From: Gloeocapsopsis sp. IPPAS B-1203
Lineage (GTDB): Bacteria; Cyanobacteriota; Cyanobacteriia; Cyanobacteriales; Chroococcidiopsidaceae
Assembly: GCF_002749975.1 (NCBI RefSeq)
Contig: NZ_PEIG01000001.1
Span: 124,001 to 188,000 of the forward strand
Direction: 5' to 3'
Length of the DNA stretch: 64,000 nucleotides
Position 1 is the first letter of the stretch. Each line of letters starts with the position of its first letter. The translations under genes and the position numbers were made by a program. The notes below the pieces were generated by a model. The model was not told the DNA's origin and ran no database searches. It saw only the letters and a program-made list of their open reading frames with translations. This document shows, in pieces, positions 1 through 64,000 of the stretch.

Positions 1-18
1 AGTTTTCTTGGAGAGAGT

Positions 19-1377
19 ATGAGCGAATTTCCAAAGCAATCTCGTCGTAAGTTTCTTTTAACGGCTGGAGCATCTACGGTAGGGTCAATTTTCCTTAAAG
101 GATGTTTAGGAAACCCGCCTGGAACAACGGTTAGCACAACTCAAGTTCAACAAGTAGCGGCTACAAATATTGATCCGGCACAGGCTCCAGAAACTCCCAG
201 AATTAAGTTAGGCTACATCCCAATTGTAGAAGCGGCTCCCTTAATTGTGGCAAAAGAAAAAGGTTTTTTTGCTAAGTATGGAATGACTGAAGTTGAAATA
301 TCAAAACAAGCAAACTGGGGTTCAGCTAGAGATAACGTTGAAATTGGTTCAGCAGGTGGTGGCGTGGATGGCGGACAATGGCAAATGCCGATGCCTTATC
401 TCATTTCTGAAGGTAGAATTACCAAAGGCAATGTCCGAATTCCAATGTACGTTTTATGTCAGCTAAATACACAAGGAAACGGAATTGCGATCGCCAATAA
501 ACATCAAGCCCAAGGTATTGGACTAAAACTTGCAGGTAAAGAATCATTATTCGCGCAATTAAAATCAGCAGGAACTCAATTTACAGCAGCTTATACTTTC
601 CCGCAAGCTAATCAAGATTTATGGATTCGCTACTGGCTAGCAGCAGGTGGCATTGATCCAGATAGTGAAGTGAAATTATTGACAGTCCCCGCCGCGCAAA
701 CCGTCGCCAACATGAAAACAGGAACAATGGATGCATTTAGCACCGGCGATCCTTGGCCTTACCGTATTGTGACAGATGGTATTGGTTACATGGCGGCATT
801 AACCGCAGAGATGTGGAAAAATCACCCTGAAGAATATCTAGCAATTCGGGCGGAATGGGTAGACAAACATCCCAAAGCAGCAAAAGCTTTATTAAAGGGA
901 ATCATGGAAGCCCAACAATGGTGTGATAACTTTGATAATCGCCAAGAACTGACACAAATTCTTTCGAGCAGAAACTACTTTAATGTCCCAGCGGAAGTGC
1001 TTTTAGATCCGTTTATGGGCAAGATCGATATGGGCGATCGCGTGATCGATGACCGCTCAATGGCAACACTCTACTGGAAAGACGAACGCGGAAGTGTTTC
1101 TTATCCTTACAAGAGTCACGATCTTTGGTTTTTAACCGAAAGCGTCCGCTGGGGCTTTTTACCGCCCGATACATTAACAAATGCTAATGCTTTAATCGAT
1201 AAAGTCAATCGCGAAGATTTGTGGAAAGAAGCAGCACAAGAACTGAGTATCGCCGCCGCAGATATTCCCACTAGCACTTCACGCGGTGTAGAACAATTTT
1301 TTGATGGTATCTCATTCGATCCAGCAAATCCTAACGCTTATCTTCAGAGTTTAAAAATTAAGCGAGTCAATGTTTAA
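19..1377 (+). CDS. cmpA: Bicarbonate ABC transporter substrate-binding lipoprotein CmpA
   Basis: Periplasmic lipoprotein (452 aa) that captures bicarbonate for the BCT1 ABC transporter. The N-terminus has a twin-arginine motif (SRRKFLLTA, residues 8-16) and a lipobox ending at C29 (LKGC). The rest is the NrtA/CmpA binding fold. Bicarbonate rather than nitrate is inferred from CmpA-type stretches: GGQWQMPMP near 118-126, Gln199 in NQDLW where nitrate-binding NrtA has His, and Glu272 in HPEEY where NrtA has Lys. These contrasts are recalled from the two families, not aligned here. GGAGAG precedes the ATG. First gene of a four-gene operon; its promoter lies outside the window. Confidence 0.88.
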
Positions 1378-1411
1378 GGGTAACGGGTAAACGGTAATAG
1401 CTTCAAGATTT

Positions 1412-1453
1412 CCAATTACCAATTACCAATTACCAATTACCAATCACCAATTA
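1412..1453. repeat. Heptamer tandem repeat between cmpA and cmpB
   Basis: Six tandem 7-bp units of CCAATTA (the fifth reads CCAATCA) fill the gap just before the cmpB ribosome binding site (AGGAGAA). The same heptamer recurs in the next intergenic gap of this operon. It fits the short tandemly repeated sequences known from cyanobacterial intergenic DNA. Confidence 0.85.
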
Positions 1454-1467
1454 GGAGAACAAAGTTA

Positions 1468-2307
1468 ATGACAACGTTACGCACCCGTCCAGCTAGAGGT
1501 TTACAAAATCCTTGGATATCGCGGATTAATAAACAATTTCCCGATCTTATACCGCCAATCGTTGCGATCGCCATCTTCCTAATAATCTGGCAACTATTTT
1601 CTTTAACACCTGGTGCAACTCTACCTGGACCGATTCAAGTTGTTCAAGATACCTGGATACTGATTTTTTGGCCTTTCTTTGACTTGGGTGGAACAAATGT
1701 AGGTTTATTCTGGCAAATTCTTGCTAGCTTACAACGAGTCGCAATTAGTTATGTATTAGCGGCAATTGTTGGCATTGGCTTAGGCATTTTGATCGGCACA
1801 AGTAAATTAATGTCCAAAGCGCTAGACCCGATTTTTCAACTCTTACGAACAGTACCACCGCTAGCATGGGTTCCCATTTCCCTCGCCGCATTACGCCAAA
1901 ACGAACCCGCAGCATTATTCGTAATCTTCATCACCGCAATATGGCCTATCTTAATCAACACAGCGGTAGGCGTGAAACAGATTCCCCAAGACTACAACAA
2001 CGTTGCCAAAGTACTGCAACTCACCCGCAAAGAATATTTCTTCAACATTCTCATTCCCGCAGCGTTACCCTACATTTTCACAGGTTTACGAATCGCGATC
2101 GGCTTAGCTTGGCTAGCAATTATCGCCGCAGAAATCGTTATGTCCGGTATCGTCGGCATCGGCTTCTTCATTTGGGAAGCATACCAAAACAATAACGTTA
2201 GTGAAGTGATTTTAGCCCTCGTTTACATCGGTATTGTTGGCTTACTCCTCGACAAATTAATGGCATGGATTGAAACCCTAATCGTACCCCAAGGACAAAA
2301 AACTTAA
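1468..2307 (+). CDS. cmpB: Bicarbonate ABC transporter permease CmpB
   Basis: Inner-membrane permease (279 aa) of the NrtB/CmpB/SsuC type, forming the channel of the bicarbonate importer. Several hydrophobic spans are evident, the first near residues 30-48. The cytoplasmic EAA-type coupling loop that contacts the ATPases is around 185-205 (TRKEYFFNILIPAALP). It lies between cmpA and cmpC in the canonical order and has AGGAGAA upstream of its ATG. Assignment to bicarbonate rather than nitrate rests on cmpA; the permease alone does not discriminate. Confidence 0.87.
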   Translation: MTTLRTRPARGLQNPWISRINKQFPDLIPPIVAIAIFLIIWQLFSLTPGATLPGPIQVVQDTWILIFWPFFDLGGTNVGLFWQILASLQRVAISYVLAAIVGIGLGILIGTSKLMSKALDPIFQLLRTVPPLAWVPISLAALRQNEPAALFVIFITAIWPILINTAVGVKQIPQDYNNVAKVLQLTRKEYFFNILIPAALPYIFTGLRIAIGLAWLAIIAAEIVMSGIVGIGFFIWEAYQNNNVSEVILALVYIGIVGLLLDKLMAWIETLIVPQGQKT

Positions 2308-2309
2308 TC

Positions 2310-2337
2310 CCAATTACCAATTACCAATTACCAATTA
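2310..2337. repeat. Heptamer tandem repeat between cmpB and cmpC
   Basis: Four perfect CCAATTA units, then a further CCA directly before the cmpC start region. The unit and orientation match the cmpA-cmpB gap. No Shine-Dalgarno sequence is visible in front of cmpC, so the repeat occupies the place where one would be expected. Confidence 0.85.
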
Positions 2338-2342
2338 CCACT

Positions 2343-4346
2343 ATGTCTGTATTCGTTGCTGTCGATAACATTGATAAAGTCTTTGATTTAGCTGGCGGTG
2401 GGCAATACGTAGCCCTCAAAGGAATTGACCTGCAAATCAAAAAAGGCGAATTTGTTTCCTTAATTGGTCACTCTGGCTGCGGTAAATCAACGCTATTAAA
2501 TATGGTGGCGGGATTAGATTTACCCTCCGATGGTGTCGTCACCCTTGAAGGACAACGCATCACCAAACCAGGACCCGATCGCATGGTTGTCTTTCAAAAT
2601 TATTCATTGCTACCGTGGCGTACCGTCCGCGAAAATATCGCCTTAGCAGTAAATGCAACGATGAAAGATTTACCCGCAGGCGAACGACGTGCGATCGTCG
2701 AACAACATATTGATATGGTAGGGTTGCGTCCTCATGCAGATAAACCCCCAGAGATGCTATCCGGCGGACAAAAACAACGAGTAGCGATCGCCCGCGCTTT
2801 AGCAATTCGTCCCAAATTACTCTTACTCGATGAACCTTTCGGGGCGCTAGATGCATTAACACGGGGGAACTTGCAAGAACAACTCATGCAAATTTGCGAG
2901 GAAAACCACGTTACCGCAATTATGGTGACGCACGATGTCGATGAAGCCGTATTGCTATCTGATCGCATTGTGATGTTAACCAATGGACCCGAATCAAAGA
3001 TTGGTCAAATTCTCGAAGTTGATATCCCGCGTCCGCGCAAGCGCATGGAAGTTGTCGAACATCCTAGCTACTACAGCTTGCGCAGTGAGATGATTTACTT
3101 CCTCAACCAGCAAAAACGGATTAAAAAAATTCGAGCACGGAAAACGGCGGCGATTTCCCGTCACGGCTTAGAAAAAGTCAATCTCGAAATCGGTTTTGTT
3201 CCCCTCACAGCTTGCGCCCCTTTAGCAGTAGCGAAAGAAAAAGGCTTTTTTACAAAGCATGGTTTGGACGAAGTGACTCTGGTACGCGAAACAAGTTGGC
3301 GGGGAATTGTTGATGGTATCAGTGGTGGCTATTTAGACGCCGCGCAAATGCCTTCAGGAATGCCAATGTGGTTAACTTTAGGAGGCGAAAACCGTCCGTT
3401 ACCTGTTGCAACATCGCTAACAATGACGCGTAACGGTAACGCGATTACTCTCGATAAACGTTTTTACGAGCAAGGCATTTACACCTTATCTGATTTCAAA
3501 GCATATCTGCATTCAACTGCCAATCAACAGCATCGCATGGGCATGGTGCATCCAAGTTCGATGCATAACTTACTACTACGTTACTGGCTAGCCGCAGGTG
3601 GTATCGATCCCGATCGCGATGTTTCTCTCAAAACAATTCCTCCCGCACAAATGATCGTAGATTTACAAGCTGGAACAATTGACGGTTACTGCGTCGGAGA
3701 ACCTTGGAATATCCGCGCTGCGGAAGAAGGCGTTGGTTTTACTATAGCTACTGACTTAGAAATTTGGCTAGGACACCCTGGTAAAGTTCTCGGCGTCCGC
3801 GAAGATTGGGCAGCAGCGTATCCTAACACGCATATTGCCCTAGTTAAAGCACTCTTAGAAGCTTGTCGCTACTGTGGAAATCCAGCGAATTCTGAAGAAG
3901 TCCGCGAAATTGTGGCGCGGCGGGAGTACGTCAGCACAGATCTTGCTTATGTTCAAATCGAAGATCCGAATACCTCAACGTGTAGTCTCGATCGTCCGAT
4001 GCGAGAGTATGCGCATCACCAATTTTATGCAGACTCAGCGATTAATCGTCCCAGTCGTACCGAACAACTGTGGATTATGACGCAACTGGCGCGTTGGGGT
4101 GATACTCCATTTCCCAGAAACTGGGTAGAAATCGTCGAACGCATTTGCAAAGTTGGTGTGTTCAGTACTGCTGCTAGAGAATTGGGTTTAGATATCAGTT
4201 ACACTCGTCAGCCGATCAAGTTATTTGACGGTAGTGTCTTCAATGCTGACGATCCAATTGGCTATCTCAACGATTTAGCAATCAAACGCGATTTCTCGAT
4301 CGCTGAAGTTGTGCTTGATGCGCGACGTCCGCTTGTCGCCGCTTAA
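2343..4346 (+). CDS. cmpC: CmpC: ATPase fused to a CmpA-like regulatory domain
   Basis: Two-part protein of 667 aa. Residues 1-260 are an ABC ATPase with Walker A GHSGCGKST (42-50), signature LSGGQ (139-143), Walker B LLLLDEP (159-165) and a switch His in TAIMVTHD. Residues about 275-660 are a CmpA/NrtA-like solute-binding domain kept in the cytoplasm, starting near IGFVPL and including [11 protein letters not shown] and GYCVGEPWN. In the NrtC/CmpC family this tail senses substrate and regulates transport. The fused architecture confirms the Nrt/Cmp family and rules out a generic taurine or sulfonate importer. Confidence 0.88.
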   Translation: MSVFVAVDNIDKVFDLAGGGQYVALKGIDLQIKKGEFVSLIGHSGCGKSTLLNMVAGLDLPSDGVVTLEGQRITKPGPDRMVVFQNYSLLPWRTVRENIALAVNATMKDLPAGERRAIVEQHIDMVGLRPHADKPPEMLSGGQKQRVAIARALAIRPKLLLLDEPFGALDALTRGNLQEQLMQICEENHVTAIMVTHDVDEAVLLSDRIVMLTNGPESKIGQILEVDIPRPRKRMEVVEHPSYYSLRSEMIYFLNQQKRIKKIRARKTAAISRHGLEKVNLEIGFVPLTACAPLAVAKEKGFFTKHGLDEVTLVRETSWRGIVDGISGGYLDAAQMPSGMPMWLTLGGENRPLPVATSLTMTRNGNAITLDKRFYEQGIYTLSDFKAYLHSTANQQHRMGMVHPSSMHNLLLRYWLAAGGIDPDRDVSLKTIPPAQMIVDLQAGTIDGYCVGEPWNIRAAEEGVGFTIATDLEIWLGHPGKVLGVREDWAAAYPNTHIALVKALLEACRYCGNPANSEEVREIVARREYVSTDLAYVQIEDPNTSTCSLDRPMREYAHHQFYADSAINRPSRTEQLWIMTQLARWGDTPFPRNWVEIVERICKVGVFSTAARELGLDISYTRQPIKLFDGSVFNADDPIGYLNDLAIKRDFSIAEVVLDARRPLVAA

Positions 4347-4393
4347 GCCTCAAAAATCAATCCAAAATCCGAAATTTACAATCTGGAATTACA

Positions 4394-5242
4394 ATGTTTA
4401 AGCGCACTTTTGCCTATACCGAGACAGCAAGTCAAACCGTGTCAGTTGCAACGCAACGCGAACCATTTTTGGTGATGGAAGATGTCTCGAAGGTTTATCC
4501 CACATCAAAAGGTCCTTATACGGTTTTAGATGGTGTTAATCTCACGGTTGCTGAAGGTGAATTTATCTGTGTTATCGGTCACTCAGGTTGTGGTAAATCA
4601 ACACTCCTCAACATGGTTGCAGGGTTTAATCACCCAACTTCAGGAGAAGTGCGGCTTGGTTCTAAACCAATTACCAAACCAGGTCCCGATCGCATGGTAG
4701 TCTTCCAAAACTACGCTTTACTTCCTTGGCGGACAGCGTTTGAAAATGTTTACTTAGCAGTTAATGCAGTTCACCCTAATAAACCTCAAGCCGAAAAAAG
4801 AGCGATCGTCCGCGAACACTTAGCAATGGTAGGACTTAGCGAAGCTGCGGATAAAAAACCACCACAACTCTCAGGTGGTATGAAACAGCGGGTCAGTATT
4901 GCACGGGCTTTGGCAATTCGTCCGCAAGTATTGATTTTAGATGAACCTTTTGGCGCGTTGGATGCGATTACTAAAGAGGAACTACAAGAAGAATTGCTGA
5001 AAATTTGGAACGATCATCGCTGTACAGTTTTGATGATTACGCACGACATTGATGAAGCTTTATTTTTAGCAGATCGCTTGGTAATGATGACAAATGGTCC
5101 TCACGCAAAAATTGGGGAAGTTATGGAAATTCCCTTTCCCCGCCCACGCGATCGCGCCCGCATTATGGAAGACCCGCAATACTACAAGTTACGCAACTAC
5201 GCGCTTGATTTCCTCTACCATCGTTTTGCTCACGATGAGTAG
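4394..5242 (+). CDS. cmpD: Bicarbonate ABC transporter ATPase CmpD
   Basis: Second ATPase of the importer (282 aa), without the C-terminal sensor domain of CmpC. Walker A GHSGCGKST is at 62-70, signature LSGGM at 159-163, Walker B ILDEP at 181-185, and the switch His in VLMITHD. About 25 extra N-terminal residues precede the ATPase core. It closes the cmpABCD order, 47 bp after cmpC. The ATPase cores of CmpC and CmpD are clearly related, consistent with an old duplication in this family. Confidence 0.88.
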   Translation: MFKRTFAYTETASQTVSVATQREPFLVMEDVSKVYPTSKGPYTVLDGVNLTVAEGEFICVIGHSGCGKSTLLNMVAGFNHPTSGEVRLGSKPITKPGPDRMVVFQNYALLPWRTAFENVYLAVNAVHPNKPQAEKRAIVREHLAMVGLSEAADKKPPQLSGGMKQRVSIARALAIRPQVLILDEPFGALDAITKEELQEELLKIWNDHRCTVLMITHDIDEALFLADRLVMMTNGPHAKIGEVMEIPFPRPRDRARIMEDPQYYKLRNYALDFLYHRFAHDE

Positions 5243-5345
5243 TGGTTGTATTTAATACGTGCTTCGTGTTTTTTTTACCGCCATTATATTCCTAGTTCGC
5301 AATATAGTGGCATTTCCTCAATCTTATGCTGTTTTAAGGATATTC

Positions 5346-5705
5346 ATGCAATCTCCTCAAGCCCTTACTCCTGTTGCAGAATATTTCAAAGTCTTATCTG
5401 AAGTGAGTCGATTAACAGTTTTAAGCAGTCTCACTTCAGGGGCAAAAAATGTCACCGAAATTATTACAATAACTGGACTCGGACAAGCGAATGTTTCTAA
5501 ACATTTGAAAGTGTTACTACAAGCAGGTATTGTAACTCGCACTCCTCAAGGTGGTAGTGTCTATTACCAAATTGTCGATCCAATCGCTTTCGAGTTATGT
5601 GAATTGGTGTGCGATCGCCTTTCGATTCGGATCAATGAACAAGCAAAACAAATCGCAGCATTGCAGAGTTTACGCGAGCGCTCGTCTTATAGTAATCGTG
5701 TGTAA
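5346..5705 (+). CDS. ArsR-family winged-helix regulator next to cmp
   Basis: Small repressor-type protein of 119 aa. An ArsR winged helix-turn-helix spans roughly residues 10-80, with recognition helix around GQANVSKHLKVL and the wing at QGGSVYYQIVDP. I start it at the ATG at 5346 because family members begin near SPQALTPVAEYF; the frame opens further upstream at 5259. It lacks the usual ArsR metal box (ELCVC) but has a Cys pair, C85 and C89, in helix 5 that might bind a metal or sense redox. The known cmp regulators (CmpR, CcmR) are LysR-type, so an ArsR gene here is unexpected. Confidence 0.8.
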   Translation: MQSPQALTPVAEYFKVLSEVSRLTVLSSLTSGAKNVTEIITITGLGQANVSKHLKVLLQAGIVTRTPQGGSVYYQIVDPIAFELCELVCDRLSIRINEQAKQIAALQSLRERSSYSNRV

Positions 5706-5944
5706 GTTACGAGATTTTTTGGAAACGAACCACAGAGGAGCCACTTTCGTGCGGAGGTTCCCGCGCCCTGTAGAACTCCGCGTGAGCCATGGCAAAGTTG
5801 CGGGGGTGCCCCCCGTTGTAGCAACTAGCGTAGCAATGGGAAACGCAGAGGAAGAAATCTTAAAGGTTAGTGTAGCTGGATTCTCATCTTGAGAAGGAGA
5901 GCTATCCATCAGAGGCTGAAGTTCCTCAACTACCAGCAGCTGCC

Positions 5945-6121
5945 ATGGACACTCCCCTGTTGTATGGTCAACTGATGAACCAACTGAGTCAATGGGTAAA
6001 CGCTAAAGACGTGCGTCATCTGCAAGGAGTCTCTGAAGCCGTTGGGGCGATATTGCCGTCTCAGAAGGCTTGTCTGGTCTATTGGTTGCCGTACCTGAGT
6101 CATCGAGACTGTAGTGCTTGA
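5945..6121 (+). pseudogene. Transposase N-terminal remnant (IS4-like)
   Basis: An open frame of 58 codons starts at ATG 5945 (MDTPLLYGQLMNQL...) and includes KDVRHLQGVSEAVGAILPSQ and YWLPYLSHRDCSA before a TGA. The pattern matches the N-termini of IS4-type cyanobacterial transposases, which run to about 350-450 aa, so this is a truncated start. No matching C-terminal part follows directly. A transposase C-terminal piece in the same orientation lies at 9598-9847 beyond the sbt genes, so one copy may have been split. Confidence 0.5.
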
Positions 6122-6203
6122 GCTAGTCTAGAGCGGATTCATTATTTGCTTGAAAATCTGCACATTTGCGCGGAGCGCTTCTACACCACTAAGGGGTTCT
6201 GAA

Positions 6204-7344
<1,141 letters not shown>

Positions 7345-7587
7345 ATGAATAAGTTTGAATCGAGGCAGTCACAGCTAAACTTGGATACGAATGAGGGGTG
7401 GGTCGTGCAGGTGTATGGCAGTAATCGCCGCTTGCTCTGTGTTTTAGAACCCTCCCACGGTTGGATCTTCTTGATCGGTTGCAGTGTTGGTTTACTGCTT
7501 TCAGTAATTTGGATTAACGCCGCTCGCTACAGTCCCCCCTTAGATCCGACCCCACCAACAGAGTCACCCGCATTGCAGGTGGATTGA
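7345..7587 (+). CDS. Small single-pass membrane protein
   Basis: Predicted 80-aa protein. A soluble N-terminal part contains VVQVYGSNRRLLCVLEPSHG (about 24-43), followed by one hydrophobic span, WIFLIGCSVGLLLSVIWINA (about 44-64), and a Pro-rich tail. Short proteins with this mix of VVQVY, RLL.LEPSHGW and a single helix are, as far as I recall, found in cyanobacterial genomes without known function. A perfect 9-bp hairpin follows 30 bp after the stop. It sits within the decayed sbt region, so expression is uncertain. Confidence 0.5.
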   Translation: MNKFESRQSQLNLDTNEGWVVQVYGSNRRLLCVLEPSHGWIFLIGCSVGLLLSVIWINAARYSPPLDPTPPTESPALQVD

Positions 7588-7616
7588 TACGACCCATCGT
7601 AGGGGCGAGGTATTCT

Positions 7617-7645
7617 CCTTGAGACATCGTAATTTGGTCTCAAGG
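7617..7645. repeat. Inverted repeat after the small membrane gene
   Basis: Perfect 9-bp stem CCTTGAGAC / GTCTCAAGG with an 11-nt loop. There is no T-tract, so it may be a weak terminator or part of a dispersed palindromic repeat. Confidence 0.5.
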
Positions 7646-7763
7646 CGACCATGGTGCGACCCCTCACAGCGGCGGATTAGCTAAGGCAACATCTGCACGA
7701 GTTTTGGATGGGTCGATGGAATCGGTTGGCGAGAAGAGACAGACGCTCTCTGGTTGCACTTTC

Positions 7764-8009
7764 TCAGGTGCGATCGCGGATCTCAGTGCCCCGCAGATCC
7801 AACCAGGTCAGCTAAACCAATCTAGTCAAGGCGGTCGTTTTTGCGACTGGGGTGTTGTAAAGGTCTAGCCAGGTAAGTTGTGCGAGATTTTTGAGCAGCG
7901 CAATATCAGCTACTGAGGTGTTGAACAGTAAAAGTTCTTCAAGTTCATGCAAGTGAGCTAGGGGGGAGATGTCTTCGATGGGATTGTTGCCCAGAAAGAG
8001 CGATCGCAA
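7764..8009 (-). pseudogene. Leucine-rich-repeat protein remnant
   Basis: The minus-strand frame encodes about three internalin-like LRR units: LRSLFLGNNPIEDISPLAHL, LEELLLFNTSVADIALLKNL and LTWLDLYNTPVAKTTALTRL. A TAG at 7812-7814 then interrupts it, yet the same frame goes on with LTWLDLRGTEIRDRT up to 7764. A single CAG-to-TAG change would account for the stop. The 5' side ends at a TAA with no good start. This is the core of a broken LRR gene. HIP1 sites inside it suggest it is resident cyanobacterial DNA, unlike sbtA. Confidence 0.6.
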
Positions 8010-8152
8010 TTTACATTAACCAGAGGCGGAGATCGCCAAACAAAAGAAAAACTTATGATTTGAATTTGACATTGCGTTTCAAATCCATGTTATGGAGCGC
8101 AAAAATCTGTCCATTTTAGGATAGGCTTAAACACATAGAGATTCATGTTTTG

Positions 8153-8168
8153 ATAGATCAGGATCTAT
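8153..8168. promoter_or_regulatory. Palindrome upstream of sbtA (distal)
   Basis: Perfect inverted repeat ATAGATC-AG-GATCTAT, about 200 bp before the sbtA start. Candidate protein-binding site by inference only. Confidence 0.35.
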
Positions 8169-8271
8169 GGAGGATGGTGCAGGACAGCTATCACCTTCCA
8201 GCCCCGTTAGGAGAGCGGCCATCTCTAAACACCCTATCGACAGGTTCTCGCGTAACGCCTGTGCTATATGA

Positions 8272-8287
8272 GGTGAAGCACTTCACC
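8272..8287. promoter_or_regulatory. Palindrome upstream of sbtA (proximal)
   Basis: Perfect inverted repeat GGTGAAG-CA-CTTCACC, 80 bp before the sbtA start codon, in otherwise non-coding DNA. The length and 2-bp spacer suit a dimeric repressor operator. Neither the regulator nor the promoter is known. Confidence 0.45.
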
Positions 8288-8366
8288 CTTACTTTCTTCA
8301 ACTTTTTAAAGCTCACTTATCACAATAATCGCCGCTCCTTGTTAGAGGAGGCGGAAGGAGGTTTTA

Positions 8367-9590
8367 GTGGATTTCTTGTCCGATTTTTTGACGAAATTCG
8401 GGGCGCAGTTGCAGTCACCAACGCTCGCCTTTCTGATCGGTGGTATAGTCATTGCCGCCCTTGGTAGCAAACTGGAAATTCCAGATGCGATTTATAAGTT
8501 CATTGTCTTCATGCTGCTCATCAAAGTCGGTCTGAGCGGCGGCATTGCGATCCGCAATTCCAATCTGACGGAGATGCTGTTGCCCGCGCTGTTCGCCGTG
8601 ATAACGGGGATGCTTATCGTATTCATCGGGCGCTACACGTTGGCCAAGCTGCCGGGCATCAGAACCGTGGATGCCGTTGCGACTGCGGGCTTGTTCGGTG
8701 CCGTAAGTGGCTCTACCCTCGCCGCCGGCATAACGGTACTGGAAGCGCAAGGCATCGAATACGAGGCCTGGGCCGGCGCACTCTATCCCTTCATGGACAT
8801 CCCAGCGCTCGTAACTGCGATCGTCGTGGCCAGCATTTATACCAGTAAGAAAAAGTCTCTCAGCGAGCAGCACCGTACCGCAGGCGCATCTTTCAGTACC
8901 GCAGACGCATCTTTCAGTACCGCAGGCGCATCTTTCAGTACCGCAGGCGCATCTTTCAGTACCGCAGACGCATCTTTCAGTACCGCAGGCGAGTATCCCA
9001 GCAGGCAGGAGTATCCCACAAGCAGGCAGGAGTATCGTAGCCAGCAGCGCATTACCGCAAGCGGGTATCCCAGCAAGCAGCGTGAACGGGTCAAAATATG
9101 GCCCATCGTGAAGGAAAGCCTCGAGGGTTCTGCCCTATCGGCACTGCTACTCGGCCTCGCTCTAGGTCTGCTAACCCGACCGGAAAGTGTCTTTGAAAGC
9201 TTCTACGAACCCCTCTTCCGCGGCCTACTTTCAATACTGATGCTGGTAATGGGTATGGAGGCCTGGTCAAGGGTTGGCGAGCTGCGCAAGGTAGCCCAGT
9301 GGTACGCCGTATATGCCTTGGTGGCGCCGCTGCTGCATGGGTTTATCGCCTTCGGTCTCGGCATGATTGCCCACTACGTCACGGGGTTCAGCCCTGGCGG
9401 TGTCGCGCTCCTGGCCATCATTGCCTGCTCCAGTTCAGACATCTCAGGACCGCCCACTTTACGAGCCGGTATCCCGTCGGCCAATCCCTCCGCCTACATA
9501 GGCGCGTCCACAGCCATCGGCACGCCGGTTGCGATTGCCATAGGAATACCGCTCTTCATCGGGCTCGCCCAAGCCCTGATGGGCAGCTGA
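8367..9590 (+). CDS. sbtA: SbtA sodium-dependent bicarbonate symporter
   Basis: High-affinity Na+/HCO3- symporter of the cytoplasmic membrane (407 aa; relatives are near 370). It has two halves of about five helices each. Conserved stretches include QLQSPTLAFLIGG, IRNSNLTEMLLP, EAWAGALYPFMDIPAL, the second-half GLLSILMLVMGMEAWSR, and SSSDISGPPTLRAGIPSANP. GTG at 8367 is chosen because AAGGAGG lies 6 bp upstream. The extra length comes from a repeat-expanded cytoplasmic loop (about 164-235). Its GC content is clearly above that of its neighbours and it has no HIP1, which suggests horizontal acquisition. It pairs with sbtB. Confidence 0.92.
   Translation: MDFLSDFLTKFGAQLQSPTLAFLIGGIVIAALGSKLEIPDAIYKFIVFMLLIKVGLSGGIAIRNSNLTEMLLPALFAVITGMLIVFIGRYTLAKLPGIRTVDAVATAGLFGAVSGSTLAAGITVLEAQGIEYEAWAGALYPFMDIPALVTAIVVASIYTSKKKSLSEQHRTAGASFSTADASFSTAGASFSTAGASFSTADASFSTAGEYPSRQEYPTSRQEYRSQQRITASGYPSKQRERVKIWPIVKESLEGSALSALLLGLALGLLTRPESVFESFYEPLFRGLLSILMLVMGMEAWSRVGELRKVAQWYAVYALVAPLLHGFIAFGLGMIAHYVTGFSPGGVALLAIIACSSSDISGPPTLRAGIPSANPSAYIGASTAIGTPVAIAIGIPLFIGLAQALMGS
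8876..8991 (+). repeat. 21-bp minisatellite inside sbtA
   Basis: Five full copies plus half of a sixth of a 21-bp unit, TACCGCAGGCGCATCTTTCA plus G, varying only at one base (GGC/GAC). In frame it adds TAGASFS/TADASFS heptads to the central cytoplasmic loop, residues about 171-208. A second looser repeat follows at 8991-9046 (EYPSRQ, EYPTSRQ, EYRSQQ), expanding the RQEY stretch normally present once. Confidence 0.95.
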
Positions 9591-9597
9591 ATCCCAG

Positions 9598-9847
9598 ATG
9601 GGTCGCTCGCTGACGGTGGCGCAAACGGTTCTGGAACACTCAGAGTGCCAGTGTCGCTTTCGAGGACTATCAAGCCGAGTTGGAGAAGACATCTGAGCAG
9701 ATTCCACTCGAGTGTTCGGTCACACGCCTGGCAGACCGAGGCTTTAACCATAAGCACCTGTTGCAATGGCTGCAGGTCCATCAGTGGGAGTGGGTCATGG
9801 GTGTGGTCAGCGCTATGGCGGCATTGCGATCCGCATTTTCAGGATGA
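9598..9847 (+). pseudogene. Transposase C-terminal remnant (IS4-like), frameshifted
   Basis: Two frames together read as the catalytic C-terminal half of an IS4-type transposase. The first is SLTVAQTVLEHSECQCRF (9598-9665). After a one-base slip near 9662 comes EDYQAELEKTSEQIPLECSV, then TRLADRGFNHKHLLQWLQVH and WEWVMG. ADRGF is the usual surrounding of the second catalytic Asp. It begins 8 bp after the sbtA stop. Its orientation matches the N-terminal remnant at 5945-6121. Confidence 0.6.
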
Positions 9848-10266
9848 CTTGTCGGCGGGCTTTGACGTGTCTCAATCTCGCCTTTAAGACGCCCAACGGC
9901 TGAGGTCACTGGTCATGCTCCTCGACACACCTGATTGCCGTCCTCGTGGGGATGCCCTTCTCAACTTGACTGGCACGGTGAGCGGGGTTGAGTTTTCGGC
10001 AACTGGAGCTTGGAGAGATTGCTCGGCGGTGCGATCAGCGACTGAGCTTGCCTACTTTTACCCCACTGCCCCAGCGAAGCCCCCCGAAAGCCTATGCCCT
10101 GAAGCACTACCAGCAAACCCGAGACGCTCGCATTGAGTTCTCGCCAGTGGTGCCGTTCTCATGACCAGACCCTTGACCGTGGACGACATTTTCTGCACCA
10201 CTATGGAAAGAAATAGTGAGAAATTTGCCTGAACAATTCTTAACTGTTATAAATAAAAAATAGTAA
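9848..10266. other. Degenerate tail of the transposase remnant, no intact gene
   Basis: Scrambled frames; one (about 9980-10140) reads LSFRQLELGEIARRCDQRLS, which could be the eroded end of the same transposase. Codons are broken by several stops. Nothing else is supported. Confidence 0.4.
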
Positions 10267-10938
10267 TTAATTAGGATTTCTACTGACATGAAACATGACA
10301 GCTTGAGGAATTCCAGCCCAAAGTGGTGTATTGATGTTTGCTTGTCTTAAGCCTTCAGCAGTCCAATTATTGCTGTTTCTTAAAACTGAATAATGACCTT
10401 TCGCCTCATAATAGCTAGCTTCTGATTCATCACTACGCACGAATAATATTATTTGACCCTGAGGGGTTAGTTGAAAAGAGTTTTGAATAAATTGTACAGT
10501 GTTTAGATAGTTTGAGTTATTGACTCCTACGCATTGAATATCATGTCTTTGGGGTATTTCTTGATAACCTTCTACTCGCATGACGGAACCACGGGAAAAG
10601 AATAAGGCTTGTACACCGAGTGGAAGGATTTCCTGGATTTGACTAGGATTTGTTGGATAAAAGTCGCGATCGCCCCAACCAAAACCTAAATATTGATAAT
10701 TTCCTGAAGGCTCTTTCCCAATTTCTTTGATGTTCAAGAATTTTTGCCAATTATAAGTATTATTCTGGACGGGTACAATAATATTAGTATGAATACCAAC
10801 TTGATTTACGCAAATCATTACATCATTTTCTTGAGAAGAAATTCCCCGTTTTCTTGGAAGTAGTGAAACAACTAATAGTAAAGCAAAAAGACCTGTAAGA
10901 GTAGCGAAAGAGAAGAAAAGAACCTTTCTCAAAAACAT
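10267..10938 (-). CDS. DUF2459 (TIGR02117 family) membrane-anchored protein
   Basis: Protein of 223 aa with one N-terminal hydrophobic anchor (about 7-27), then an exported domain. Family-like features are VNQVGIHTNIIVPVQN, YLGFGWGDRDFYPTNP, and late GHYSVLRNSNNWTAEGLRQA with INTPLWAGIPQAVMFHV. TIGR02117/DUF2459 proteins have no established biochemical role; some lie near urease genes, but nothing urease-related is near here. The gene stands alone and borders the decayed transposase region, so it marks the right edge of intact resident DNA. Confidence 0.8.
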   Translation of the reverse strand: MFLRKVLFFSFATLTGLFALLLVVSLLPRKRGISSQENDVMICVNQVGIHTNIIVPVQNNTYNWQKFLNIKEIGKEPSGNYQYLGFGWGDRDFYPTNPSQIQEILPLGVQALFFSRGSVMRVEGYQEIPQRHDIQCVGVNNSNYLNTVQFIQNSFQLTPQGQIILFVRSDESEASYYEAKGHYSVLRNSNNWTAEGLRQANINTPLWAGIPQAVMFHVSRNPN

Positions 10939-11132
10939 TTTAACGGTGAGGAAGTTATCAAAAACTAAGTCTCAGTAAGGGACTTATAAAAGTGAATAGC
11001 ACTCTTCAATTGGCAACTAGCTAAATGCTAACAGCTTTAGTTTAGCTGCGGCTTTAATCGCCAAGCATCTCTTGAGTAAGAATACGCGATCGCACTCATA
11101 ACCATCAATACGCGATCGCACTCTTATTATTC

Positions 11133-12578
11133 CTATTCCGGTTGAAGATCTGGAGATTGAGGAGATGCATCTAAATTATCACCCGTTTGTGATTCTCCAG
11201 TTGCTTCGGGTAGTTTTGGGGAAGCAGGTTGTGTTGGAACTACGATTGACGGTGCTTCTTCTGTCGGTGACGGTTCTTCGGATGGTGGTTCTGTCGTAGG
11301 TTGTGGCGTGTCTACCGCAGAAGGCGACTCTGGTAATGGATCTGGAACAGGAGATTCAGCAGGAGATGGTGATGGTGTTTCTGTTGGTGTTGTCGATTCT
11401 TCTGGTTCAACGCGGTTACGCGGACGCCAACGAAAAGGCGCTGGTTCTTCTGGCGGTGTAGCTTCTGTTTGTGGGGATGGTGAGACTTCGGTGTCGTTTT
11501 CACCAGTTTGTTGAATATTACTTGGTGGAACAATCGCAGGTGCAGTTGGTTGAGTATCTTCTTCAGATAACACGTTAGCAACAGCAACCGCAGTAATACC
11601 TGCGATCGCAGCGGCTCCAATACCGAGTACAATTCCAGATAACCCTCGTTTACGTTGAGGAACAACCCGTGGTGGGGGTTCAATTGATTGTGGTTGGGGA
11701 ATCATTGCAACTGTTGCGGCGGTATGAGTAGATGCTGGTTGTATTTGGATATCTGCTGCGGTGAAAGACTCTGAAGGTAATAAAGCTAGCCATTCTGCAA
11801 TTGTTGCAGGGCGAAACTTGGCTTCTACTGCCATACCACGCATGACAGCTTGGTTAATTGCAATACTCAGTTGCGGTTGGATATCGCGGGGTGTTGGCAT
11901 CGAAACGCGATCGCGCAAACTAGCTGCAACAGGAACCTTTGCTGTTAATAAAGAATACAATGTTGCTGCTAAACCATAAACATCAGTCGCAGGAGTACGC
12001 GGTGCGTGAGGTAGATACTGTTCAATTGGTGCGTATCCTTCAGAAACAATATTAGTATGCGTTTGTGTATGACCTGGAGTAAATTCGCGGGCAATGCCGA
12101 AATCAATTAAAACAACTTCCTGCGTGCCCTGACGTAATATAATATTTTGTGGTTTAACGTCCCGATGTAATAAATTATTTTTATGTACTACTTGTAAAGC
12201 TGCTGCAATCTGGCGAATATAGTGGATCGCTGTTGCTTCTGAAAGCGGATTATTAGGAAAAACAACTTGATCCAATGTTTGTCCAGGAACGTAGTCCATG
12301 ACCATGTAAGGCAATGCGTCTTCTATAAAAAAGTCGCTCACACGTACAATATTAGGATGGACACAAGTCGCTAATCTGCGGGCTTCATCTTGAAATTGCC
12401 GATAGAAACTGACATATTCAGGATGCTGTCGCAGTTCCTCGTTGATCGTTTTAATGACGACAACTTGACCCAAGTACTGGTGAGTCGCTGTGAATGTAAT
12501 CCCGAAGCCACCGCGTCCAATTTCTTGATCTAGGGTATATTTCCCTCGTTGCAATTTTTTTCCTACTAGCATAGTCAA
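11133..12578 (-). CDS. Membrane-anchored serine/threonine protein kinase
   Basis: Hanks-type kinase of 481 aa. The cytoplasmic catalytic domain (about 12-270) has P-loop GRGGFG (21-26), Lys43 in VVIKT, catalytic HRDVKPQN (138-145) and DFG (159-161). A Pro/Gln linker leads to a transmembrane helix near 310-332 (GIVLGIGAAAIAGITAVAVA). The extracytoplasmic tail is almost entirely Pro, Ser, Thr and Glu with no folded domain, resembling a cell-wall or envelope tether. All catalytic residues are present. It lies 55 bp downstream of the Omp85 gene on the same strand, so the two may be co-transcribed. Confidence 0.9.
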   Translation of the reverse strand: MTMLVGKKLQRGKYTLDQEIGRGGFGITFTATHQYLGQVVVIKTINEELRQHPEYVSFYRQFQDEARRLATCVHPNIVRVSDFFIEDALPYMVMDYVPGQTLDQVVFPNNPLSEATAIHYIRQIAAALQVVHKNNLLHRDVKPQNIILRQGTQEVVLIDFGIAREFTPGHTQTHTNIVSEGYAPIEQYLPHAPRTPATDVYGLAATLYSLLTAKVPVAASLRDRVSMPTPRDIQPQLSIAINQAVMRGMAVEAKFRPATIAEWLALLPSESFTAADIQIQPASTHTAATVAMIPQPQSIEPPPRVVPQRKRGLSGIVLGIGAAAIAGITAVAVANVLSEEDTQPTAPAIVPPSNIQQTGENDTEVSPSPQTEATPPEEPAPFRWRPRNRVEPEESTTPTETPSPSPAESPVPDPLPESPSAVDTPQPTTEPPSEEPSPTEEAPSIVVPTQPASPKLPEATGESQTGDNLDASPQSPDLQPE

Positions 12579-12592
12579 GCCTCCCCACCGAA

Positions 12593-12626
12593 CGATAAAG
12601 TATAAATACTGACTTCTACTTTATCG
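12593..12626. repeat. Hairpin between Omp85 and kinase genes
   Basis: Perfect 10-bp inverted repeat CGATAAAGTA / TACTTTATCG, 8 nt after the Omp85 stop and within the kinase leader. There is no U-tract on either strand, so it is more likely an mRNA-stabilising or attenuating structure than a full terminator. Confidence 0.55.
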
Positions 12627-12633
12627 CTCCTCC

Positions 12634-14589
12634 TTAAAAGCGATGACCGAAACCGAACTGTAAGCGACTTTCTCCTTGATCATTAAATCCAAAATCAGCA
12701 CGAATTAAACCAATCGGTGAATTGACTCGCACACCAGCACCATAGCCAAAGCCCGAGCCTGGTTTATCGCGGACTACCGCTGGTTCTCCGAGTACTGTAT
12801 CTCCTGAACCTAAATCTGAAGCAAAGTCAGCAAAAACTACTCCTCCAAGAAAATCGAGGATTGGAAAGCGGTATTCTGCCGAAGCTAACACAAACGATCG
12901 CCCACTGCCAACTTCCCCGCTACCATAACCGCGTACTGAATTTAAACCACCCAAATTGAACGCTTCATACGGTGGTAAATCGCCAATTGTTGTCCCCCCT
13001 TGAACATTAAAGGCAAAAACTTCGGGTTCATCTTTGCCTCCGATGAAATCGACAGGAACATACTGACTATAATTAGCCCGCAGGCGACTCATTGAAATTG
13101 CCCCTTGACCGATGGGAATTGACTGTTCCGCGTTCAGGCTGAGTACAGAACCTTCCGTTGGATTGACAAGGTTATTCCGAAAATCTTTCGTCGCAGCAAA
13201 AGATATCGTTGTCAAATCGTCGATTCCTGTACCACTCAAGGTTAAAGGATTACCCAACTCATCTTCAGGGGAAATATTCCCTGCGCGATCGCGAATACTA
13301 GTGCGTTTGTAGTTTAATCCCATTGAAGCTTGCCAGTCATCAATCGGGCGCTGTAAAGTTACACTTGTGCCAAATTGTCCTTCTCTTGGGCGATCGTCGT
13401 TTGGCAAAGAAACATCACCATCGAAAGTTTGAGATATCCCGCGACGGCGAAACGCATTGAGTTGATACCCGAAGCGATCAGGGTTACTCTCCCGATAGGG
13501 ACTAGTGAAATTTGTATCAAATTGAATGTCGCGACGACTGATTTGAACATCAGCACCGATTGAATCATTAAGACCACTAAAGTTAAAGTCTTTATAACTG
13601 ACTGTCGCAAACAACCCACTATCATCATTGTAACCGCCACCCAAGTTGGCAGCACGCGCTGGAGTTTCTGTCAAGTCATAGATCACATCAACTTTTGTCG
13701 CATCACCATCTAAGGCGACGCGGACATTTTGAAATAATCCTAATTGATAAAGCTTTTGTAAATCTTGTCTCACTGTTTCTTCGCGGAAAACTTGCCCTGG
13801 TTTGACATTTAATTCGCGACGGAGAAAATCAGGTTGCGTTCTTCCTTGAATTGGCTTACCTTTGTCATCAACAAACCTGCCATCTTCATCAGAAAAGCGG
13901 AATCGAACTTCGCTAATAACTCCTTCCACAACTTCCATCGTTAGTACGCCTTGTGGGTTAGGGCGAATTGCGATAACTCGTGCCAAAGTGTAGCCATTTT
14001 GGGCATACCACTCGTTAATTTGGTCAACACTTTGATTTAATGCTGATGGACTAATTGGATTGCCGATTTGCGGTTTTATGCGTTCTACGGCTACATTTTG
14101 TCGTAAGGCTTTTGCACCCCTAAGTTGCAGCGAACGCACGATAACAGGTTCCACCTGAAACACCACATTTAAACCAGTTGCAGTCGGGTTACTACTAACT
14201 GTGGCATTTCTAAATAAATTTGTCGCTAAAATCGCGGCGACATCTTGTTGTAGCTGACTTTCACTTGTTTCTCCTCCGACACGAGTGTTAATCGCATTGC
14301 GGACAATTTGTTGTAATTCTTCGCTTGCGCCCACAATTTGAACATCTGTTGCAGTGACAAACAAATCGTTACCTTCTGCTGGTAACTGTTGCGAGTTCGC
14401 TGCTAAGCGCGTTGGATTTGCCGATGATTCTCGCGTAGGGAGAACAACCGCATTTTGATATTCTTGATAATACTGCACATCACCTTTGGGAACAATAGCT
14501 TGAGGGCTAGCCGTCGCAAGTGATGTATAAATTAGCTCTATGGCAGTCAATCCAGCCAAAGTAAAAATTGCAGTATAAGAAACACGCAT
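12634..14589 (-). CDS. Omp85/BamA family outer-membrane protein
   Basis: Outer-membrane assembly or translocation protein, 651 aa. The N-terminal signal region (about 1-27) is followed by a low-complexity stretch. POTRA domains span about 78-300 (VEPVIVRSLQLRGAKAL, KPGQVFREETVRQDLQKLYQ, FQNVRVALDGD). The C-terminal beta-barrel covers about 310-651 and includes the conserved GGLNSVRGYGSGEVGSGRSF (the VRGY motif) and SPIGLIRADFGF, ending in the aromatic FGFGHRF. Length and three-POTRA layout fit cyanobacterial Omp85/Toc75-like proteins. Whether it is the essential BamA or a paralog cannot be told from this window. Confidence 0.88.
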   Translation of the reverse strand: MRVSYTAIFTLAGLTAIELIYTSLATASPQAIVPKGDVQYYQEYQNAVVLPTRESSANPTRLAANSQQLPAEGNDLFVTATDVQIVGASEELQQIVRNAINTRVGGETSESQLQQDVAAILATNLFRNATVSSNPTATGLNVVFQVEPVIVRSLQLRGAKALRQNVAVERIKPQIGNPISPSALNQSVDQINEWYAQNGYTLARVIAIRPNPQGVLTMEVVEGVISEVRFRFSDEDGRFVDDKGKPIQGRTQPDFLRRELNVKPGQVFREETVRQDLQKLYQLGLFQNVRVALDGDATKVDVIYDLTETPARAANLGGGYNDDSGLFATVSYKDFNFSGLNDSIGADVQISRRDIQFDTNFTSPYRESNPDRFGYQLNAFRRRGISQTFDGDVSLPNDDRPREGQFGTSVTLQRPIDDWQASMGLNYKRTSIRDRAGNISPEDELGNPLTLSGTGIDDLTTISFAATKDFRNNLVNPTEGSVLSLNAEQSIPIGQGAISMSRLRANYSQYVPVDFIGGKDEPEVFAFNVQGGTTIGDLPPYEAFNLGGLNSVRGYGSGEVGSGRSFVLASAEYRFPILDFLGGVVFADFASDLGSGDTVLGEPAVVRDKPGSGFGYGAGVRVNSPIGLIRADFGFNDQGESRLQFGFGHRF

Positions 14590-14636
14590 AATTATTAGTC
14601 TAATTAATTTGTCTATAAGTGGTTAGTAGTGTTTCC

Positions 14637-14664
14637 ATTACCTATTACCAATTACCCATTACCC
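14637..14664. repeat. Heptamer tandem repeat upstream of the glycosyltransferase gene
   Basis: Four 7-bp units, ATTACCT, ATTACCA and ATTACCC twice, in the divergent gap between the Omp85 gene and the LpxB-like gene. Related in composition to the CCAATTA heptamers in the cmp operon. Confidence 0.6.
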
Positions 14665-14700
14665 AGTTACAGACACTTACTAGTGTTATTTTGTTTCTAG

Positions 14701-15957
14701 ATGAATAATTTATCAGCATTTTCCCCAGGTTCTAGAATAAAGTTACTTTGCCTCAGTAATGGTCATGGCGAGGATATTATTGCTGTACGAATTCTCCAGG
14801 AATTACAGAAGTTAACTTCAATTGACATTGCTGCTTTACCTATAGTTGGTGAAGGACACGCCTACTCTCAATCGAGTATTCCCATAGTTGGGGCAGTACA
14901 AACAATGCCTTCCGGTGGATTTATTTATATGGATGGGCGACAAGTTTGGCGAGATTTAAGGTACGGTTTGCTAAAACTCACTTTGTCTCAAATTAAGGTA
15001 GTCCGTAGTTGGGCAAAGGGTGGTGTAATTTTAGCTGTAGGTGATATTGTACCGTTACTTTTTGCTTGGGCAAGTGGGGCAAATTACGCTTTTGTCGGCA
15101 CAGCAAAATCAGAATATTACCGACAAGATGAATCAGGATGGCATCAACGGCGATCGCCACTTTCGCGTTTAGAAAATCTGTCGGCTTCAGTTTACCATCC
15201 TTTAGACCGTTATTTGATGAGTCACCCGCGCTGTAAAGCGGTTTTTCCCAGAGACACACTAACAACAAAAACATTACAAAAGTGGGCAATTCCGGCGTTC
15301 GATTTGGGAAATCCAATGATGGATGGATTAGAAGCGCAAAATTTATTAAAGCTAGATACAGATCCGCAGCGGTTAACAATTCTCTTACTTCCTGGTTCGC
15401 GCCCTCCTGAAGCTTATGAAAATTGGCAACAAATTCTCATTGCTGTCGCCGAATTAATTGCCGCATTCCCGACGCGATCGCTATTATTTCTCGCGGCGAT
15501 CGCACCCACATTATCTTTAGAACCATTGTGTCAAAGTCTTATCAATAGAGGTTTTTCTCAAGATAACTTGACATTTAAGCAAAAAAATGCATCTGTTGTG
15601 TTAACTCAAAATGCTTACAACGATTGCTTACATCAAGCAGATTTCGCAATTGCAATGGCGGGAACAGCCACCGAACAATTTATTGGTTTAGGAAAATGTG
15701 CGATCGCCTTTCCAGGAAATGGGCCACAATATACTTATGCCTTTGCTGAAGCCCAAAGCCGTCATCTTGGTTCATCATTAACTTTAGTCGAACACCCAAA
15801 ACAAGTTGCGGATGCAGTGCGATCGCTACTTCAAGATCCCCAAAAACTTGAACAAATCGCCAAAAACGGCTACCAACGCATGGGAAAACCAGGCGCAGCC
15901 CATCGCATCGCCCAATGTTTAGTTCAACAATTCAACTACCCAAATAAAGAATTATAA
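14701..15957 (+). CDS. LpxB-related glycosyltransferase (TIGR03492 family)
   Basis: Protein of 418 aa resembling lipid-A-disaccharide synthase (GT19) in its GT-B layout but belonging to the separate cyanobacterial/plastid TIGR03492 group. The N-terminal half begins LLCLSNGHGEDIIAVRILQE and has AVGDIVPLLFAWASG. The C-terminal nucleotide-binding half has LLLPGSRPPEAYENW, ADFAIAMAGTATEQ and GPQYTYAFAEAQ. The actual acceptor is unknown; lipid A synthesis is only an analogy. It is divergent from the Omp85 gene, which would suit a role in the envelope. Confidence 0.82.
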   Translation: MNNLSAFSPGSRIKLLCLSNGHGEDIIAVRILQELQKLTSIDIAALPIVGEGHAYSQSSIPIVGAVQTMPSGGFIYMDGRQVWRDLRYGLLKLTLSQIKVVRSWAKGGVILAVGDIVPLLFAWASGANYAFVGTAKSEYYRQDESGWHQRRSPLSRLENLSASVYHPLDRYLMSHPRCKAVFPRDTLTTKTLQKWAIPAFDLGNPMMDGLEAQNLLKLDTDPQRLTILLLPGSRPPEAYENWQQILIAVAELIAAFPTRSLLFLAAIAPTLSLEPLCQSLINRGFSQDNLTFKQKNASVVLTQNAYNDCLHQADFAIAMAGTATEQFIGLGKCAIAFPGNGPQYTYAFAEAQSRHLGSSLTLVEHPKQVADAVRSLLQDPQKLEQIAKNGYQRMGKPGAAHRIAQCLVQQFNYPNKEL

Positions 15958-15994
15958 AGATACCATCTAAAATAAATTACAGCAGGTAAAGTCT

Positions 15995-16095
15995 TACGCT
16001 TTAACGCTTCAGACATTCCCTCACCTCGGACTCCGTCCCGCTGGGCTTCGCCTCGCTGGGCTTCGCTAACGCTAACGCTAACACCCCTCACTCCT
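15995..16095. repeat. Low-complexity dispersed repeat before the ABC pair
   Basis: Contains two copies of CGCTGGGCTTCGC and three tandem GCTAAC units, followed by pyrimidine-rich CACCCCTCACTCCTCACCCC. Such sequences are frequent as dispersed intergenic repeats in large cyanobacterial genomes. It separates the glycosyltransferase gene from the ABC exporter. Confidence 0.55.
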
Positions 16096-16105
16096 CACCC
16101 CTCTC

Positions 16106-17026
16106 TTGATCGCCCTCGAAGTTCACAACCTACATAAAACCTACAAGCAACGCAAAAAGCTCATTGAAGCTGTACGTGGCGTTTCTCTAAACATAAATTC
16201 TGGTGAAATTCTTGCATTTCTTGGTCCCAATGGCGCAGGAAAAACGACTTGTATCAAAATGATCGCGGGTTTAATCAAACCTGATGTAGGATCGGTAAAA
16301 ATTGCAGGTTCTGATCCGCATCGCAATCCGCGATCGCTACGCTTGGTAGGTGCAGTTTTAGAAGGAAACCGCAATCTCTATTGGCGACTGACTCCTGAAG
16401 AAAACTTAGAGTATTTTGGAACATTACGCGGACTTCATCGCCGTGTAGCGCATAAAAACGGACTGCAATTATTAGAAAGATTCGACTTACTATCAAAACG
16501 CCGCGCCCCAGTACAAACACTCTCACGCGGGATGCAGCAAAAGTTGGCGATCGCAGTTGCATTAGTTCACCAACCGCGATTGTTGTTACTCGACGAACCC
16601 ACGTTGGGTTTAGATGTAGAAGCTAGCCAAAATGTCAAAGTTTTAGTACGCGAGATTGCACAAGAAGGCTGTGCAATTTTGTTAACAACACATCAACTTG
16701 ATGTCGCAGAAGAAATCTCAGATCGCGTCGCGATTATTCAACAAGGTAAAATTTTAGCCGAGGAACGAACGCGCGAAATTATCCGGCGCTTTTCGGGTTC
16801 AACTTACATTATCGAGATAGCAGGTGAATTAGATTCCGTACAAACGAGTAAACTTGAATCTCTAGGTGTCATAGTCCAAGCCGATAGAATTATTTATGAG
16901 GGAACCTCAGAAGGTTTGTATCAAGTTCTAGCTGTTCTCAACCCTCTACCTTTAATCCAAGTCAAACAACAAGCTGATTTGACGCAAGTCTTCCTCAAAA
17001 TTGTCCGAGAAAACCGTAATGTTTGA
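16106..17026 (+). CDS. ABC exporter ATP-binding protein
   Basis: ATPase of 306 aa of the multidrug/antibiotic exporter type (CcmA/NatA-like). Walker A GPNGAGKTT (40-48), modified signature LSRGMQQK in place of LSGGQ, Walker B LLLLDEPTLGLD and switch His in LLTTHQLDVAEE. The last ~80 residues form the accessory domain common in this subfamily. The start is taken as TTG 16106, which gives the usual IALEVHNLHKTY N-terminus; no ATG lies close by. Its stop overlaps the permease start by 8 bp, indicating translational coupling. The substrate is unknown. Confidence 0.85.
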   Translation: MIALEVHNLHKTYKQRKKLIEAVRGVSLNINSGEILAFLGPNGAGKTTCIKMIAGLIKPDVGSVKIAGSDPHRNPRSLRLVGAVLEGNRNLYWRLTPEENLEYFGTLRGLHRRVAHKNGLQLLERFDLLSKRRAPVQTLSRGMQQKLAIAVALVHQPRLLLLDEPTLGLDVEASQNVKVLVREIAQEGCAILLTTHQLDVAEEISDRVAIIQQGKILAEERTREIIRRFSGSTYIIEIAGELDSVQTSKLESLGVIVQADRIIYEGTSEGLYQVLAVLNPLPLIQVKQQADLTQVFLKIVRENRNV

Positions 17027-17792
17027 ACTATTTTTAGCTGAACTCAAACGCAGTTGGATTGAGTTTACGCGCTATCCTGTTGATGCGATCGCCGGAGTTT
17101 TTATCATTACATCCGTATTTTATGGCTTATTTCTCAGTGCCCGTTACATTGCAGGTCCTAATTTACAATTTGGCGATCGCCTGGATGCGATCGTTGTCGG
17201 ATATGTGCTATGGACCTTAGTAATATTTATTGTTACGAGTATTGTCAGTATCCTGCAAATTGAAGCACAAACGGGAACTTTAGAGCAAGTCATACTAACA
17301 CCCTATGGTGTACCGCGAGTATTTTTGGCACGAGCGATCGCCAGCTTAACTATCAACATTGTCATAATTACAGGAATTTTACTACTAATTCTCTTACTAA
17401 CAGGACGACGTTTGTATTTTCCCCCGACTTTAATTTTGCCACTGCTGACAGTTTTGTTCGGTGCTTATGGTTTAGCCTTCCTCATGGCTTCTTTAGCTTT
17501 ACTATTTAAACGCATTCAGCAATTACTTGGGCTGACACAATTTGCCTTATTATTTCTCCTGACAATTCCCTCAGAAACCTGGAGTGGAACGTTATGGATT
17601 ATGCGATCGCTGTTACCAATGACAATGGGTGCAGGAATTCTCCGCGATTTAATGGCACGTAATCTAAGTTTAAACTTTGTTGAAATTTCACTTGCCTTTC
17701 TCAATGGATTAGGATACTTAGCCTTAGGTTTAATCGTATTTCGTCGTGCAGAAGTAGAAGCAAAGCGCCGAGGAATTTTAGGAGGATATTAG
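17019..17792 (+). CDS. ABC-2 type exporter permease
   Basis: Membrane permease of 257 aa with about six hydrophobic spans, partner of the preceding ATPase. ATG 17019 (MFELFLAELKRSWIEFTRYP) is preferred over TTG 17001 because ABC-2 permeases begin with a short cytoplasmic amphipathic segment like this. QAAL-type exporters have a loop such as TGTLEQVILTPYG, visible near residue 90. It overlaps the upstream ATPase gene by 8 bp. It converges with kptA, whose 3' end is 18 bp away. Confidence 0.83.
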   Translation: MFELFLAELKRSWIEFTRYPVDAIAGVFIITSVFYGLFLSARYIAGPNLQFGDRLDAIVVGYVLWTLVIFIVTSIVSILQIEAQTGTLEQVILTPYGVPRVFLARAIASLTINIVIITGILLLILLLTGRRLYFPPTLILPLLTVLFGAYGLAFLMASLALLFKRIQQLLGLTQFALLFLLTIPSETWSGTLWIMRSLLPMTMGAGILRDLMARNLSLNFVEISLAFLNGLGYLALGLIVFRRAEVEAKRRGILGGY

Positions 17793-17810
17793 ATACTTTT
17801 TCACACCTAA

Positions 17811-18353
17811 TTAAATGCGGTGTAGATAATCTGCTGGTACGCTATCTACTAACCAAACACTATTATCAGAACAGTAAAAAGTATAACCTGCTTGCTGCAT
17901 TGCACCTGCATCAATAGCAAACACAACTGGGTGTCCGTGTCTAGCACCAACTTTACGCGCTGTTTCAATGTCTGGTGATAAATGCACGTGATGTCGCGAC
18001 ATTTTGTTTAATCCATATTGCTGAATCAAATCTACAGCTTTATGTCCACCGTGATACAGCACATTGGGAGGAATAGCAGGTTTTAATTGTAAGTCAATTT
18101 CTACACTATGCCCTTGATTGGCTCGAATTAAATTACCAGTAACATCAAAAGAAAAGCGTTGTTTGTCATTTTTAGCAACAACTTCATCTAACTCACTACG
18201 GCTAATCGGAAAGGCATTTTTAGCACAAGCCGTTAATAATTCATCTACGTTAACCCAGCCGCCAGGAGCTAACTTTAAACCAAGACGTTCCGGTTGATGA
18301 CGCAGATGCTTGCTGAGATATTTACTAATTTTAACCTGACGAGTATTATTCAT
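17811..18353 (-). CDS. kptA: RNA 2'-phosphotransferase (Tpt1/KptA)
   Basis: Enzyme of 180 aa that moves an internal 2'-phosphate from RNA to NAD+, giving ADP-ribose 1'',2''-cyclic phosphate. The N-terminal lobe carries the RNA-contacting SKYLSKHLRHQPERLGL (about 9-25) with the catalytic Arg/His set. The C-terminal NAD-binding lobe has LYHGGHKAVDLI, HVHLSPDIETARKVGARHG and VWLVDSVPADYL. Full length. In yeast and plants it removes the splice-junction 2'-phosphate of tRNA; its bacterial role is unclear. It ends a minus-strand series starting with rtcB, which supports a role in RNA repair here. Confidence 0.9.
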   Translation of the reverse strand: MNNTRQVKISKYLSKHLRHQPERLGLKLAPGGWVNVDELLTACAKNAFPISRSELDEVVAKNDKQRFSFDVTGNLIRANQGHSVEIDLQLKPAIPPNVLYHGGHKAVDLIQQYGLNKMSRHHVHLSPDIETARKVGARHGHPVVFAIDAGAMQQAGYTFYCSDNSVWLVDSVPADYLHRI

Positions 18354-18413
18354 CGAAGTTAGGCATATACAAATTTAATATGCAGCCTACAAGCACGGTC
18401 GTGCTACCTACTA

Positions 18414-18842
18414 TCAAATATCTAAAATTACCATAGCTTGCCAACCATTAGCAGTTTTTTCTAATTGAAAACGGTGTAGCGTTACAGCTTTGACATCTAC
18501 GCGCTGATGATGTTTATTAGGATCAAGCTTTTCTCCTTTTGTAACTGCTTGAAGCTGGTATATTTCTTTTTGTTCTAACTTAACTTTTTGTGGACGCAGT
18601 AGTAATAATTCACTATCTTTGTAATAAATAAATTCTTGAAGAAAGTTGAATAGCAACATATCTAGCGCGTCATTTTCCAAGTTAAATGTGCGAGTTTCTT
18701 GGAGTGCGATCGCATCAATATTATCAATCATTGTATTAATTGTTGCATCACCCGCCGCGATGAATAATTCTTCTAAGTTTTCTCCCCAAACGTGAAAAGC
18801 AATGTCTGCGATCGCAACATCTTCTAAATACTCATAAGGCAT
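18414..18842 (-). CDS. Archease (RtcB activator)
   Basis: Archease-family protein of 142 aa from ATG 18842. Family features are PYEYLEDVAIADIAFHVWGE near the N-terminus, LENDALDMLLFNFLQEFIY in the middle, and VDVKAVTLHRFQLE plus VILDI at the end. In archaea and animals archease promotes guanylylation and turnover of RtcB, and the acidic metal-binding residues (D in VAIADIAF, the C-terminal D) are present. Its start overlaps the end of the COG0523 gene by 11 bp, so the two are translated together. Presence two genes from rtcB makes the assignment firm. Confidence 0.85.
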   Translation of the reverse strand: MPYEYLEDVAIADIAFHVWGENLEELFIAAGDATINTMIDNIDAIALQETRTFNLENDALDMLLFNFLQEFIYYKDSELLLLRPQKVKLEQKEIYQLQAVTKGEKLDPNKHHQRVDVKAVTLHRFQLEKTANGWQAMVILDI

Positions 18843-19731
18843 ATATCTTCTCACATCTTTTCAACTGATCGATAATTTCTTGTTGATATTTTTTGACTTG
18901 TCTACCAATAAAAACTAACTCTGTAGCATCTTGCTCAAATGGTTCTAAATCCCATCGTCCAGCTACAAAATTAAATAGATAAATTTGCTCGGTAAACCTT
19001 ATAAAACCTTTTGCTCGATACATGTCTTTTTCTATTAATTTATCGGCAAAATCCTCAAAACATGCTCGCTTTAAAGTAGCCTGCGTTTTATAACTAAATG
19101 ACTCAAACTCAGGTTGATGAACATGATGAGGTTCTGGTTGTAGTCGCTCTCTCACAATACCAAATAACAAATCTGGATCGACTTGACAGCGTTGAGTATG
19201 TAAAATTTCAGCAACTTCGTTATACGAGTGCAACTTTGTTTCGATTGCTTGCAATTGTTCTTCTGTTACTAAATCAACTTTATTGAGTAATATTGTATCT
19301 GCGGCTTCAATTTGCATTCGTGTCGTGTGACCAACACTAGGATATCTCACCATCGCATCAGCATCAACGACAGTCACTACACCATCCAATCGGACTTTAG
19401 TTAAACTTTCTTGAATATCAAATACTAATGCATCAGGTTCTGCTACACCCGTTGTTTCCACCACAATCATATCAGGATTAACTGTCTCGATGATTTCGTC
19501 AACTGCAGCTTCAAATTCCCCAAGTAGCGAACAACAAACACATCCACCACCCAGATCTGCCATTGCCACATTTTTACCTTGAATGATCTTGGTATCAATC
19601 GCAATTTCACCAAACTCGTTCATCAAAATAGCAATTTTTTGAGGAATCGAATCAAGAATGTGACGTAGCAAAGTCGTTTTACCGCTACCTAGTGAACCTG
19701 TAATAACTGTAAGTGGAATGCGCGGTTCCAT
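18832..19731 (-). CDS. COG0523-type GTPase, putative metallochaperone
   Basis: G3E GTPase of the CobW/YjiA/ZNG1 group, 299 aa. P-loop GSLGSGKTT (12-20), the metal-binding CxCC at 64-67 (GGGCVCCS), Walker B-like VVETTGVAEPD, and base-recognition NKVD. The C-terminal domain (about 200-299) contains the CobW_C pattern RAKGFIRFTEQ. Family members load or insert Zn, Co or Fe into client enzymes; the client here is unknown. Sandwiched between rtcB and archease with an 11-bp overlap, so a metal-handling link to RtcB (a Mn-dependent enzyme) is an attractive inference. Confidence 0.88.
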   Translation of the reverse strand: MEPRIPLTVITGSLGSGKTTLLRHILDSIPQKIAILMNEFGEIAIDTKIIQGKNVAMADLGGGCVCCSLLGEFEAAVDEIIETVNPDMIVVETTGVAEPDALVFDIQESLTKVRLDGVVTVVDADAMVRYPSVGHTTRMQIEAADTILLNKVDLVTEEQLQAIETKLHSYNEVAEILHTQRCQVDPDLLFGIVRERLQPEPHHVHQPEFESFSYKTQATLKRACFEDFADKLIEKDMYRAKGFIRFTEQIYLFNFVAGRWDLEPFEQDATELVFIGRQVKKYQQEIIDQLKRCEKIYAL

Positions 19732-19777
19732 AGTTTATATCTGTTTTTATAACAGCTTGCTAAAAATCAAAAGTCAC

Positions 19778-21238
19778 CTAGCCTTTGATATTCCCAATAG
19801 GTGTAAAACGCACGACTCTTTTGCTAATTCCGGCTAATTCTGCGGCTTCAATCACTTCATCAACGTCTTTGTAAGCGCCTCCAGCTTCTTCTGCTAAACC
19901 AGCCCACGAGGTACTGCGGACGTAAATACCCCGCGTTTGCATCTCTTTTTGCAGTTTTTCACCTCGAAACGTTTTTCGCGCCTTGGTTCGACTCATCGTA
20001 CGTCCACTTCCATGCGCCGTGCTAAAGAAACTTTGTGCGCCACTGGGTACACCTAATAACAAGTAAGAACCAGTTTCCATACTGCCACCAATAATCACTG
20101 GTTGACCGATATGTTGGTACTTCTCAGGAACACCCATCATTCCAGGCGCAAATGCACGAGTTGCACCTTTACGATGTACTAAAAGCGATCGCTCTTTACC
20201 ATCTACTACATGACGTTCTAGTTTAGCCGTATTATGCGCTACGTCATATACCACATGCATTCCTAAATCTTCTGCGGAACGCCCAAAAATCTCCGAAAAA
20301 ACTTCACGAATCCGGTGTAAGATCACTTGACGATTAGCAAACGACATATTTAAACCGCACTTCATCGCCGAAAAATAGGCTTGTCCTTCAGGCGAATCAA
20401 ATGGCGCACAAGCTAACTCGCGGTCCAAAATTTTGATGCCATACTTGCTTTCCATCACCTTGAGGAAAACTTGCAGATAATCAGTCGCTACTTGATGTCC
20501 AAAACCACGACTACCACAGTGAAACATCACAACGACCTGATCTGGTTGAGTAATACCCATTTTTGCTGCTAATTCGGTATCAAAAATATCCTTCTTTTTA
20601 GCAACCTGAATTTCTAGATAATGGTTTCCAGAACCTAAAGTTCCAATTTGATTAAAACCACGATCAATTGCTTTTTCACTAATCTTGGCAGCATCCGCAC
20701 CTGCAATACAACCTTGTTCTTCTATCAGTTCTAAATCTTCATCCCAACCATAACCATTTTCAACGCACCACTGTGCACCTCGTTCGACGACTTTGCGAAA
20801 TTCATTACGGGATATTTTGACAAAGCCACTGCTTCCTACCCCTGCAGGAACTCGTTCATACAGCCGATCGACAATTTTTTTAATATACGGTTTTACCTCG
20901 TCATACGTCAGGTTTGTCACTACCAAACGCATTCCACAATTGATATCAAACCCGATACCACCAGGAGAGATAACGCCGCCATTTTCGACATCCATAGCCG
21001 CAACTCCACCAATAGGGAAGCCATAGCCAAAGTGTCCGTCTGGCATACACAAGGCATATTGAGTTATCCCTGGAAGTGTTGCTACATTAGTAACTTGGTC
21101 ATAAACAGCATCATCCATTTCCTGGATTAATTTTTCCGTTCCATAAATACGTGCTGGAACGCGCATTCCTTCTTTGTACGAGAGAGGAATTTCCCAAATC
21201 GTATCCGAGATTTGGCTTAATGATTTAATATCAGCCAT
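19778..21238 (-). CDS. rtcB: RNA-splicing ligase RtcB
   Basis: GTP- and Mn-dependent ligase (486 aa) that joins RNA 3'-phosphate or 2',3'-cyclic phosphate ends to 5'-OH ends. Visible active-site stretches are MPDGHFGYGFPIGGVAA (metal and substrate pocket), GFDINCGMRL (metal-binding Cys), GSGNHYLEIQ, MFHCGSRGFGHQ (His), and the C-terminal GSMETGSYLLLG with the guanylylated His in STAHGSGRTMSR. Full family length with no inserted intein. First gene of the RNA-repair series; the next gene starts 47 bp downstream. Confidence 0.95.
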   Translation of the reverse strand: MADIKSLSQISDTIWEIPLSYKEGMRVPARIYGTEKLIQEMDDAVYDQVTNVATLPGITQYALCMPDGHFGYGFPIGGVAAMDVENGGVISPGGIGFDINCGMRLVVTNLTYDEVKPYIKKIVDRLYERVPAGVGSSGFVKISRNEFRKVVERGAQWCVENGYGWDEDLELIEEQGCIAGADAAKISEKAIDRGFNQIGTLGSGNHYLEIQVAKKKDIFDTELAAKMGITQPDQVVVMFHCGSRGFGHQVATDYLQVFLKVMESKYGIKILDRELACAPFDSPEGQAYFSAMKCGLNMSFANRQVILHRIREVFSEIFGRSAEDLGMHVVYDVAHNTAKLERHVVDGKERSLLVHRKGATRAFAPGMMGVPEKYQHIGQPVIIGGSMETGSYLLLGVPSGAQSFFSTAHGSGRTMSRTKARKTFRGEKLQKEMQTRGIYVRSTSWAGLAEEAGGAYKDVDEVIEAAELAGISKRVVRFTPIGNIKG

Positions 21239-21642
21239 TTTTTAATTAAAGAATACTTGAAAAATAATTTAAATTAGATTTAATTTGACTTTGACGTTGT
21301 GTTGTTGAAGTGCATTATTCTCACAGATAATTTAAAATTCATTGACGATTTTTAATAGAAAGTAGAGCTAAAGTTTTCTACTTGCAGAACTCTACTTTCG
21401 GAAACTACATTCACAAACAACACCTATATAGCAATCCAATTTGAGTTTTCATTTTTGAAAACAAACCATAAAGTATACAAAAAAAACTCTTGCATGAATG
21501 CTTGACGAATAAATTAGCAGCCGAACAAAGGAAAATCTACCAGGGTGAACTTATTGATAAAAGTCTTGTTTAAGTGTACAAAGGTACACTTTGTTTGAGT
21601 AGCCCCTGACTTCAGTCAGAAGGCGTTTATGATTGTACTTGA
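21239..21642. other. AT-rich intergenic region upstream of rtcB
   Basis: No gene seen. It must contain the rtcB promoter (minus strand). AT-rich with short repeats of AAAC/TTTG but no clear hairpin or operator. Confidence 0.5.
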
Positions 21643-21846
21643 TTACGAATTTGGTTCTTCTGCAGGACGTTGTGTTGCAGGAGGATAATCTACAAATTCT
21701 TGCGTTCTTGTCGTATTTGTAGTAGCTCCTTCGGGTAGAAGATCTTCAGGAGCGACGGTTTTGTCCGCAGCAACATCCATGACACCTTCAGCATTTGTAT
21801 TCGGTTTGTCAGAAGTACCTTTATGATTGGCATGACCGCTAGACAT
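21643..21846 (-). CDS. Small acidic hypothetical protein
   Basis: 67-aa hydrophilic protein rich in Thr, Pro, Glu and Asn, with no hydrophobic segment (SSGHANHKGTSDKPNTNAEG at the start, PPATQRPAEEPNS at the end). Probably intrinsically disordered. An AGAAAATTG leader precedes the ATG but no strong Shine-Dalgarno. A second small, charged, disordered-looking protein lies at 32145-32417. I recognise no family. Confidence 0.5.
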   Translation of the reverse strand: MSSGHANHKGTSDKPNTNAEGVMDVAADKTVAPEDLLPEGATTNTTRTQEFVDYPPATQRPAEEPNS

Positions 21847-21975
21847 ATCAATTTTCTCGCATTACATAACTGAACACACATTCAGCTTAAGATCGGGGAA
21901 TATAGTGCATACCCTATCTAAGGACTTAGATTCAATCAGCCGCAGTGCTCTTATGCGATCGCATCTCAAATAGTT

Positions 21976-22365
21976 TTACTCTCCCACAACAGTTGCGCCC
22001 ATTTGAGCTTCTTGCCAAAGCTTAGACAGTAAACACTCAACTACATAGTACAAAGTAGTCACAAAAATACCTTCTTCAGTCTCTGTATCGGATGTTAGCC
22101 AAGTACCTTGAAGAGAGACTTCGATATAATCTGCGTCACAAGCACACAGCGTAATTGTATCCTCTTTGAAGCGTCGAGCCTCAGTCTCTAGAGAATCCAA
22201 CCCTGGTAAATCAGCAGGTAATAAAAACGAAGCCATGCTAGGTTCAACACAGATGCGTTTACCGACTCGGAGTGCCAAAGTAACTCGCAGTGCTACCCAT
22301 TCCTCTAGTGGTTGCGTTAAGTACTCTAAACAGAAATTCTTATCAAGATATGTTAGTTTCAGCAT
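21976..22365 (-). CDS. Cyanobacterial conserved protein (alr0857-like)
   Basis: Protein of 129 aa resembling a cyanobacterial family I recall as alr0857. It opens with LKLTYLDKNFCLEYLTQPLE, continues WVALRVTLALRVGKRICVEPS and SFLLPADLPGL, and ends in a region with CACDADYIEVSLQGTWL. No catalytic motif or membrane span is seen and the function is unknown. Its first 23 bp overlap the end of the HNH gene, so the two are probably translated from one message. Confidence 0.7.
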   Translation of the reverse strand: MLKLTYLDKNFCLEYLTQPLEEWVALRVTLALRVGKRICVEPSMASFLLPADLPGLDSLETEARRFKEDTITLCACDADYIEVSLQGTWLTSDTETEEGIFVTTLYYVVECLLSKLWQEAQMGATVVGE

Positions 22366-22900
22366 TGTGCTTTGAAGTTCCTCCTATTTCAGGTGGAAAT
22401 GGCTCAGATCGCCAAAAATGTTCGGCAAAAGCAACCGTGGGGTGCATTGGTGCTTTTGGTTTAGTGTGTAGAGGCATACCAGCTTCAAGAGGAGTGCGAT
22501 CGCTTTTACGTTGGTTACACCTCTCGCAAGCCGTGACAACATTATCCCAAGTGTGTAAACCACCTCTAGATACTGGAAGGACATGATCGAGTGTCAAATG
22601 TTTGCGGCTGCTACAGTATTGACAAGTATGGTTGTCGCGTCGCAGCACTTCGCGCCGATTGACTGGCGGAACTTTCCAAATTCGCTCGACACTAGCAACT
22701 GTTAATCGAATATAAGCTGGAACTGCAAGTACAATACTTGGCGATCGCACGAACCAGCTTGTCTCTTGAACTAAATCTAGTGCTTCAGCTTTACCTGCAA
22801 TTAATAGTTGAACAGCTCGTCGGACGTTAACTTTACTGATCGGAAGATAATTTTTGGAAAATACAACTACTGACTGGTCTAATACTTGATTTGCAATCAT
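22343..22900 (-). CDS. HNH endonuclease family protein
   Basis: 185-aa protein. N-terminal part (VVVFSKNYLPISKVNVRRAV, about 10-30) matches the lead-in common to cyanobacterial HNH proteins. The HNH nuclease core lies near 90-140: TCQYCSSRKHLTLDHVLPVS, a CxxC pair, DH catalytic residues, GGLHTWDNVVTACERCNQRK with Asn and the second CxxC. Zinc ribbon and catalytic His are intact. AGGAGCT precedes the ATG. It is upstream of, and overlaps, the alr0857-like gene. Its cellular role is unknown; these genes are widespread and not tied to restriction here. Confidence 0.85.
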   Translation of the reverse strand: MIANQVLDQSVVVFSKNYLPISKVNVRRAVQLLIAGKAEALDLVQETSWFVRSPSIVLAVPAYIRLTVASVERIWKVPPVNRREVLRRDNHTCQYCSSRKHLTLDHVLPVSRGGLHTWDNVVTACERCNQRKSDRTPLEAGMPLHTKPKAPMHPTVAFAEHFWRSEPFPPEIGGTSKHNAETNIS

Positions 22901-22917
22901 AATAACCTAGCTCCTAT

Positions 22918-22953
22918 ATAAAAACCCCCACTTCTGTACGCGAGAAGCAGGGG
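22918..22953 (-). terminator. Rho-independent terminator ahead of the HNH gene
   Basis: On the minus strand an 11-bp stem (CCCCTGCTTCT with AGAAGTGGGGG, two wobble pairs) with a 7-nt loop is followed by TTTTT. It lies 24 bp after the stop of the small frame at 22977-23240 and 18 bp before the HNH start, so it either ends that upstream transcript or attenuates HNH expression. Confidence 0.7.
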
Positions 22954-22976
22954 CTGGGAAAGACCTTTAAATCCTT

Positions 22977-23240
22977 TTATCTTTGTGTAGGTATAATGTG
23001 CCATCTACACCTCCCGCTCAGCTTCTTTAGTTGTAGTGCAGTTAATAGCACATTACACAAATCTGCTAAATTTTCACCCTTAACTTTTCTAGCTTGCCAA
23101 TGATTTAAGCGATCGCCTCTTATTTTTTGGATAAACTTGCTACTTGTGCCTAATCTTTTCAGTTCAATAACTTTTAATTCCCACAGATCAACACTTAGGG
23201 TAAAAATCACAGAAACAGAAGTAGAGTCGGTACGTTTCAC
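22977..23240 (-). CDS. Small basic hypothetical protein
   Basis: 87-codon frame: LSVDLWELKVIELKRLG, RGDRLNHWQARKVKGENLAD, then LCNVLLTALQLKKLSGRCRW and an end in HIIPTQR. Basic and amphipathic, with no recognised domain. A strong terminator starts 24 bp after the stop, which supports transcription on this strand. The start is uncertain because the frame extends upstream without a clear ribosome binding site. It could also be the decayed end of a longer gene. Confidence 0.4.
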   Translation of the reverse strand: MKRTDSTSVSVIFTLSVDLWELKVIELKRLGTSSKFIQKIRGDRLNHWQARKVKGENLADLCNVLLTALQLKKLSGRCRWHIIPTQR

Positions 23241-23417
23241 AGGAAGCTTTCTCTTGCGTGGAGGGCTTGACGAACTTTGGTTAGGATACAGCCTAATCTT
23301 GGCGCATACTGCAAAAAACTACAGGCTGGATGCCTACAGTTGAGAGTAATATTTGAACATTACTTTAAACATACTACACTTGTATTACTAACCTGTCTAG
23401 ATATTTCAGGAGAAAAA

Positions 23418-23747
23418 ATGCATACACTCACACGCACGGCAACTACAGAAATGGAAGTCACCAGCATTCGCTTGGAAAAAGAACTAAAAGATCGCCTCAA
23501 AGAACTTGCTGGTAATCAAGGTTATCAAGCGTTGATCCGAGATATTCTGTGGAAATACGTACAGCAGAAATCTAGTGACTATGTGCACTCACCAGCTGAT
23601 ATCCGAGCTAGTATTGCAGCAACAGCTCAGAAAGAAGAACACTGTGTGATTACAGGACAATCAATTCAACCACAAGAATCTATGCTATTGGGGTTAACTA
23701 CCTACGGAGATTTGGTTCCCATCAGCATGAATAGTTTACTTATGTAG
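23418..23747 (+). CDS. Ribbon-helix-helix type hypothetical protein
   Basis: 109 aa from ATG 23418, chosen over the upstream TTG because CAGGAG sits 6 bp before it. Residues about 10-45 (MEVTSIRLEKELKDRLKELA, then GYQALIRDILWKYVQQ) look like a ribbon-helix-helix DNA-binding fold. The C-terminal half has CVITGQSIQPQESMLLGLTT and resembles a small cyanobacterial extension of unknown function. No toxin partner lies next to it. A GC-rich hairpin follows 43 bp after the stop. Confidence 0.65.
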   Translation: MHTLTRTATTEMEVTSIRLEKELKDRLKELAGNQGYQALIRDILWKYVQQKSSDYVHSPADIRASIAATAQKEEHCVITGQSIQPQESMLLGLTTYGDLVPISMNSLLM

Positions 23748-23790
23748 TACTTTACTGAGAATAGCTTGAAGTTTTTAGTAACTCATAGGT

Positions 23791-23818
23791 AGTGGCGGGC
23801 AACATACTTCCCGCCGCT
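23791..23818 (+). terminator. Probable terminator of the RHH gene
   Basis: Stem AGTGGCGGG / CCCGCCGCT (9 bp with one mismatch) and a 10-nt loop, followed by CTAAAATTT. Position and stability suit a terminator; the T-tract is weak. Confidence 0.5.
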
Positions 23819-24164
23819 CTAAAATTTCACGGAAAAACTTTATTTAAAATTTTATGTAAAAACTTTACATCTCTTAGGGAGAAACATTTTCTCATAAGCA
23901 TTTTAGCTAGTTGGTTCTGATTAAATAGTTGCTCATAATCAGCGAATCTACTGATTCTCTATAGCTGCAGGCAGGATATTGTGGAGCAATAAATTCTCAG
24001 CGTTGGTTTCATCAATTCTTCTATGTTTTTTAATTATTCGTTGTCTAAATCTTTCTCAGTAGGGGCATCCTAAATAGGAAAGTATTAGCTGTGAGGTGAG
24101 CAATTGTGTCAACTCATTCATGGGCAACAGTCAATAGTGTATTGCTAAGCATAAAAATCAAGGG
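23819..24164. other. Intergenic region before the histidine kinase
   Basis: No gene seen. The kinase promoter is presumably here; no obvious operator. Confidence 0.4.
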
Positions 24165-26213
24165 ATGTCTAAAGTATCGTTCTGTCAATCTGTGCGACTA
24201 CTACAACAGAGCAAGCCAAAAATGCAGCCGCTTTTATCGTCGCAATCTCATTGCCCAGATGAAACTAATTGCTCGCAAAAATATTCAGTTAGATTGATGC
24301 AGCATCAAATAGAATCCGCCCATCTGGGAGAACAAATCAATCAGATTATCTTGCATGACTCTGATAACGAAACGCGGCTACCGAAAATAGCACAAATTCT
24401 AGGAGAGGCTTTTCAGGTAGACTGGTGTACTATTATCACGACAGCTGACGAGCAAGATACAGCTCAAATAGTTGGTCATTGGTGCTCAAATGAGAATTTG
24501 ACAGTTCCCCAGCAACCATTATTATCTTCACTACAACAATTCGCATTGGCGTCTGCATCCCACCTATTTGTATTTGACGATGTTAAGGCAGCAATGCCTA
24601 ATCTCACAGCACAGCTACCACTTGAAGTAGGAGCAATTTTGGGTATACCGCTTTGGTGTGAAGGTAAAATCGGCGGTGTTATCAGTTTTCTGCGTGCACA
24701 ACCTTATCATTGGAGTGATGAAGAACAAGCAAGTGCTTTGGCTGTGGCAACATCGGTAGCAATTGCCATTACTCAAATCTTACAAAATCGGTTGATCGCT
24801 TCTTTACAGCAGCAAGTCGCAACTTCAGCACAATATCAAACATTGATCAACCAAATCACAATGGCTAGCCGCAGTTCCTTAGAATTAGATCGCATTTTTC
24901 AGCTAGCACTCTCCCAAACAGCTCAAACACTCAAAGTAGATCGCGGTTGTATTCTTACTTTAAAGTACGCAGATCCTTTATTCAAAGTCCGTCAACGGCA
25001 GAAGAAAATTCCTCAAGCCATAGCTACAGTTGTCAGTGAATGGCAAGGCTGTCATGCCGACTTAGCGACGAATCGTAGTTCTATCAATCAGTTCTCGCTT
25101 TCGGAAAGTTGGTTGTGTCAGCAAGGACTACTAAACTTTCCCCAACCAATTGTTATTAATAGTCAAGAAAAGTTCTCTCAACTGAACCACCAGCAAGAAA
25201 CTCCTGATGTCTTTGATGTTCATTCTTGGCAATCTTTAGCCATGCTACCACTAGAAAATCAGGGTACAGTGCTGGGATTTATTGTATTACAGCATTCATA
25301 CGCTCATCTTTGGCAAGAAGACGAGCTAGCTTTACTCGAACTGGTCAGCACTCAAATCAGTACTGCGATTATTCAAAGCCAAACTCTGCGCCAAGTCCAA
25401 TCTTTAGTAGAAGAACGCACGGCTCAACTACAACGCAGCTTGGAAGTTCAGGCAAAATTATATGAAAAAACTCGCCAGCAAATTGACCAGTTGCGGCAAC
25501 TCAATCAATTAAAAGATGAGTTTGTGAGTACCATGAATCACGAACTACGAACGCCGTTAACGAGTATGAGCTTAGCGATTCGGATGCTACGTCAACCTGG
25601 ATTACCCACAGAACGACAAGCTAAGTATTTAGATATTTTAGAGCAACAGTGTTCTCAAGAAATCAATTTAATTAACGATCTCCTCAGACTTCAGGAACTT
25701 GAATCGCATAAAGCACTCTTGAATGTAGAAACAGTCAATCTTGCCGCTCAACTTGAGCATATCGCGTGTTTGTTTGCAGATAAGTGGAAAGATAAAGGAC
25801 TAGCTTTCACTGTAAATCTTCCTAAAACACCTCTACTACTCCAAACTGATGCTGAAAGTTTGCATCGTATTCTACAAGAATTATTAACTAATGCCGGAAA
25901 ATATTCTGAACCCAATTCTACAGTGATTATCAACGCACGGCATCAAGATAATCAGATCGTCCTACAATTAATTAATCATGGTCCTGGTATTGCTGCAGAG
26001 GATGTTACCCACATTTTTGATAAGTTTCGTCGCGGTCAAGGTGTGACCCAACAAGCAATTCAAGGCACTGGTTTAGGGCTGGCTTTGGTAAAGTGTTTAG
26101 TACAACACATTGATGGTGCGATCGCAGTTTCTAGTACTATCAGTCAATCTGGTAATAGTGAAATTTGCTTTACGCTGACGTTACCATTAACTTTGAACCA
26201 AGCTCAAACTTAG
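24165..26213 (+). CDS. Two-GAF sensor histidine kinase
   Basis: Soluble histidine kinase of 682 aa. GAF1 covers about 45-195 (LPKIAQILGEAFQVDWCTII, LGIPLWCEGKIGGVI) and GAF2 about 215-400. A coiled coil at 405-450 leads to HisKA, where H459 in MNHELRTPLTSM is the phospho-acceptor. HATPase boxes are ELLTNAGKYSEP (N), DKFRRGQGVTQ (F) and GTGLGLALVKCL (G). There are no membrane spans. No response regulator gene adjoins. The SRPBCC gene begins 7 bp after the stop. ATG 24165 is used; 24222 is an alternative. Confidence 0.88.
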   Translation: MSKVSFCQSVRLLQQSKPKMQPLLSSQSHCPDETNCSQKYSVRLMQHQIESAHLGEQINQIILHDSDNETRLPKIAQILGEAFQVDWCTIITTADEQDTAQIVGHWCSNENLTVPQQPLLSSLQQFALASASHLFVFDDVKAAMPNLTAQLPLEVGAILGIPLWCEGKIGGVISFLRAQPYHWSDEEQASALAVATSVAIAITQILQNRLIASLQQQVATSAQYQTLINQITMASRSSLELDRIFQLALSQTAQTLKVDRGCILTLKYADPLFKVRQRQKKIPQAIATVVSEWQGCHADLATNRSSINQFSLSESWLCQQGLLNFPQPIVINSQEKFSQLNHQQETPDVFDVHSWQSLAMLPLENQGTVLGFIVLQHSYAHLWQEDELALLELVSTQISTAIIQSQTLRQVQSLVEERTAQLQRSLEVQAKLYEKTRQQIDQLRQLNQLKDEFVSTMNHELRTPLTSMSLAIRMLRQPGLPTERQAKYLDILEQQCSQEINLINDLLRLQELESHKALLNVETVNLAAQLEHIACLFADKWKDKGLAFTVNLPKTPLLLQTDAESLHRILQELLTNAGKYSEPNSTVIINARHQDNQIVLQLINHGPGIAAEDVTHIFDKFRRGQGVTQQAIQGTGLGLALVKCLVQHIDGAIAVSSTISQSGNSEICFTLTLPLTLNQAQT

Positions 26214-26220
26214 GACAACA

Positions 26221-26805
26221 GTGACTCAACACAACCCTAACCTGGAACTAGTCTCAAATACCGCTGCGCTCAACAATGCGACAAGTTTGGGAGCAACAGA
26301 AGCATTGTTACAGGCGGTGAAAGTGCGAACTGAGCGCTTAGCTGAGCGACACCGGAGAATTTCTGCTCGTATTCAAATTCCTCATTCAATTGAGCAAGTT
26401 TGGCAAGTCCTCACCGACTATGAGACATTAGCCGACTTTATCCCAAATTTAGCTCGTAGCCATCGCCTTGAACATCCCGCAGGTGGTATTCGCCTAGAGC
26501 AAGTTGGTACCCAACGCTTGCTTAATTTCAACTTCTCCGCACGAGTGATTCTTGACCTAGAAGAAAAATTTCCTCAAGAAATCAATTTTCAAATGGTTGA
26601 AGGTGACTTCAAAGACTTCTCTGGTAGTTGGTGCTTGCAGCCTTGTCTGCTTGCAGAGCAAGCAGGAACGAATCTAGAGTACATTGTTCGGGTTCTACCG
26701 AAGCGTACCATGCCAATTTCGATCATTGAGCGCCGTTTAAGTAGAGATATGCAAACAAATTTGATTGCTATTCATCAAAGAGTCACAGAACTATTTACTT
26801 CTTAA
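26221..26805 (+). CDS. SRPBCC / polyketide cyclase-like protein
   Basis: 194-aa protein starting with GTG 26221, with AGGA inside the kinase stop region just upstream. A helix-bundle N-terminus (about 1-45) is followed by a START-like hydrophobic-ligand fold: ISARIQIPHSIEQVWQVLTD, YETLADFIPNLARSHRLEH, and a C-terminal helix MPISIIERRLSRDMQTNLIA. Cyanobacterial relatives are annotated as COQ10/cyclase-dehydrase proteins; the ligand is unknown. The 7-bp gap to the kinase gene implies co-translation, so it may contribute to the signal path. That is an inference. Confidence 0.8.
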   Translation: MTQHNPNLELVSNTAALNNATSLGATEALLQAVKVRTERLAERHRRISARIQIPHSIEQVWQVLTDYETLADFIPNLARSHRLEHPAGGIRLEQVGTQRLLNFNFSARVILDLEEKFPQEINFQMVEGDFKDFSGSWCLQPCLLAEQAGTNLEYIVRVLPKRTMPISIIERRLSRDMQTNLIAIHQRVTELFTS

Positions 26806-26942
26806 ATCCTGAAAATAAGTAAGTAAATCAAAATTGGGGAAACAGAGTTGCCGGATGCATCCCTAGTCTTTCCCTTGCCTTTATATCGTAAGGTACACTT
26901 CGCCTTAACAACACCATTTTGACGCCTTTAACTGGGCTTTAA

Positions 26943-26966
26943 ATACCCCCAGGGGAATTCGAATCC
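26943..26966. repeat. Left attachment-site repeat of the tRNA-Glu element
   Basis: 24-bp exact copy of the tRNA-Glu 3' end (minus orientation), also present at 29962-29985. It covers the T-arm and acceptor 3' strand (ATACCCCCAGGGGAATTCGA plus ATCC). Outside the tRNA this copy has no cloverleaf, so it marks the distal end of an integration. Confidence 0.88.
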
Positions 26967-27049
26967 TCCTAGCAAGTCACTAAAATGCCCTTGGTAACAG
27001 CATTAGAGAATTCTTAAGAAATTTGTGCCTAAAATCTGACTAAAAAGTA

Positions 27050-27307
27050 CTAGGAGATTACCTTTGTTGACGTACCAGCAGCCTGCTCAACCGATGGTAC
27101 TTGAACATTTACGTATTGGCACAAGCTAGTAGGTTCAGGAATGACTTCACCATGCAGCAGCATTCCCTCCAAATGAAATGCGATCGCCTCTTGTATCTGT
27201 TGTAAAGTCTCCTCTACGGTTTGACCTGTCGCAACACATCCAGGTAAATCAGGAACGTAAGCCCCGTAATTACTCTCTGCTTTTTCAATCACGATTGCGT
27301 ATTTCAT
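27050..27307 (-). CDS. hicB: HicB-type antitoxin
   Basis: 85-aa antitoxin-like protein with the HicB fold: MKYAIVIEKAESNYGAYVPD then LPGCVATGQTVEETLQQIQE and AIAFHLEGMLLHGE. The degenerate RNase-H-like half is complete. The short C-terminal extension shows no clear DNA-binding domain. The toxin gene directly upstream (27311-27501) is frameshifted, so this antitoxin is now probably alone. It lies just inside the left end of the tRNA-Glu element. Confidence 0.8.
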   Translation of the reverse strand: MKYAIVIEKAESNYGAYVPDLPGCVATGQTVEETLQQIQEAIAFHLEGMLLHGEVIPEPTSLCQYVNVQVPSVEQAAGTSTKVIS

Positions 27308-27310
27308 AAC

Positions 27311-27501
27311 TTCAACCTTTTAATCCAGCTTGTCTCAAAATACTGTTGAGCAATCCAGGGGATAAATCATCAGATGGCTTTCCAGGTATCGTGACCGTCC
27401 CAGGCTTATTTGAATGGTGGTAATGTCGGTGACTCCCTCTGGTACGTACTAGTAACCCAACCATCAGCCTCTATCAGCTTGATGACCTCACGTACCTTCA
27501 A
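27311..27501 (-). pseudogene. hicA: HicA toxin, frameshifted
   Basis: The two frames join to a typical 62-aa HicA. The first gives KVREVIKLIEADGW and the second, one base shifted, gives LLVRTRGSHRHYHHSNKPGT and VTIPGKPSDDLSPGLLNSIL then RQAGLKG. The catalytic His in TRGSHRHY is in the second part. An extra G after the Trp codon near 27461 explains the shift. It reads TTG at the start with a TAG just before, so the start may also be damaged. It precedes hicB by 3 bp. Confidence 0.75.
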
Positions 27502-27610
27502 CTACATATTCTCCTATCTTCAATATTGCCACAATATCACATCATATAGATATTGTACAGAATCATTGCTTGTATTAATATGATAGTGTACATAACCTAT
27601 AAAGTAATTT

Positions 27611-27901
27611 ATGTCTATGTCTGGTCGTGGTGGTTCGCGTGAAGGGTCAGGTAGACCGTCTCCCTGGAATAACAAAAAGACTGTTGCTATCCGAGTACCT
27701 GAATGTTTTGCCCAAGAATTACTAAACTACGCAAAACGTTTAGATCGGGGTGATAATACCAACAGTATAGATAACGTACATAATCAAAAAGTATTATCTA
27801 TGCTTAAAGAAACCCTTAATTACCCAACCAATAGTTTTGGTAAAGGTAAAGCCGTTATCAAGGAAGTAGTATCAATTATGGAAAACGTACAGAATCAATA
27901 A
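27611..27901 (+). CDS. Hypothetical protein of the element, RHH-like
   Basis: 96 aa. The start GRGGSREGSGRPSPWNNKKT (about 5-24), then VAIRVPECFAQELLNYAKRL resembles the N-terminal segment of small mobile-element proteins in cyanobacteria, with a possible ribbon-helix-helix in residues 22-45. The rest is unassigned. On the opposite strand to its neighbours and isolated. I cannot name a function. Confidence 0.55.
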   Translation: MSMSGRGGSREGSGRPSPWNNKKTVAIRVPECFAQELLNYAKRLDRGDNTNSIDNVHNQKVLSMLKETLNYPTNSFGKGKAVIKEVVSIMENVQNQ

Positions 27902-27935
27902 TCAGGAAAAGGCTAGTGAATAACATTTGGTAACA

Positions 27936-28178
27936 CTAGCTCAAAACGCTTACCAGTGGTTTGTCACGATTGCCTAGAGTATCAACTAGCGTGACTGGCT
28001 TAGTCATTCCCCACAGATGTAGCTCTGCATATCTAAACCTAATATCTTCTAGAGGACGACGGCGAGGCAGTCTACGTTGCTCACCATAAATCCGTTTAGT
28101 TTCTGTAATTTCTGGAGTTGAATTGTCTGTTCTTCGTCCATGCGTGGTTATCTCCTTTACCAGTGTTACACGAGTTTT
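27936..28178 (-). pseudogene. Start-less conserved-looking frame
   Basis: Open minus-strand frame of 80 codons between stops, without an ATG or GTG in frame. It reads VTLVKEITTHGRRTDNSTPE then ITETKRIYGEQRRLPRRRPL, EDIRFRYAELHLWGMTKPVT and LVDTLGNRDKPLVSVLS. The coherent, non-repetitive composition suggests a real but truncated coding sequence. GGAG and a later ATG at 28142 belong to another frame. No family recognised. Confidence 0.4.
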
Positions 28179-28356
28179 CTACACAAGTCGTACGAAATAA
28201 GGGACTAGTTAACTAGTCCACAATCGTACACAACACGATAACAACACTTCTGCAAAGTAGTCCAAGCTGCTTAAGTTGTCTGGTAAATACTGTATCAAGC
28301 GACAGCAATGCATTAGTATTAGGAGCGCATGTTTTCAAGAGAGGACAAATAATTTA

Positions 28357-28578
28357 TCAGTGTGCTTCTAGTCGCTCGGCTAACCACACTTTGATAATTG
28401 ATTGGCGTGACACTCCTAGACGCGAGGCTTCTTGATCAAGTGCGTCAATCATCCACACGGGAAAATCAACGTTGACTCGCTTGAGCAAATGACCAGGACG
28501 CTCGGCTGTTGATAAATCTAAAAATTCGGTAACGTCTTCCCCAGCATCAAATTTTTCGTCAAACTCACTTGCCTTCAT
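28357..28578 (-). CDS. brnA: BrnA-type antitoxin (CopG/RHH)
   Basis: 73-aa antitoxin with a C-terminal ribbon-helix-helix. FPVWMIDALDQEASRLGVSR then QSIIKVWLAERLE is the DNA-binding part (about 40-71). It overlaps the BrnT gene upstream by 14 bp, the usual toxin-first BrnTA order. Intact. Confidence 0.82.
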   Translation of the reverse strand: MKASEFDEKFDAGEDVTEFLDLSTAERPGHLLKRVNVDFPVWMIDALDQEASRLGVSRQSIIKVWLAERLEAH

Positions 28579-28828
28579 AAATTGCTACCTCTTCTGCTCT
28601 CGCACGGCGTACTGAAATAATCCGTATTTTCAGGCTGCGATAGGTGATGACTGCTGACCAGCACTTATCCGCGATTTTCCCAACGATTAAATATCGCGGC
28701 TCGTCCTCGGTTCTTGCAGGAATCTGGATGCAATTGGCATCACTCCACAGTGATTGAGCTTCTGTAAAGTCAATGCCATGCTTCTGTTTATTTGAATCGC
28801 TCTTTTTCTCGTCAAACTCAAAGTCCAA
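28565..28828 (-). CDS. brnT: BrnT-type toxin (RelE-like ribonuclease)
   Basis: 87-aa toxin of the BrnT family. EFDEKKSDSNKQKHGIDFTE is the typical N-terminus (residues 3-22, with the KHGIDF motif), followed by EPRYLIVGKIADKCWSAVIT and a RIISVRRARAEE end carrying the catalytic-region Arg pair. In Brucella BrnT is an RNase that halts translation. No frameshift is visible, so this is the only complete toxin-antitoxin pair in the element. It is divergent from the recombinase gene, 17 bp apart. Confidence 0.85.
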   Translation of the reverse strand: MDFEFDEKKSDSNKQKHGIDFTEAQSLWSDANCIQIPARTEDEPRYLIVGKIADKCWSAVITYRSLKIRIISVRRARAEEVAIYEGK

Positions 28829-28845
28829 CCTGAAAAGTATAAAAA

Positions 28846-29830
28846 ATGTATAACTTTTATACCTTAATTATACTCTTCAGCCGAACGGTTACACGAATTC
28901 TCAAGAAAAAAATTTCTGATCTAGGGTTAAAGACTGTTACCTCTGCTAAAAACACTGCTGTATATAGCTTTCAGAAGTCACCCGCGCTAATTTCAGTTTC
29001 AGAATATATAGAGCAATATAAAGTGCAGTTTTTTAATGATGGTAGAAGTGAGACTTCATGGAAAGGAGATTACTGGAAGATATTTAAGCGATTACCTCAA
29101 GACGTAACGCTAACTGTTGAGGTTCTAGAACAGGTAATTCTCTCAACCCCACCCAATACTAAAACCAGAAAACGGGCTTGCATGGCGATCGCTGCCCTAG
29201 CTCGGTTTGCTCAATTAGAATACAATCCCTCAGACTTGTCTGGTAACTATTCGCCTAATCGGGTATCTCCCAGAGATTTACCTGACGATCTAACAATTGC
29301 TCAGTGGTGGTACAAAATTACTAATCCTGGCTGGCGGTGGGTCTATGGAATGAATTGCGACCTATGGATTAAGACCCCATGAAGTTTTCCGACTTGATTT
29401 AGAGCGGCTGACAAACGGTTCTAATATTGTGTCGGTTCTGGAAAATACCAAGACAGGAGCGCGGTTAGTTTGGGCTTGTTACCCAGAATGGTTTGATGAG
29501 TTTCAACTCCAAGATGTCAGGCTACCCAATATTAGATTAGACCGACCCAATACCGCGATCGGAGAAAGCTGTAGTCACTACTTTGGGGACTTCAAGTTAC
29601 CCTTCCAACTTTATACCTTGAGACACCGCTGGGCAGTGCGGACGTTGGAATTTGGATTAGATATCAGCTTGGCAGCCCAACAAATGGGTCATAGCGTTCA
29701 GGTTCATTCAAATAATTACCATCACTGGATTACTGAAGATGTACATCAGCGAGCTTTCAATGTCCTGATGCTCAGACCAGAGCGCCCCAGACCGCCAAAA
29801 CTTGAATTAAAATTTCTGACTAAAATCTGA
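28846..29830 (+). pseudogene. Tyrosine recombinase (integrase), frameshifted
   Basis: The two pieces make one site-specific recombinase of about 325 aa. The first (28846-29382) has an N-terminal SAM-like core-binding region (ISVSEYIEQYKVQFF) and ends after GWRWVYGM. One extra base near 29353 breaks the frame. The continuation reads IATYGLRPHEVFRLDLERLT (first catalytic Arg), LRHRWAVRTLEFGLDISLAA (His/Arg box) and QQMGHSVQVHSNNYHHW (final His and Tyr). Catalytic residues are intact apart from the shift. It adjoins tRNA-Glu, its probable target. Confidence 0.8.
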
Positions 29831-29836
29831 CTAAAA
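29815..29836. repeat. Tandem TCTGACTAAAA sites at the recombinase end
   Basis: Two adjacent copies of TCTGACTAAAA overlapping the integrase stop. A third copy lies at 27035-27045, just inside the other end of the element, in the same orientation. Possible arm-type integrase binding sites, by position only. Confidence 0.4.
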
Positions 29837-29908
29837 AATAGCAGGGATTAAGCGGTTATCAACGCCTATTAATGGTATTGTGCAAAAGTTACAATTCCCT
29901 AAAAGCAG

Positions 29909-29937
29909 TCAAGGAAGGCAATTTTAACCTTCCTTGA
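29909..29937. terminator. Bidirectional terminator hairpin between integrase and tRNA-Glu
   Basis: Perfect 10-bp stem TCAAGGAAGG / CCTTCCTTGA with a 9-nt loop. On the minus strand it is followed by CTGCTTTTAG and lies 25 nt after the tRNA-Glu 3' end. On the plus strand it lies 79 nt after the integrase. It probably ends the tRNA transcript. Confidence 0.65.
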
Positions 29938-29962
29938 ACTAATCCAAAACGTATTGTTTTTA

Positions 29963-30035
29963 TACCCCCAGGGGAATTCGAATCCCCGTCGCCTCCGTGA
30001 AAGGGAGGTGTCCTAGGCCTCTAGACGATGGGGGC
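29963..30035 (-). tRNA. trnE: tRNA-Glu (anticodon UUC)
   Basis: 73-nt cloverleaf on the minus strand. Acceptor GCCCCCA pairs with TGGGGGT (one G-U), D-arm includes AGAGGCCTAGGACA, the anticodon stem CCTCC/GGAGG frames loop CTTTCAC with anticodon TTC, and the T-arm reads GGGGATTCGAATTCCCC. CCA is not encoded. In cyanobacteria this tRNA also supplies glutamate for tetrapyrrole (chlorophyll, haem) synthesis through glutamyl-tRNA reductase. Its 3' 23 bases are part of the element's attachment repeat. Confidence 0.97.
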
Positions 30036-30108
30036 GTCTGATTTGCACTTTTATTAGGATAGCGAGCTTACCGTGATTTTGTCAACACTCTTATGAAAAA
30101 AGATGCTT

Positions 30109-30387
30109 TTACGCCAAATCAGATGAATTTCGTAACCGCATCAGTTGCCGGCGCATTTGCGGCGAGGCTTCTAGCTCAGAAATTTCCTGTGCTTCTACGT
30201 GTGCCTGCAAAGGTTCCATATACTCATCAGCTCCACTAGCAAACGCCTCGATCAGCAACTCTAGTAAGTCTTCGCGATTACGTAAAATACATTTTTCTTC
30301 AATTAGTCGAAATTTGAGCTGAACGTTGCACTCGTAAACGCCGACTTCGACTTTGCTTTGTTGGGGTGGTATTGCATCAGATTTCAT
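30109..30387 (-). CDS. Small protein resembling the Npun_R1517/asr1734 family
   Basis: 92 aa. SKVEVGVYECNVQLKFRLIE (about 11-30), REDLLELLIEAFASGADEYM and the end EISELEASPQMRRQLMRLRN match a small cyanobacterial family I recall as Npun_R1517/asr1734, linked to heterocyst development in filamentous species. No heterocyst genes are visible here and the organism may not form them, so the function is likely broader. The name rests on pattern memory. It is 73 bp upstream of tRNA-Glu on the same strand. Confidence 0.65.
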   Translation of the reverse strand: MKSDAIPPQQSKVEVGVYECNVQLKFRLIEEKCILRNREDLLELLIEAFASGADEYMEPLQAHVEAQEISELEASPQMRRQLMRLRNSSDLA

Positions 30388-30936
30388 ACTTTTAAATATC
30401 CAATTTTTTGTAGTAATTAAGTAAATAACTGATATATCGGTCTTAATCTAAATTCACTGGATGTTTATTTTCAACACAGATTAATAAATCTCAGCCACCT
30501 CACTTTAACTTTTCTTGACAAATTTTAAAAACCGGAAAATTAGAATCAATATGGTCAATCACTATTATTCAGCCTTTAAGCTGAAATACAATAAAGTTTC
30601 TGTAAGGAGTTTGTAAGAGTTGTCTAATTTTTTATATATGACGGTGCCAATGGTTTCTAAGTTTCACTTAGCAGACAAGTTCCATTAGCACGCTTGTATT
30701 TATTAACACCTAGCTAAATCAGAAAATAAATTCCTTATTAAAGAAATATATAGAGGAAATTTCAACTGAAGTACAATTGTAAGCTGCTCTAAACAAAAAT
30801 TAGGTTGATCTAATGTTAAAAATTTGCTAGTCAGAATGTAGTAAGTAACGCAGAAATACTGAGATTTTTTTTTACTATTCTCTCTTTATTGCTATTTTGG
30901 AAAAGTAGCATTATGCGAAGTTACAGGAGATTACCA
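30388..30936. other. AT-rich intergenic region upstream of leuD
   Basis: About 550 bp with no gene seen. AT-rich, with homopolymer T runs near 30868; promoters for leuD (plus) and the small minus-strand gene are expected here. Confidence 0.4.
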
Positions 30937-31479
30937 ATGAGCAAAGTCATTCAAGGTAAAATTTTTGTTGTTGACGACAATATAGATACAGATCAGATTA
31001 TTCCTGCAGAGTACTTAACACTAGTCCCTTCTAAGCTTGATGAGTATGAGAAGTTGGGAAGTTATGCTTTAATTGGGTTGCCTGATCGATATGGCAAGTT
31101 TGTTGCTCCAGGGCAAGCGAAGACAGAATATCCAATTATCGTGGCAGGAGAAAACTTTGGTTGTGGCTCCTCGCGAGAACACGCACCGATCGCCTTGGGT
31201 GCTTCCGGTGTTAAAGCAGTTGTAGCACAATCTTATGCACGGATTTTTTTTCGTAACTGTGCAGCTACGGGTGAACTCTACCCTTGGGAATCAGTAGAAC
31301 GTCTGTGCGATGAGTTCCAGACTGGTCAAGAGGTCACGATTGACTTTGACCAAAATCAAATTACTAACCATTCCCTAGATAAAGTATACGTTCTTAAGTC
31401 TTTAGGTGAAGTTAGACCAGTTATTGATGCAGGCGGCATTTTTGCCTATGCCCGCCAAACAGGAATGATTTCACGTTAA
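30937..31479 (+). CDS. leuD: 3-isopropylmalate dehydratase small subunit
   Basis: Small subunit (180 aa) of the [4Fe-4S] isopropylmalate isomerase of leucine synthesis; the large subunit LeuC is not in this window. ATG 30937 follows ACAGGAGA and gives the standard start SKVIQGKIFVVDDNIDTDQI. The substrate loop ENFGCGSSREHAPIALGASG (about 70-89) and YARIFFRNCAATGELYPWE are intact. The length matches the short, swivelling-domain-only form found in cyanobacteria. leuC and leuD are also separate in several cyanobacteria, so the lone gene is not alarming. Confidence 0.88.
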   Translation: MSKVIQGKIFVVDDNIDTDQIIPAEYLTLVPSKLDEYEKLGSYALIGLPDRYGKFVAPGQAKTEYPIIVAGENFGCGSSREHAPIALGASGVKAVVAQSYARIFFRNCAATGELYPWESVERLCDEFQTGQEVTIDFDQNQITNHSLDKVYVLKSLGEVRPVIDAGGIFAYARQTGMISR

Positions 31480-31594
31480 GCGCGATCGCCTTTGGCGCTC
31501 TCGAAAAGCGCACTCGCTGAAATTATGGGCATAAACTTATGCAGATCCGGTCTAAAATGAGTTCAGTGTGATTCCTCTGTTCAATCATCCACCT

Positions 31595-31951
31595 ATGGAA
31601 GATCAGCTTCTTAAGTCCACAACCCGCCATGTACGCATCTTTTCTGCTGAAGTGGATAAAGATGGTGAACTAGTGCCTAGTAACCAAGTTCTAACACTGG
31701 ATGTAGACCCAGATAACGAATTCAACTGGAATGAAGATGCTCTCCAACAGGTGTACCGCAAGTTTGATGACTTGGTAGAGTCTTATAGTGGTGCCGATTT
31801 AACTGATTACAATCTTCGCCGGATTGGGTCAGATTTAGAGCATTTTATCCGTCATCTCTTGCAAAGTAGTCAAATTGGCTACAATCTTCAAGGGCGCGTC
31901 GTTAATTACAGTATGGGTATTCCGCAAGTTGCATTTGATGATAGCAAGTAA
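31595..31951 (+). CDS. ndhM: NDH-1 subunit M
   Basis: Subunit of the thylakoid NDH-1 complexes used for respiration, cyclic electron flow and CO2 uptake (118 aa). Conserved stretches: [60 protein letters not shown] and the near-end [15 protein letters not shown] 31595 is preferred over GTG 31568 because family N-termini run straight into LLKSTTRH. It has no Shine-Dalgarno. A strong hairpin lies 100 bp after the stop. Single gene with no other ndh genes nearby, as is usual for ndhM. Confidence 0.92.
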
Positions 31952-32053
31952 GCTGTCATGTAAGTACCATAAAGCACAATGTTCAGCTTGAAAGTTCATA
32001 GTCACGATCGCTATTGAGATAGTGAACTCTTATTGTATTGCTATAAAATTGGT

Positions 32054-32082
32054 ATCCAGGGATAGCATCTTGCTCCCTGGAT
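32054..32082 (+). terminator. Terminator after ndhM
   Basis: Perfect 9-bp stem ATCCAGGGA / TCCCTGGAT, 11-nt loop, followed by TATTTAGTT. It lies between ndhM and a convergent minus-strand gene and could serve both. Confidence 0.7.
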
Positions 32083-32144
32083 TATTTAGTTAAGCTTTCA
32101 AGCTAAGTTATGAAGATCTTAATAACGTAAGCTGTTGTATGAGT

Positions 32145-32417
32145 TTACCACCACTTACGGTCGCCCTCTTCGTCAACTCGTGCTTGCCTAATCACATCTG
32201 AAATTTCTTCTGCATCTTTAACATGATGTAGAGCCTTTTCTTCTCCATCTGGCTCATCTACTACAAAATACGCAGGAACTTCAATATGATCTCCAGTAAT
32301 ATCTGGAGAATCTACCGCAAGCTGCTGAGATTTTTCTTCTATCGTTTCGGGTTGCTCTGAAATAACATCGCCAGGGTTTACGGCACGATGAGTATCTTTT
32401 TCCTGTTCGTTTGCCAT
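32145..32417 (-). CDS. Small acidic hypothetical protein
   Basis: 90 aa, very acidic, Glu/Asp-rich, no hydrophobic span. It begins MANEQEKDTHRAVNPGDVIS and ends VDEEGDRKWW. Probably disordered, reminiscent of stress-type proteins, but I recognise no family. No ribosome binding site stands out. The composition of the N-terminal 30 residues resembles the other small protein at 21643. Confidence 0.55.
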   Translation of the reverse strand: MANEQEKDTHRAVNPGDVISEQPETIEEKSQQLAVDSPDITGDHIEVPAYFVVDEPDGEEKALHHVKDAEEISDVIRQARVDEEGDRKWW

Positions 32418-33368
32418 AAATTTGGAAGAGTAACTTTACATTAAACTAATTTTCATTACAGATTAAAGAACAACAAAGGCGATCGCATCTTTCCAGCGAC
32501 ATAATTTAATATATAAGTAAGCGAGTGAAAATAAACGTAACTTAAAGATTGTTGGTTAATGGTTAATAGTCAATAGAGCAACAATTAACTATTGACCGGC
32601 ATGAAATGGGCGATCAACAATCACGCTCACTTAATTATAAAAAATGCTGTTTTTATTTGGCTTCTAGCGCTACTTTTTCCTATTTATGTATAACTTTCAC
32701 TAGAATAAATTACTTTTACGTGAGTTATAAACCATTACTATACTATTAGTAGTCAATCTTACCTTATTTCTAATAACTCACATTCAGCTCAACTGATTAA
32801 AAAATATCTTTACTTAATCAAGCTTATATACAACATTAGGTGGAATAAGGCTAATTTTTAGTACTGGAAAATAGTACTTTTGATTGAGATTAAGAATACT
32901 CTACTCTTTTGATTAAAATATTTATTGCAATAATTACAATGTGCTGCTGAAATAAATATTTACTTGAGAAAATAGACAACAAGTAAATTAACAGATATAT
33001 TATTGAGAAAATAATACATTAGCTAATTATTTTCTCAAGCAAGAACAAGAAACTATATTTGGCAAATCAAAGTCTTTATTATGGGAAACTAATACTATTC
33101 AGCTTCACTTAATATAAAAGAATAATGACTAAGGTAATAACCAAGATTAATTAAGAATTTCAGGTATCGTGCGAGAAAAGCCTATCCTATAATTAGAAAA
33201 ATTGTATCAAAATATCGAAATTTCAGATTGTGAAACTTGTTCGACAGCAGAATACCAGAGGCAGAGAAATTTTGCATGAAGCTCTTGATGTGGCAATTTA
33301 GAGAGTAATCAGTTTGTAATAGTAGGACTGCTGTACAAAATTCCCAATGACTGATTGGTGCGAAAACT
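32418..33368. other. 950-bp AT-rich gene-free region
   Basis: No gene seen on either strand. Strongly AT-rich with an internal 114-bp repeat (32519-32632) also present at 35746. It separates ndhM's neighbour from the phosphatase gene. Confidence 0.6.
32519..32632. repeat. MITE-like dispersed repeat, copy 1
   Basis: 114-bp sequence that aligns along its length with 35746-35862. Ends are near-inverted (AAGCGAGTGA... against the complement AAGTGAGCGTGA). It includes an internal hairpin GTCAATAG / CTATTGAC. No coding capacity. Confidence 0.6.
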
Positions 33369-35641
33369 ATGCAAAATGAAGCAGCAAGGCTCCAATGTCC
33401 AAATGAACAGTGCAAAGCTGCCAATAATGAAAGTGATAAGTATTGCCAGCAATGCGGTACATTTATACCTAAACTCTACCTGTGGGCAGTAGGGTCGGGT
33501 ATTGAAGAGTATCGAGTTGGAGAAATTGCCGCTGAGCGGTATTTGCTGAAAAGTAAGCGACTATTTCTTGACACCAAGCCAGGCTTACCACCGGAAACAC
33601 AGCAGTATGAAATTACGACCGCAACAAAACCCTATTTAAGGTTAATTCCCTACCGCCTTCAGGTTCCTCAAGTATATGGTTTTTTGCCAGGACAGGCTAA
33701 TTCTGACATATTCTTGTTAGAAGCACCGGTTTATTCTCAAGCAACACCTCTGGCAGGACAATTGCTACCAACGCTATATGATGCTTGGCAAGATGCACGT
33801 CACTACGACAATTACATTGGCTGTGGCAAATTGCGCAACTGTGGCAACCTCTCAGCAGTGAAGGAGTCGTGTCTAGTTTACTGGATCTACAGCTACTGCG
33901 TGTGGAAGGCTCTTTGGTACGATTATTGCAACTGCGAGCAGATCAGAATTCTCAACCAACCCTAGCCGACTTAGGTCAGTTATGGCTAGAGTTAGTAGAC
34001 CAGGCACGACCAAATATTGTTGAGTTTCTCAATCAATTATGCTGTTCTATGTTGAAGGGAGTCTTAAGTACAGATGCTCTTGTGACAGCATTGGATCGAG
34101 GTATTACTGAACTAGGGCGATCGCAAGCTCGAAAATTAGTTATTAGCACTTACACAGATCCTGGACCTACTCGGCAACGCAATGAAGATGCATGTTACCC
34201 TGCCAGTGGTAATACAATAACATCACCAAAACCAGCACTAGTGATAGTTTGTGATGGAATCGGTGGTCATGAAGGAGGTAATGTTGCTTCGCAGTTGGCA
34301 GTAGATGTATTACAACAAGTCAAACAACTGCCATTAGATGATATCAACTTAGATGCCACAGCACTTACTAACGACTTAGAACGTTTTGTCCGACTTGCTA
34401 ACGATCGCATTAGCCAGCGCAACGACAACGAACATCGCTTTGGTCGTCAGCGTATGGGAACTACACTAGTTATGGCAGTAGAGCGTGCGCATGAAATGTA
34501 TATTACGCACGTAGGAGACAGTCGCGCTTACTGGATTACTCGCACAGGTTGCCATCAATTGACCTTAGATGATGATGTGGCTTCTCGTGAGGTACGTTTG
34601 GGCTATTCACTTTATCGCAATGCTTTAGCACAAGCATCGTCTGGTTCTTTGGTACAAGCTCTAGGAATGAGCTCTTCAACAGCGTTACATCCAACTGTAC
34701 AACGGTTTGTACTTGATGAAGACTGTATTTTTTTGCTATGTTCTGATGGTTTAAGCGACTACGATCGCATAGAAGAATATTGGGATACCGCAATTTTACC
34801 TGCCATCAATGGCAATATTCAGGAAGCAGATGCTGTTGCACGATTAGTTGAAATTGGGAATACGCAAAATGGCCACGATAACATTACTGTTGCGCTTGTA
34901 GGTTGTAAAGTTGAATACTCTGAGCCAGCGATACCGCTATCTGTTACTTTATTTGAGGATGTTGTTCATTTTCAGGAACACGACAAAACAACAAAAGCGA
35001 TCGCATATCGTAAAGAACAAGATGCTACAGTCAATCTTACCCCTTCAAGTTCCGATAAATTGCGACAATCGCACTCAATTAAACGTCTCTTGCTACCAAT
35101 GTTACTCGGAGCTATCTTGCTGTTGACGGGTGGAGGATTGCTTGCTTATTTTTTATTAGGACTCAATCGCACAAAGCAACCACTAAATTACCCAACAACA
35201 CCATCTTCGATCGCATCACCCACAAAACCACCGATAACTCAATCTATTACAGCTAGCACGCTATCAGTTGGCACTTTAGTCCAAATTAATCGCCAAATTG
35301 ATCTTGAGCAAAATCCAAATGCGATCGCTGCTTCCACCTCACAATCTCAAATTGCCCAAGTTCCTACAAACGGAATCTTGAAAGTAACGGGTAGAAAAGA
35401 AAACCTTGAACAAGGAGATCTACTCAGGCTAAAATTTCTTTGCGTTATTGACAATACAGCAGGACTCGACGTCAACCCCAATACGCAATTACAGCAAAAT
35501 ACACTTTCCCCTTTGATTCAATTAGGACAAGAAGGATGGATTCATCAAACAACACTGCTACCAAGTGTTGAAAAAACTCTAGGTCAAACAAAAAGCAATT
35601 CTTGCCCTGTTTCAACTAACCCAGCAACGTCCACTCCCTAA
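33369..35641 (+). pseudogene. Zinc-ribbon PP2C-type phosphatase, interrupted by a frameshift
   Basis: Two overlapping frames (33369-33965 and 33785-35641) form one protein of about 750 aa. The first begins with a Cys4 ribbon, CPNEQC...YCQQCG, and runs to YDAWQDAR. The second resumes at SLRQLHWLWQIAQLWQPL; one base is lost or gained near 33797. The PP2C domain is intact: DPGPTRQRNEDA, CDGIGGHEGGN, GTTLVMAV, HVGDSRAYW, SDGLSD and GHDNITVALV with the metal Asp residues. A transmembrane helix (LLGAILLLTGGGLLAYFLLG) and an extracytoplasmic tail follow. Truncated, real decay or a sequence error; I cannot tell which. Confidence 0.78.
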
Positions 35642-36372
35642 GAATCTCTCAAACAATGCTCCACTCTCAACGTTACTGAAAAAAAGTGAAAAGGATTCTT
35701 CGCGAGGCAAGAAAACGCGATCGCCTCGTTCTATGGTTGCAACGTAAGTGAGTAGGTGAAAATAAATGTGACTTGAGGGCTGTTATCAGTCGATGATCAA
35801 TGGTCAGTGAAGTAACAACCATTAGCCAGTATATAAGTGTGCGATCAACAATTATGACCACGTATTTAAATAGATTTAAGTCACTAACAAAAAAGTAGGA
35901 TTGAGATTGCTGGCAACAATTACATAAACGTTCTTATTCCAATTTCCTGACTTGATTCATGAACTATTTCTGGTTATTCATGCCTAGCAAATGTACTGTC
36001 ATCATTTGCTAGTTGCTGGCGTGACGAGGAGCTAGTTGCTCTTTTACAAGAGCAGCACGTTGATTTTTTGCTGGATTGTAAGCAAAAGAAAAAGCAAGTT
36101 TGATCTATTTCTTACGAAAGATTCCTCATTTTGGCATACCATTATTATCTACCAAAGGTTAGTAAAATATCCATCATCAGGAAGTACCTTTGACATTAAA
36201 AACATAGTTAAAGTTTGATAGTTCTAAAATTTAAATATTTGATTTTGTTGAAGATAAATAAAATCACAACATAGACAATATAGCTATTTCCACTGATTAC
36301 GGAAAGGGCTACGAAGCAAGTGTAGCTACACATACCAGCATTTTTCTGTCAACGTATTTCAGGAGTTCTACC
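35642..36372. other. Gene-free region with MITE-like repeat
   Basis: About 730 bp without a gene. Contains the second copy of the repeat (35746-35862). No other structure identified. Confidence 0.55.
35746..35862. repeat. MITE-like dispersed repeat, copy 2
   Basis: 117-bp relative of 32519-32632, in the same orientation, flanking the phosphatase gene on its other side. Shared blocks include GTGAAAATAAA and GCGATCAACAAT. Confidence 0.6.
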
Positions 36373-37017
36373 ATGGCACAAGAATTCAATCCAGCGCAAG
36401 ATGAGAGTAAGTATACTCCTTCACCAGCGCAATTGGATTTATTAGAAGCACTTTTATCATCAGAAAATGCTACATATCCATGGAATCCTGCAGATCCAGA
36501 AGCAGCGGTTTATTTTGAAGAACAAGATCAACTTGCGATTGAATTACTATCACAAGAAGAAATTAAAACACGTTCGCAACAATTTCACTCAGAGCTGGAG
36601 AAAACTTGGTATAAAGTAACATTCAACAGAAATAATTTCTCTAATGCTAGTTGTAAACGAGATTGGCAACACTTCTTCACTGCTTTCGTACCGCAAGGTT
36701 GGTTAGAAGCGATCGCTTGTCAAGCCCAACAAGTTTGCCATAATCAAAGTTCGCTAGCAGAAAAATTGGTAGACTGCGTTCGTGGTTTACTCCCAAGTTT
36801 AGTTGAAGAAGATTTGCTAGTACTAGCTCGCCCTTTCGCATCTGCTACACACAGCGCAAAGCAAGAATCTGAAAATGCTATTAGTTACGTGCAACAGCGT
36901 AAGTGGGATGAGTTGTCAGAAATTGAACAAGCAAAAGCAAGTTTGGCGATCGCCCGTTACGCTTTAGCCCAAACGAAACTAGCACACAGTCCTTCTACCA
37001 ATGGACAGCAATATTGA
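36373..37017 (+). CDS. Conserved hypothetical cyanobacterial protein
   Basis: 214-aa soluble protein, acidic in its first third (AQEFNPAQDESKYTPSPAQL, DLLEALLSSENATYPWNPAD). The middle has two Trp/Cys-bearing stretches (SCKRDWQHFFTAFVPQGWLE) and the end is helical. No membrane span or catalytic motif. It has AGGAG 8 bp before the ATG and is convergent with the FHA-PrsW gene (66-bp gap). Function unknown. Confidence 0.7.
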   Translation: MAQEFNPAQDESKYTPSPAQLDLLEALLSSENATYPWNPADPEAAVYFEEQDQLAIELLSQEEIKTRSQQFHSELEKTWYKVTFNRNNFSNASCKRDWQHFFTAFVPQGWLEAIACQAQQVCHNQSSLAEKLVDCVRGLLPSLVEEDLLVLARPFASATHSAKQESENAISYVQQRKWDELSEIEQAKASLAIARYALAQTKLAHSPSTNGQQY

Positions 37018-37083
37018 CAAAACCTGGTCTGTTTTCGACGCACAGTTATTGTTTCAGCCATCAGGTTCAGATTATCGAAGATT

Positions 37084-38439
37084 TTACAAGCGTTTTCCAA
37101 ACCGAGTAGCAAAGTTTTGCGATCGCGTTGGTGAGAGTACCCGCGCTTTTAATATTGCTGCTGTTAAAAATGCATACGAAACAACACCAACAACTGCTAG
37201 AAGTAAACCACTAAGAAGACCTGTAGCGTTCCACAACGCATGAAGTACCGCAGCGCTCAAATACCCTGTTCCTAGAATTCGCCAGCGCTTACGTGACTTG
37301 AGCACACTCAAACCAATGAAATAGCCAAAATAGCCGCTGTAAGCCATATGTCCAGCTATTGATCCTAATATTCGAGGAATCAATAGTTGGAAACCAACAA
37401 GTTCACCCACACCACCCTGAGCTGCTACACTGCGAGTAATTTCTGGAACATATTGCCTCAATGTTTCTACCAAAGTAAAGCTCATAGCGGAAGCTGTACC
37501 TAGTAAAATTCCGTCTAACGGTTCTGCAATACCAATGCGTTCTCGCCACGGAGATTGCAAACGTCTTCCGATGATATAAGCCCAAAGTACTGGTAACGCT
37601 TTAAGCAGTTCTTCCATCAATCCAGCACCAAAAAACATCCGTATCAATAGTTCAGGGAAGCTTACGGATTCAGCAGTTAAAGGAATCTGACCAGGAAGTA
37701 GTCTACGAAAAACAAAAATAAATAACGGTAAAATAGGACTTAGTAAAATTAGCAGAGAAGCGATCGCGACTCCTAAAATTACCCACCAAGGCTTACGCTT
37801 ACCACAAAGCTGATAAACGAAGTAATAAGCAGCACCCGCCAGGTAGATTGCAACAAGTATCTGATTAAAGTATGCTGTTTCAGGTCTGCCTACCGTGGCA
37901 AACATCAAAACAACAAAGATAACTGTGAGTACTCCTGGAATGAGATATGCCTTACTTGTTAAATCCTTTGCCGTAGCTGCAATGGGAAATAACTGAGTAA
38001 AGCTGACTGAGTGTTCTGAAGATGAAGTTTCAATGAGTTGCGGTGTTTCTTCTGGAGTAGATTGTAGTGTGTGTTGAATATGAGTTGTATATTCAAAAAC
38101 AAATTCGGCGCCGTTATATCCCAGCGTAATGCGATCGCCTGCGCGCAACTCTTGACATCGCTCCAAACGACGTCCATTGACGTAAGTACCATTGGCACTA
38201 TTTAAGTCACAGACAAGCCAACGCCGTTGAATGCCACTATTCAACATTGGTCGGAAAACTACATGACGGCGAGATACCATGCCATAAATACTAGAATCTA
38301 GTATGATCTGACAACTATGGTCGCGCCCAACAACAACCTCTTGAGTTCTAGAGAGGGGATAGCGACGACCAATATCTGGTTCCCCTACACTGTTACGAGG
38401 TAATTGCTGCAAAAATCCCTCAGTGTCTTGTCCGGTCAT
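37084..38439 (-). CDS. FHA domain fused to PrsW-type membrane protease
   Basis: 451 aa. The N-terminal FHA phosphothreonine-binding domain (about 25-115) includes VVGRDHSCQIIL, GMVSRRHVVF and LNSANGTYVNGRRL. About eight hydrophobic segments follow from residue 160. PrsW-family motifs are in them: MEELLKALPVLWA (EExxK), EPLDGILLGTASAMSFTLVE, GHMAYSGYFGYFIG and HALWN near the end, which carry the Glu and His residues expected to hold zinc. PrsW proteases cleave anti-sigma factors and other membrane proteins. A signal-reading FHA front could couple phosphorylation to cleavage. Confidence 0.85.
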   Translation of the reverse strand: MTGQDTEGFLQQLPRNSVGEPDIGRRYPLSRTQEVVVGRDHSCQIILDSSIYGMVSRRHVVFRPMLNSGIQRRWLVCDLNSANGTYVNGRRLERCQELRAGDRITLGYNGAEFVFEYTTHIQHTLQSTPEETPQLIETSSSEHSVSFTQLFPIAATAKDLTSKAYLIPGVLTVIFVVLMFATVGRPETAYFNQILVAIYLAGAAYYFVYQLCGKRKPWWVILGVAIASLLILLSPILPLFIFVFRRLLPGQIPLTAESVSFPELLIRMFFGAGLMEELLKALPVLWAYIIGRRLQSPWRERIGIAEPLDGILLGTASAMSFTLVETLRQYVPEITRSVAAQGGVGELVGFQLLIPRILGSIAGHMAYSGYFGYFIGLSVLKSRKRWRILGTGYLSAAVLHALWNATGLLSGLLLAVVGVVSYAFLTAAILKARVLSPTRSQNFATRFGKRL

Positions 38440-38575
38440 GAGTTGGAATACGGTGTTGGCAACAGCATACAGCAGTTATGACTGACTGCGATCAAAATTG
38501 CCATAGTTGACTCACTACTGATGTAGTAGTGAGCTTATCCATAATTGAGGATGCTACCTAAATTGCCTAAGGCTT

Positions 38576-38785
38576 CTACTTACTGTTTGCAGCATTGGTA
38601 TCACGCACCGCGGCATAAAACAAAAAGCCCGTTAGAGGAATACTCATTGCTAGAATAACACTTGTCACAGTTACTCCTAAATCTGGCTGCCCAGAAGAAA
38701 GTTCAAACACTGAACCTACTCCGGCGATCGCTGCTATGCATGAGCCACCAAGAAATAGCCCACTTTTAGGGGTCATTGTATTCAT
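38576..38785 (-). CDS. Small two-helix membrane protein
   Basis: 69 aa with two hydrophobic helices (about 8-26, LFLGGSCIAAIAGVGSVFEL, and 36-57, VTSVILAMSIPLTGFLFYAA). No motif. It lies 12 bp downstream of the def gene on the same strand, so it may share a transcript. Function unknown. Confidence 0.6.
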   Translation of the reverse strand: MNTMTPKSGLFLGGSCIAAIAGVGSVFELSSGQPDLGVTVTSVILAMSIPLTGFLFYAAVRDTNAANSK

Positions 38786-38797
38786 TTTGTAATTTTC

Positions 38798-39361
38798 CTA
38801 AGCGAATGGTTTAACAGCTTTTGCCGAGAAGCCGTGCTTTGATAGCTCAGCATTCAGTGCGATTTGATTTTCTACTCGATCAACAAATAATACTCCATTG
38901 AGGTGATCGATTTCATGTTGAATGCAACGCGCTAATAACTCATTAGCTTGTAATGTCCGAGGACGTCCGTTTTCATCCTTGTAGCTAATTTCAACAACTT
39001 GAGGACGTACAACATCCAAATAAACGCCAGGAATACTCAAACACCCTTCTTGCATCACGCACAGTTCTGGGCTAAGTTTCTTAATCGCTGGATTCACTAA
39101 AATTAGTGGGGGGTTGGCTGGGTTGTCTGGTTCGCAATCGATAACAATGACTTGTTTTTGAACTGCTACTTGCGGTGCTGCTAAACCAATACCATCTGCA
39201 CTATACATTGTTTGCAGCATTTCTTTGGCAAGGAGGCGAAGTTCTTGATCGACTTTCGCAACTCGCTTAGCCGACTGGCGTAAAGCGCGATCGCCTAAGA
39301 ATCGAATATCTAATGGAGGGTTTTTTAATTTTTGTTTTTCAACAACAACTTCAGAAGGCAT
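38798..39361 (-). CDS. def: Peptide deformylase
   Basis: Fe/Zn hydrolase (187 aa) removing the formyl group from new proteins. All three motifs are present: GIGLAAPQ (motif 1, about 58-65), EGCLSIP (motif 2) and QHEIDHLNG (motif 3, metal-binding HExxH). Type I form with a short N-terminal extension (VVVEKQKLKNPPLDIRFLGD). Followed by a small membrane protein gene 12 bp away. Confidence 0.93.
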   Translation of the reverse strand: MPSEVVVEKQKLKNPPLDIRFLGDRALRQSAKRVAKVDQELRLLAKEMLQTMYSADGIGLAAPQVAVQKQVIVIDCEPDNPANPPLILVNPAIKKLSPELCVMQEGCLSIPGVYLDVVRPQVVEISYKDENGRPRTLQANELLARCIQHEIDHLNGVLFVDRVENQIALNAELSKHGFSAKAVKPFA

Positions 39362-39537
39362 AGAATTGTAACTCGCTTTTTTCCGCTAATCTCATTTTTA
39401 TTTTATCAAGCCGCGATTCTCTCCATTCTCGCTTGTTCTCAAGAGAAATATCATGTGGATAACAGAATTTCGCTCAATTGCTTTCTCTTGGGATCTTGCT
39501 TGATACATAGTTATGCTGCCTGAGTTGTTGCTTGTGC

Positions 39538-39582
39538 CAGTAGCTTGAAGCTTATCCGGTGGTATTCAATCTCAAGCTACTG
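39538..39582. repeat. Inverted repeat between petD and def
   Basis: Perfect 11-bp stem CAGTAGCTTGA / TCAAGCTACTG with a 23-nt loop, about 60 nt after the petD stop. No T-tract on the minus strand; a TTTTT follows on the plus strand. It may end petD transcription. Confidence 0.5.
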
Positions 39583-39642
39583 CAATGTTTTTGTCGAATA
39601 GTGTTTTGAAGGATTTAGTTGGGCGATCGCAGAGCGAAATTC

Positions 39643-40128
39643 CTAAAATAAACCAAGAGTCAAAGATTGATCAATTGGGAAAATAGCACCAATTCCCAAC
39701 CAGAACGTGACTAAAATGCCAAATAAAAAAACAATCGTGGCAATTGGGCGGCGAAATGGATTTTGAAATTTATTGACACTCTCGATAAATGGAATACATA
39801 TTAGCCCCAATGGAATAGAAACCATTGCCACAATGCCCAATAGTTTGTTAGGGACAACGCGAAGAATCTGAAAAACTGGGTACAGATACCACTCTGGAAG
39901 AATCTCTAGTGGAGTGGCAAAGGGATTAGCAGGTTCTCCCATCATAGCTGGATCAAGTACTGCCAAACCTACACATAAAGCCAGAGTTCCAAGTATGACT
40001 ACTGGAAAGATGTAAAGGAGTTCATTCGGCCATGCAGGTTCTCCGTAGTAGTTGTGCCCCATTCCCTGCATCAGCTTTGCCCGTAGTTTTGGATCGCTTA
40101 AATCAGGCTTCCTAGAAATTCCTGCCAC
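39643..40128 (-). CDS. petD: Cytochrome b6-f complex subunit IV
   Basis: PetD (161 aa) completes the quinol-oxidising core of the thylakoid cytochrome b6f complex. Conserved [20 protein letters not shown], the PEWY motif within [20 protein letters not shown] and [17 protein letters not shown] are present, and three membrane helices are seen. Cyanobacterial petD normally follows petB directly, but the next gene is a divergent TetR regulator and no petB is in the window. The N-terminal segment [20 protein letters not shown] departs somewhat from the common form. It may be a second, specially regulated copy. Confidence 0.92.
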
Positions 40129-40235
40129 AGCTTAGCTCCTTCTTCCTCAAGTGGTGTATGTTCAGGTACGAAAACTTTGCAGGACAAATCATCCCACCTT
40201 GCTTAAGCTGGTTGAGTTAAATCTTCCTCAATTAG

Positions 40236-40253
40236 GGAGACAAGTTTGTCTCC
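40236..40253. promoter_or_regulatory. TetR operator palindrome 1
   Basis: Perfect inverted repeat GGAGACAA-GT-TTGTCTCC in the petD-tetR gap, 52 bp before the tetR start. Typical of TetR-family operators. Confidence 0.7.
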
Positions 40254-40280
40254 TGCAAATTGCTGCTAGTATATCCCTAT

Positions 40281-40298
40281 GGAGACAAGTTTGTCTAC
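40281..40298. promoter_or_regulatory. TetR operator palindrome 2
   Basis: Second copy, GGAGACAAGTTTGTCTAC, imperfect only at its last two bases, centred 45 bp from the first and ending 6 bp before the tetR ATG. Bound repressor would block the start region. Confidence 0.65.
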
Positions 40299-40304
40299 TT
40301 TGCT

Positions 40305-40874
40305 ATGGTAACTTCCGAATCGAGTGCTGCCCGTCAGCAAATCTTAGAAACAGCCTCACAACTCTTCTACCAAAAAGGTATTCAGAATGTTGGTATCAAC
40401 GAAGTCGTTGCTACATCAGGAGTTGCGAAAAGAACTTTATACAGACATTTCCCCTCAAAAGACGACTTAATTCTCGAAGTCATGCAATATAGAGCTAAGC
40501 AGTGGTTAAGCTGGTTTGAAGACGCCGTCACTAGCAAAGGTGGCACAGCTAAAGAGCGGCTTCTTGCAACTTTTGATGTTCTTCAGGAATGGTATGCTAA
40601 TCCTGACTTCCGAGGTTGCCCTTTCATCAATGCCGTTCTGGAAATAGCAGATGCATCTCATCCGGCTCACCAAGTCTCGGTTCGGTTGAGAGAGACGATC
40701 CGCACGTACATTATGCAACTAGCCACTGAAACAGGGGTGCGCGATCCTGCTTCGTTCTCACAGCAGTATTTGCTTTTGATTGGAGGAGCTAGTCTAATGG
40801 CAACAATCGAGGAAAATCCCATTGGAGCGCAATATGCTCGGAAAGTTTTGTCTGTTTTGATTGATGCTATCTAG
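40305..40874 (+). CDS. TetR/AcrR-family transcriptional regulator
   Basis: 189 aa from ATG 40305; an upstream TTG at 40260 would add residues across the operator and is unlikely. The DNA-binding domain (about 8-55) has ILETASQLFYQKGIQNVGIN, then EVVATSGVAKRTLYRHFPSK, typical of TetR. The C-terminal ligand domain includes CPFINAVLEIADASHPAHQV, a pattern of the AcrR/YcdC type. Two copies of GGAGACAAGTTTGTCT lie upstream, indicating autorepression. Divergent from petD. The ligand is unknown. Confidence 0.87.
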   Translation: MVTSESSAARQQILETASQLFYQKGIQNVGINEVVATSGVAKRTLYRHFPSKDDLILEVMQYRAKQWLSWFEDAVTSKGGTAKERLLATFDVLQEWYANPDFRGCPFINAVLEIADASHPAHQVSVRLRETIRTYIMQLATETGVRDPASFSQQYLLLIGGASLMATIEENPIGAQYARKVLSVLIDAI

Positions 40875-41002
40875 TAATAGCGGTATTAAAGGAAATCATT
40901 GATGTTTGTTTTTGACCACGTATCAATCACGGTCAAATTTCATACCTGTCTAGCTGTTTATTGCGAGAGTATTGCCCAGAGGAAGGTTTTAAAATAGTTA
41001 AG

Positions 41003-41641
41003 ATGAAGGATCAACTTGATTGGCAAAATCTCCTTGAGAAATTGAGCCAAGCCTCTGATGAAGATGCGGTCGAGGCTGCTAAGTTGCTTTCCCAGCAAGA
41101 CCACGAACAAAGCATTCTATCTCTGATTCAGTTTGCGAGATCAAAACAGCCGCCATACAGGAGAGAACTTGCGCTTTACGCCTTGGCTTGGATGCACAAC
41201 TCTCAGTTTATTGACACCTTCATTCAAGTACTAGGAGATCTTAGCGAGGTGGAGAATGTGCGTGGTCAGGCAGCAGAGGCACTGGGAATGTTATTTGATC
41301 AAAATTCTGGACAGATATACTACCACAAAGCCGAAAGTGCATTGCTTGAGCATATTTCAGACTCATCCCCTGTTGTTCGATTTTGGTGCTGTTATGGATT
41401 AGGGAATATGAGGTCACATCGTGCTGTTGAGCAACTTAAAGCGATTCAAGCACAAGATCATGTACTGTGTCCTGGGTGGTGGTATGTGTCTAAGGAAGCT
41501 GAGGATGCTTTAGCGCGTATTGCGGGGCAAGGCAATAATGACTCCACTTTGGCTAACCTTGCGACTTTTGCTGAGGAAGATCGTGTACTTGCTGAATTGG
41601 GAATGAGTGATTATACAGCAATGCTTGAGCAAGAAGACTAG
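41003..41641 (+). CDS. HEAT-repeat protein
   Basis: Helical-repeat protein of 212 aa from ATG 41003 (an upstream TTG at 40961 would add 14 residues with no supporting features). Repeats of about 30-35 residues are seen: LALYALAWMHNSQFIDTFIQ, VRGQAAEALGMLF and PVVRFWCCYGLGNMRSHRAV. Relatives with HEAT or PBS-type repeats act as phycobilin lyases or scaffolds; a specific role is not evident. No operon partner. Confidence 0.72.
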   Translation: MKDQLDWQNLLEKLSQASDEDAVEAAKLLSQQDHEQSILSLIQFARSKQPPYRRELALYALAWMHNSQFIDTFIQVLGDLSEVENVRGQAAEALGMLFDQNSGQIYYHKAESALLEHISDSSPVVRFWCCYGLGNMRSHRAVEQLKAIQAQDHVLCPGWWYVSKEAEDALARIAGQGNNDSTLANLATFAEEDRVLAELGMSDYTAMLEQED

Positions 41642-41788
41642 CTTTGAATAGAGCAATGTGTTAGTTGGTATGGTTTAAGTCGCTATCTGCGATCGTGATG
41701 TACTTTAACTATCAAACTTAAGTTGAATTTCAGCGAGATTGCGACTAAAGATAACATGATGGTGGAAAAGCAATCATCATGTTGAAAT

Positions 41789-42622
41789 ATGCGATCGCAG
41801 TGGGAATGTTTACTACAAAATGTTGGTGAATGGCACGGTTCCTTTACTCGTTTTTCACCGCAAGGGGAGTTACTCGAAGATACTCCTACAGTCGTTTCCT
41901 TAGAAGGGATCGACAACAATCAAACAATGCGCCAAATTATTCGACGTACTTTACCCAATCAAACTGTTGACGAGAAAGTTTTACAATACAGCACATTAGG
42001 GAAGCAGATTTTATTTTTTGAAAATGGGGCTTTTTCTCAAGGCTCGATCCAACTTGCTCCTTATTCTGAGTTTGGTGCAGAACATGGTTTAATTGTTGGC
42101 GATCGCCGCTTACGCTTAGTACAGTTATTTGATAAAACTGGGAAACTCGATAGAATTACCCTCATTCGCGAGAAACTCCCTAATGCAACAACACCAGAAC
42201 GCCCAGTCCTAAAGGTTGAGGACTTAGTTGGAGAATGGCACGGTGAAGCTGTAACGCGATATCCAGATGGGCAAGTGGCTGATACTTATCCTACAAAGCT
42301 ACGTGTAGAAAAAATAAGTGACACCCAAATTGTGCAACACCTAAGCATTATGCAGCAAGGTACGCAGCATACCATTAGTTCGACTGGGAAAATTTCAGGT
42401 TCGGTTTTATCGTTTGAAACAGGTTCGCAATGGAATCAAGTATTACTACTTCCTGATGGTGCTTCTGCTGCTTCTCCTCAACAAGTCCGCATTGGGCAAG
42501 TCTTTTTCTTGGAACTTGGTTGGCTAATTGATTCAGATCGGCGTCAAAGAATTATCCGTCGTTACAACGAAAAAGGTGAATGGTACAGCTTAACCTTGGT
42601 AACAGAAACACAAGTGAATTAG
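41789..42622 (+). CDS. DUF3598 family protein
   Basis: 277 aa with two copies of a lipocalin-like beta domain. The N-terminal copy starts EWHGSFTRFSPQGELLEDTP and the C-terminal one EWHGEAVTRYPDGQVADTYP, showing internal duplication. Each has conserved W-H-G and F/Y-P-G motifs. In the family the C-terminal barrel is proposed to bind lipophilic ligands; the role is unknown. Convergent with the PAP2 gene, and the last 4 bp overlap. Confidence 0.82.
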   Translation: MRSQWECLLQNVGEWHGSFTRFSPQGELLEDTPTVVSLEGIDNNQTMRQIIRRTLPNQTVDEKVLQYSTLGKQILFFENGAFSQGSIQLAPYSEFGAEHGLIVGDRRLRLVQLFDKTGKLDRITLIREKLPNATTPERPVLKVEDLVGEWHGEAVTRYPDGQVADTYPTKLRVEKISDTQIVQHLSIMQQGTQHTISSTGKISGSVLSFETGSQWNQVLLLPDGASAASPQQVRIGQVFFLELGWLIDSDRRQRIIRRYNEKGEWYSLTLVTETQVN

Positions 42623-43515
42623 CGAACGCGCCGACTTGTCAAAGGTGTAGCTGAAAGTCGCATCCAAGCAAATAATATTGGTGCAAACAGCAAAGTCCAT
42701 AATGCAGCGACAAAGAACAGTAACGCTTCTAGCACTAGTTGATCGTCAAGCAAGAGTGGAACTAGCAAAAGCAGAATCAACACACCTAGCCCAATCAATA
42801 GCTTAAATGCTTGTCCAGTACGCGAAATTGGTGCAGGAGAAAATCGAATATAACGATATTCAATCAAACCACCAACAATGAAACCGGCAACCGTTCCCAT
42901 AACGTGCCAAACTCTTGCCGAATCTCCGGCAAAGGGAATTGCAACAAGCACTGCAACAAATATTAAACCTCCCGCAAATTGAAAAAATTTGAACGATCTC
43001 GCCGCAAAAAAGGCATCGAGTGTTGGTAAGGCTCGTAAATAAGCAACAGTAAGTACTGCGCCAATCAACACACCACCAATCACATCTCCTAAATAGTGAA
43101 CGCCAAAGTACAAGCGGGATAGCATGACACCCGCAACTGCGATCGCTGTAATAACTTTTGGCATCCAATTTAAAGTCGCTAGCATTCCCCACATTGAAGT
43201 TGCTAAGGCAGTGTGCCCACTAGGGAAAGAGGACGTAAACTCATCCTTCCAGACAATAATTTGCGGATCTTCTGGGCGTGGTAATCCGATTAAGGTTCCA
43301 ATAACTAAGTCAATTGTCATGGAAAAGACAACAATGCCAACTAAACTATAGGTCAGTCGCCGACCAGAAATCCAAAATGTCAACGCTGCTAGCAGCAATA
43401 CACCTTGAGTATCGCCAAGATAGCTAAACAACTCAAATACCCAGTACCAGCTAGAGCTAAAAGCCTCTTGTATCCTGACAATAAGGTCAGTTCTCCATAA
43501 CAAGTTTCCCAACAC
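42619..43515 (-). CDS. PAP2-family phosphatase
   Basis: Membrane phosphatase (298 aa) of the type-2 phosphatidic acid phosphatase family. The three signature parts are GLPRPEDPQIIVW (KxxxxxxRP-like, with Arg), FPSGHTALATSMWG (PSGH) and SRLYFGVHYLGDVIGG (SRxxxxxHxxxD). Six or seven hydrophobic spans. Likely a lipid-phosphate or polyprenyl-diphosphate hydrolase. The stop overlaps the DUF3598 gene by 4 bp. Confidence 0.86.
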   Translation of the reverse strand: MLGNLLWRTDLIVRIQEAFSSSWYWVFELFSYLGDTQGVLLLAALTFWISGRRLTYSLVGIVVFSMTIDLVIGTLIGLPRPEDPQIIVWKDEFTSSFPSGHTALATSMWGMLATLNWMPKVITAIAVAGVMLSRLYFGVHYLGDVIGGVLIGAVLTVAYLRALPTLDAFFAARSFKFFQFAGGLIFVAVLVAIPFAGDSARVWHVMGTVAGFIVGGLIEYRYIRFSPAPISRTGQAFKLLIGLGVLILLLLVPLLLDDQLVLEALLFFVAALWTLLFAPILFAWMRLSATPLTSRRVR

Positions 43516-43585
43516 GTTTTCGTCAGTAGTAAATTGCCAATGTATAGCAATTATCTAACTTTTGTTGCAGAAGTAGTTACTTAAT

Positions 43586-44161
43586 TTACATCAAAGAACA
43601 TTGTCGCTGGAGTGCTTGAGTTAGTAGTACTTGATACTCGCGCTGATTGACTCGATAAGCCCCAAACCGCTCTAAGTGAGGATTCATCATCTGGGCATCA
43701 AAGAAGACAAAACGGCGATCGCGCAGTCGTTCTACCAACTTCACAAGTGCAACTTTTGAGCCATCAGAGATGCGGTAGAACATGGATTCTCCAATAAAAG
43801 CTCCTCCGATAACAATTCCTAAAACTCCCCCTGCTAACTCATCACCTTGCCACGTTTCAAAGCTATAAGCCCAACCACTTTGGTAGAGTTGCCAATAAAT
43901 TTTTTGTAACTCTGGAGAAATCCAAGTTTGTTCTCGATTTGCACACCCAGCAACAACACCAGAAAAATCGCGGTTTACTGTAACAGTAAATCTTTCAGAG
44001 TTGAGTACTCGTCGTAGTGACTTAGGATAATAAAACCGTTCGTCTAAAGGAATTAGCGTGCGATCGCGGCTAGTATACCATCCCAAGACATTTGCTTCAT
44101 CAGCCATCAGAAAATAGCCTTGAGCGTAACCCTCAATGATCGCAGAAACATCATATTCCAT
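43586..44161 (-). CDS. aat: Leucyl/phenylalanyl-tRNA-protein transferase
   Basis: N-end-rule enzyme (191 aa) that adds Leu or Phe to proteins with N-terminal Arg or Lys. The ATG at 44161 yields [20 protein letters not shown], the normal cyanobacterial start; an upstream start at 44182 exists. [34 protein letters not shown] (the conserved binding pocket) and [16 protein letters not shown] are present. Shorter than the ~230-aa E. coli enzyme, as is typical in cyanobacteria. Confidence 0.88.
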
Positions 44162-44357
44162 GAAGCGTAAGCAACAAGTCAACCTGTACTATACGTAAAT
44201 ATATTTAAACATCGCACCTTTCTTAAGAGAAGCGCATAAATATTCTTATGCAATTACCTTCTCTGCCAATAACATTGCAGTTTGGACGGTTGGTATTATT
44301 TTAGAATCTAAATAATGCTTGAATAATTGACTAACTATTCTTCAGCCGAGCGTTATC

Positions 44358-44687
44358 ATGTCTGAGCCAATTCCACCGATTACTCTGCCTCCAGCAGAAA
44401 ACCCGCAAACTGAAGGGGAATGGTTGCAACAGGTTTTGCAGCGGTGGCTTGATGAAGAATTTTTACCAGAACCAGTGAATCAGCAAATCGCCCAACGTGC
44501 TGCTCAAATCTTTGTCCGGCAAAGAATGGAAGGCGAAAATGACTTAGGTTCGTTGGTGCTTGCAATTGTGACTGAAATGCAAGCTTTTGATTTTTCGCAA
44601 AGTTTTTATGGTGAGTTTGCGATCGCTAATGCGGTTAGCGACCTCCTTTTAGATAGTTTAGGTATTGATCGCTGTTGTGGTCAATAA
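44358..44687 (+). CDS. Conserved hypothetical protein
   Basis: 109-aa soluble protein starting with a Pro-rich lead (SEPIPPITLPPAENPQTEGE), then an amphipathic helical core (WLQQVLQRWLDEEFLPEPVN). A small cyanobacterial type I cannot name. It is followed at 44692 by a heptamer repeat and then convergent rpsN. No motif seen. Confidence 0.65.
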   Translation: MSEPIPPITLPPAENPQTEGEWLQQVLQRWLDEEFLPEPVNQQIAQRAAQIFVRQRMEGENDLGSLVLAIVTEMQAFDFSQSFYGEFAIANAVSDLLLDSLGIDRCCGQ

Positions 44688-44691
44688 AGAA

Positions 44692-44719
44692 GAGGTCGGG
44701 GGTCAGAGATCAGAGATCA
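44692..44719. repeat. Heptamer tandem repeat
   Basis: Four units: GAGGTCG, GGGGTCA and GAGATCA twice. Similar units occur at 61709-61750. Confidence 0.6.
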
Positions 44720-44784
44720 GGGCTTAAGAGTATTTGACCTTTAACCTGTCTCTCACTTCATCATTCCCCGTTGCTCCTACTCTA

Positions 44785-45087
44785 TTACCAGCTAGATTTG
44801 ACAACTCCAGGAAGTAATCCTTGGTGCGCCCATTCGCGCAATACGTGACGAGATAGACCAAAATCCCGATAGACTCCTCTAGGACGTCCTGTCACCCAGC
44901 AGCGGTTATGCAAGCGTGTTGGGGCGCTATTGCGTGGTAGCTGTTGAATTTGCCGATGAATTTCTAACTTTTCGCGTTGTGAAGTTGCTTGCTCAAACTG
45001 CTCAACTAAAGCTTCCCGCTTTTGGGCATATTTTGTGACAAGCTTTTGGCGCTTTTTCTCGCGCTCAATCATGCTTTTTTTAGCCAT
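44785..45087 (-). CDS. rpsN: 30S ribosomal protein S14
   Basis: Small-subunit protein of 100 aa. [20 protein letters not shown] at the start, [20 protein letters not shown] in the core and [20 protein letters not shown] at the end. This is the Zn-free (long) form without the four-Cys ribbon. Isolated from the S10/spc operon, as usual in cyanobacteria. Confidence 0.95.
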
Positions 45088-45270
45088 TTACAGTTTTTTT
45101 TGATTCCTAATTAAAGACACCATTCTCCATTGTAACTTTTTGTAGGGCATTGACAACAATTTGAGTTCACCGACCTCTGCTATATTGTGTATCTCTAGTA
45201 ATAAATCAATGAGACTGGAATCTTAGACTATAATAAGTCGCCAGGAAGCTACGAATGGAACTATCTTAAA

Positions 45271-45825
45271 ATGCGATCGCTTCTCTTGATGAGCCTAAGC
45301 ATTGTTACTTGGCTCGTTCCATTACCATCATCAACCGTGCAAGCAATACCACAGCCTTCGACAGAGCCATTGGAATTAAGCTTGTTAGAACCAGGCGCGC
45401 CTTTAAGTAATAGATACGTCATTACAGCAAACACAATTTCTCAAAGCGATCTGACTGTTCCCAGTTTATGGTGGGCAAGAGAACAGTTTGCCAGTCAACT
45501 CTTAGAAAATTGGATTGCATATCCTGCTGATGGTACCAATGCTGGACGTATTGACTTGATTGTTAACCGCCGTCTTTGGAGTTCTCTAGATTACCTGCAA
45601 CGTTACGAGTTTGTGAATCGCTTTGGTACGGTAGGAAGAGATTATGGTTACAACATTCGGGTATTTAACTATCGACAGGAACTGTTGGCAACATACACTT
45701 GCGAGTTCACAGTAACTCCCCAATGCCAAATCGACTACCTCAGTACAACTGGAAGATCGGGATTGCAACGATTAGGTGAAAGTCAAAATGGTGGTATGCG
45801 GCAACTAAATACAGAATTGGAGTAG
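45271..45825 (+). CDS. Secreted conserved hypothetical protein
   Basis: 184 aa with a signal peptide (MRSLLLMSLSIVTWLVPLPS, cleavage probably after VQA at 25). The mature part contains RYVITANTISQSDLTVPSLW, WWAREQFASQLLENWIAYPA and a Gly-rich end. Probably periplasmic. I recall similar proteins in cyanobacteria without a role. Opposite in strand to its neighbours. Confidence 0.7.
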   Translation: MRSLLLMSLSIVTWLVPLPSSTVQAIPQPSTEPLELSLLEPGAPLSNRYVITANTISQSDLTVPSLWWAREQFASQLLENWIAYPADGTNAGRIDLIVNRRLWSSLDYLQRYEFVNRFGTVGRDYGYNIRVFNYRQELLATYTCEFTVTPQCQIDYLSTTGRSGLQRLGESQNGGMRQLNTELE

Positions 45826-45850
45826 AAAATATAACTTGAGGTGTTGGGCT

Positions 45851-46600
45851 TTACACTCTCACGATTAAAAGTGGTGCTCCTTCGTGTCTTTGAGGAGCGT
45901 TTGCGTCTTCTACAGTGATAGCAACTGCTGTGACCAAGCCTTGATTACGATAGACCTGAGGAACCTCAATATTTTCTGAAGCATTGCCGTTAGCATCCAC
46001 TGCAAATACTGCCGTCAATACTGCGTCTTTGTCATCAGTTGTAAAGGGAGCACCTTGGGGTAAAACTGTCCATAAGGCGTAAACTTTGCCAGGCGGTAAT
46101 GTAGGCAAGTTTTGAGCATTTAGCTCAGCTTCTAGAGTACTGGGATTGACTGTCAGCGTAGCTGATGCAGAGAGATTTGTATCCTGGGGCTGAAGTACAA
46201 AAGTTAAGGGTTCAGACGGTTGCACTTCAGTTTGTACAGCGTGCAGAGATTGCCATAGACGATAATTACTAATACCTAAAGCAGCAATTAACACTGCTGC
46301 AGCAACTCCCATTGCTTGAATCCAAGAAAACGAACGCTGTGGACGTGCGATGCTTAAGGGTTTATCTTGTTGCTGCTTATTCGCCTCCAAGATGGCTGCA
46401 CGTAGATGACTTGGAGGTGCTACTTCAGGAGGAGCATATGATATTTCTAATGCTTTTTGCATCTGGGCAACTTCTTGAGCGATCGCAGGGTCATTTGCCA
46501 AAAGTTGCTCAAACTCTTCTATTTCCTCTGGACTCAAATCGCCAAGGACATACCCAGCAATTAGTAACTGTAACTGTTCTGACGGCATCGACCAAACCAT
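45851..46600 (-). CDS. Anti-sigma factor, RskA-type
   Basis: 249 aa with a cytoplasmic N-terminal zinc-less anti-sigma region (LLIAGYVLGDLSPEEIEEFE), one membrane helix about 100-118 (VAAAVLIAALGISNYRLW) and a periplasmic RskA/anti-sigma-K domain (LPPGKVYALWTVLPQGAPFT). It holds the cognate ECF sigma at the membrane. Encoded directly after the sigma gene; stop-to-start spacing is 8 bp. An internal ATG at 46588 is an alternative start. Confidence 0.85.
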   Translation of the reverse strand: MVWSMPSEQLQLLIAGYVLGDLSPEEIEEFEQLLANDPAIAQEVAQMQKALEISYAPPEVAPPSHLRAAILEANKQQQDKPLSIARPQRSFSWIQAMGVAAAVLIAALGISNYRLWQSLHAVQTEVQPSEPLTFVLQPQDTNLSASATLTVNPSTLEAELNAQNLPTLPPGKVYALWTVLPQGAPFTTDDKDAVLTAVFAVDANGNASENIEVPQVYRNQGLVTAVAITVEDANAPQRHEGAPLLIVRV

Positions 46601-46608
46601 AGTTGGGG

Positions 46609-47190
46609 CTATCTAATGTAATCCGTGAGAGTTTGACGCAGTTTGAGAAGACCCCGCCGCGCTCTAGCTTTCACAGTACCTAGAGGAATTTCTAGTCGCT
46701 TGGCAATTTCTGACTGGCTAAGACCATCATAGTAAGCCATGTGCAGAATTTGCTGTTGACTGTCTGATAACTGGGAGAGTGCTGCTTGTACCTCCTGAGA
46801 TTGTTCGCTACGAAAAACTTGTTCAAAAAGAGAATCAGTAACATGCTGTGCTTCGCTGTCTCTCCACTGTCCAAAAAACTCGCGGGCTTTACTACGCGAT
46901 CGCACTCGATCAATGGCTCGCGAGCGTGTCAAAATTGCCAAGAATGTTCTTAATGATCCTCGACTTGGATCGTAAGAAGACGATTGAGCAAGCTTGAGAA
47001 AAACATCCTGAGTCAGATCTTCTGCTTCTTGTGGATGACCAAGGATTTTGAGTGCTATTCCATAAACTAATCCAGCATGGCGATCGTAAAGAATGCCTAA
47101 AGCAACATCCTGACCAGCTTGTAGTGCGCGATATAGTTCTACATCTGTTTGGATTAATTTTTCAGTGTTGCCAGGTTGCTCAGAAGGCAT
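46609..47190 (-). CDS. ECF-type sigma factor
   Basis: Group-4 sigma factor of 193 aa with regions 2 (LVYGIALKILGHPQEAEDLT, QDVFLKLA) and 4 (LSQSEIAKRLEIPLGTVKAR, AR..GLLKLR). No region 3. Partnered with the RskA-type anti-sigma gene. The target promoter is unknown. Confidence 0.9.
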   Translation of the reverse strand: MPSEQPGNTEKLIQTDVELYRALQAGQDVALGILYDRHAGLVYGIALKILGHPQEAEDLTQDVFLKLAQSSSYDPSRGSLRTFLAILTRSRAIDRVRSRSKAREFFGQWRDSEAQHVTDSLFEQVFRSEQSQEVQAALSQLSDSQQQILHMAYYDGLSQSEIAKRLEIPLGTVKARARRGLLKLRQTLTDYIR

Positions 47191-47288
47191 TGTACCTACT
47201 AAGAAAGTGTACTGTATGAGGTGATTGTACGATTAATCTCATCTAAATCGAATTGAAGTGGAAAGACTTATACCATAAATATATTCAC

Positions 47289-47648
47289 CTACAGCTTGAT
47301 TGATGGATGAGATGTTTCTGGTTGAAGTGTGTAGTTTGTAAGTCGCCAATCATGAGTTGTCGCTAGTGAAGTGCCAAGTGAACCATCAGCTTGTTTGTCA
47401 AGCTTCATCCAAAGCGTACCATGCTCGCCACAAACAAATTCTTCAATCCAAGAGTTACCATCCACACATACCTCTTTAGCAGCTACCAATAACGCTCCTT
47501 GGTGAGATATTTTTACGCATCTTTGGTTTTCTAATACTCCTGTATGAGATAAAAAGTACTTGAGGCTGCCTACGCGCCATAATCGGCGATCGCATTTAGG
47601 ACAATAAAACCGCTGTACATTTTTCTGCTTACTACGTTTACTAGGCAT
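47289..47648 (-). CDS. Zinc-ribbon-like hypothetical protein
   Basis: 119 aa. The start carries a CxxC pair in FYCPKCDRRLWRVGS and later C43, C61 and C73. Probably a small zinc-binding protein. A family known to me only from cyanobacteria, without function. Confidence 0.62.
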   Translation of the reverse strand: MPSKRSKQKNVQRFYCPKCDRRLWRVGSLKYFLSHTGVLENQRCVKISHQGALLVAAKEVCVDGNSWIEEFVCGEHGTLWMKLDKQADGSLGTSLATTHDWRLTNYTLQPETSHPSIKL

Positions 47649-48410
47649 TAGAAACCTCTTATCTAGAATAGTGCTTTCAACAACCTAGTTTTTACACTGC
47701 GTAGTTAATCATTAATTGCGTTCTTGCCTGACTTCATGAGGAACTTCTCAGCATGAGGAAGTCTTGTTTAGACAATTACATTTATGTTGATTAGTCAATC
47801 AAATGTTAGATTTGGACTAGCTATCTTTCCTATCCATGACTAACTCAAATTCCTCAAACAAGCTTTCTGATCATAAACTCATGTTTTTTCACCAATAGAA
47901 GCCTTATCTCTCACAGCAAGCCAAAATTGATTACTAAACACTGAGGCAGCGCTAACATCAGGTTCAATTAATGAGCTATATTTTGCTGTGCAAAGCTAGA
48001 TTGATAATCAAGCTAAAAGCCCTATAAAAGAGTCTCAACACTTTATTCTGTTTGTGTGGTAATTAGTAAACTAGCAAGATATCAAGATAGTATTACTCCC
48101 CCTTAAACACAATAAGCTTATATCAGAAAACTCTTTCCTATAAGGCTTTTAGCTCAACTCTTGTATTATTTCAATAAACTGTTGTTGCACTAGTGCACCT
48201 CTTAAAATGCATTACAAATAGATTGCATCACCTAGCAATATTTGCAACTCACTTTTACTGTTTTAAACGATGCATCTGAAGTCTCAAATTACAATTTCTT
48301 TTCACTTTCATCATCAAGAGATGAACTACTATATTCATCCTTAAAAAAGTTGGAATTTGATTGCGCAGCTTCTGAGTACTTTTTTAGTGACAACTTCAGT
48401 TTAAAATTGG
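47649..48410. other. Gene-free region
   Basis: About 760 bp without a supported gene. A 62-codon frame at 48242-48430 has no motif and is rejected. AT-rich. Confidence 0.5.
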
Positions 48411-49208
48411 CTATCTACCTCTGGAAGTGATGGTAGCAGCAATACCAATTAAATTACCTTTACGGAAGTTACCCATAAAAGTAGCTCTTCCTGTTGATAA
48501 ATCTACGGTATACAAAGATCTCCCAGCAGCAATAAATCCGACATTCTCTCCATTACGAGTAGTCACAATATCAAATCCGGCAATTGGTGGTAGGTTAAAA
48601 CCTAGCGATCCTACTGTCGCTAAAACACCATCGTTGGGTGGACTCTGAATAACTAAAGAATCAGAATCATAATCTAAATTATAAAGTGTGGTACTGCTAA
48701 CTCCTGGTCTAGAGTTAGTATATGCAGAAGCAGTTACTCCTATTGCTTGAGGGGGATTGTAATTAAGAGGTTGATCGACGACGACTTCTCCAGTATCAAC
48801 GTTGATTCTAAAATTCTCACCATTGTTTGCCACCAATCTCAATCTGTCAGCAACTGGATTGAAATCAACGCCGGATTGAAAGCCGCCACTAAAGCTTACG
48901 GATAAAGTGCTTACCAACCTAGCAACACCAGTGTCACTATTAATTGTGTATATCTTATCAGTGTCTGTAATTGCGTAAAGTTTACCATTCGCAGGACGGA
49001 TGTCTATTCCTAAAACGTTTCCGTCAACTCCTTGAATTTTGGTCTGGTTAGAACGGCGAGAATTGTATTCATACGTAACTAATGTATTATCGGTCTTTAG
49101 CCCAATGATTTTGTACGCTGGTCTACTCAGCGCTGGGGCAAAAGTAAAAACCTGAAAACCTGCGGCTAAAAGTACTACTACTGCAGCTTTACCCAATCGA
49201 TTAATCAT
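48411..49208 (-). CDS. DUF4394 secreted protein
   Basis: 265 aa from ATG 49208, preceded by GGAGGGG 4 bp upstream; an upstream frame to 49289 lacks a ribosome binding site. Signal peptide about 1-27 (VVVLLAAGFQVFTFAPALS). The mature part shows beta-propeller-like repeats typical of DUF4394: GLKTDNTLVTYEYNSRRSNQ, LGIDIRPANGKLYAITDTDK, GVDFNPVADRLRLVANNGEN. Extracytoplasmic; role unknown. Confidence 0.85.
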   Translation of the reverse strand: MINRLGKAAVVVLLAAGFQVFTFAPALSRPAYKIIGLKTDNTLVTYEYNSRRSNQTKIQGVDGNVLGIDIRPANGKLYAITDTDKIYTINSDTGVARLVSTLSVSFSGGFQSGVDFNPVADRLRLVANNGENFRINVDTGEVVVDQPLNYNPPQAIGVTASAYTNSRPGVSSTTLYNLDYDSDSLVIQSPPNDGVLATVGSLGFNLPPIAGFDIVTTRNGENVGFIAAGRSLYTVDLSTGRATFMGNFRKGNLIGIAATITSRGR

Positions 49209-49378
49209 TACCCCTCCATCAACTTCTCTTTGTCGTAGTGAATTGGTTTGAACGACTCTAGTACGTCGCCAACAACGAATTGGATGCACTCACCTCAAAA
49301 AAATTTCTACATTTTTCTTGAAGTCTTCACTAGAGACAAGCTAAGCGATAGATTCTACAAGGGTTCTATAGAAATGAT

Positions 49379-50509
49379 CTATGTTCTGATTGTTTGCCAC
49401 AGAGCATCATATTGTTGCTGTACGCTAGCAGTAAGTGGTAGCAAAAACTCACTGCGTTGCAATTGAGCATTAGTAAGTCGGATTTGCTCTCGATGCGTTC
49501 CTGATAATTCTGTGGTGATGGGTGAAGTTCCATGACTACGTAACGAAATTTGCTGTGCAATTTGGGGCTGCCAACAAAAATCGATCCATTGTGAAGCTAA
49601 AGTTGGTAAAACTGTACTGACGGGATTTACCCACAAATCTGCCCAAAGTGCTGTTCCAGATTGAGGAACAACTGCTGCAATTTCGCGATACCGCTGCATT
49701 ACCGGTAAGACATCAGTTGACCAACCAACTGCTACCCAAGTATCACCGATAATTAACGGCTCAATATATCGATTAGAACTGTATAGTCGCACTTGTTGAT
49801 GTAAAGCTTGCAGTTGCTGTTCTAAGTTTGGGATTTCATCAAGGTTTTGCGCATTATAAGATTGACCTAATCTTTTCAGTGTTAAACCAATAATTTCCCG
49901 CGACTGATCGATGACAGAAATTCGCGATCGCAGTTCAGGACGCCATAAATCATTCCAATCGGTCGGTGTCCAACCCAAAGACTGAAATTTATCTCTGTTA
50001 TAGAGTATAACTGTACTACCCCAACGATAAGGCGCTGCCCAGATTTGTCCTTGGGCATCAAGTACACCTTGCTGATTGCGTCTGACTAATTCTTGCCAGC
50101 GAAGCGGTAAAGCATTCCAATTTTGTAGTTGAGTAATATCTAAAGGTTGAATTAGTTGCTGTTCAATGGCTGCTGTTAGCCAATAGTCTCCCAAAGTAAT
50201 TAAGGCAGCAGGATTTGGCGACTGAGATTGCTGAGTCACAAAGGGAAGCGATCGCGACTGCGGTGTCTGATTGGCTTGCTCGTGCCAAGCTTGTAATTGG
50301 TCAAATATTTCTTGTAATTGAGCAATAGGTGTAAACTTTACTTGTGGATTTTGCTGTATCTGTTGATGAAAGCGATCAACAATAAGAGGTGGTATTGAAC
50401 CACGCAAAAATTGCACTTGCAGAGTTTCACTTGCCCGTGCATTACACCCTGATAACAGTTGTGATAGTGCTAAAGTCCCTGTCCCGAATAAAAAAGTCCG
50501 TCGATCCAT
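49379..50509 (-). CDS. Extracellular solute-binding lipoprotein (PotD-like)
   Basis: 376 aa. An N-terminal signal with lipobox (LSQLLSGC, Cys22) marks a lipoprotein. The fold is that of the periplasmic binding proteins for polyamines/iron: WAAPYRWGSTVILYNRDKFQ, LRSRISVIDQSREIIGLTLK and EPLIIGDTWVAVGWSTDVLP. No permease or ATPase genes are adjacent, so its transporter is elsewhere or absent. It lies 10 bp downstream of the CpcS-like gene on the same strand. Confidence 0.82.
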   Translation of the reverse strand: MDRRTFLFGTGTLALSQLLSGCNARASETLQVQFLRGSIPPLIVDRFHQQIQQNPQVKFTPIAQLQEIFDQLQAWHEQANQTPQSRSLPFVTQQSQSPNPAALITLGDYWLTAAIEQQLIQPLDITQLQNWNALPLRWQELVRRNQQGVLDAQGQIWAAPYRWGSTVILYNRDKFQSLGWTPTDWNDLWRPELRSRISVIDQSREIIGLTLKRLGQSYNAQNLDEIPNLEQQLQALHQQVRLYSSNRYIEPLIIGDTWVAVGWSTDVLPVMQRYREIAAVVPQSGTALWADLWVNPVSTVLPTLASQWIDFCWQPQIAQQISLRSHGTSPITTELSGTHREQIRLTNAQLQRSEFLLPLTASVQQQYDALWQTIRT

Positions 50510-50519
50510 AATTGAATTG

Positions 50520-51161
50520 TTACACGCTGCGCTGCTCTACACCAAAGCCTACCAAATCAATTATGGTGGGTATTTCATCAACATTGTCGGGTCGCTGATA
50601 AGTCACAATTGTACGCAACCGCAAGTTTGGTGCTACCATGCGCATTTGATCTACTGCGACTGAGCGTCGGTAATAAGTTGTCATCTCTAAGGTTTGACGT
50701 GTAGGTTGATATGTAAATCGCCCTACTGCTGTTCCTGCTTCAGAATAACCTTCATCTCGCAAATAAAATCCTTGAATCACCTCTGTTTGCGGTTCTGTGA
50801 CAACTTGTGCAGCTACAGGAGGCGGTAGCTTAATTGCTGTACTTTCAGCTGAAATGTATGCATCTGGAACAAATAAAGCTTGCAAGCTCATTGATACAGT
50901 TTCACCAGTTTCTGAGCGAGTATCGAATGAAATCGCAAATCCTGGTAAATCTTCTTGTTGGATTGTTGTTAACTGTACTTCTACTTTTATTCCTGCTTGA
51001 GCTGACAGTGCTAGAATTTGTTGCTTATCTGTTGCCGTAATTGGTTCTACTTGATACTCAGTATACGACCGTTCTATACTGCCTTGCGGCATTGAATGAT
51101 AAGTACGTTCTATAGTCCATTTTCCGCTACAAATAGTAAAAAAATCTGAGAAACTAAGCAT
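50520..51161 (-). CDS. Phycobiliprotein lyase, CpcS/CpeS family
   Basis: 213 aa. The start FSDFFTICSGKWTIERTYHS and ERSYTEYQVEPITATDKQQI match the lipocalin-like CpcS/CpeS bilin lyases that attach chromophores to phycobiliproteins. The C-terminal part (QGFYLRDEGYSEAGTAVGRF) continues the barrel. Which bilin and protein it serves cannot be told. Upstream of a PotD-like lipoprotein gene by 10 bp. Confidence 0.8.
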   Translation of the reverse strand: MLSFSDFFTICSGKWTIERTYHSMPQGSIERSYTEYQVEPITATDKQQILALSAQAGIKVEVQLTTIQQEDLPGFAISFDTRSETGETVSMSLQALFVPDAYISAESTAIKLPPPVAAQVVTEPQTEVIQGFYLRDEGYSEAGTAVGRFTYQPTRQTLEMTTYYRRSVAVDQMRMVAPNLRLRTIVTYQRPDNVDEIPTIIDLVGFGVEQRSV

Positions 51162-51598
51162 TATTTGCTAAATAGATCGCTGCTTATCTATTTTCTCTCA
51201 ATCGCCTAGAGAAGAAGGATTTACTTTTATAAATTGTGCTGTCTTTGTTGATATTCTAATAGAGTGAGTATTATTACTAATTAGGCTGAGTCTTTCAGGC
51301 GATCGCTTCTTAAAATTTTACTTACTTCAGAGTAAATGTTTATATTGCATAAATCCATAAAAATCAGCATTTATCAGGATTTTATTGACAGAATTCGCTG
51401 AGAAGTTAACCGATCTACATCAATCAAGAAGTTACTGCTTTATGCTGATATTTATTTCTATTGAGAATCGCAGATTAATGTATCGCTTCAAAATCAACAT
51501 TATCAAAAGTTAAATGTTTCATAAGTAGCGTTAACTTTGCTATTTTGTTGCCTAGCATAGAGAGATATATTCCTTCGGGCAATGAGGCAGTTAATTTT
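51162..51598. other. Intergenic region
   Basis: No gene seen. Divergent promoters for the lyase and the coiled-coil gene are expected. Confidence 0.4.
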
Positions 51599-51970
51599 AT
51601 GGAACCGTTACAAAAACAAGTCGTTACCTTAAGCCACAAAGTCGATACGTTATATCAAGCAATTGAAGCACTCAACGGTAGAGTTTCTGAAGCATTGTCA
51701 GAGTGTCGCTTAGCCCCTACACAAGAAACACAGCATTCTCTACACAACATAGAGGTACGTTACCCAAGTCAGGGATATAAAGCTTCAAAATCAACAATGG
51801 GACATAAAGACGTACTAGAAGACAGTAACAGTCTCGACAATCAGCGTCAAAGTGGTGAGAAGGAACTTGCACCAGAAATTCAAATTCAGCGCCTGACAGC
51901 ACAGCTGACAGCTGCATACAATCGAATTGCAGCTTTGGAAGAGCAACTACTAGCACAAAGAATCCATTAA
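51599..51970 (+). CDS. Coiled-coil hypothetical protein
   Basis: 123 aa from ATG 51599; a TTG start at 51545 would add 18 residues. Heptad-rich N-terminus (EPLQKQVVTLSHKVDTLYQA) and C-terminus (RLTAQLTAAYNRIAALEEQL) flank a hydrophilic Ser/Asp-rich middle. No domain identified. Convergent with cobT. Confidence 0.55.
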   Translation: MEPLQKQVVTLSHKVDTLYQAIEALNGRVSEALSECRLAPTQETQHSLHNIEVRYPSQGYKASKSTMGHKDVLEDSNSLDNQRQSGEKELAPEIQIQRLTAQLTAAYNRIAALEEQLLAQRIH

Positions 51971-51992
51971 AACCAGCGCTAATTGCTAACAG

Positions 51993-53114
51993 CTAACAGC
52001 TAAGAGCTTTTGAGTAACGGTCTAGTAAAGCTTCGATTATCCGTAAAAGTTGAATTTGGTTCCAATCTTGAGTTAAGCAAGCAGCAATGCAGCAACCGCC
52101 AGCTGCGACACCCTCCTTGACATAACCCTGTTCATAAACCTGTAGTTGAGGATAGCGAGAATTTTTAAAACTTAGTTCTGTAGCAAGCAAAGGGACCCTA
52201 CCAATAAGTTGTGCTAACTCAACGGTATTCCCAGTAGGATCTTCTGCAACCCAACGAGTAGTTCCGACAACGACTTCTTCAGGTTGCCACGAGATCTTAA
52301 ACGTTTCGGCTAATGCTGGCATCAAGGCGTACACAGCCAGCATTTGTGTACCACCAGCAAGAAGCACACCTTTAGAACGACTCAATGCGATCGCCATTCC
52401 AGCTACCGCAATTTGCATCGGATCGCCCACTGCGGCGATTAGTGCTAGAGGATCTTGCAGTGATATTTCGTCTGTGAGTTGGGCACGTTGTAATCCTAAT
52501 TGAACCAGTGCCCACTTTTGTTCGTGATTGCAAACGGGGTGACTGCTATTCACTTTTCCAGCGGCGTCAATACCCAATCCTGTCAAAACTGCAAGTGCTG
52601 TTGTTGTGCCGCCGACAACGCACTCGCCCAAAATAATATAATCCTGCGAGTGACGTGCTAGTTGCTCGCCCCAGAAGATACCTTGCTCCCATAAATGTTT
52701 AACTGTTGCTAGTTCCAATGCACAGCCTTGACTTAAGCATTTGGCGACAGTACCGCCCAAATCGATTGTCGGTACGCTAGGGAGGTGAGGTAATCCAGCA
52801 TTAAAAAGATAAATCGGTAACGCAAGTGCTTCTGCAACAGCACGCGAAATAAAGACGGGAGAAGCACCTGCTTGTAGCGGTGGTAAAGGATATTGCGGCT
52901 GAGGCTGCGGACCATTAAACAGAAATTCTGCATCTGCGATCGCGGTATATTCTCGTGCTTGTGGAGTACTACCAGCAGCAGAAATTCCAGGAATTAATCC
53001 TGTTTCGGTAAAACCCAAAACACAAGCTAATACAGGAGAACAACCACGATACCGCCGCAGCCACTCTTTACCTTGTTCTTCTTGGGTGTAAACACGAATC
53101 ATTTTATTAAACAA
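51993..53114 (-). CDS. cobT: Nicotinate-mononucleotide-dependent phosphoribosyltransferase CobT (TIGR00303)
   Basis: 373-aa enzyme of the CobT-like TIGR00303 family that forms alpha-ribazole phosphate for the lower ligand of corrinoids. GLIPGISAAGSTPQAREYTA, ILGECVVGGTTTALAVLTGL and LLAGGTQMLAVYAL are conserved nucleotide-binding stretches. Cyanobacteria make pseudocobalamin, so the natural base may be adenine. Confidence 0.85.
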   Translation of the reverse strand: MFNKMIRVYTQEEQGKEWLRRYRGCSPVLACVLGFTETGLIPGISAAGSTPQAREYTAIADAEFLFNGPQPQPQYPLPPLQAGASPVFISRAVAEALALPIYLFNAGLPHLPSVPTIDLGGTVAKCLSQGCALELATVKHLWEQGIFWGEQLARHSQDYIILGECVVGGTTTALAVLTGLGIDAAGKVNSSHPVCNHEQKWALVQLGLQRAQLTDEISLQDPLALIAAVGDPMQIAVAGMAIALSRSKGVLLAGGTQMLAVYALMPALAETFKISWQPEEVVVGTTRWVAEDPTGNTVELAQLIGRVPLLATELSFKNSRYPQLQVYEQGYVKEGVAAGGCCIAACLTQDWNQIQLLRIIEALLDRYSKALSC

Positions 53115-53175
53115 ACAAAGTTCTCTCTAGCCACTAGCCACTAATTACTAGTCACTCACTCCTCTCCTCTATTCC

Positions 53176-53877
53176 TTACTCATAATCCATCAAAACCTGC
53201 ACCCATTGTGGAGGGCGTGGGATAGAATTACCCAAACGATCGAGAAGGAACCAGGCTGCTAGGTGAACGACAAATAAGTAAACGATATTTTGAACAAACA
53301 CGAGAGCGATCGCGCCTGCTTCAATCAACAAAACACTCGGTTGAACTAGTATTCCTAATCGCAAAAATGCCCATTCTGCAAATCTTGTCACTTGGGTAAT
53401 TGTATATACCCAAAGATCTTCACCTGATAAAACCGATAATATCCAGAATCGAAAGAAGAACCCAATTGTTCCCAACAACGCACCTAGGACGATTGAAACG
53501 ATCCAAGGAGCGCGACGATGCCATGCCGCACCAAGCAATACCCCCATCAAAGCAAACGGCATAATGTACAAAATACCGCGAGTTGGTCCTAAAAGTACCG
53601 ATAGCAGCAATCCTGAAACTCCAGTTGCCATCCATGCCGCCCTAGCTCCCCATCGCAGGTAAACTAGTGCAATAGGTACAGGGAAGAAGATTCGTAAAAG
53701 TGGTCCTAGCGATATGTAGTAATTGATAAACCAAATTAAGCTTGCGGCACTAGCGAGAAATGCAGTTTCTACCATTTTTAAAGGAGCAGAATTGCTTCGG
53801 GCTGCTAATGGTTGACTCACAGATACTTCTGTATGTGGTAAAGCATTTTTCTCGTTGCGACTGACAGAATCACTCAT
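53176..53877 (-). CDS. DUF2232 membrane protein
   Basis: 233 aa with about six hydrophobic spans after a soluble N-terminus of 35 residues. FLASAASLIWFINYYISLGP and FFPVPIALVYLRWGARAAWM fit cyanobacterial DUF2232 proteins. ECF-transporter S-component-like topology is possible; unproven. Sixty-two bp upstream of cobT on the same strand, so corrinoid-related function is conceivable but not shown. Confidence 0.8.
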   Translation of the reverse strand: MSDSVSRNEKNALPHTEVSVSQPLAARSNSAPLKMVETAFLASAASLIWFINYYISLGPLLRIFFPVPIALVYLRWGARAAWMATGVSGLLLSVLLGPTRGILYIMPFALMGVLLGAAWHRRAPWIVSIVLGALLGTIGFFFRFWILSVLSGEDLWVYTITQVTRFAEWAFLRLGILVQPSVLLIEAGAIALVFVQNIVYLFVVHLAAWFLLDRLGNSIPRPPQWVQVLMDYE

Positions 53878-53980
53878 GTAATTTCTTATAAAAAGATAAC
53901 CATAACTTTATTCAAAAGGAATTGGGGATTAGAGATTAAGGATCAAGCTTATCTGACCTCTAAGCCGTAGCCTCTGATCC

Positions 53981-54679
53981 CTACATTATCAATCGTTCTA
54001 GTGCTTTTAGACTCGGAATAGAGAGTATTTGTTGTTGACGCAGGATTAACCCTTTTTTTTCTAATTTTGTGAGTACTCTTGTCACTGTTTCTCGTGCCAA
54101 GCCACTCAAACTACTTAATTCTCGATGCGGTAAGTTAGGAATTTGGATTCCTGTTTCATCTTGTATTCCTTGTCCTTCTGCCAAGAATAATAGAGTATCG
54201 GCGACGCGTGAAACACTGTCAGACTCCCGCAGTCGTAAGCGGCGATTAACTTGCCGCAAGCGTCGTGCCATCAGTTGTGATAATCGAATTCCTGCCAAAG
54301 GTTCGGTTTGAATTAAAGCAACAAAATCGTGTGCGGGCATACTGCCAATAATAGTAGGAGTCAGTGTAATTGCATCTGTTGAGCGGGGGGCTTCATCCAA
54401 AGCAGCCATTTCACCAAAGATCTCTGCTTTACCTAAGATGTTAAGCGTGACTTCCTTGCCATCGAGATTGTAAGTCCGGATTTTTACCCAACCATCGAGA
54501 ATAAAATAAACTGAATTGCCCCAGTCATTTTCTAGTAAAATAACTTGATTTGCTGGATGTGTCCGCGTAACAAGATGAGCAGTCGCTTTCTCCACAGCTG
54601 TTGTAGGCATTCCTCGAAAAAAAGGTGCCGAGTAGATTGATGGATTGACAGGTTTGTGGGAGGTGTATTGGTCATCCAT
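53981..54679 (-). CDS. Crp/Fnr-family transcription regulator
   Basis: 232 aa. Cyclic-nucleotide-binding-like domain (about 20-140; VILLENDWGNSVYFILDGWV, GEMAALDEAPRSTDAITLTP) followed by a Crp-type winged helix with recognition part ELSSLSGLARETVTRVLTKL. The cNMP pocket is partial, so the ligand is uncertain. Together with DUF2232 and cobT it lies in a minus-strand series. Confidence 0.86.
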   Translation of the reverse strand: MDDQYTSHKPVNPSIYSAPFFRGMPTTAVEKATAHLVTRTHPANQVILLENDWGNSVYFILDGWVKIRTYNLDGKEVTLNILGKAEIFGEMAALDEAPRSTDAITLTPTIIGSMPAHDFVALIQTEPLAGIRLSQLMARRLRQVNRRLRLRESDSVSRVADTLLFLAEGQGIQDETGIQIPNLPHRELSSLSGLARETVTRVLTKLEKKGLILRQQQILSIPSLKALERLIM

Positions 54680-54736
54680 AAATTGATTTTGCGAGCGGCT
54701 TGCTGTGGATTTGCATTTGAATAATAAAGCTGGGAA

Positions 54737-55413
54737 TTAAAGTTTAATCTGAGTCACAGCGATGCGTCCTGAGAAACAAACATCAACGTCGCTTCCAGGA
54801 GTGCGATCGCGCATAGCATATTCTCCTACATAAAATAAATTTTCTCCCTCAACACGATATTTTAATGGTAGTGGTTGCTTGCATGGTTCACAAAATACGA
54901 CCTCTGGATCGGGTGCTCCTGGCTCTAAGTGAGGCAAATTCACATTCCAAAAAGTTCCTGATACCCAAGGGCGCTGTAGCAAATCTGCTAAAACATGAGC
55001 TGTCCAACGGGCTGCAACATCCCATTCAACATTTTTTTTACCTTTACGATAATGAGAAATCGCAATACCTGGAACTTGATGAAACGCTGCTTCCCTAACT
55101 GCAGCGACTGTTCCAGAGATGTAAGTGTCTGCCCCCATATTTCCTCCAGCATTAATTCCTGACAAGACAGCCTTGACATCGCAAAATAAATGTGATACGG
55201 CAACACGTACGCAGTCTGCTGGATTCCGGCGATCGCATATTCGGTTTGAGATCTTTGCTCGATATGAATTGGTTGAGTTGTCGTAACTTGATGACCACAA
55301 CCAGAAAGATGCGCTTTGGGAGCAACTAAAACTCCTTGACCATTCACTGCTTTAAGTAACGCTCGAATTCCAGGGGCATCAATCCCGTCATCATTTGTGA
55401 GGACTAAAGTCAT
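54737..55413 (-). pseudogene. surE: SurE 5'/3'-nucleotidase, interrupted by a frameshift
   Basis: Two frames (54988-55413 and 54737-55300) together give a normal SurE of about 225 aa. Start LVLTNDDGIDAPGIRALLKA carries the metal-binding DD and the first frame ends after YAIAG. A one-base deletion near 55225 shifts the reading. The rest reads PADCVRVAVSHLFCDVKAVL and SGINAGGNMGADTYISGTVA, with catalytic Asn. Acid phosphatase/nucleotidase role as in the family. It could be a sequence error. Confidence 0.8.
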
Positions 55414-55819
55414 TTGGTAGGGCTATACAAGAGAGGTTATTGTTTTTTAAAGGTTGAAAATTTAATATTAACGTTTTGTTGACTTGTTACATTTGCAGTT
55501 TTTCAATAATTTTTGACTGAGTTTTTTACTAATTTGTTAGAAATCTCAGAAATTAAATTCATGGAGCAGTTAGTGAGTTTTTAACCTCTGACTTCTGACC
55601 TCTGAACCGAAGGTCTGCGAAGCGCGTCCCCTAACGCCTTCTGTTGCGGTAGTATTTTGAGATGAAAGCAATTGGTAGTTGGTGAATAGCTTAAACAAAA
55701 CATGTGAACTCGTAAATGGATAACTTACTGCGTTTAAATTTAGTGTATGTCGGTTTTCTCACAAGCTAAAGGCTAACAGCTAATTGCTTTTTTATTCGTC
55801 GTCTATCGGGTTTGTTCCG
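55414..55819. other. Intergenic region with short dispersed repeat
   Basis: No gene. It includes CCGAAGGTCTGCGAAGCGCG (from 55607) followed by TCCCCTAACGCC, a common dispersed repeat in cyanobacteria. Confidence 0.5.
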
Positions 55820-56533
55820 ATGAAACTCCTCAATCAATTTTTTAGTTCAATAAAGTACTTATCACGTTTGGTTGTGTTACTCATGGTGCTGTTACTCTCA
55901 TTAACACTAGGGATAGCACCTGTCAATGCGACTGGCGTGTATCAAATGCCACAAGTAACCGCAGGCGATCGCAACTGGGTGATCGATCAAGCTGAAGTCA
56001 TCAGCCGAATTAACGAAGGCAAAATTGGTGACGCTTTGGCAGATCTAGCGCAAGAGACAGGTAATGAAGTTAGATTAGTCACAGTTCGTCGCCTCGACTA
56101 CGGTGAAACCATTGATAGCTTTACACAAAAGTTGTTCGCCAAATGGTTTCCGACACCAGAAGCACAAGCCAATCAAACTCTACTGGCAATCGACACGCTG
56201 ACAAATAACACTGCAATCCGCACTGGGGACAAAGTCAAGACATTGTTATCTGATGATACGGCTCAAAGTGTGGTGACAGAAACTGTGCCAGCACCGCTCC
56301 GCGAAGGTGAAAAATACAATCAAGCCTTCTTAGACGCCAGCGATCGCTTAGTTGCCATTTTGTCAGGAAAAGAAGATCCAGGACCGCCACAAATTGCTCA
56401 AACAGTAAGTGTCGAAGGTACGTTTAAAGCAAAAGACGAAACTGACACGAACAACGCGACGATTTGGGTTATTGGTTTATTACTTGCTGCAACAGTTATT
56501 CCTATGGCAACTTACTACTTATATGTCAGATAG
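55820..56533 (+). CDS. TPM-domain protein, Psb32-like
   Basis: 237 aa from ATG 55820, with a signal or anchor (about 15-34, LSRLVVLLMVLLLSLTLGIA) and a lumenal TPM domain (WVIDQAEVISRINEGKIGDA, LDYGETIDSFTQKLFAKWF, LLAIDTLTNNTAIRTGD). A C-terminal helix (WVIGLLLAATVIPMATYYLY) ends it. Resembles Psb32/Thf-type proteins that protect photosystem II in cyanobacteria. It abuts the convergent DUF4346 gene with no gap. Confidence 0.83.
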   Translation: MKLLNQFFSSIKYLSRLVVLLMVLLLSLTLGIAPVNATGVYQMPQVTAGDRNWVIDQAEVISRINEGKIGDALADLAQETGNEVRLVTVRRLDYGETIDSFTQKLFAKWFPTPEAQANQTLLAIDTLTNNTAIRTGDKVKTLLSDDTAQSVVTETVPAPLREGEKYNQAFLDASDRLVAILSGKEDPGPPQIAQTVSVEGTFKAKDETDTNNATIWVIGLLLAATVIPMATYYLYVR

Positions 56534-56917
56534 TTAGTCCTGAATATATTCTTGCCCAGATATTAAAGCATTCTCAGCTCGGACAAACTCGCGACCAAGA
56601 TAAGCCGCATGGTCTAATAGAGTCACTGGACAGGGCTGAGTTTGCTCAAAAATTTTGACGCAAAGTTCTTTGGCAGTTTTACCAGAGTAAACTGTAGTGT
56701 GAGTTCGTTCAACCTTACCACGTGCTGGAATAACTTTACCTGTTTCAGGATCAGCTGCTAAACCGCGATCGTCAATGATATTTGTAAAATGTTTAGCACA
56801 AATAGATCGAGCTTCGCGATCCAAATAGATAATGAAGTATCCTGATGGGTCAAGGTCAATATGACGCTGTGAAAGTTTGTTATCGATTGCTGCTAAAGAT
56901 TCAATCGTTTGGTTCAT
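56534..56917 (-). CDS. DUF4346 protein
   Basis: 127-aa soluble protein. LDPSGYFIIYLDREARSICA, then GKVERTHTTVYSGKTAKELC and TLLDHAAYLGREFVRAENAL are characteristic. DUF4346 also occurs fused to dihydropteroate-synthase-like proteins; standalone function unknown. Convergent with the Psb32-like gene. Confidence 0.82.
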   Translation of the reverse strand: MNQTIESLAAIDNKLSQRHIDLDPSGYFIIYLDREARSICAKHFTNIIDDRGLAADPETGKVIPARGKVERTHTTVYSGKTAKELCVKIFEQTQPCPVTLLDHAAYLGREFVRAENALISGQEYIQD

Positions 56918-56996
56918 CGTGTGTTAACTACTTTACCAATTTTTACCCTATAACCAGTGTAATTCTTCTATCTTTTTCTGTTGAATTAAAGTAGCA

Positions 56997-57219
56997 TTAC
57001 TCAGTTGCGAATGTTAATCGTTCGATTTGTTCAGAACTTAACACCACTTGCTGTGCATCAAGGTTTTCTTGCAGTTGTTGCAGTATGCTTGCTGCAATAA
57101 TTGGAATAATTGCCGGTGTACCTTGCATCATCGACGCTAGGACAACTTGATTGGGTGTCACTTCCAGATCGCGTGCGATCGCCTTGAGAACACTTAACTG
57201 GATTTCTGTCTCGCGACTT
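56997..57219 (-). pseudogene. Aldo/keto reductase C-terminal remnant
   Basis: Start-less frame reading SRETEIQLSVLKAIARDLEV, TPNQVVLASMMQGTPAIIPI and LDAQQVVLSSEQIERLTFAT. It resembles the last quarter of an aldo/keto reductase (the region with PNQVVLA and IIPI). No N-terminal part is present; it is a truncated relic between DUF4346 and Uma2. Confidence 0.6.
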
Positions 57220-57280
57220 TAATACTCATCAGGAAGTGGGCGATCGCTGCGAGTATATGCTCCTAATATTAGCAGTGAAC

Positions 57281-57994
57281 TTATTGCTTGTGCTTGTGTT
57301 GCAATTGCTCGACAAACGCTGCATGTTCGGGTGACTGCAATCCCTTGTGCACTACTGTCAGCAACGTTGCCATGTCTCCTTCGAGTAGTGATAAAACTGC
57401 TAACCATAGCCCTGGAAATACCTTACTTTGAATGATGCCATCATCTGGTTCCTGTAGGATATACTCTTCATCCTGTAACACGAACCAATCTAATTTTTGG
57501 TCTAGCACCTGCCAAACAATATATTCTTGAACACCATTGCGACGATAGACGGTTTTCTTATCATATAAATCATAAGCTGCACTACTAGCAGCAACTTCGG
57601 CGATGAGTTCGGGTGCGCCTTCGATATAGCCATCCTCGCTTAAGCGCGATCGCCCTCCTGCGGCTGCGTCAATCAAAAGTACAGCATCAGGTTGGGGTTC
57701 ATTATCCCAATCAAGCCGCAACGTTGGATTATCCCCCATCCGTACACCTGGTGTCATTGCTTTATAAACTCCAAGCCAAGTGATTAAATTTCCATGCGGT
57801 TCAGCATGAGGTTCAAATCGTAGCGGCGATGGCAAGTAAACGACTCCTTCAATCAGTTCAGCTTTTTTCAAGTGTGGCATGGCATGATAGCGCCGCTCAA
57901 ATTCGTACTGAGTGAGGCGATCGCCACTTTCCAGCGGTGGTAAGTTCTGTGTAGAACTCGATTGAAGGTGGGGTAAGTTTTTCACCATCATCAC
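57281..57994 (-). CDS. Uma2-family (DUF820) endonuclease-like protein
   Basis: 237 aa with the PD-(D/E)XK-like Uma2 fold. YHAMPHLKKAELIEGVVYLP, PQPDAVLLIDAAAG, GAPELIAEVAASSAAYDLYD and KKTVYRRNGVQEYIVWQV show the catalytic Asp/Glu/Lys pattern. Very common in cyanobacteria, with unsettled function, often in multigene sets. Confidence 0.85.
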   Translation of the reverse strand: MMMVKNLPHLQSSSTQNLPPLESGDRLTQYEFERRYHAMPHLKKAELIEGVVYLPSPLRFEPHAEPHGNLITWLGVYKAMTPGVRMGDNPTLRLDWDNEPQPDAVLLIDAAAGGRSRLSEDGYIEGAPELIAEVAASSAAYDLYDKKTVYRRNGVQEYIVWQVLDQKLDWFVLQDEEYILQEPDDGIIQSKVFPGLWLAVLSLLEGDMATLLTVVHKGLQSPEHAAFVEQLQHKHKQ

Positions 57995-58124
57995 ATCCTC
58001 AGCATTGCTGGATACCGTTTACTGTAGCAAATTTCAGTTCGACGCCTGCCGTATTCTCGTTCGATATTGCCGTCTTGCAGAAGTTTATCAGCTAAACTTT
58101 TTCCAGTTTATACTCAAACTTTTT

Positions 58125-58290
58125 GACTGTAAGGCAATTCTGCATTGATTGCCGCAATCTCTTCCCATTGATTCGCTTCGCGGATGAAAAGGAGATTTAT
58201 AAAAGCGGTGCAAACTGTAATTTGGGGTGGCAGAAAAGCCGCGACGTTTTTTGTGACGTCTGCCCGCACCAGGATTGTAGATGTCGAATA
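58125..58290 (-). pseudogene. Partial duplicate of the COG3146 acyltransferase 3' end
   Basis: The sequence repeats the 3' end of the gene at 60508-61698: TATAAAAGCGGTGCAAACTG, and CCGCGACGTTTTTTGTGACG occur in both. It lacks about 40 bp near 58195 and has drifted elsewhere. A short plus-strand frame over it is a shadow. Confidence 0.72.
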
Positions 58291-58455
58291 CTGAGGATAG
58301 ATTGGTGTTCTAGTTTGCTAAGGCTCTTACTTGGAGCTTAGATTTTCAGCTTTTTTTACCGTAAAAATACTGCGGCAATAGTAAAAAATTAAACTCATAA
58401 TATTTATAAACAAAATTTTGCAGCTATCAAGGCTTTCTTAGTTAAGTTTCCGATT

Positions 58456-59163
58456 ATGAATCAACTACGAAACGTAGCGCTATCCATTGGGGTAGCAGCT
58501 ACAGTTACTATGACTTCTTTTACTGCTCAAGCTCAGACCTGTGCTGATCGCAGCCAGACACCATTGACTAAAAGTAGACTCGACCAAATTGCTACTAACC
58601 AAGGCATAACCCTATCTCGTGTGGGAGTAGAATTTGAGGAATTTGCACTAAATACGATCAGAGCAGGTAATCCAGTACCTCAGAATAACAGACTTTTTCC
58701 TTCACCACTAAGGCAAGCCAAAGCTGGTATACGTAATGTAGAACCAGATGGAGTAGTACCGCTCGTAGTTCATATAATTCCTTTTCTTAACCCTCAAACC
58801 TACGCAGATAGCGTCTTTTACGAGTCAAAGGCAGTCAAAGGTACTTTGTTGCCTCCGAGTTATGAGAACTATCAAATTCTTGGTTTTTTGGATGTTCTTG
58901 ATAGTAGTCCTGCACGTGCTGAAGGTGAAAACCCAGCAATTTTTTTCCTCACCACATCTGATATACATAAAATTAGTAAAAAAACAATTGCTGAAGCTAA
59001 CCGTAGAGATATTGGAGTTTGGCATTCCATAGCGTGCGAAGTTACACCACAATCGGGCGATCTTCAGATGGGTGGCTTTAGATTGTTAAATCGTAGTGTT
59101 TATTTTTGGGATGGAAGAGTACCCACCAGTTACGGTGGTCCTGGAAGCATTGGCAGGCTATAA
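58456..59163 (+). CDS. Secreted hypothetical protein
   Basis: 235 aa. N-terminal signal peptide (LSIGVAATVTMTSFTAQAQ, cleavage near residue 26). The mature part contains LSRVGVEFEEFALNTIRAGN and LLPPSYENYQILGFLDVLDS. No recognised domain. First of three small plus-strand genes that follow one another. Confidence 0.6.
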   Translation: MNQLRNVALSIGVAATVTMTSFTAQAQTCADRSQTPLTKSRLDQIATNQGITLSRVGVEFEEFALNTIRAGNPVPQNNRLFPSPLRQAKAGIRNVEPDGVVPLVVHIIPFLNPQTYADSVFYESKAVKGTLLPPSYENYQILGFLDVLDSSPARAEGENPAIFFLTTSDIHKISKKTIAEANRRDIGVWHSIACEVTPQSGDLQMGGFRLLNRSVYFWDGRVPTSYGGPGSIGRL

Positions 59164-59260
59164 AAGTATCTCGAATAACTTAATGCCTGATGTGAGCTAG
59201 AACGCATCGATTACCTAGCGCAACACTAACTGCAAACATTAACATAAGGAACAATATCAA

Positions 59261-59746
59261 ATGAAATCAAAAACAAAAAAGTGCCTTTACTTTATATTCG
59301 GCTTATGTTCTGTGGCTATCGTCTGCCCCATAATTTTTTATTCTGTAGCGAAAGCTCAGGAAAATTCGGATTGCATTACAGTTGAGCCATCGGGACAGGT
59401 CACGATTATAAATGGTTTGTGTAGTCCAAGTAGTCAAGAACAAGAATTAGGAACTATGGCTAAAGCCGAAGAATTTTTCCAGCGCGGGCGTGAGTTGGAT
59501 AAAAAAGGTCAATCTCAAGAGGCAATTGCTGAGTACACTAAAGCAATCGAGCTTGATCCTAACTATGCGCAGGCTTATTTTTACCGAAGTAATCTTCTGG
59601 CTTTAGAAGGACAACCCCAAAAGGGAATTGAGGATGCACAAAAAGCTGCGGCGATCCTTGAATCTAGAGGAGAGTCAGGCGGGGCAGCAGCGATGCGGGA
59701 ACATGCAGAAATGATTCGCCAAGGCATTGAAGACGGTGAATGGTGA
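59261..59746 (+). CDS. TPR-repeat secreted protein
   Basis: 161 aa. Signal peptide (CLYFIFGLCSVAIVCPIIFY) and mature TPR motif: AEEFFQRGRELDKKGQSQEA, then IAEYTKAIELDPNYAQAYFY and RSNLLALEGQPQKGIEDAQK. Periplasmic or exported; a scaffold role is likely. A short second copy of its signal sequence lies at 60462. Confidence 0.8.
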   Translation: MKSKTKKCLYFIFGLCSVAIVCPIIFYSVAKAQENSDCITVEPSGQVTIINGLCSPSSQEQELGTMAKAEEFFQRGRELDKKGQSQEAIAEYTKAIELDPNYAQAYFYRSNLLALEGQPQKGIEDAQKAAAILESRGESGGAAAMREHAEMIRQGIEDGEW

Positions 59747-59804
59747 ATTTTGACTTCTGGAGGCAGAACCAATAAAGTATGGTGCTCCAGAAGGTTCTAG
59801 TATA

Positions 59805-60452
59805 ATGGGATCTCAAATAATGCCAATATATTTTCTCAGAGCAGAAGAGACCCCTCTAGCGCAACATAGAGGGCTGGAAACAATTGATCGAAATAGTCTA
59901 TTTATTTTAGTTCAAGCACCTGTTGAACCAGTTGCACAAGCCTTAAGCACTTTAAGGCAGATGAATGTCTGGATGCGCGATGCCTATGAGCGTGAAATAG
60001 ACATCCACAATGAAAGCACCTTTGTTTTTCAGTTGCGGGGACATCCGTGGAGCATAGTTTATAAGCCTTATGTGCGCTCGGAGCGAGTTTATTTAACTGA
60101 AGAAGATGCTCGCAGTATTTCTGAAATACTAAATACTTCTGCTATTTATTACACTCGTAGCGATACTTGTGGCACGCTTGAATACCATCTTTACCGTAAT
60201 GGTGTTTGTGTAGAAAAACTGTTTTTTGAAGAAGAAGTCTCACTGGAATTTCAGTCTCAGTTACGTTTCCTTGAAGCCAAGGATATTCGGAATGCTTACA
60301 CATTTACAATCAACTTCATCTGCGAGCAGGATGCTTATGTGCCAAATATAGTTAAGGTGGAAGATTTAAAAGCAGGTCAACGTACAAATTTACGCTTTGA
60401 GGACTTGATGCCTAATGAAGTGGAACGAATGGACTACTTAGCACAAGAGTAA
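59805..60452 (+). CDS. Hypothetical protein
   Basis: 215-aa soluble protein (an ATG at 59820 is an alternative start). IYFLRAEETPLAQHRGLETI, WMRDAYEREIDIHNESTFVF and YTRSDTCGTLEYHLYRNGVC. No recognised domain. Follows the TPR gene with a 58-bp gap on the same strand and may be co-transcribed. Confidence 0.58.
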   Translation: MGSQIMPIYFLRAEETPLAQHRGLETIDRNSLFILVQAPVEPVAQALSTLRQMNVWMRDAYEREIDIHNESTFVFQLRGHPWSIVYKPYVRSERVYLTEEDARSISEILNTSAIYYTRSDTCGTLEYHLYRNGVCVEKLFFEEEVSLEFQSQLRFLEAKDIRNAYTFTINFICEQDAYVPNIVKVEDLKAGQRTNLRFEDLMPNEVERMDYLAQE

Positions 60453-60461
60453 CTATAAAAA

Positions 60462-60530
60462 ATAAAGCGCCTGTTCCTTATGTTTGGTTTATGTTTTGTA
60501 GCTATACTTATATGCTTCCTTCCCGCTTTT
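60462..60530 (+). pseudogene. Short duplicate of the TPR protein signal sequence
   Basis: Start-less frame KRLFLMFGLCFVAILICFLP resembles KKCLYFIFGLCSVAIVCP at 59276. It lies against the 3' end of the acyltransferase gene. Confidence 0.4.
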
Positions 60531-61698
60531 GGTTGTAAGGTAACTCCGCATTAATTGCCTCAATTTCTAGTTTTTCGTACTCATTTGCTTCGCGGATATA
60601 CGAACACAAAATTTGCTCTAGACGACGATTATAAAAGCGGTGCAAACTGTAATTTGGACTAGCAGGAAAGCCGCGACGTTTTTTGTGACGTCCTCCCGCA
60701 CCAGGGTCAAAAATTTGGATATTGTTAGAGATCGCCCACTCAATTGGCGCATAGTAGCAAGCATCAAAGTGCAAGCAATCAATTTCTTGGAAACTTCCCC
60801 AATAACGTCCATACAAGCGATCGCCTTTGGTTAAACAAAACGACATTCCTAACGGTTGACGGGGATCGCGATCGCTATATGCTGCAAAAAACACCACTCG
60901 ATGCCGATAATTTGAGTGTAATTGCTCAAAAAACTTTTTTGTTAAGTATTTGCTACCCCACCAGCCAAATTTGTCGCAGGTATCAGCATAAAAGTTGTAC
61001 ATCAACGGAAACATCGATTTGGGAATTTCATCCCCTATCAGTGGTTGCAGGCGTAAGCCATTTGTTGCAACGGCTTTGCGTTCGCGTTTGATATTCCGCC
61101 GTTGATTTGCATTGAATACAGCTAAATAATCATCAAAAGTTTGAAAACCTAAATTTTGCCAGACATAACTGTGATTTATCCAAGTCGTGAACCCATGACG
61201 TTCTAGTACACTTTGCCACTGGGGATCGACGTAAAGAAAATGACAACCAGAGATGTGGTTTTTGGCACAAAAAGCATCAATCGCATCAACCATTAACTCG
61301 GTGAGTTCGTCTTCATCTTCTCCTGGAGCAATTAAAAAGCGATAGCCTGTCGCTGGCGTAAACGGTGACATTCCCAAGAGTTTGGGATAATATCGCACGC
61401 CGATTCGTTGTGCTAAATCTGCCCATTGGTGATCGAAGACAAATTCACCGTAGCTGTGTCCTTTAAGATACAACGGTGCAGCAGCAATCAACGTGCAATC
61501 GCGCCACACTGTCAAATGATTGGGCAACCAACCTGCTTGAGCGATCGCACTACCCGAACTTTCAAGATTGTGCAGCCAATCCCATTCAAAAAATGGTGTT
61601 GTGAGGGGCATTGCTAAGGCATCCCATTCAGTCTGAGGGACTTCAGCAATATGATTAATCCAAGCGACAGAATAACGAGGCTGGAGTTGTTTCACCAT
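60508..61698 (-). CDS. COG3146 (DUF482) GNAT-fold peptidoglycan-type acyltransferase
   Basis: 396 aa of the COG3146/DUF482 family, a GNAT-related fold akin to FemABX. TQWDALAMPLTTPFFEWDWL near the start, GCHFLYVDPQWQ, NQRRNIKRERKAVA, YADTCDKFGWWGSKYLTKKF and FDACYYAPIEWAI with FDPGAGGRHKKRRGF near the end. The family's substrate is unproven. A relic of its 3' end lies at 58125-58290. Confidence 0.82.
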   Translation of the reverse strand: MVKQLQPRYSVAWINHIAEVPQTEWDALAMPLTTPFFEWDWLHNLESSGSAIAQAGWLPNHLTVWRDCTLIAAAPLYLKGHSYGEFVFDHQWADLAQRIGVRYYPKLLGMSPFTPATGYRFLIAPGEDEDELTELMVDAIDAFCAKNHISGCHFLYVDPQWQSVLERHGFTTWINHSYVWQNLGFQTFDDYLAVFNANQRRNIKRERKAVATNGLRLQPLIGDEIPKSMFPLMYNFYADTCDKFGWWGSKYLTKKFFEQLHSNYRHRVVFFAAYSDRDPRQPLGMSFCLTKGDRLYGRYWGSFQEIDCLHFDACYYAPIEWAISNNIQIFDPGAGGRHKKRRGFPASPNYSLHRFYNRRLEQILCSYIREANEYEKLEIEAINAELPYNQKREGSI

Positions 61699-61708
61699 TG
61701 TTAAATAA

Positions 61709-61750
61709 GAGGTCGGAGGTCAGAGGTCGGAGGTCAGGGGTTAGAGGTCA
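61709..61750. repeat. Heptamer tandem repeat
   Basis: Six 7-bp units alternating GAGGTCG and GAGGTCA (unit five is GGGGTTA). Resembles the array at 44692. Confidence 0.7.
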
Positions 61751-61829
61751 GGATTGGTCGTGAGTTGAGTTACAATTTCTTTTTCTGATTCCCGATCTCT
61801 GATCGCTGACCCCTCCTAAATAGGGTAAT

Positions 61830-62537
61830 CTAATCTTCTAAACGCTGCCGCCGATAGTGTAAAAAGACTTCTTGGTTGATGACCTCAGCTGAGAGTAGTT
61901 CTAGGCGAGGAGCCAGTTGCTCTGAAACAAATCCTGTTCCTTCTACGGGGGTAGGAGCATCAGCGCCACCTAGAATGAGCGGACAGACAGTGAGCCAAAA
62001 TTCATCGATCAAATCATCTGCAATTAGAGAAGCGACTAATTCACCACCACCAATTACTGCTAAACGTGATATGCCTAAACTGGCAAATTGTTCTAAGGCA
62101 CTAATCCAATCAATTCCATTCGCTGCCGGTGCTTCACAAACCAAGATCCGCGCAAATTCTACACCTTCGTGCCAGCGTCGAGCACCAGGAGTTGTGGTGA
62201 GTAACCAGCGACTGACTTCTTGGCGAAAAAAACGTATTTGAGGATCAATTTCAGCTGATAAGGAAGCTACAATTTGCAATGGCTGTGGTGGTAAATTGTG
62301 CTGTAAGCGTTGTTGCAAGAGCTGGGGGTTAGAAATACTCATTGTAGTGCCATACGTCCGTAGAGTTCCGGCACCAAATAGTACAGCATCCGCCGCAGCT
62401 AGTTGTTTTTCTAAATGTGTTTGATCGACCGAGGAGGAAAAACGAGCAGGCGATCGCTTGACATCCGCGATTTTGCCATCTGCACTCATTGCTAAAACTA
62501 CTGTAGTTTGAGGTCTTTTTTGATTGCTATGCGCCAT
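61830..62537 (-). CDS. RibD-type reductase domain protein
   Basis: 235 aa of the RibD C-terminal (dihydrofolate-reductase-like) fold. TTVVLAMSADGKIADVKRSP, ADAVLFGAGTLRTYGTTMSI, and ISRLAVIGGGELVASLIADD, then DEFWLTVCPLILGGADAPTP. Binds NAD(P)H; substrate is a riboflavin pyrimidine in RibD, unknown for the stand-alone protein. No deaminase domain. Confidence 0.82.
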   Translation of the reverse strand: MAHSNQKRPQTTVVLAMSADGKIADVKRSPARFSSSVDQTHLEKQLAAADAVLFGAGTLRTYGTTMSISNPQLLQQRLQHNLPPQPLQIVASLSAEIDPQIRFFRQEVSRWLLTTTPGARRWHEGVEFARILVCEAPAANGIDWISALEQFASLGISRLAVIGGGELVASLIADDLIDEFWLTVCPLILGGADAPTPVEGTGFVSEQLAPRLELLSAEVINQEVFLHYRRQRLED

Positions 62538-62918
62538 GACTTCTACTTACTTAAGAACTGGTTGCGCAAGTGCGATCGCTTGCTTGTGCTGCTATTTTGC
62601 TAATACGTTAGTTGTAACAGTCAGGATGATAAAATTCCATACTGATTGCGGAGATACAGGTTATTATTTATACATCAATTAATAAAAATACTCTGTAACC
62701 TGATGGTATAGCAAAAGCTGACTTAGGATTAGACGTCATAATGTAAAGCATTGTACTTTAGCCAATATATGAGATAAAACATCTGGTGTGAGGTAAAAAT
62801 GCTTTTCTCCACAGAACGATGTTTTTACTATTAATAAAAACATGTTTTGTTTAGCGGTCTGTAAGTAGGCAATTATTGCTATTGCGCTGTTGGGTTTTCC
62901 TTCCCAGTGAGAATCATT
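62538..62918. other. Intergenic region
   Basis: No gene seen. Contains the promoter of the sensor gene that starts at 62919. Confidence 0.4.
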
Positions 62919-64000
62919 ATGGCTAAGCCAGGTCAATCTTCGTTTCGCCGCATTTTATTGTCGAGAATTTTATTATTGAGTGTACCAGTTCTCTTAATTG
63001 GCGAGGCTGTCGCTTATCGAAAAGCACGTTCTATTTTATTGGAAACTGCACGCCACAATCTTACTGAAAGCGCAATCAGAAAGAGTGAGAGTATTGAAGA
63101 TGCGATCGCCGCTCTAAAAGCTATCTCAATGATTGCTAGCCAAACACAGATTCTACAAGCAGGAACAGCAACGCAAGGGCAGCAGTATCTCAATCAATTG
63201 GCAGGGCAACTTCCAGATTACGTTCAGTGTGTGCGCCTGGTAGAGTCAAAAACTCAAAAACAAGTTGCAAGTACCTGTGGAAATGCTTGGGCTAATACGG
63301 ATGCTTCGCTACCGGAAACACACGTGCAATTGCCTACGAGTACTAACCAGGTTAGTGTCAGTGCATTTTTACCTTCAGTGCCTACTGAATCTCAGAAACT
63401 ACCATTAGATAGTAATAATACACGCGGTCATCTGCATCTACGCTTATCTACTCCTGTGTACACTCCCATAGGTCAACCTCGCTACACCTTGAGCATTCAA
63501 GCAACTTTAGAACAAGAACGGACGGGGCGTGGTTCATTAACAGGTTATACCGTTGTCATTGCTCAGAATGGCACAATTTTGGCACATCCGCTCGCAGAGT
63601 GTGTGGGACGAAATATTCAGCAAGAACCTGATGCTCAACGACTGCAAAGAATTGTGGCAAATGCGATCGCTGGACGTCAGGATATGCAAAATGTCTCTTT
63701 CACAAATAATGGTACAAAATTTTTGGCTGGCTACAGTGCAATTTCTAGCCCAATTGCCAACGAACCAAACCAGTCATGGACAATCTTAGCTATCACTCCT
63801 CTAGACAATGCGCTATACGGTCTACGCGAAATTAAAATTATTCTGATTGTTCTGACAGTCGGGTTACTTGGTGCGAGCTTACTTGCAACACGCTATTTAG
63901 CTCGCGATTTAGCGCGACCATTAGAAAGATTACGCGACTATGCCTTAAATCTCCAAAGTCATCATGTTGTAGAACGAGTACCCCACAATTTCAAAATTCG
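62919..64000 (+). CDS. Cache/HAMP membrane sensor, 5' part (runs off the window)
   Basis: Open frame of 360 codons from ATG 62919 with no stop before the window ends. A first membrane helix (LLSRILLLSVPVLLIGEAVA) precedes a large extracytoplasmic Cache-type domain (about 35-295), including LRLSTPVYTPIGQPRYTLSI and GYTVVIAQNGTILAHPLAEC. A second helix (LIVLTVGLLGASLLATRYLA) leads into a HAMP (LARDLARPLERLRDYALNLQ). The output domain, probably a histidine kinase, is outside the window. Confidence 0.82.
   Translation, partial: MAKPGQSSFRRILLSRILLLSVPVLLIGEAVAYRKARSILLETARHNLTESAIRKSESIEDAIAALKAISMIASQTQILQAGTATQGQQYLNQLAGQLPDYVQCVRLVESKTQKQVASTCGNAWANTDASLPETHVQLPTSTNQVSVSAFLPSVPTESQKLPLDSNNTRGHLHLRLSTPVYTPIGQPRYTLSIQATLEQERTGRGSLTGYTVVIAQNGTILAHPLAECVGRNIQQEPDAQRLQRIVANAIAGRQDMQNVSFTNNGTKFLAGYSAISSPIANEPNQSWTILAITPLDNALYGLREIKIILIVLTVGLLGASLLATRYLARDLARPLERLRDYALNLQSHHVVERVPHNFKI

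Follow-up and report, generated by a model that had tools for sequence, protein, structure and literature searches.

Why should a gene for a COG0523-type GTPase lie between those of an RNA ligase and its activator, and does the 2'-phosphotransferase gene downstream belong to the same unit? RtcB ligates RNA ends carrying a 2',3'-cyclic phosphate or 3'-phosphate to 5'-OH ends, and its guanylylation is promoted by archease. Within the window, by which we mean the whole 64,000-nucleotide stretch of Gloeocapsopsis sp. IPPAS B-1203 DNA analysed here, the four genes proposed in the initial annotation are confirmed on the minus strand by their open reading frames and Pfam matches, with all four proteins reaching the Pfam cut-offs:

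17811..18353, minus strand: kptA/tpt1, RNA 2'-phosphotransferase (180 aa; PF01885, 172 bits)
18414..18842, minus strand: archease, RtcB activator (142 aa from the ATG; PF01951)
18832..19731, minus strand: COG0523/CobW-type GTPase (299 aa; PF02492 and a CobW_C domain)
19778..21238, minus strand: rtcB, RNA 3'-phosphate/5'-OH ligase (486 aa; PF01139, 564 bits)

As to gene order, rtcB and archease run in the same direction, separated by the intervening GTPase gene and small gaps. The annotated 11-nt overlap of archease and GTPase (18832-18842, with the archease start at ATG 18842) and the archease-kptA gap of 60 bp (18354-18413) hold, whereas 46 bp, not 47, separate rtcB from the GTPase (19732-19777). 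A GTG at 18854, upstream of the ATG used, is the mechanical start of the archease frame. Positions 17000-23000 gave no Rfam match at E 0.1, a hairpin between archease and kptA folds no better than shuffled sequence (z -0.33), and RtcA is without a match across the 64-kb window.

The initial annotation had treated rtcB and archease as a known pair, which is borne out by their recurrence in RtcB-related loci, and had asked for a survey of all four genes, in which the first three fare far better than the fourth. The order rtcB–GTPase–archease appears in 46 of the 80 RtcB-related loci, mostly from Cyanobacteria, Verrucomicrobia and Acidobacteria, with single loci titled Tectomicrobia, Nitrospinota and Nitrospirae; both gaps are below 60 bp in 23 of these triads, and GTPase and archease overlap in three (gene ends being set at the first in-frame stop). 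Another 27 of the 80 loci have rtcB and archease without the GTPase, and RtcB-archease therefore needs no GTPase in general. A search starting from the GTPase recovered its clade in 18 distinct genomes, with archease adjacent in every one and rtcB upstream in 17; the two sets of counts are not independent because about ten of the 18 genomes are in both. Clade members were counted in 5/386 cyanobacteria, in 3/199 genomes of an Acidobacteria-centred sample, in 11/19 of the window's family and in 1/145 of a Verrucomicrobia-centred sample, the one being the centre itself. Where rtcB has no GTPase next to it (27 genomes, 26 of them with archease beside rtcB, locus L053 being the other), no clade GTPase is encoded elsewhere in the genome either.

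Against 12 paralogues, the RtcB-linked GTPases form one clade (SH-aLRT 100), and across the 44 loci in which RtcB, GTPase and archease are all close to full length, the distances of RtcB correlate with those of the GTPase (Mantel r 0.856) and of archease (0.876), with 0/2000 permutations as high; for GTPase and archease, r is similar at 0.862. The GTPase between rtcB and archease is not a random neighbour, given its recurrence in 46 of 80 loci, its single clade and its co-divergence. Random adjacency in relatives, named beforehand as the refuting outcome, is thus contradicted for the triad by an order recurring beyond chance, whereas for kptA the linkage is far weaker and confined to one family.

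Might the GTPase nevertheless be a mere passenger, transferred as part of a cassette that also holds rtcB and archease? The patchy spread among cyanobacteria would fit, as would the six changes of the GTPase label on the RtcB tree. For this tree and the column tests, the "yes" loci included the window together with L020 and L039, both cut inside the GTPase, the "no" loci (26 of 28 titled MAG) included L053, and L007, L047, L054 and L067 were unlabelled, although L047, with neither GTPase nor archease in its 2.2 kb downstream, could count as "no"; L053 has neither partner within 8 kb downstream of rtcB. The fixed slot between rtcB and archease, the co-divergence and the low dN/dS of the GTPase (0.087-0.094) all speak against mere carriage. 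A mobile origin was likewise set aside, with no plasmid match at E 1e-40, no viral-contig match in a comparison reaching close relatives only, and phage matches of just 25-35% identity. Passive carriage is accordingly regarded as highly improbable. In favour of the GTPase belonging with rtcB, one cyanobacterium (G159) retains both genes side by side as broken remnants; the broken frames of GTPase or rtcB at L051, L078 and L081 count against it, as do L047 and L053 with rtcB and neither partner.

The window GTPase has the COG0523 G3E motifs GxxGxGKT, NKxD and CxCC, here as the P-loop GSLGSGKTT (G12-T19), NKVD (N150-K151-x-D153) and CVCC (C64/C66/C67), and scores 157.5 bits for the CobW nucleotide-binding domain (cut-off 20.7) and 49.5 for CobW_C (cut-off 22). 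GGCxCC is kept in 45/45 RtcB-linked GTPases and the longer signature GGCVCCSLxGEFEAA in 44 of the 45 rows, the window protein belonging to that clade. Assignment to characterised types failed. ZNG1 is a COG0523 GTPase with an N-terminal client-binding extension, which the window protein lacks, its P-loop beginning at residue 12. The ZigA model is missed (NF038288, 103 of 600 bits), as is the equivalog cut-off for the cobalamin protein CobW (TIGR02475, 128 of 332 bits); CobW has an extra Cys pair ahead of CxCC (PMC7895991), and residues 1-63 of the window protein contain no Cys. COG0523 proteins are common, with a target that is mostly not obvious, and the literature casts them as metal insertases, metallochaperones or both (PMC2770081).

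What could such a protein do for RtcB? By alignment, D98, C101, H206, H240, H335 and H409 of the window RtcB correspond to P. horikoshii D95, C98, H203, H234, H329 and H404, so that the metal ligands and the guanylylated His are present; the six residues are identical in 77/77 rows, bar one X at H409. The ligands include a Cys, and the metals used are described as unsettled (PMC10630183, PMC10944509). Based on the collective evidence, the locus is best read as a three-gene RtcB–archease operon with a dedicated COG0523 GTPase that would serve the metal state of RtcB, a reading drawn from sequence comparison to which we assign a probability of roughly 0.55. The GTPase would keep the cysteine-containing Cys/His site of RtcB in the right metal state through its CxCC site and GTP hydrolysis, either supplying a metal or swapping out an incorrect one (zinc, for example), and this step would precede that in which archease lets GTP into RtcB. 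We infer co-transcription, physical interaction, metal handling, the identity of the metal and the direction of its transfer alike.

The initial suggestion that the GTPase serves a manganese-dependent RtcB remains the best lead, but the metal and the direction of transfer are doubtful. Among COG0523 proteins with measured affinities, zinc and cobalt are bound and manganese hardly: YeiR and YjiA both prefer zinc, the KD of YjiA being 3.7e-12 M for zinc against at least 1e-4 M for manganese (PMC7895991). Simple manganese loading is therefore not assumed. Human RTCB, moreover, is inhibited in ligation by equimolar zinc or cobalt (PMC10944509). Together, the zinc affinities and the inhibition would suit a GTPase that strips inhibitory Zn(II), or copper, from RtcB instead of loading a metal. 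This we consider unlikely: the family is described as inserting or delivering metals, an older review has P. horikoshii RtcB tolerating zinc in one site and human RtcB performing some ligation with it (PMC10630183), and the direction of metal transfer is not set by sequence.

The client could also be archease, or the GTPase could switch the RtcB-archease complex by GTP with metal as a structural ion only. A metal site is conserved in archease, which also helps to coordinate GTP and metal (PMC3973293, PMC10944509), and one genome (G894) keeps GTPase and archease together without rtcB beside them. The invariant GGCxCC speaks against this proposal, as does a co-divergence of the GTPase with RtcB as strong as that with archease, and we regard it as clearly unlikely. 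The window archease reaches 133.8 bits for Pfam archease (cut-off 25) and remains below NCBIfam NF001617 (89.6 of 126 bits); it was aligned as a whole to 4n2p and 8btx. Judged by eye, no RtcB or archease column clearly tracks GTPase presence beyond relatedness, and the best columns (e.g., RtcB G295 and R421), considered as GTPase-specific residues, resemble relatedness.

Several contexts for the triad were set aside. Oxygen as the reason for the GTPase is not supported by COX1 (PF00115), present at 190 bits or more in 17/20 genomes with and 17/27 without the GTPase (Fisher p 0.11; 47 of 48 genomes from the 80 loci, L021 left out, the 190-bit line chosen after the scores were known). tRNA genes occur at 4 of the 53 loci scanned. 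Anti-phage defence is without PADLOC support, there being no match for RtcB, archease or KptA and, for the GTPase, a match to a 27-residue P-loop stretch only. Zinc regulation of the cluster was discounted, since Zur-like palindromes are no commoner in the window than by chance (4 observed, 5.96 expected).

The fourth gene is mostly a family-specific accessory neighbour outside the core mechanism, and KptA would play no part in the action of GTPase, RtcB and archease. The four-gene cluster of the initial annotation thus stands in its rtcB–GTPase–archease core and is weak in kptA. The window KptA scores 274 bits for NF002014 (equivalog cut-off 239) and reads HGGHK without the Thr of the HGT motif, which is found in the other 30 of 31 KptA rows, these including duplicate genomes and pattern-matched loci only. 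Linkage to the triad is confined to the window's family (4/11 triad genomes), where kptA follows archease on the same strand at about 0.04 (36 bp), 0.06, 0.85 and 1.6 kb, and this proximity could indicate a four-gene repair system serving two kinds of RNA ends. Also in its favour, KptA occurs in 23/29 distinct triad cyanobacteria, being not found in six, versus 85/145 genomes of the order (p 0.04, with kinship ignored and a control that includes further triad genomes), RtcA follows archease in 5/27 cyanobacterial triads, and a CPDase-type 2H phosphoesterase occurs in three loci. Other frames, however, intervene in two of the four linked genomes; among the 80 RtcB-first loci, kptA lies within the flanks (8 kb at most) of one alone (L002), from the window's genus; G499 has kptA without the triad, and G842 and G853 the triad without kptA at the corresponding site; an AAA ATPase adjoins kptA in 12/28 loci; and only 2/12 non-cyanobacterial triad genomes encode KptA. 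A four-gene system is consequently quite improbable. Apparent kptA linkage in Tolypothrix (L019), suggested by coordinates, was ruled out, the contig differing in length and the stretch being without rtcB. That KptA implies a second type of ligase, as initially argued, gains a hint from one triad-less family member with kptA near a DRB0094-type ATP-dependent RNA ligase.

Among known systems, the E. coli rtcBA RNA repair operon, controlled by RtcR, shares RtcB; it differs from the window, which has archease and GTPase and no RtcA match. The rtcA-rtcB association, echoed by the five cyanobacterial triads with RtcA, is covered in PMC3973293. The same paper's "tRNA splicing operon" (Desai et al. 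2014) shares rtcB and an archease that activates RtcB, with the same families and residues; it differs in the COG0523 GTPase inserted here, the word GTPase having 0 occurrences in that paper's main text. CobW, Nha3 and YjiA/YeiR, for which clients or metals have been proposed, share P-loop, CxCC, NKxD and CobW_C and are read as client-specific metal chaperones (PMC2770081, PMC7895991), as is ZNG1. The present clade differs in having an RNA ligase as genomic partner; Haas et al. (PMC2770081) mention neither rtcB nor archease in their main text (0 occurrences). A functional analogy exists with PYROXD1, which guards the metal-binding cysteine of metazoan RTCB before archease acts and is a flavoprotein oxidoreductase, not a GTPase (PMC12263435). 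In KptA/Tpt1 systems, too, kptA lies near RNA-end enzymes; its associates in that account are RNA ligases together with 2H and Macro proteins and include no unit of RtcB, GTPase and archease (PMC9503650). In the collection of papers searched by full text, RtcB is nowhere mentioned together with COG0523 or CobW, nor is COG0523 together with archease.

Lastly, the three-gene reading could be extended to a COG0523 subfamily that co-evolved with RtcB and archease as RtcB's own GTP-driven metal chaperone or editor, in an island that in some lineages grows with RtcA, cyclic phosphodiesterase or KptA; this tentative proposal has, in our estimate, chances just short of even. If true, RtcB would be an RNA ligase with dedicated metal maturation. 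The gene order in several phyla names a candidate partner for an uncharacterised COG0523 subfamily, and a dedicated chaperone would make both the COG0523 target and the RtcB metal questions testable with three purified proteins.

The finding to keep from this stretch is a unit of three genes, encoding RtcB, a COG0523 GTPase and archease. The initial annotation had proposed a four-gene RNA-repair cluster that included kptA; that cluster is itself real in the window, its ORFs lying as described on the minus strand at 17811-21238 and assigned with Pfam and NCBIfam as follows.

19778-21238, minus strand, rtcB
18832-19731, minus strand, CobW/COG0523 GTPase
18414-18842, minus strand, archease
17811-18353, minus strand, kptA

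By sequence, the solved relatives are P. horikoshii RtcB and human RTCB for RtcB, archaeal and human archease for archease, several RNA 2'-phosphotransferases for KptA and, as the sole one for the GTPase, E. coli YjiA. The catalytic residues of RtcB are kept in 77 of 77 rows compared, save one X, and P-loop, NKxD and CxCC are all retained in the GTPase. The genome holds one RtcB match and eight COG0523 matches; its closest named relative among the matches listed is Gloeocapsopsis crepidinum (RtcB 97%). Upstream of rtcB, an HNH endonuclease gene (22343-22900) overlaps an alr0857-family gene (21976-22365), a pair found at the same site in triad-bearing relatives and also in genome G499; a 67-aa small ORF (21643-21846, minus strand, read by eye) lies between alr0857 and rtcB.

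From an RtcB query against GTDB-species genomes, the best 80 of at least 559 confirmed loci were scanned with the four window proteins. The triad, rtcB-GTPase-archease in order and on one strand, occurs in 46 of these best 80, and rtcB-archease without the GTPase in 27; among the remaining seven, L020 and L039 end within the GTPase, L007, L054 and L067 stop shortly past rtcB, and neither GTPase nor archease is found in 2.2 kb of L047 or in 8 kb of L053. Triad loci in this best-80 set are titled Cyanobacteria (27), Verrucomicrobia and Acidobacteria, with Tectomicrobia, Nitrospinota and Nitrospirae appearing once each, and many are metagenome bins whose individual taxon labels may be wrong; the GTPase-free pairs are titled anammox bacteria, Chloroflexi, Deltaproteobacteria, Omnitrophota and others. 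Both intergenic gaps are below 60 bp in 23/46 triads, GTPase and archease overlap in 3/46, as they do by 11 nt in the window, and three triad loci carry frame breaks (L051, L078, L081). In one related genus a sulfotransferase-like ORF sits between rtcB and GTPase (L176:4179-4937, L188:5021-5794 and the broken L189:6946-7826), and in Microseira wollei (L063:10439-14153) archease recurs downstream of the triad, once as a second copy and once as a fragment.

The association was also approached from the GTPase, using a strict cut-off (E 1e-50 or 1e-60). The RtcB-linked clade was found in 5/386 cyanobacteria, in 3/199 genomes of an Acidobacteria-centred sample, in 1/145 of a Verrucomicrobia-centred sample (the centre genome itself) and in 11/19 genomes of the window's family, with a wide score gap (scores of at least 604 bits within the genus vs 146 for the next COG0523 protein; first sample, n=108). 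These hits make up 18 distinct genomes, about 10 of which, including all four non-cyanobacteria, had already been met via RtcB. Archease adjoins the GTPase in all 18 genomes and rtcB lies upstream in 17, four of which have an extra ORF in the rtcB-GTPase gap (G831, G842, G853, G197). The lone exception, the two-contig genome G894, has GTPase and archease adjacent (L192 9206-10508), and the 4.5 kb upstream of the GTPase contain other genes and no rtcB. Among 27 genomes with a GTPase-less rtcB, none holds a clade member elsewhere (best match 38% identity).

The linked GTPases form one clade vs 12 cyanobacterial paralogues (SH-aLRT 100, in a quick tree with long-branch warnings). They share the signature GGCVCCSLxGEFEAA in 44/45 rows (L011 deviates), where paralogues carry NGC[IL]CC in place of GGCVCC, and have additional private residues in both domains. 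GTPase presence requires 6 changes on the RtcB tree vs 23 on average when labels are shuffled, which implies several gains or losses of the GTPase, all at a single position. Distance matrices correlate at 0.856 for RtcB-GTPase, 0.876 for RtcB-archease and 0.862 for GTPase-archease, with 0/2000 permutations as high; for 17 non-cyanobacterial loci, a subset without permutations, RtcB-GTPase gives 0.91 and RtcB-archease 0.89. Between the window and three family members, dN/dS spans 0.048-0.078 (RtcB), 0.087-0.094 (GTPase), 0.049-0.152 (archease, where one dS approaches saturation) and 0.092-0.172 (KptA). Decayed remnants of rtcB and a COG0523 GTPase stand side by side in another cyanobacterium (G159, L092). 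RtcB and GTPase of L081, titled Acidobacteria gp2, nest among soil Verrucomicrobia, by transfer or misbinning.

KptA is distributed differently. It is present in 34/292 cyanobacteria, in 88/148 genomes of the window's order and in 2/12 non-cyanobacterial triad genomes. Among 29 distinct cyanobacterial triad genomes (two duplicates dropped by identical coordinates, L013 left out) 23 have it, vs 85/145 of the order sample from which only three triad genomes were removed (p 0.04, relatedness ignored). Its linkage to the triad was found in the window's family alone, in four of 11 triad genomes, with kptA after archease at these distances.

Window, 60 bp
G865, about 36 bp
G831, about 0.85 kb
G005, a Gloeocapsopsis genome, 1.6 kb, where an alpha/beta hydrolase and broken toxin-antitoxin-like ORFs (by eye) intervene

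In the fetched stretches of the other seven family triads kptA is absent (that of G898 extends only ~650 bp downstream), and in G842 and G853 the triad lies between the same flanking genes without it. Conversely, in G499, which has no triad, kptA lies a few kb downstream of this same HNH and alr0857-family pair (L187 6756-11390), the genes further downstream differing. The intervening stretch holds a DRB0094-type ATP-dependent RNA ligase, which scores 158 bits against a cut-off of 151, and also an AAA ATPase. An AAA ATPase of that kind occurs within the 1.5-kb flanks of 12/28 cyanobacterial kptA loci (L116-L123 and L151-L171, duplicate L162 excluded). These patterns favour reading kptA as part of a different RNA-repair context, which shares the site within a single family. 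Among 31 KptA rows listed, the window's alone, with HGGHK, lacks the threonine of the HGT motif, a substitution that may weaken the enzyme.

Other neighbours agree with a role of the putative operon in RNA-end repair. RtcA follows archease in 5/27 cyanobacterial triads (L010, L015, L017, L021, L024), and a CPDase-type 2H phosphoesterase, of a family described as able to act on KptA's cyclic product (PMC9503650), is encoded at three loci.

L014:9606-10133, rtcB-GTPase gap
L016:9487-10011, rtcB-GTPase gap
L067:8256-8768, just after rtcB

Full-text literature searches, which covered main texts and a minority of subscription journals, returned nothing pairing RtcB with COG0523, RtcB with CobW, or COG0523 with archease. 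Among the matches listed in further searches, those of one do not mention metallochaperone, those of another do not mention archease, and the one RtcB match of a third concerns release factors; the papers found to join RtcB and KptA deal with phage or virus systems and RNA ADP-ribosylation. The association may already have been published or recorded in other databases. Work on RtcB-archease in cyanobacteria deals with a diverged pair from a hot-spring lineage (PMC9600594).

As to function, RtcB is described as requiring two divalent metals, with a cysteine as one of the ligands, and archease as participating in a further metal position and promoting guanylylation (PMC10630183, PMC10944509). 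For human RTCB the most effective metal is Mn, and its ligation is inhibited by equimolar Zn or Co (PMC10944509); earlier work, as reviewed, had it ligating with Co too, and less with Zn or Mg (PMC10630183). COG0523 proteins are regarded as metal insertases and/or metallochaperones (PMC2770081). From these metal needs and roles we infer that the GTPase would act at the RtcB metal site, through metal insertion or editing. CobW takes Co, and YeiR and YjiA favour Zn, with very weak Mn affinity (PMC7895991); if the GTPase loads Mn, it would be unlike the COG0523 proteins measured so far.
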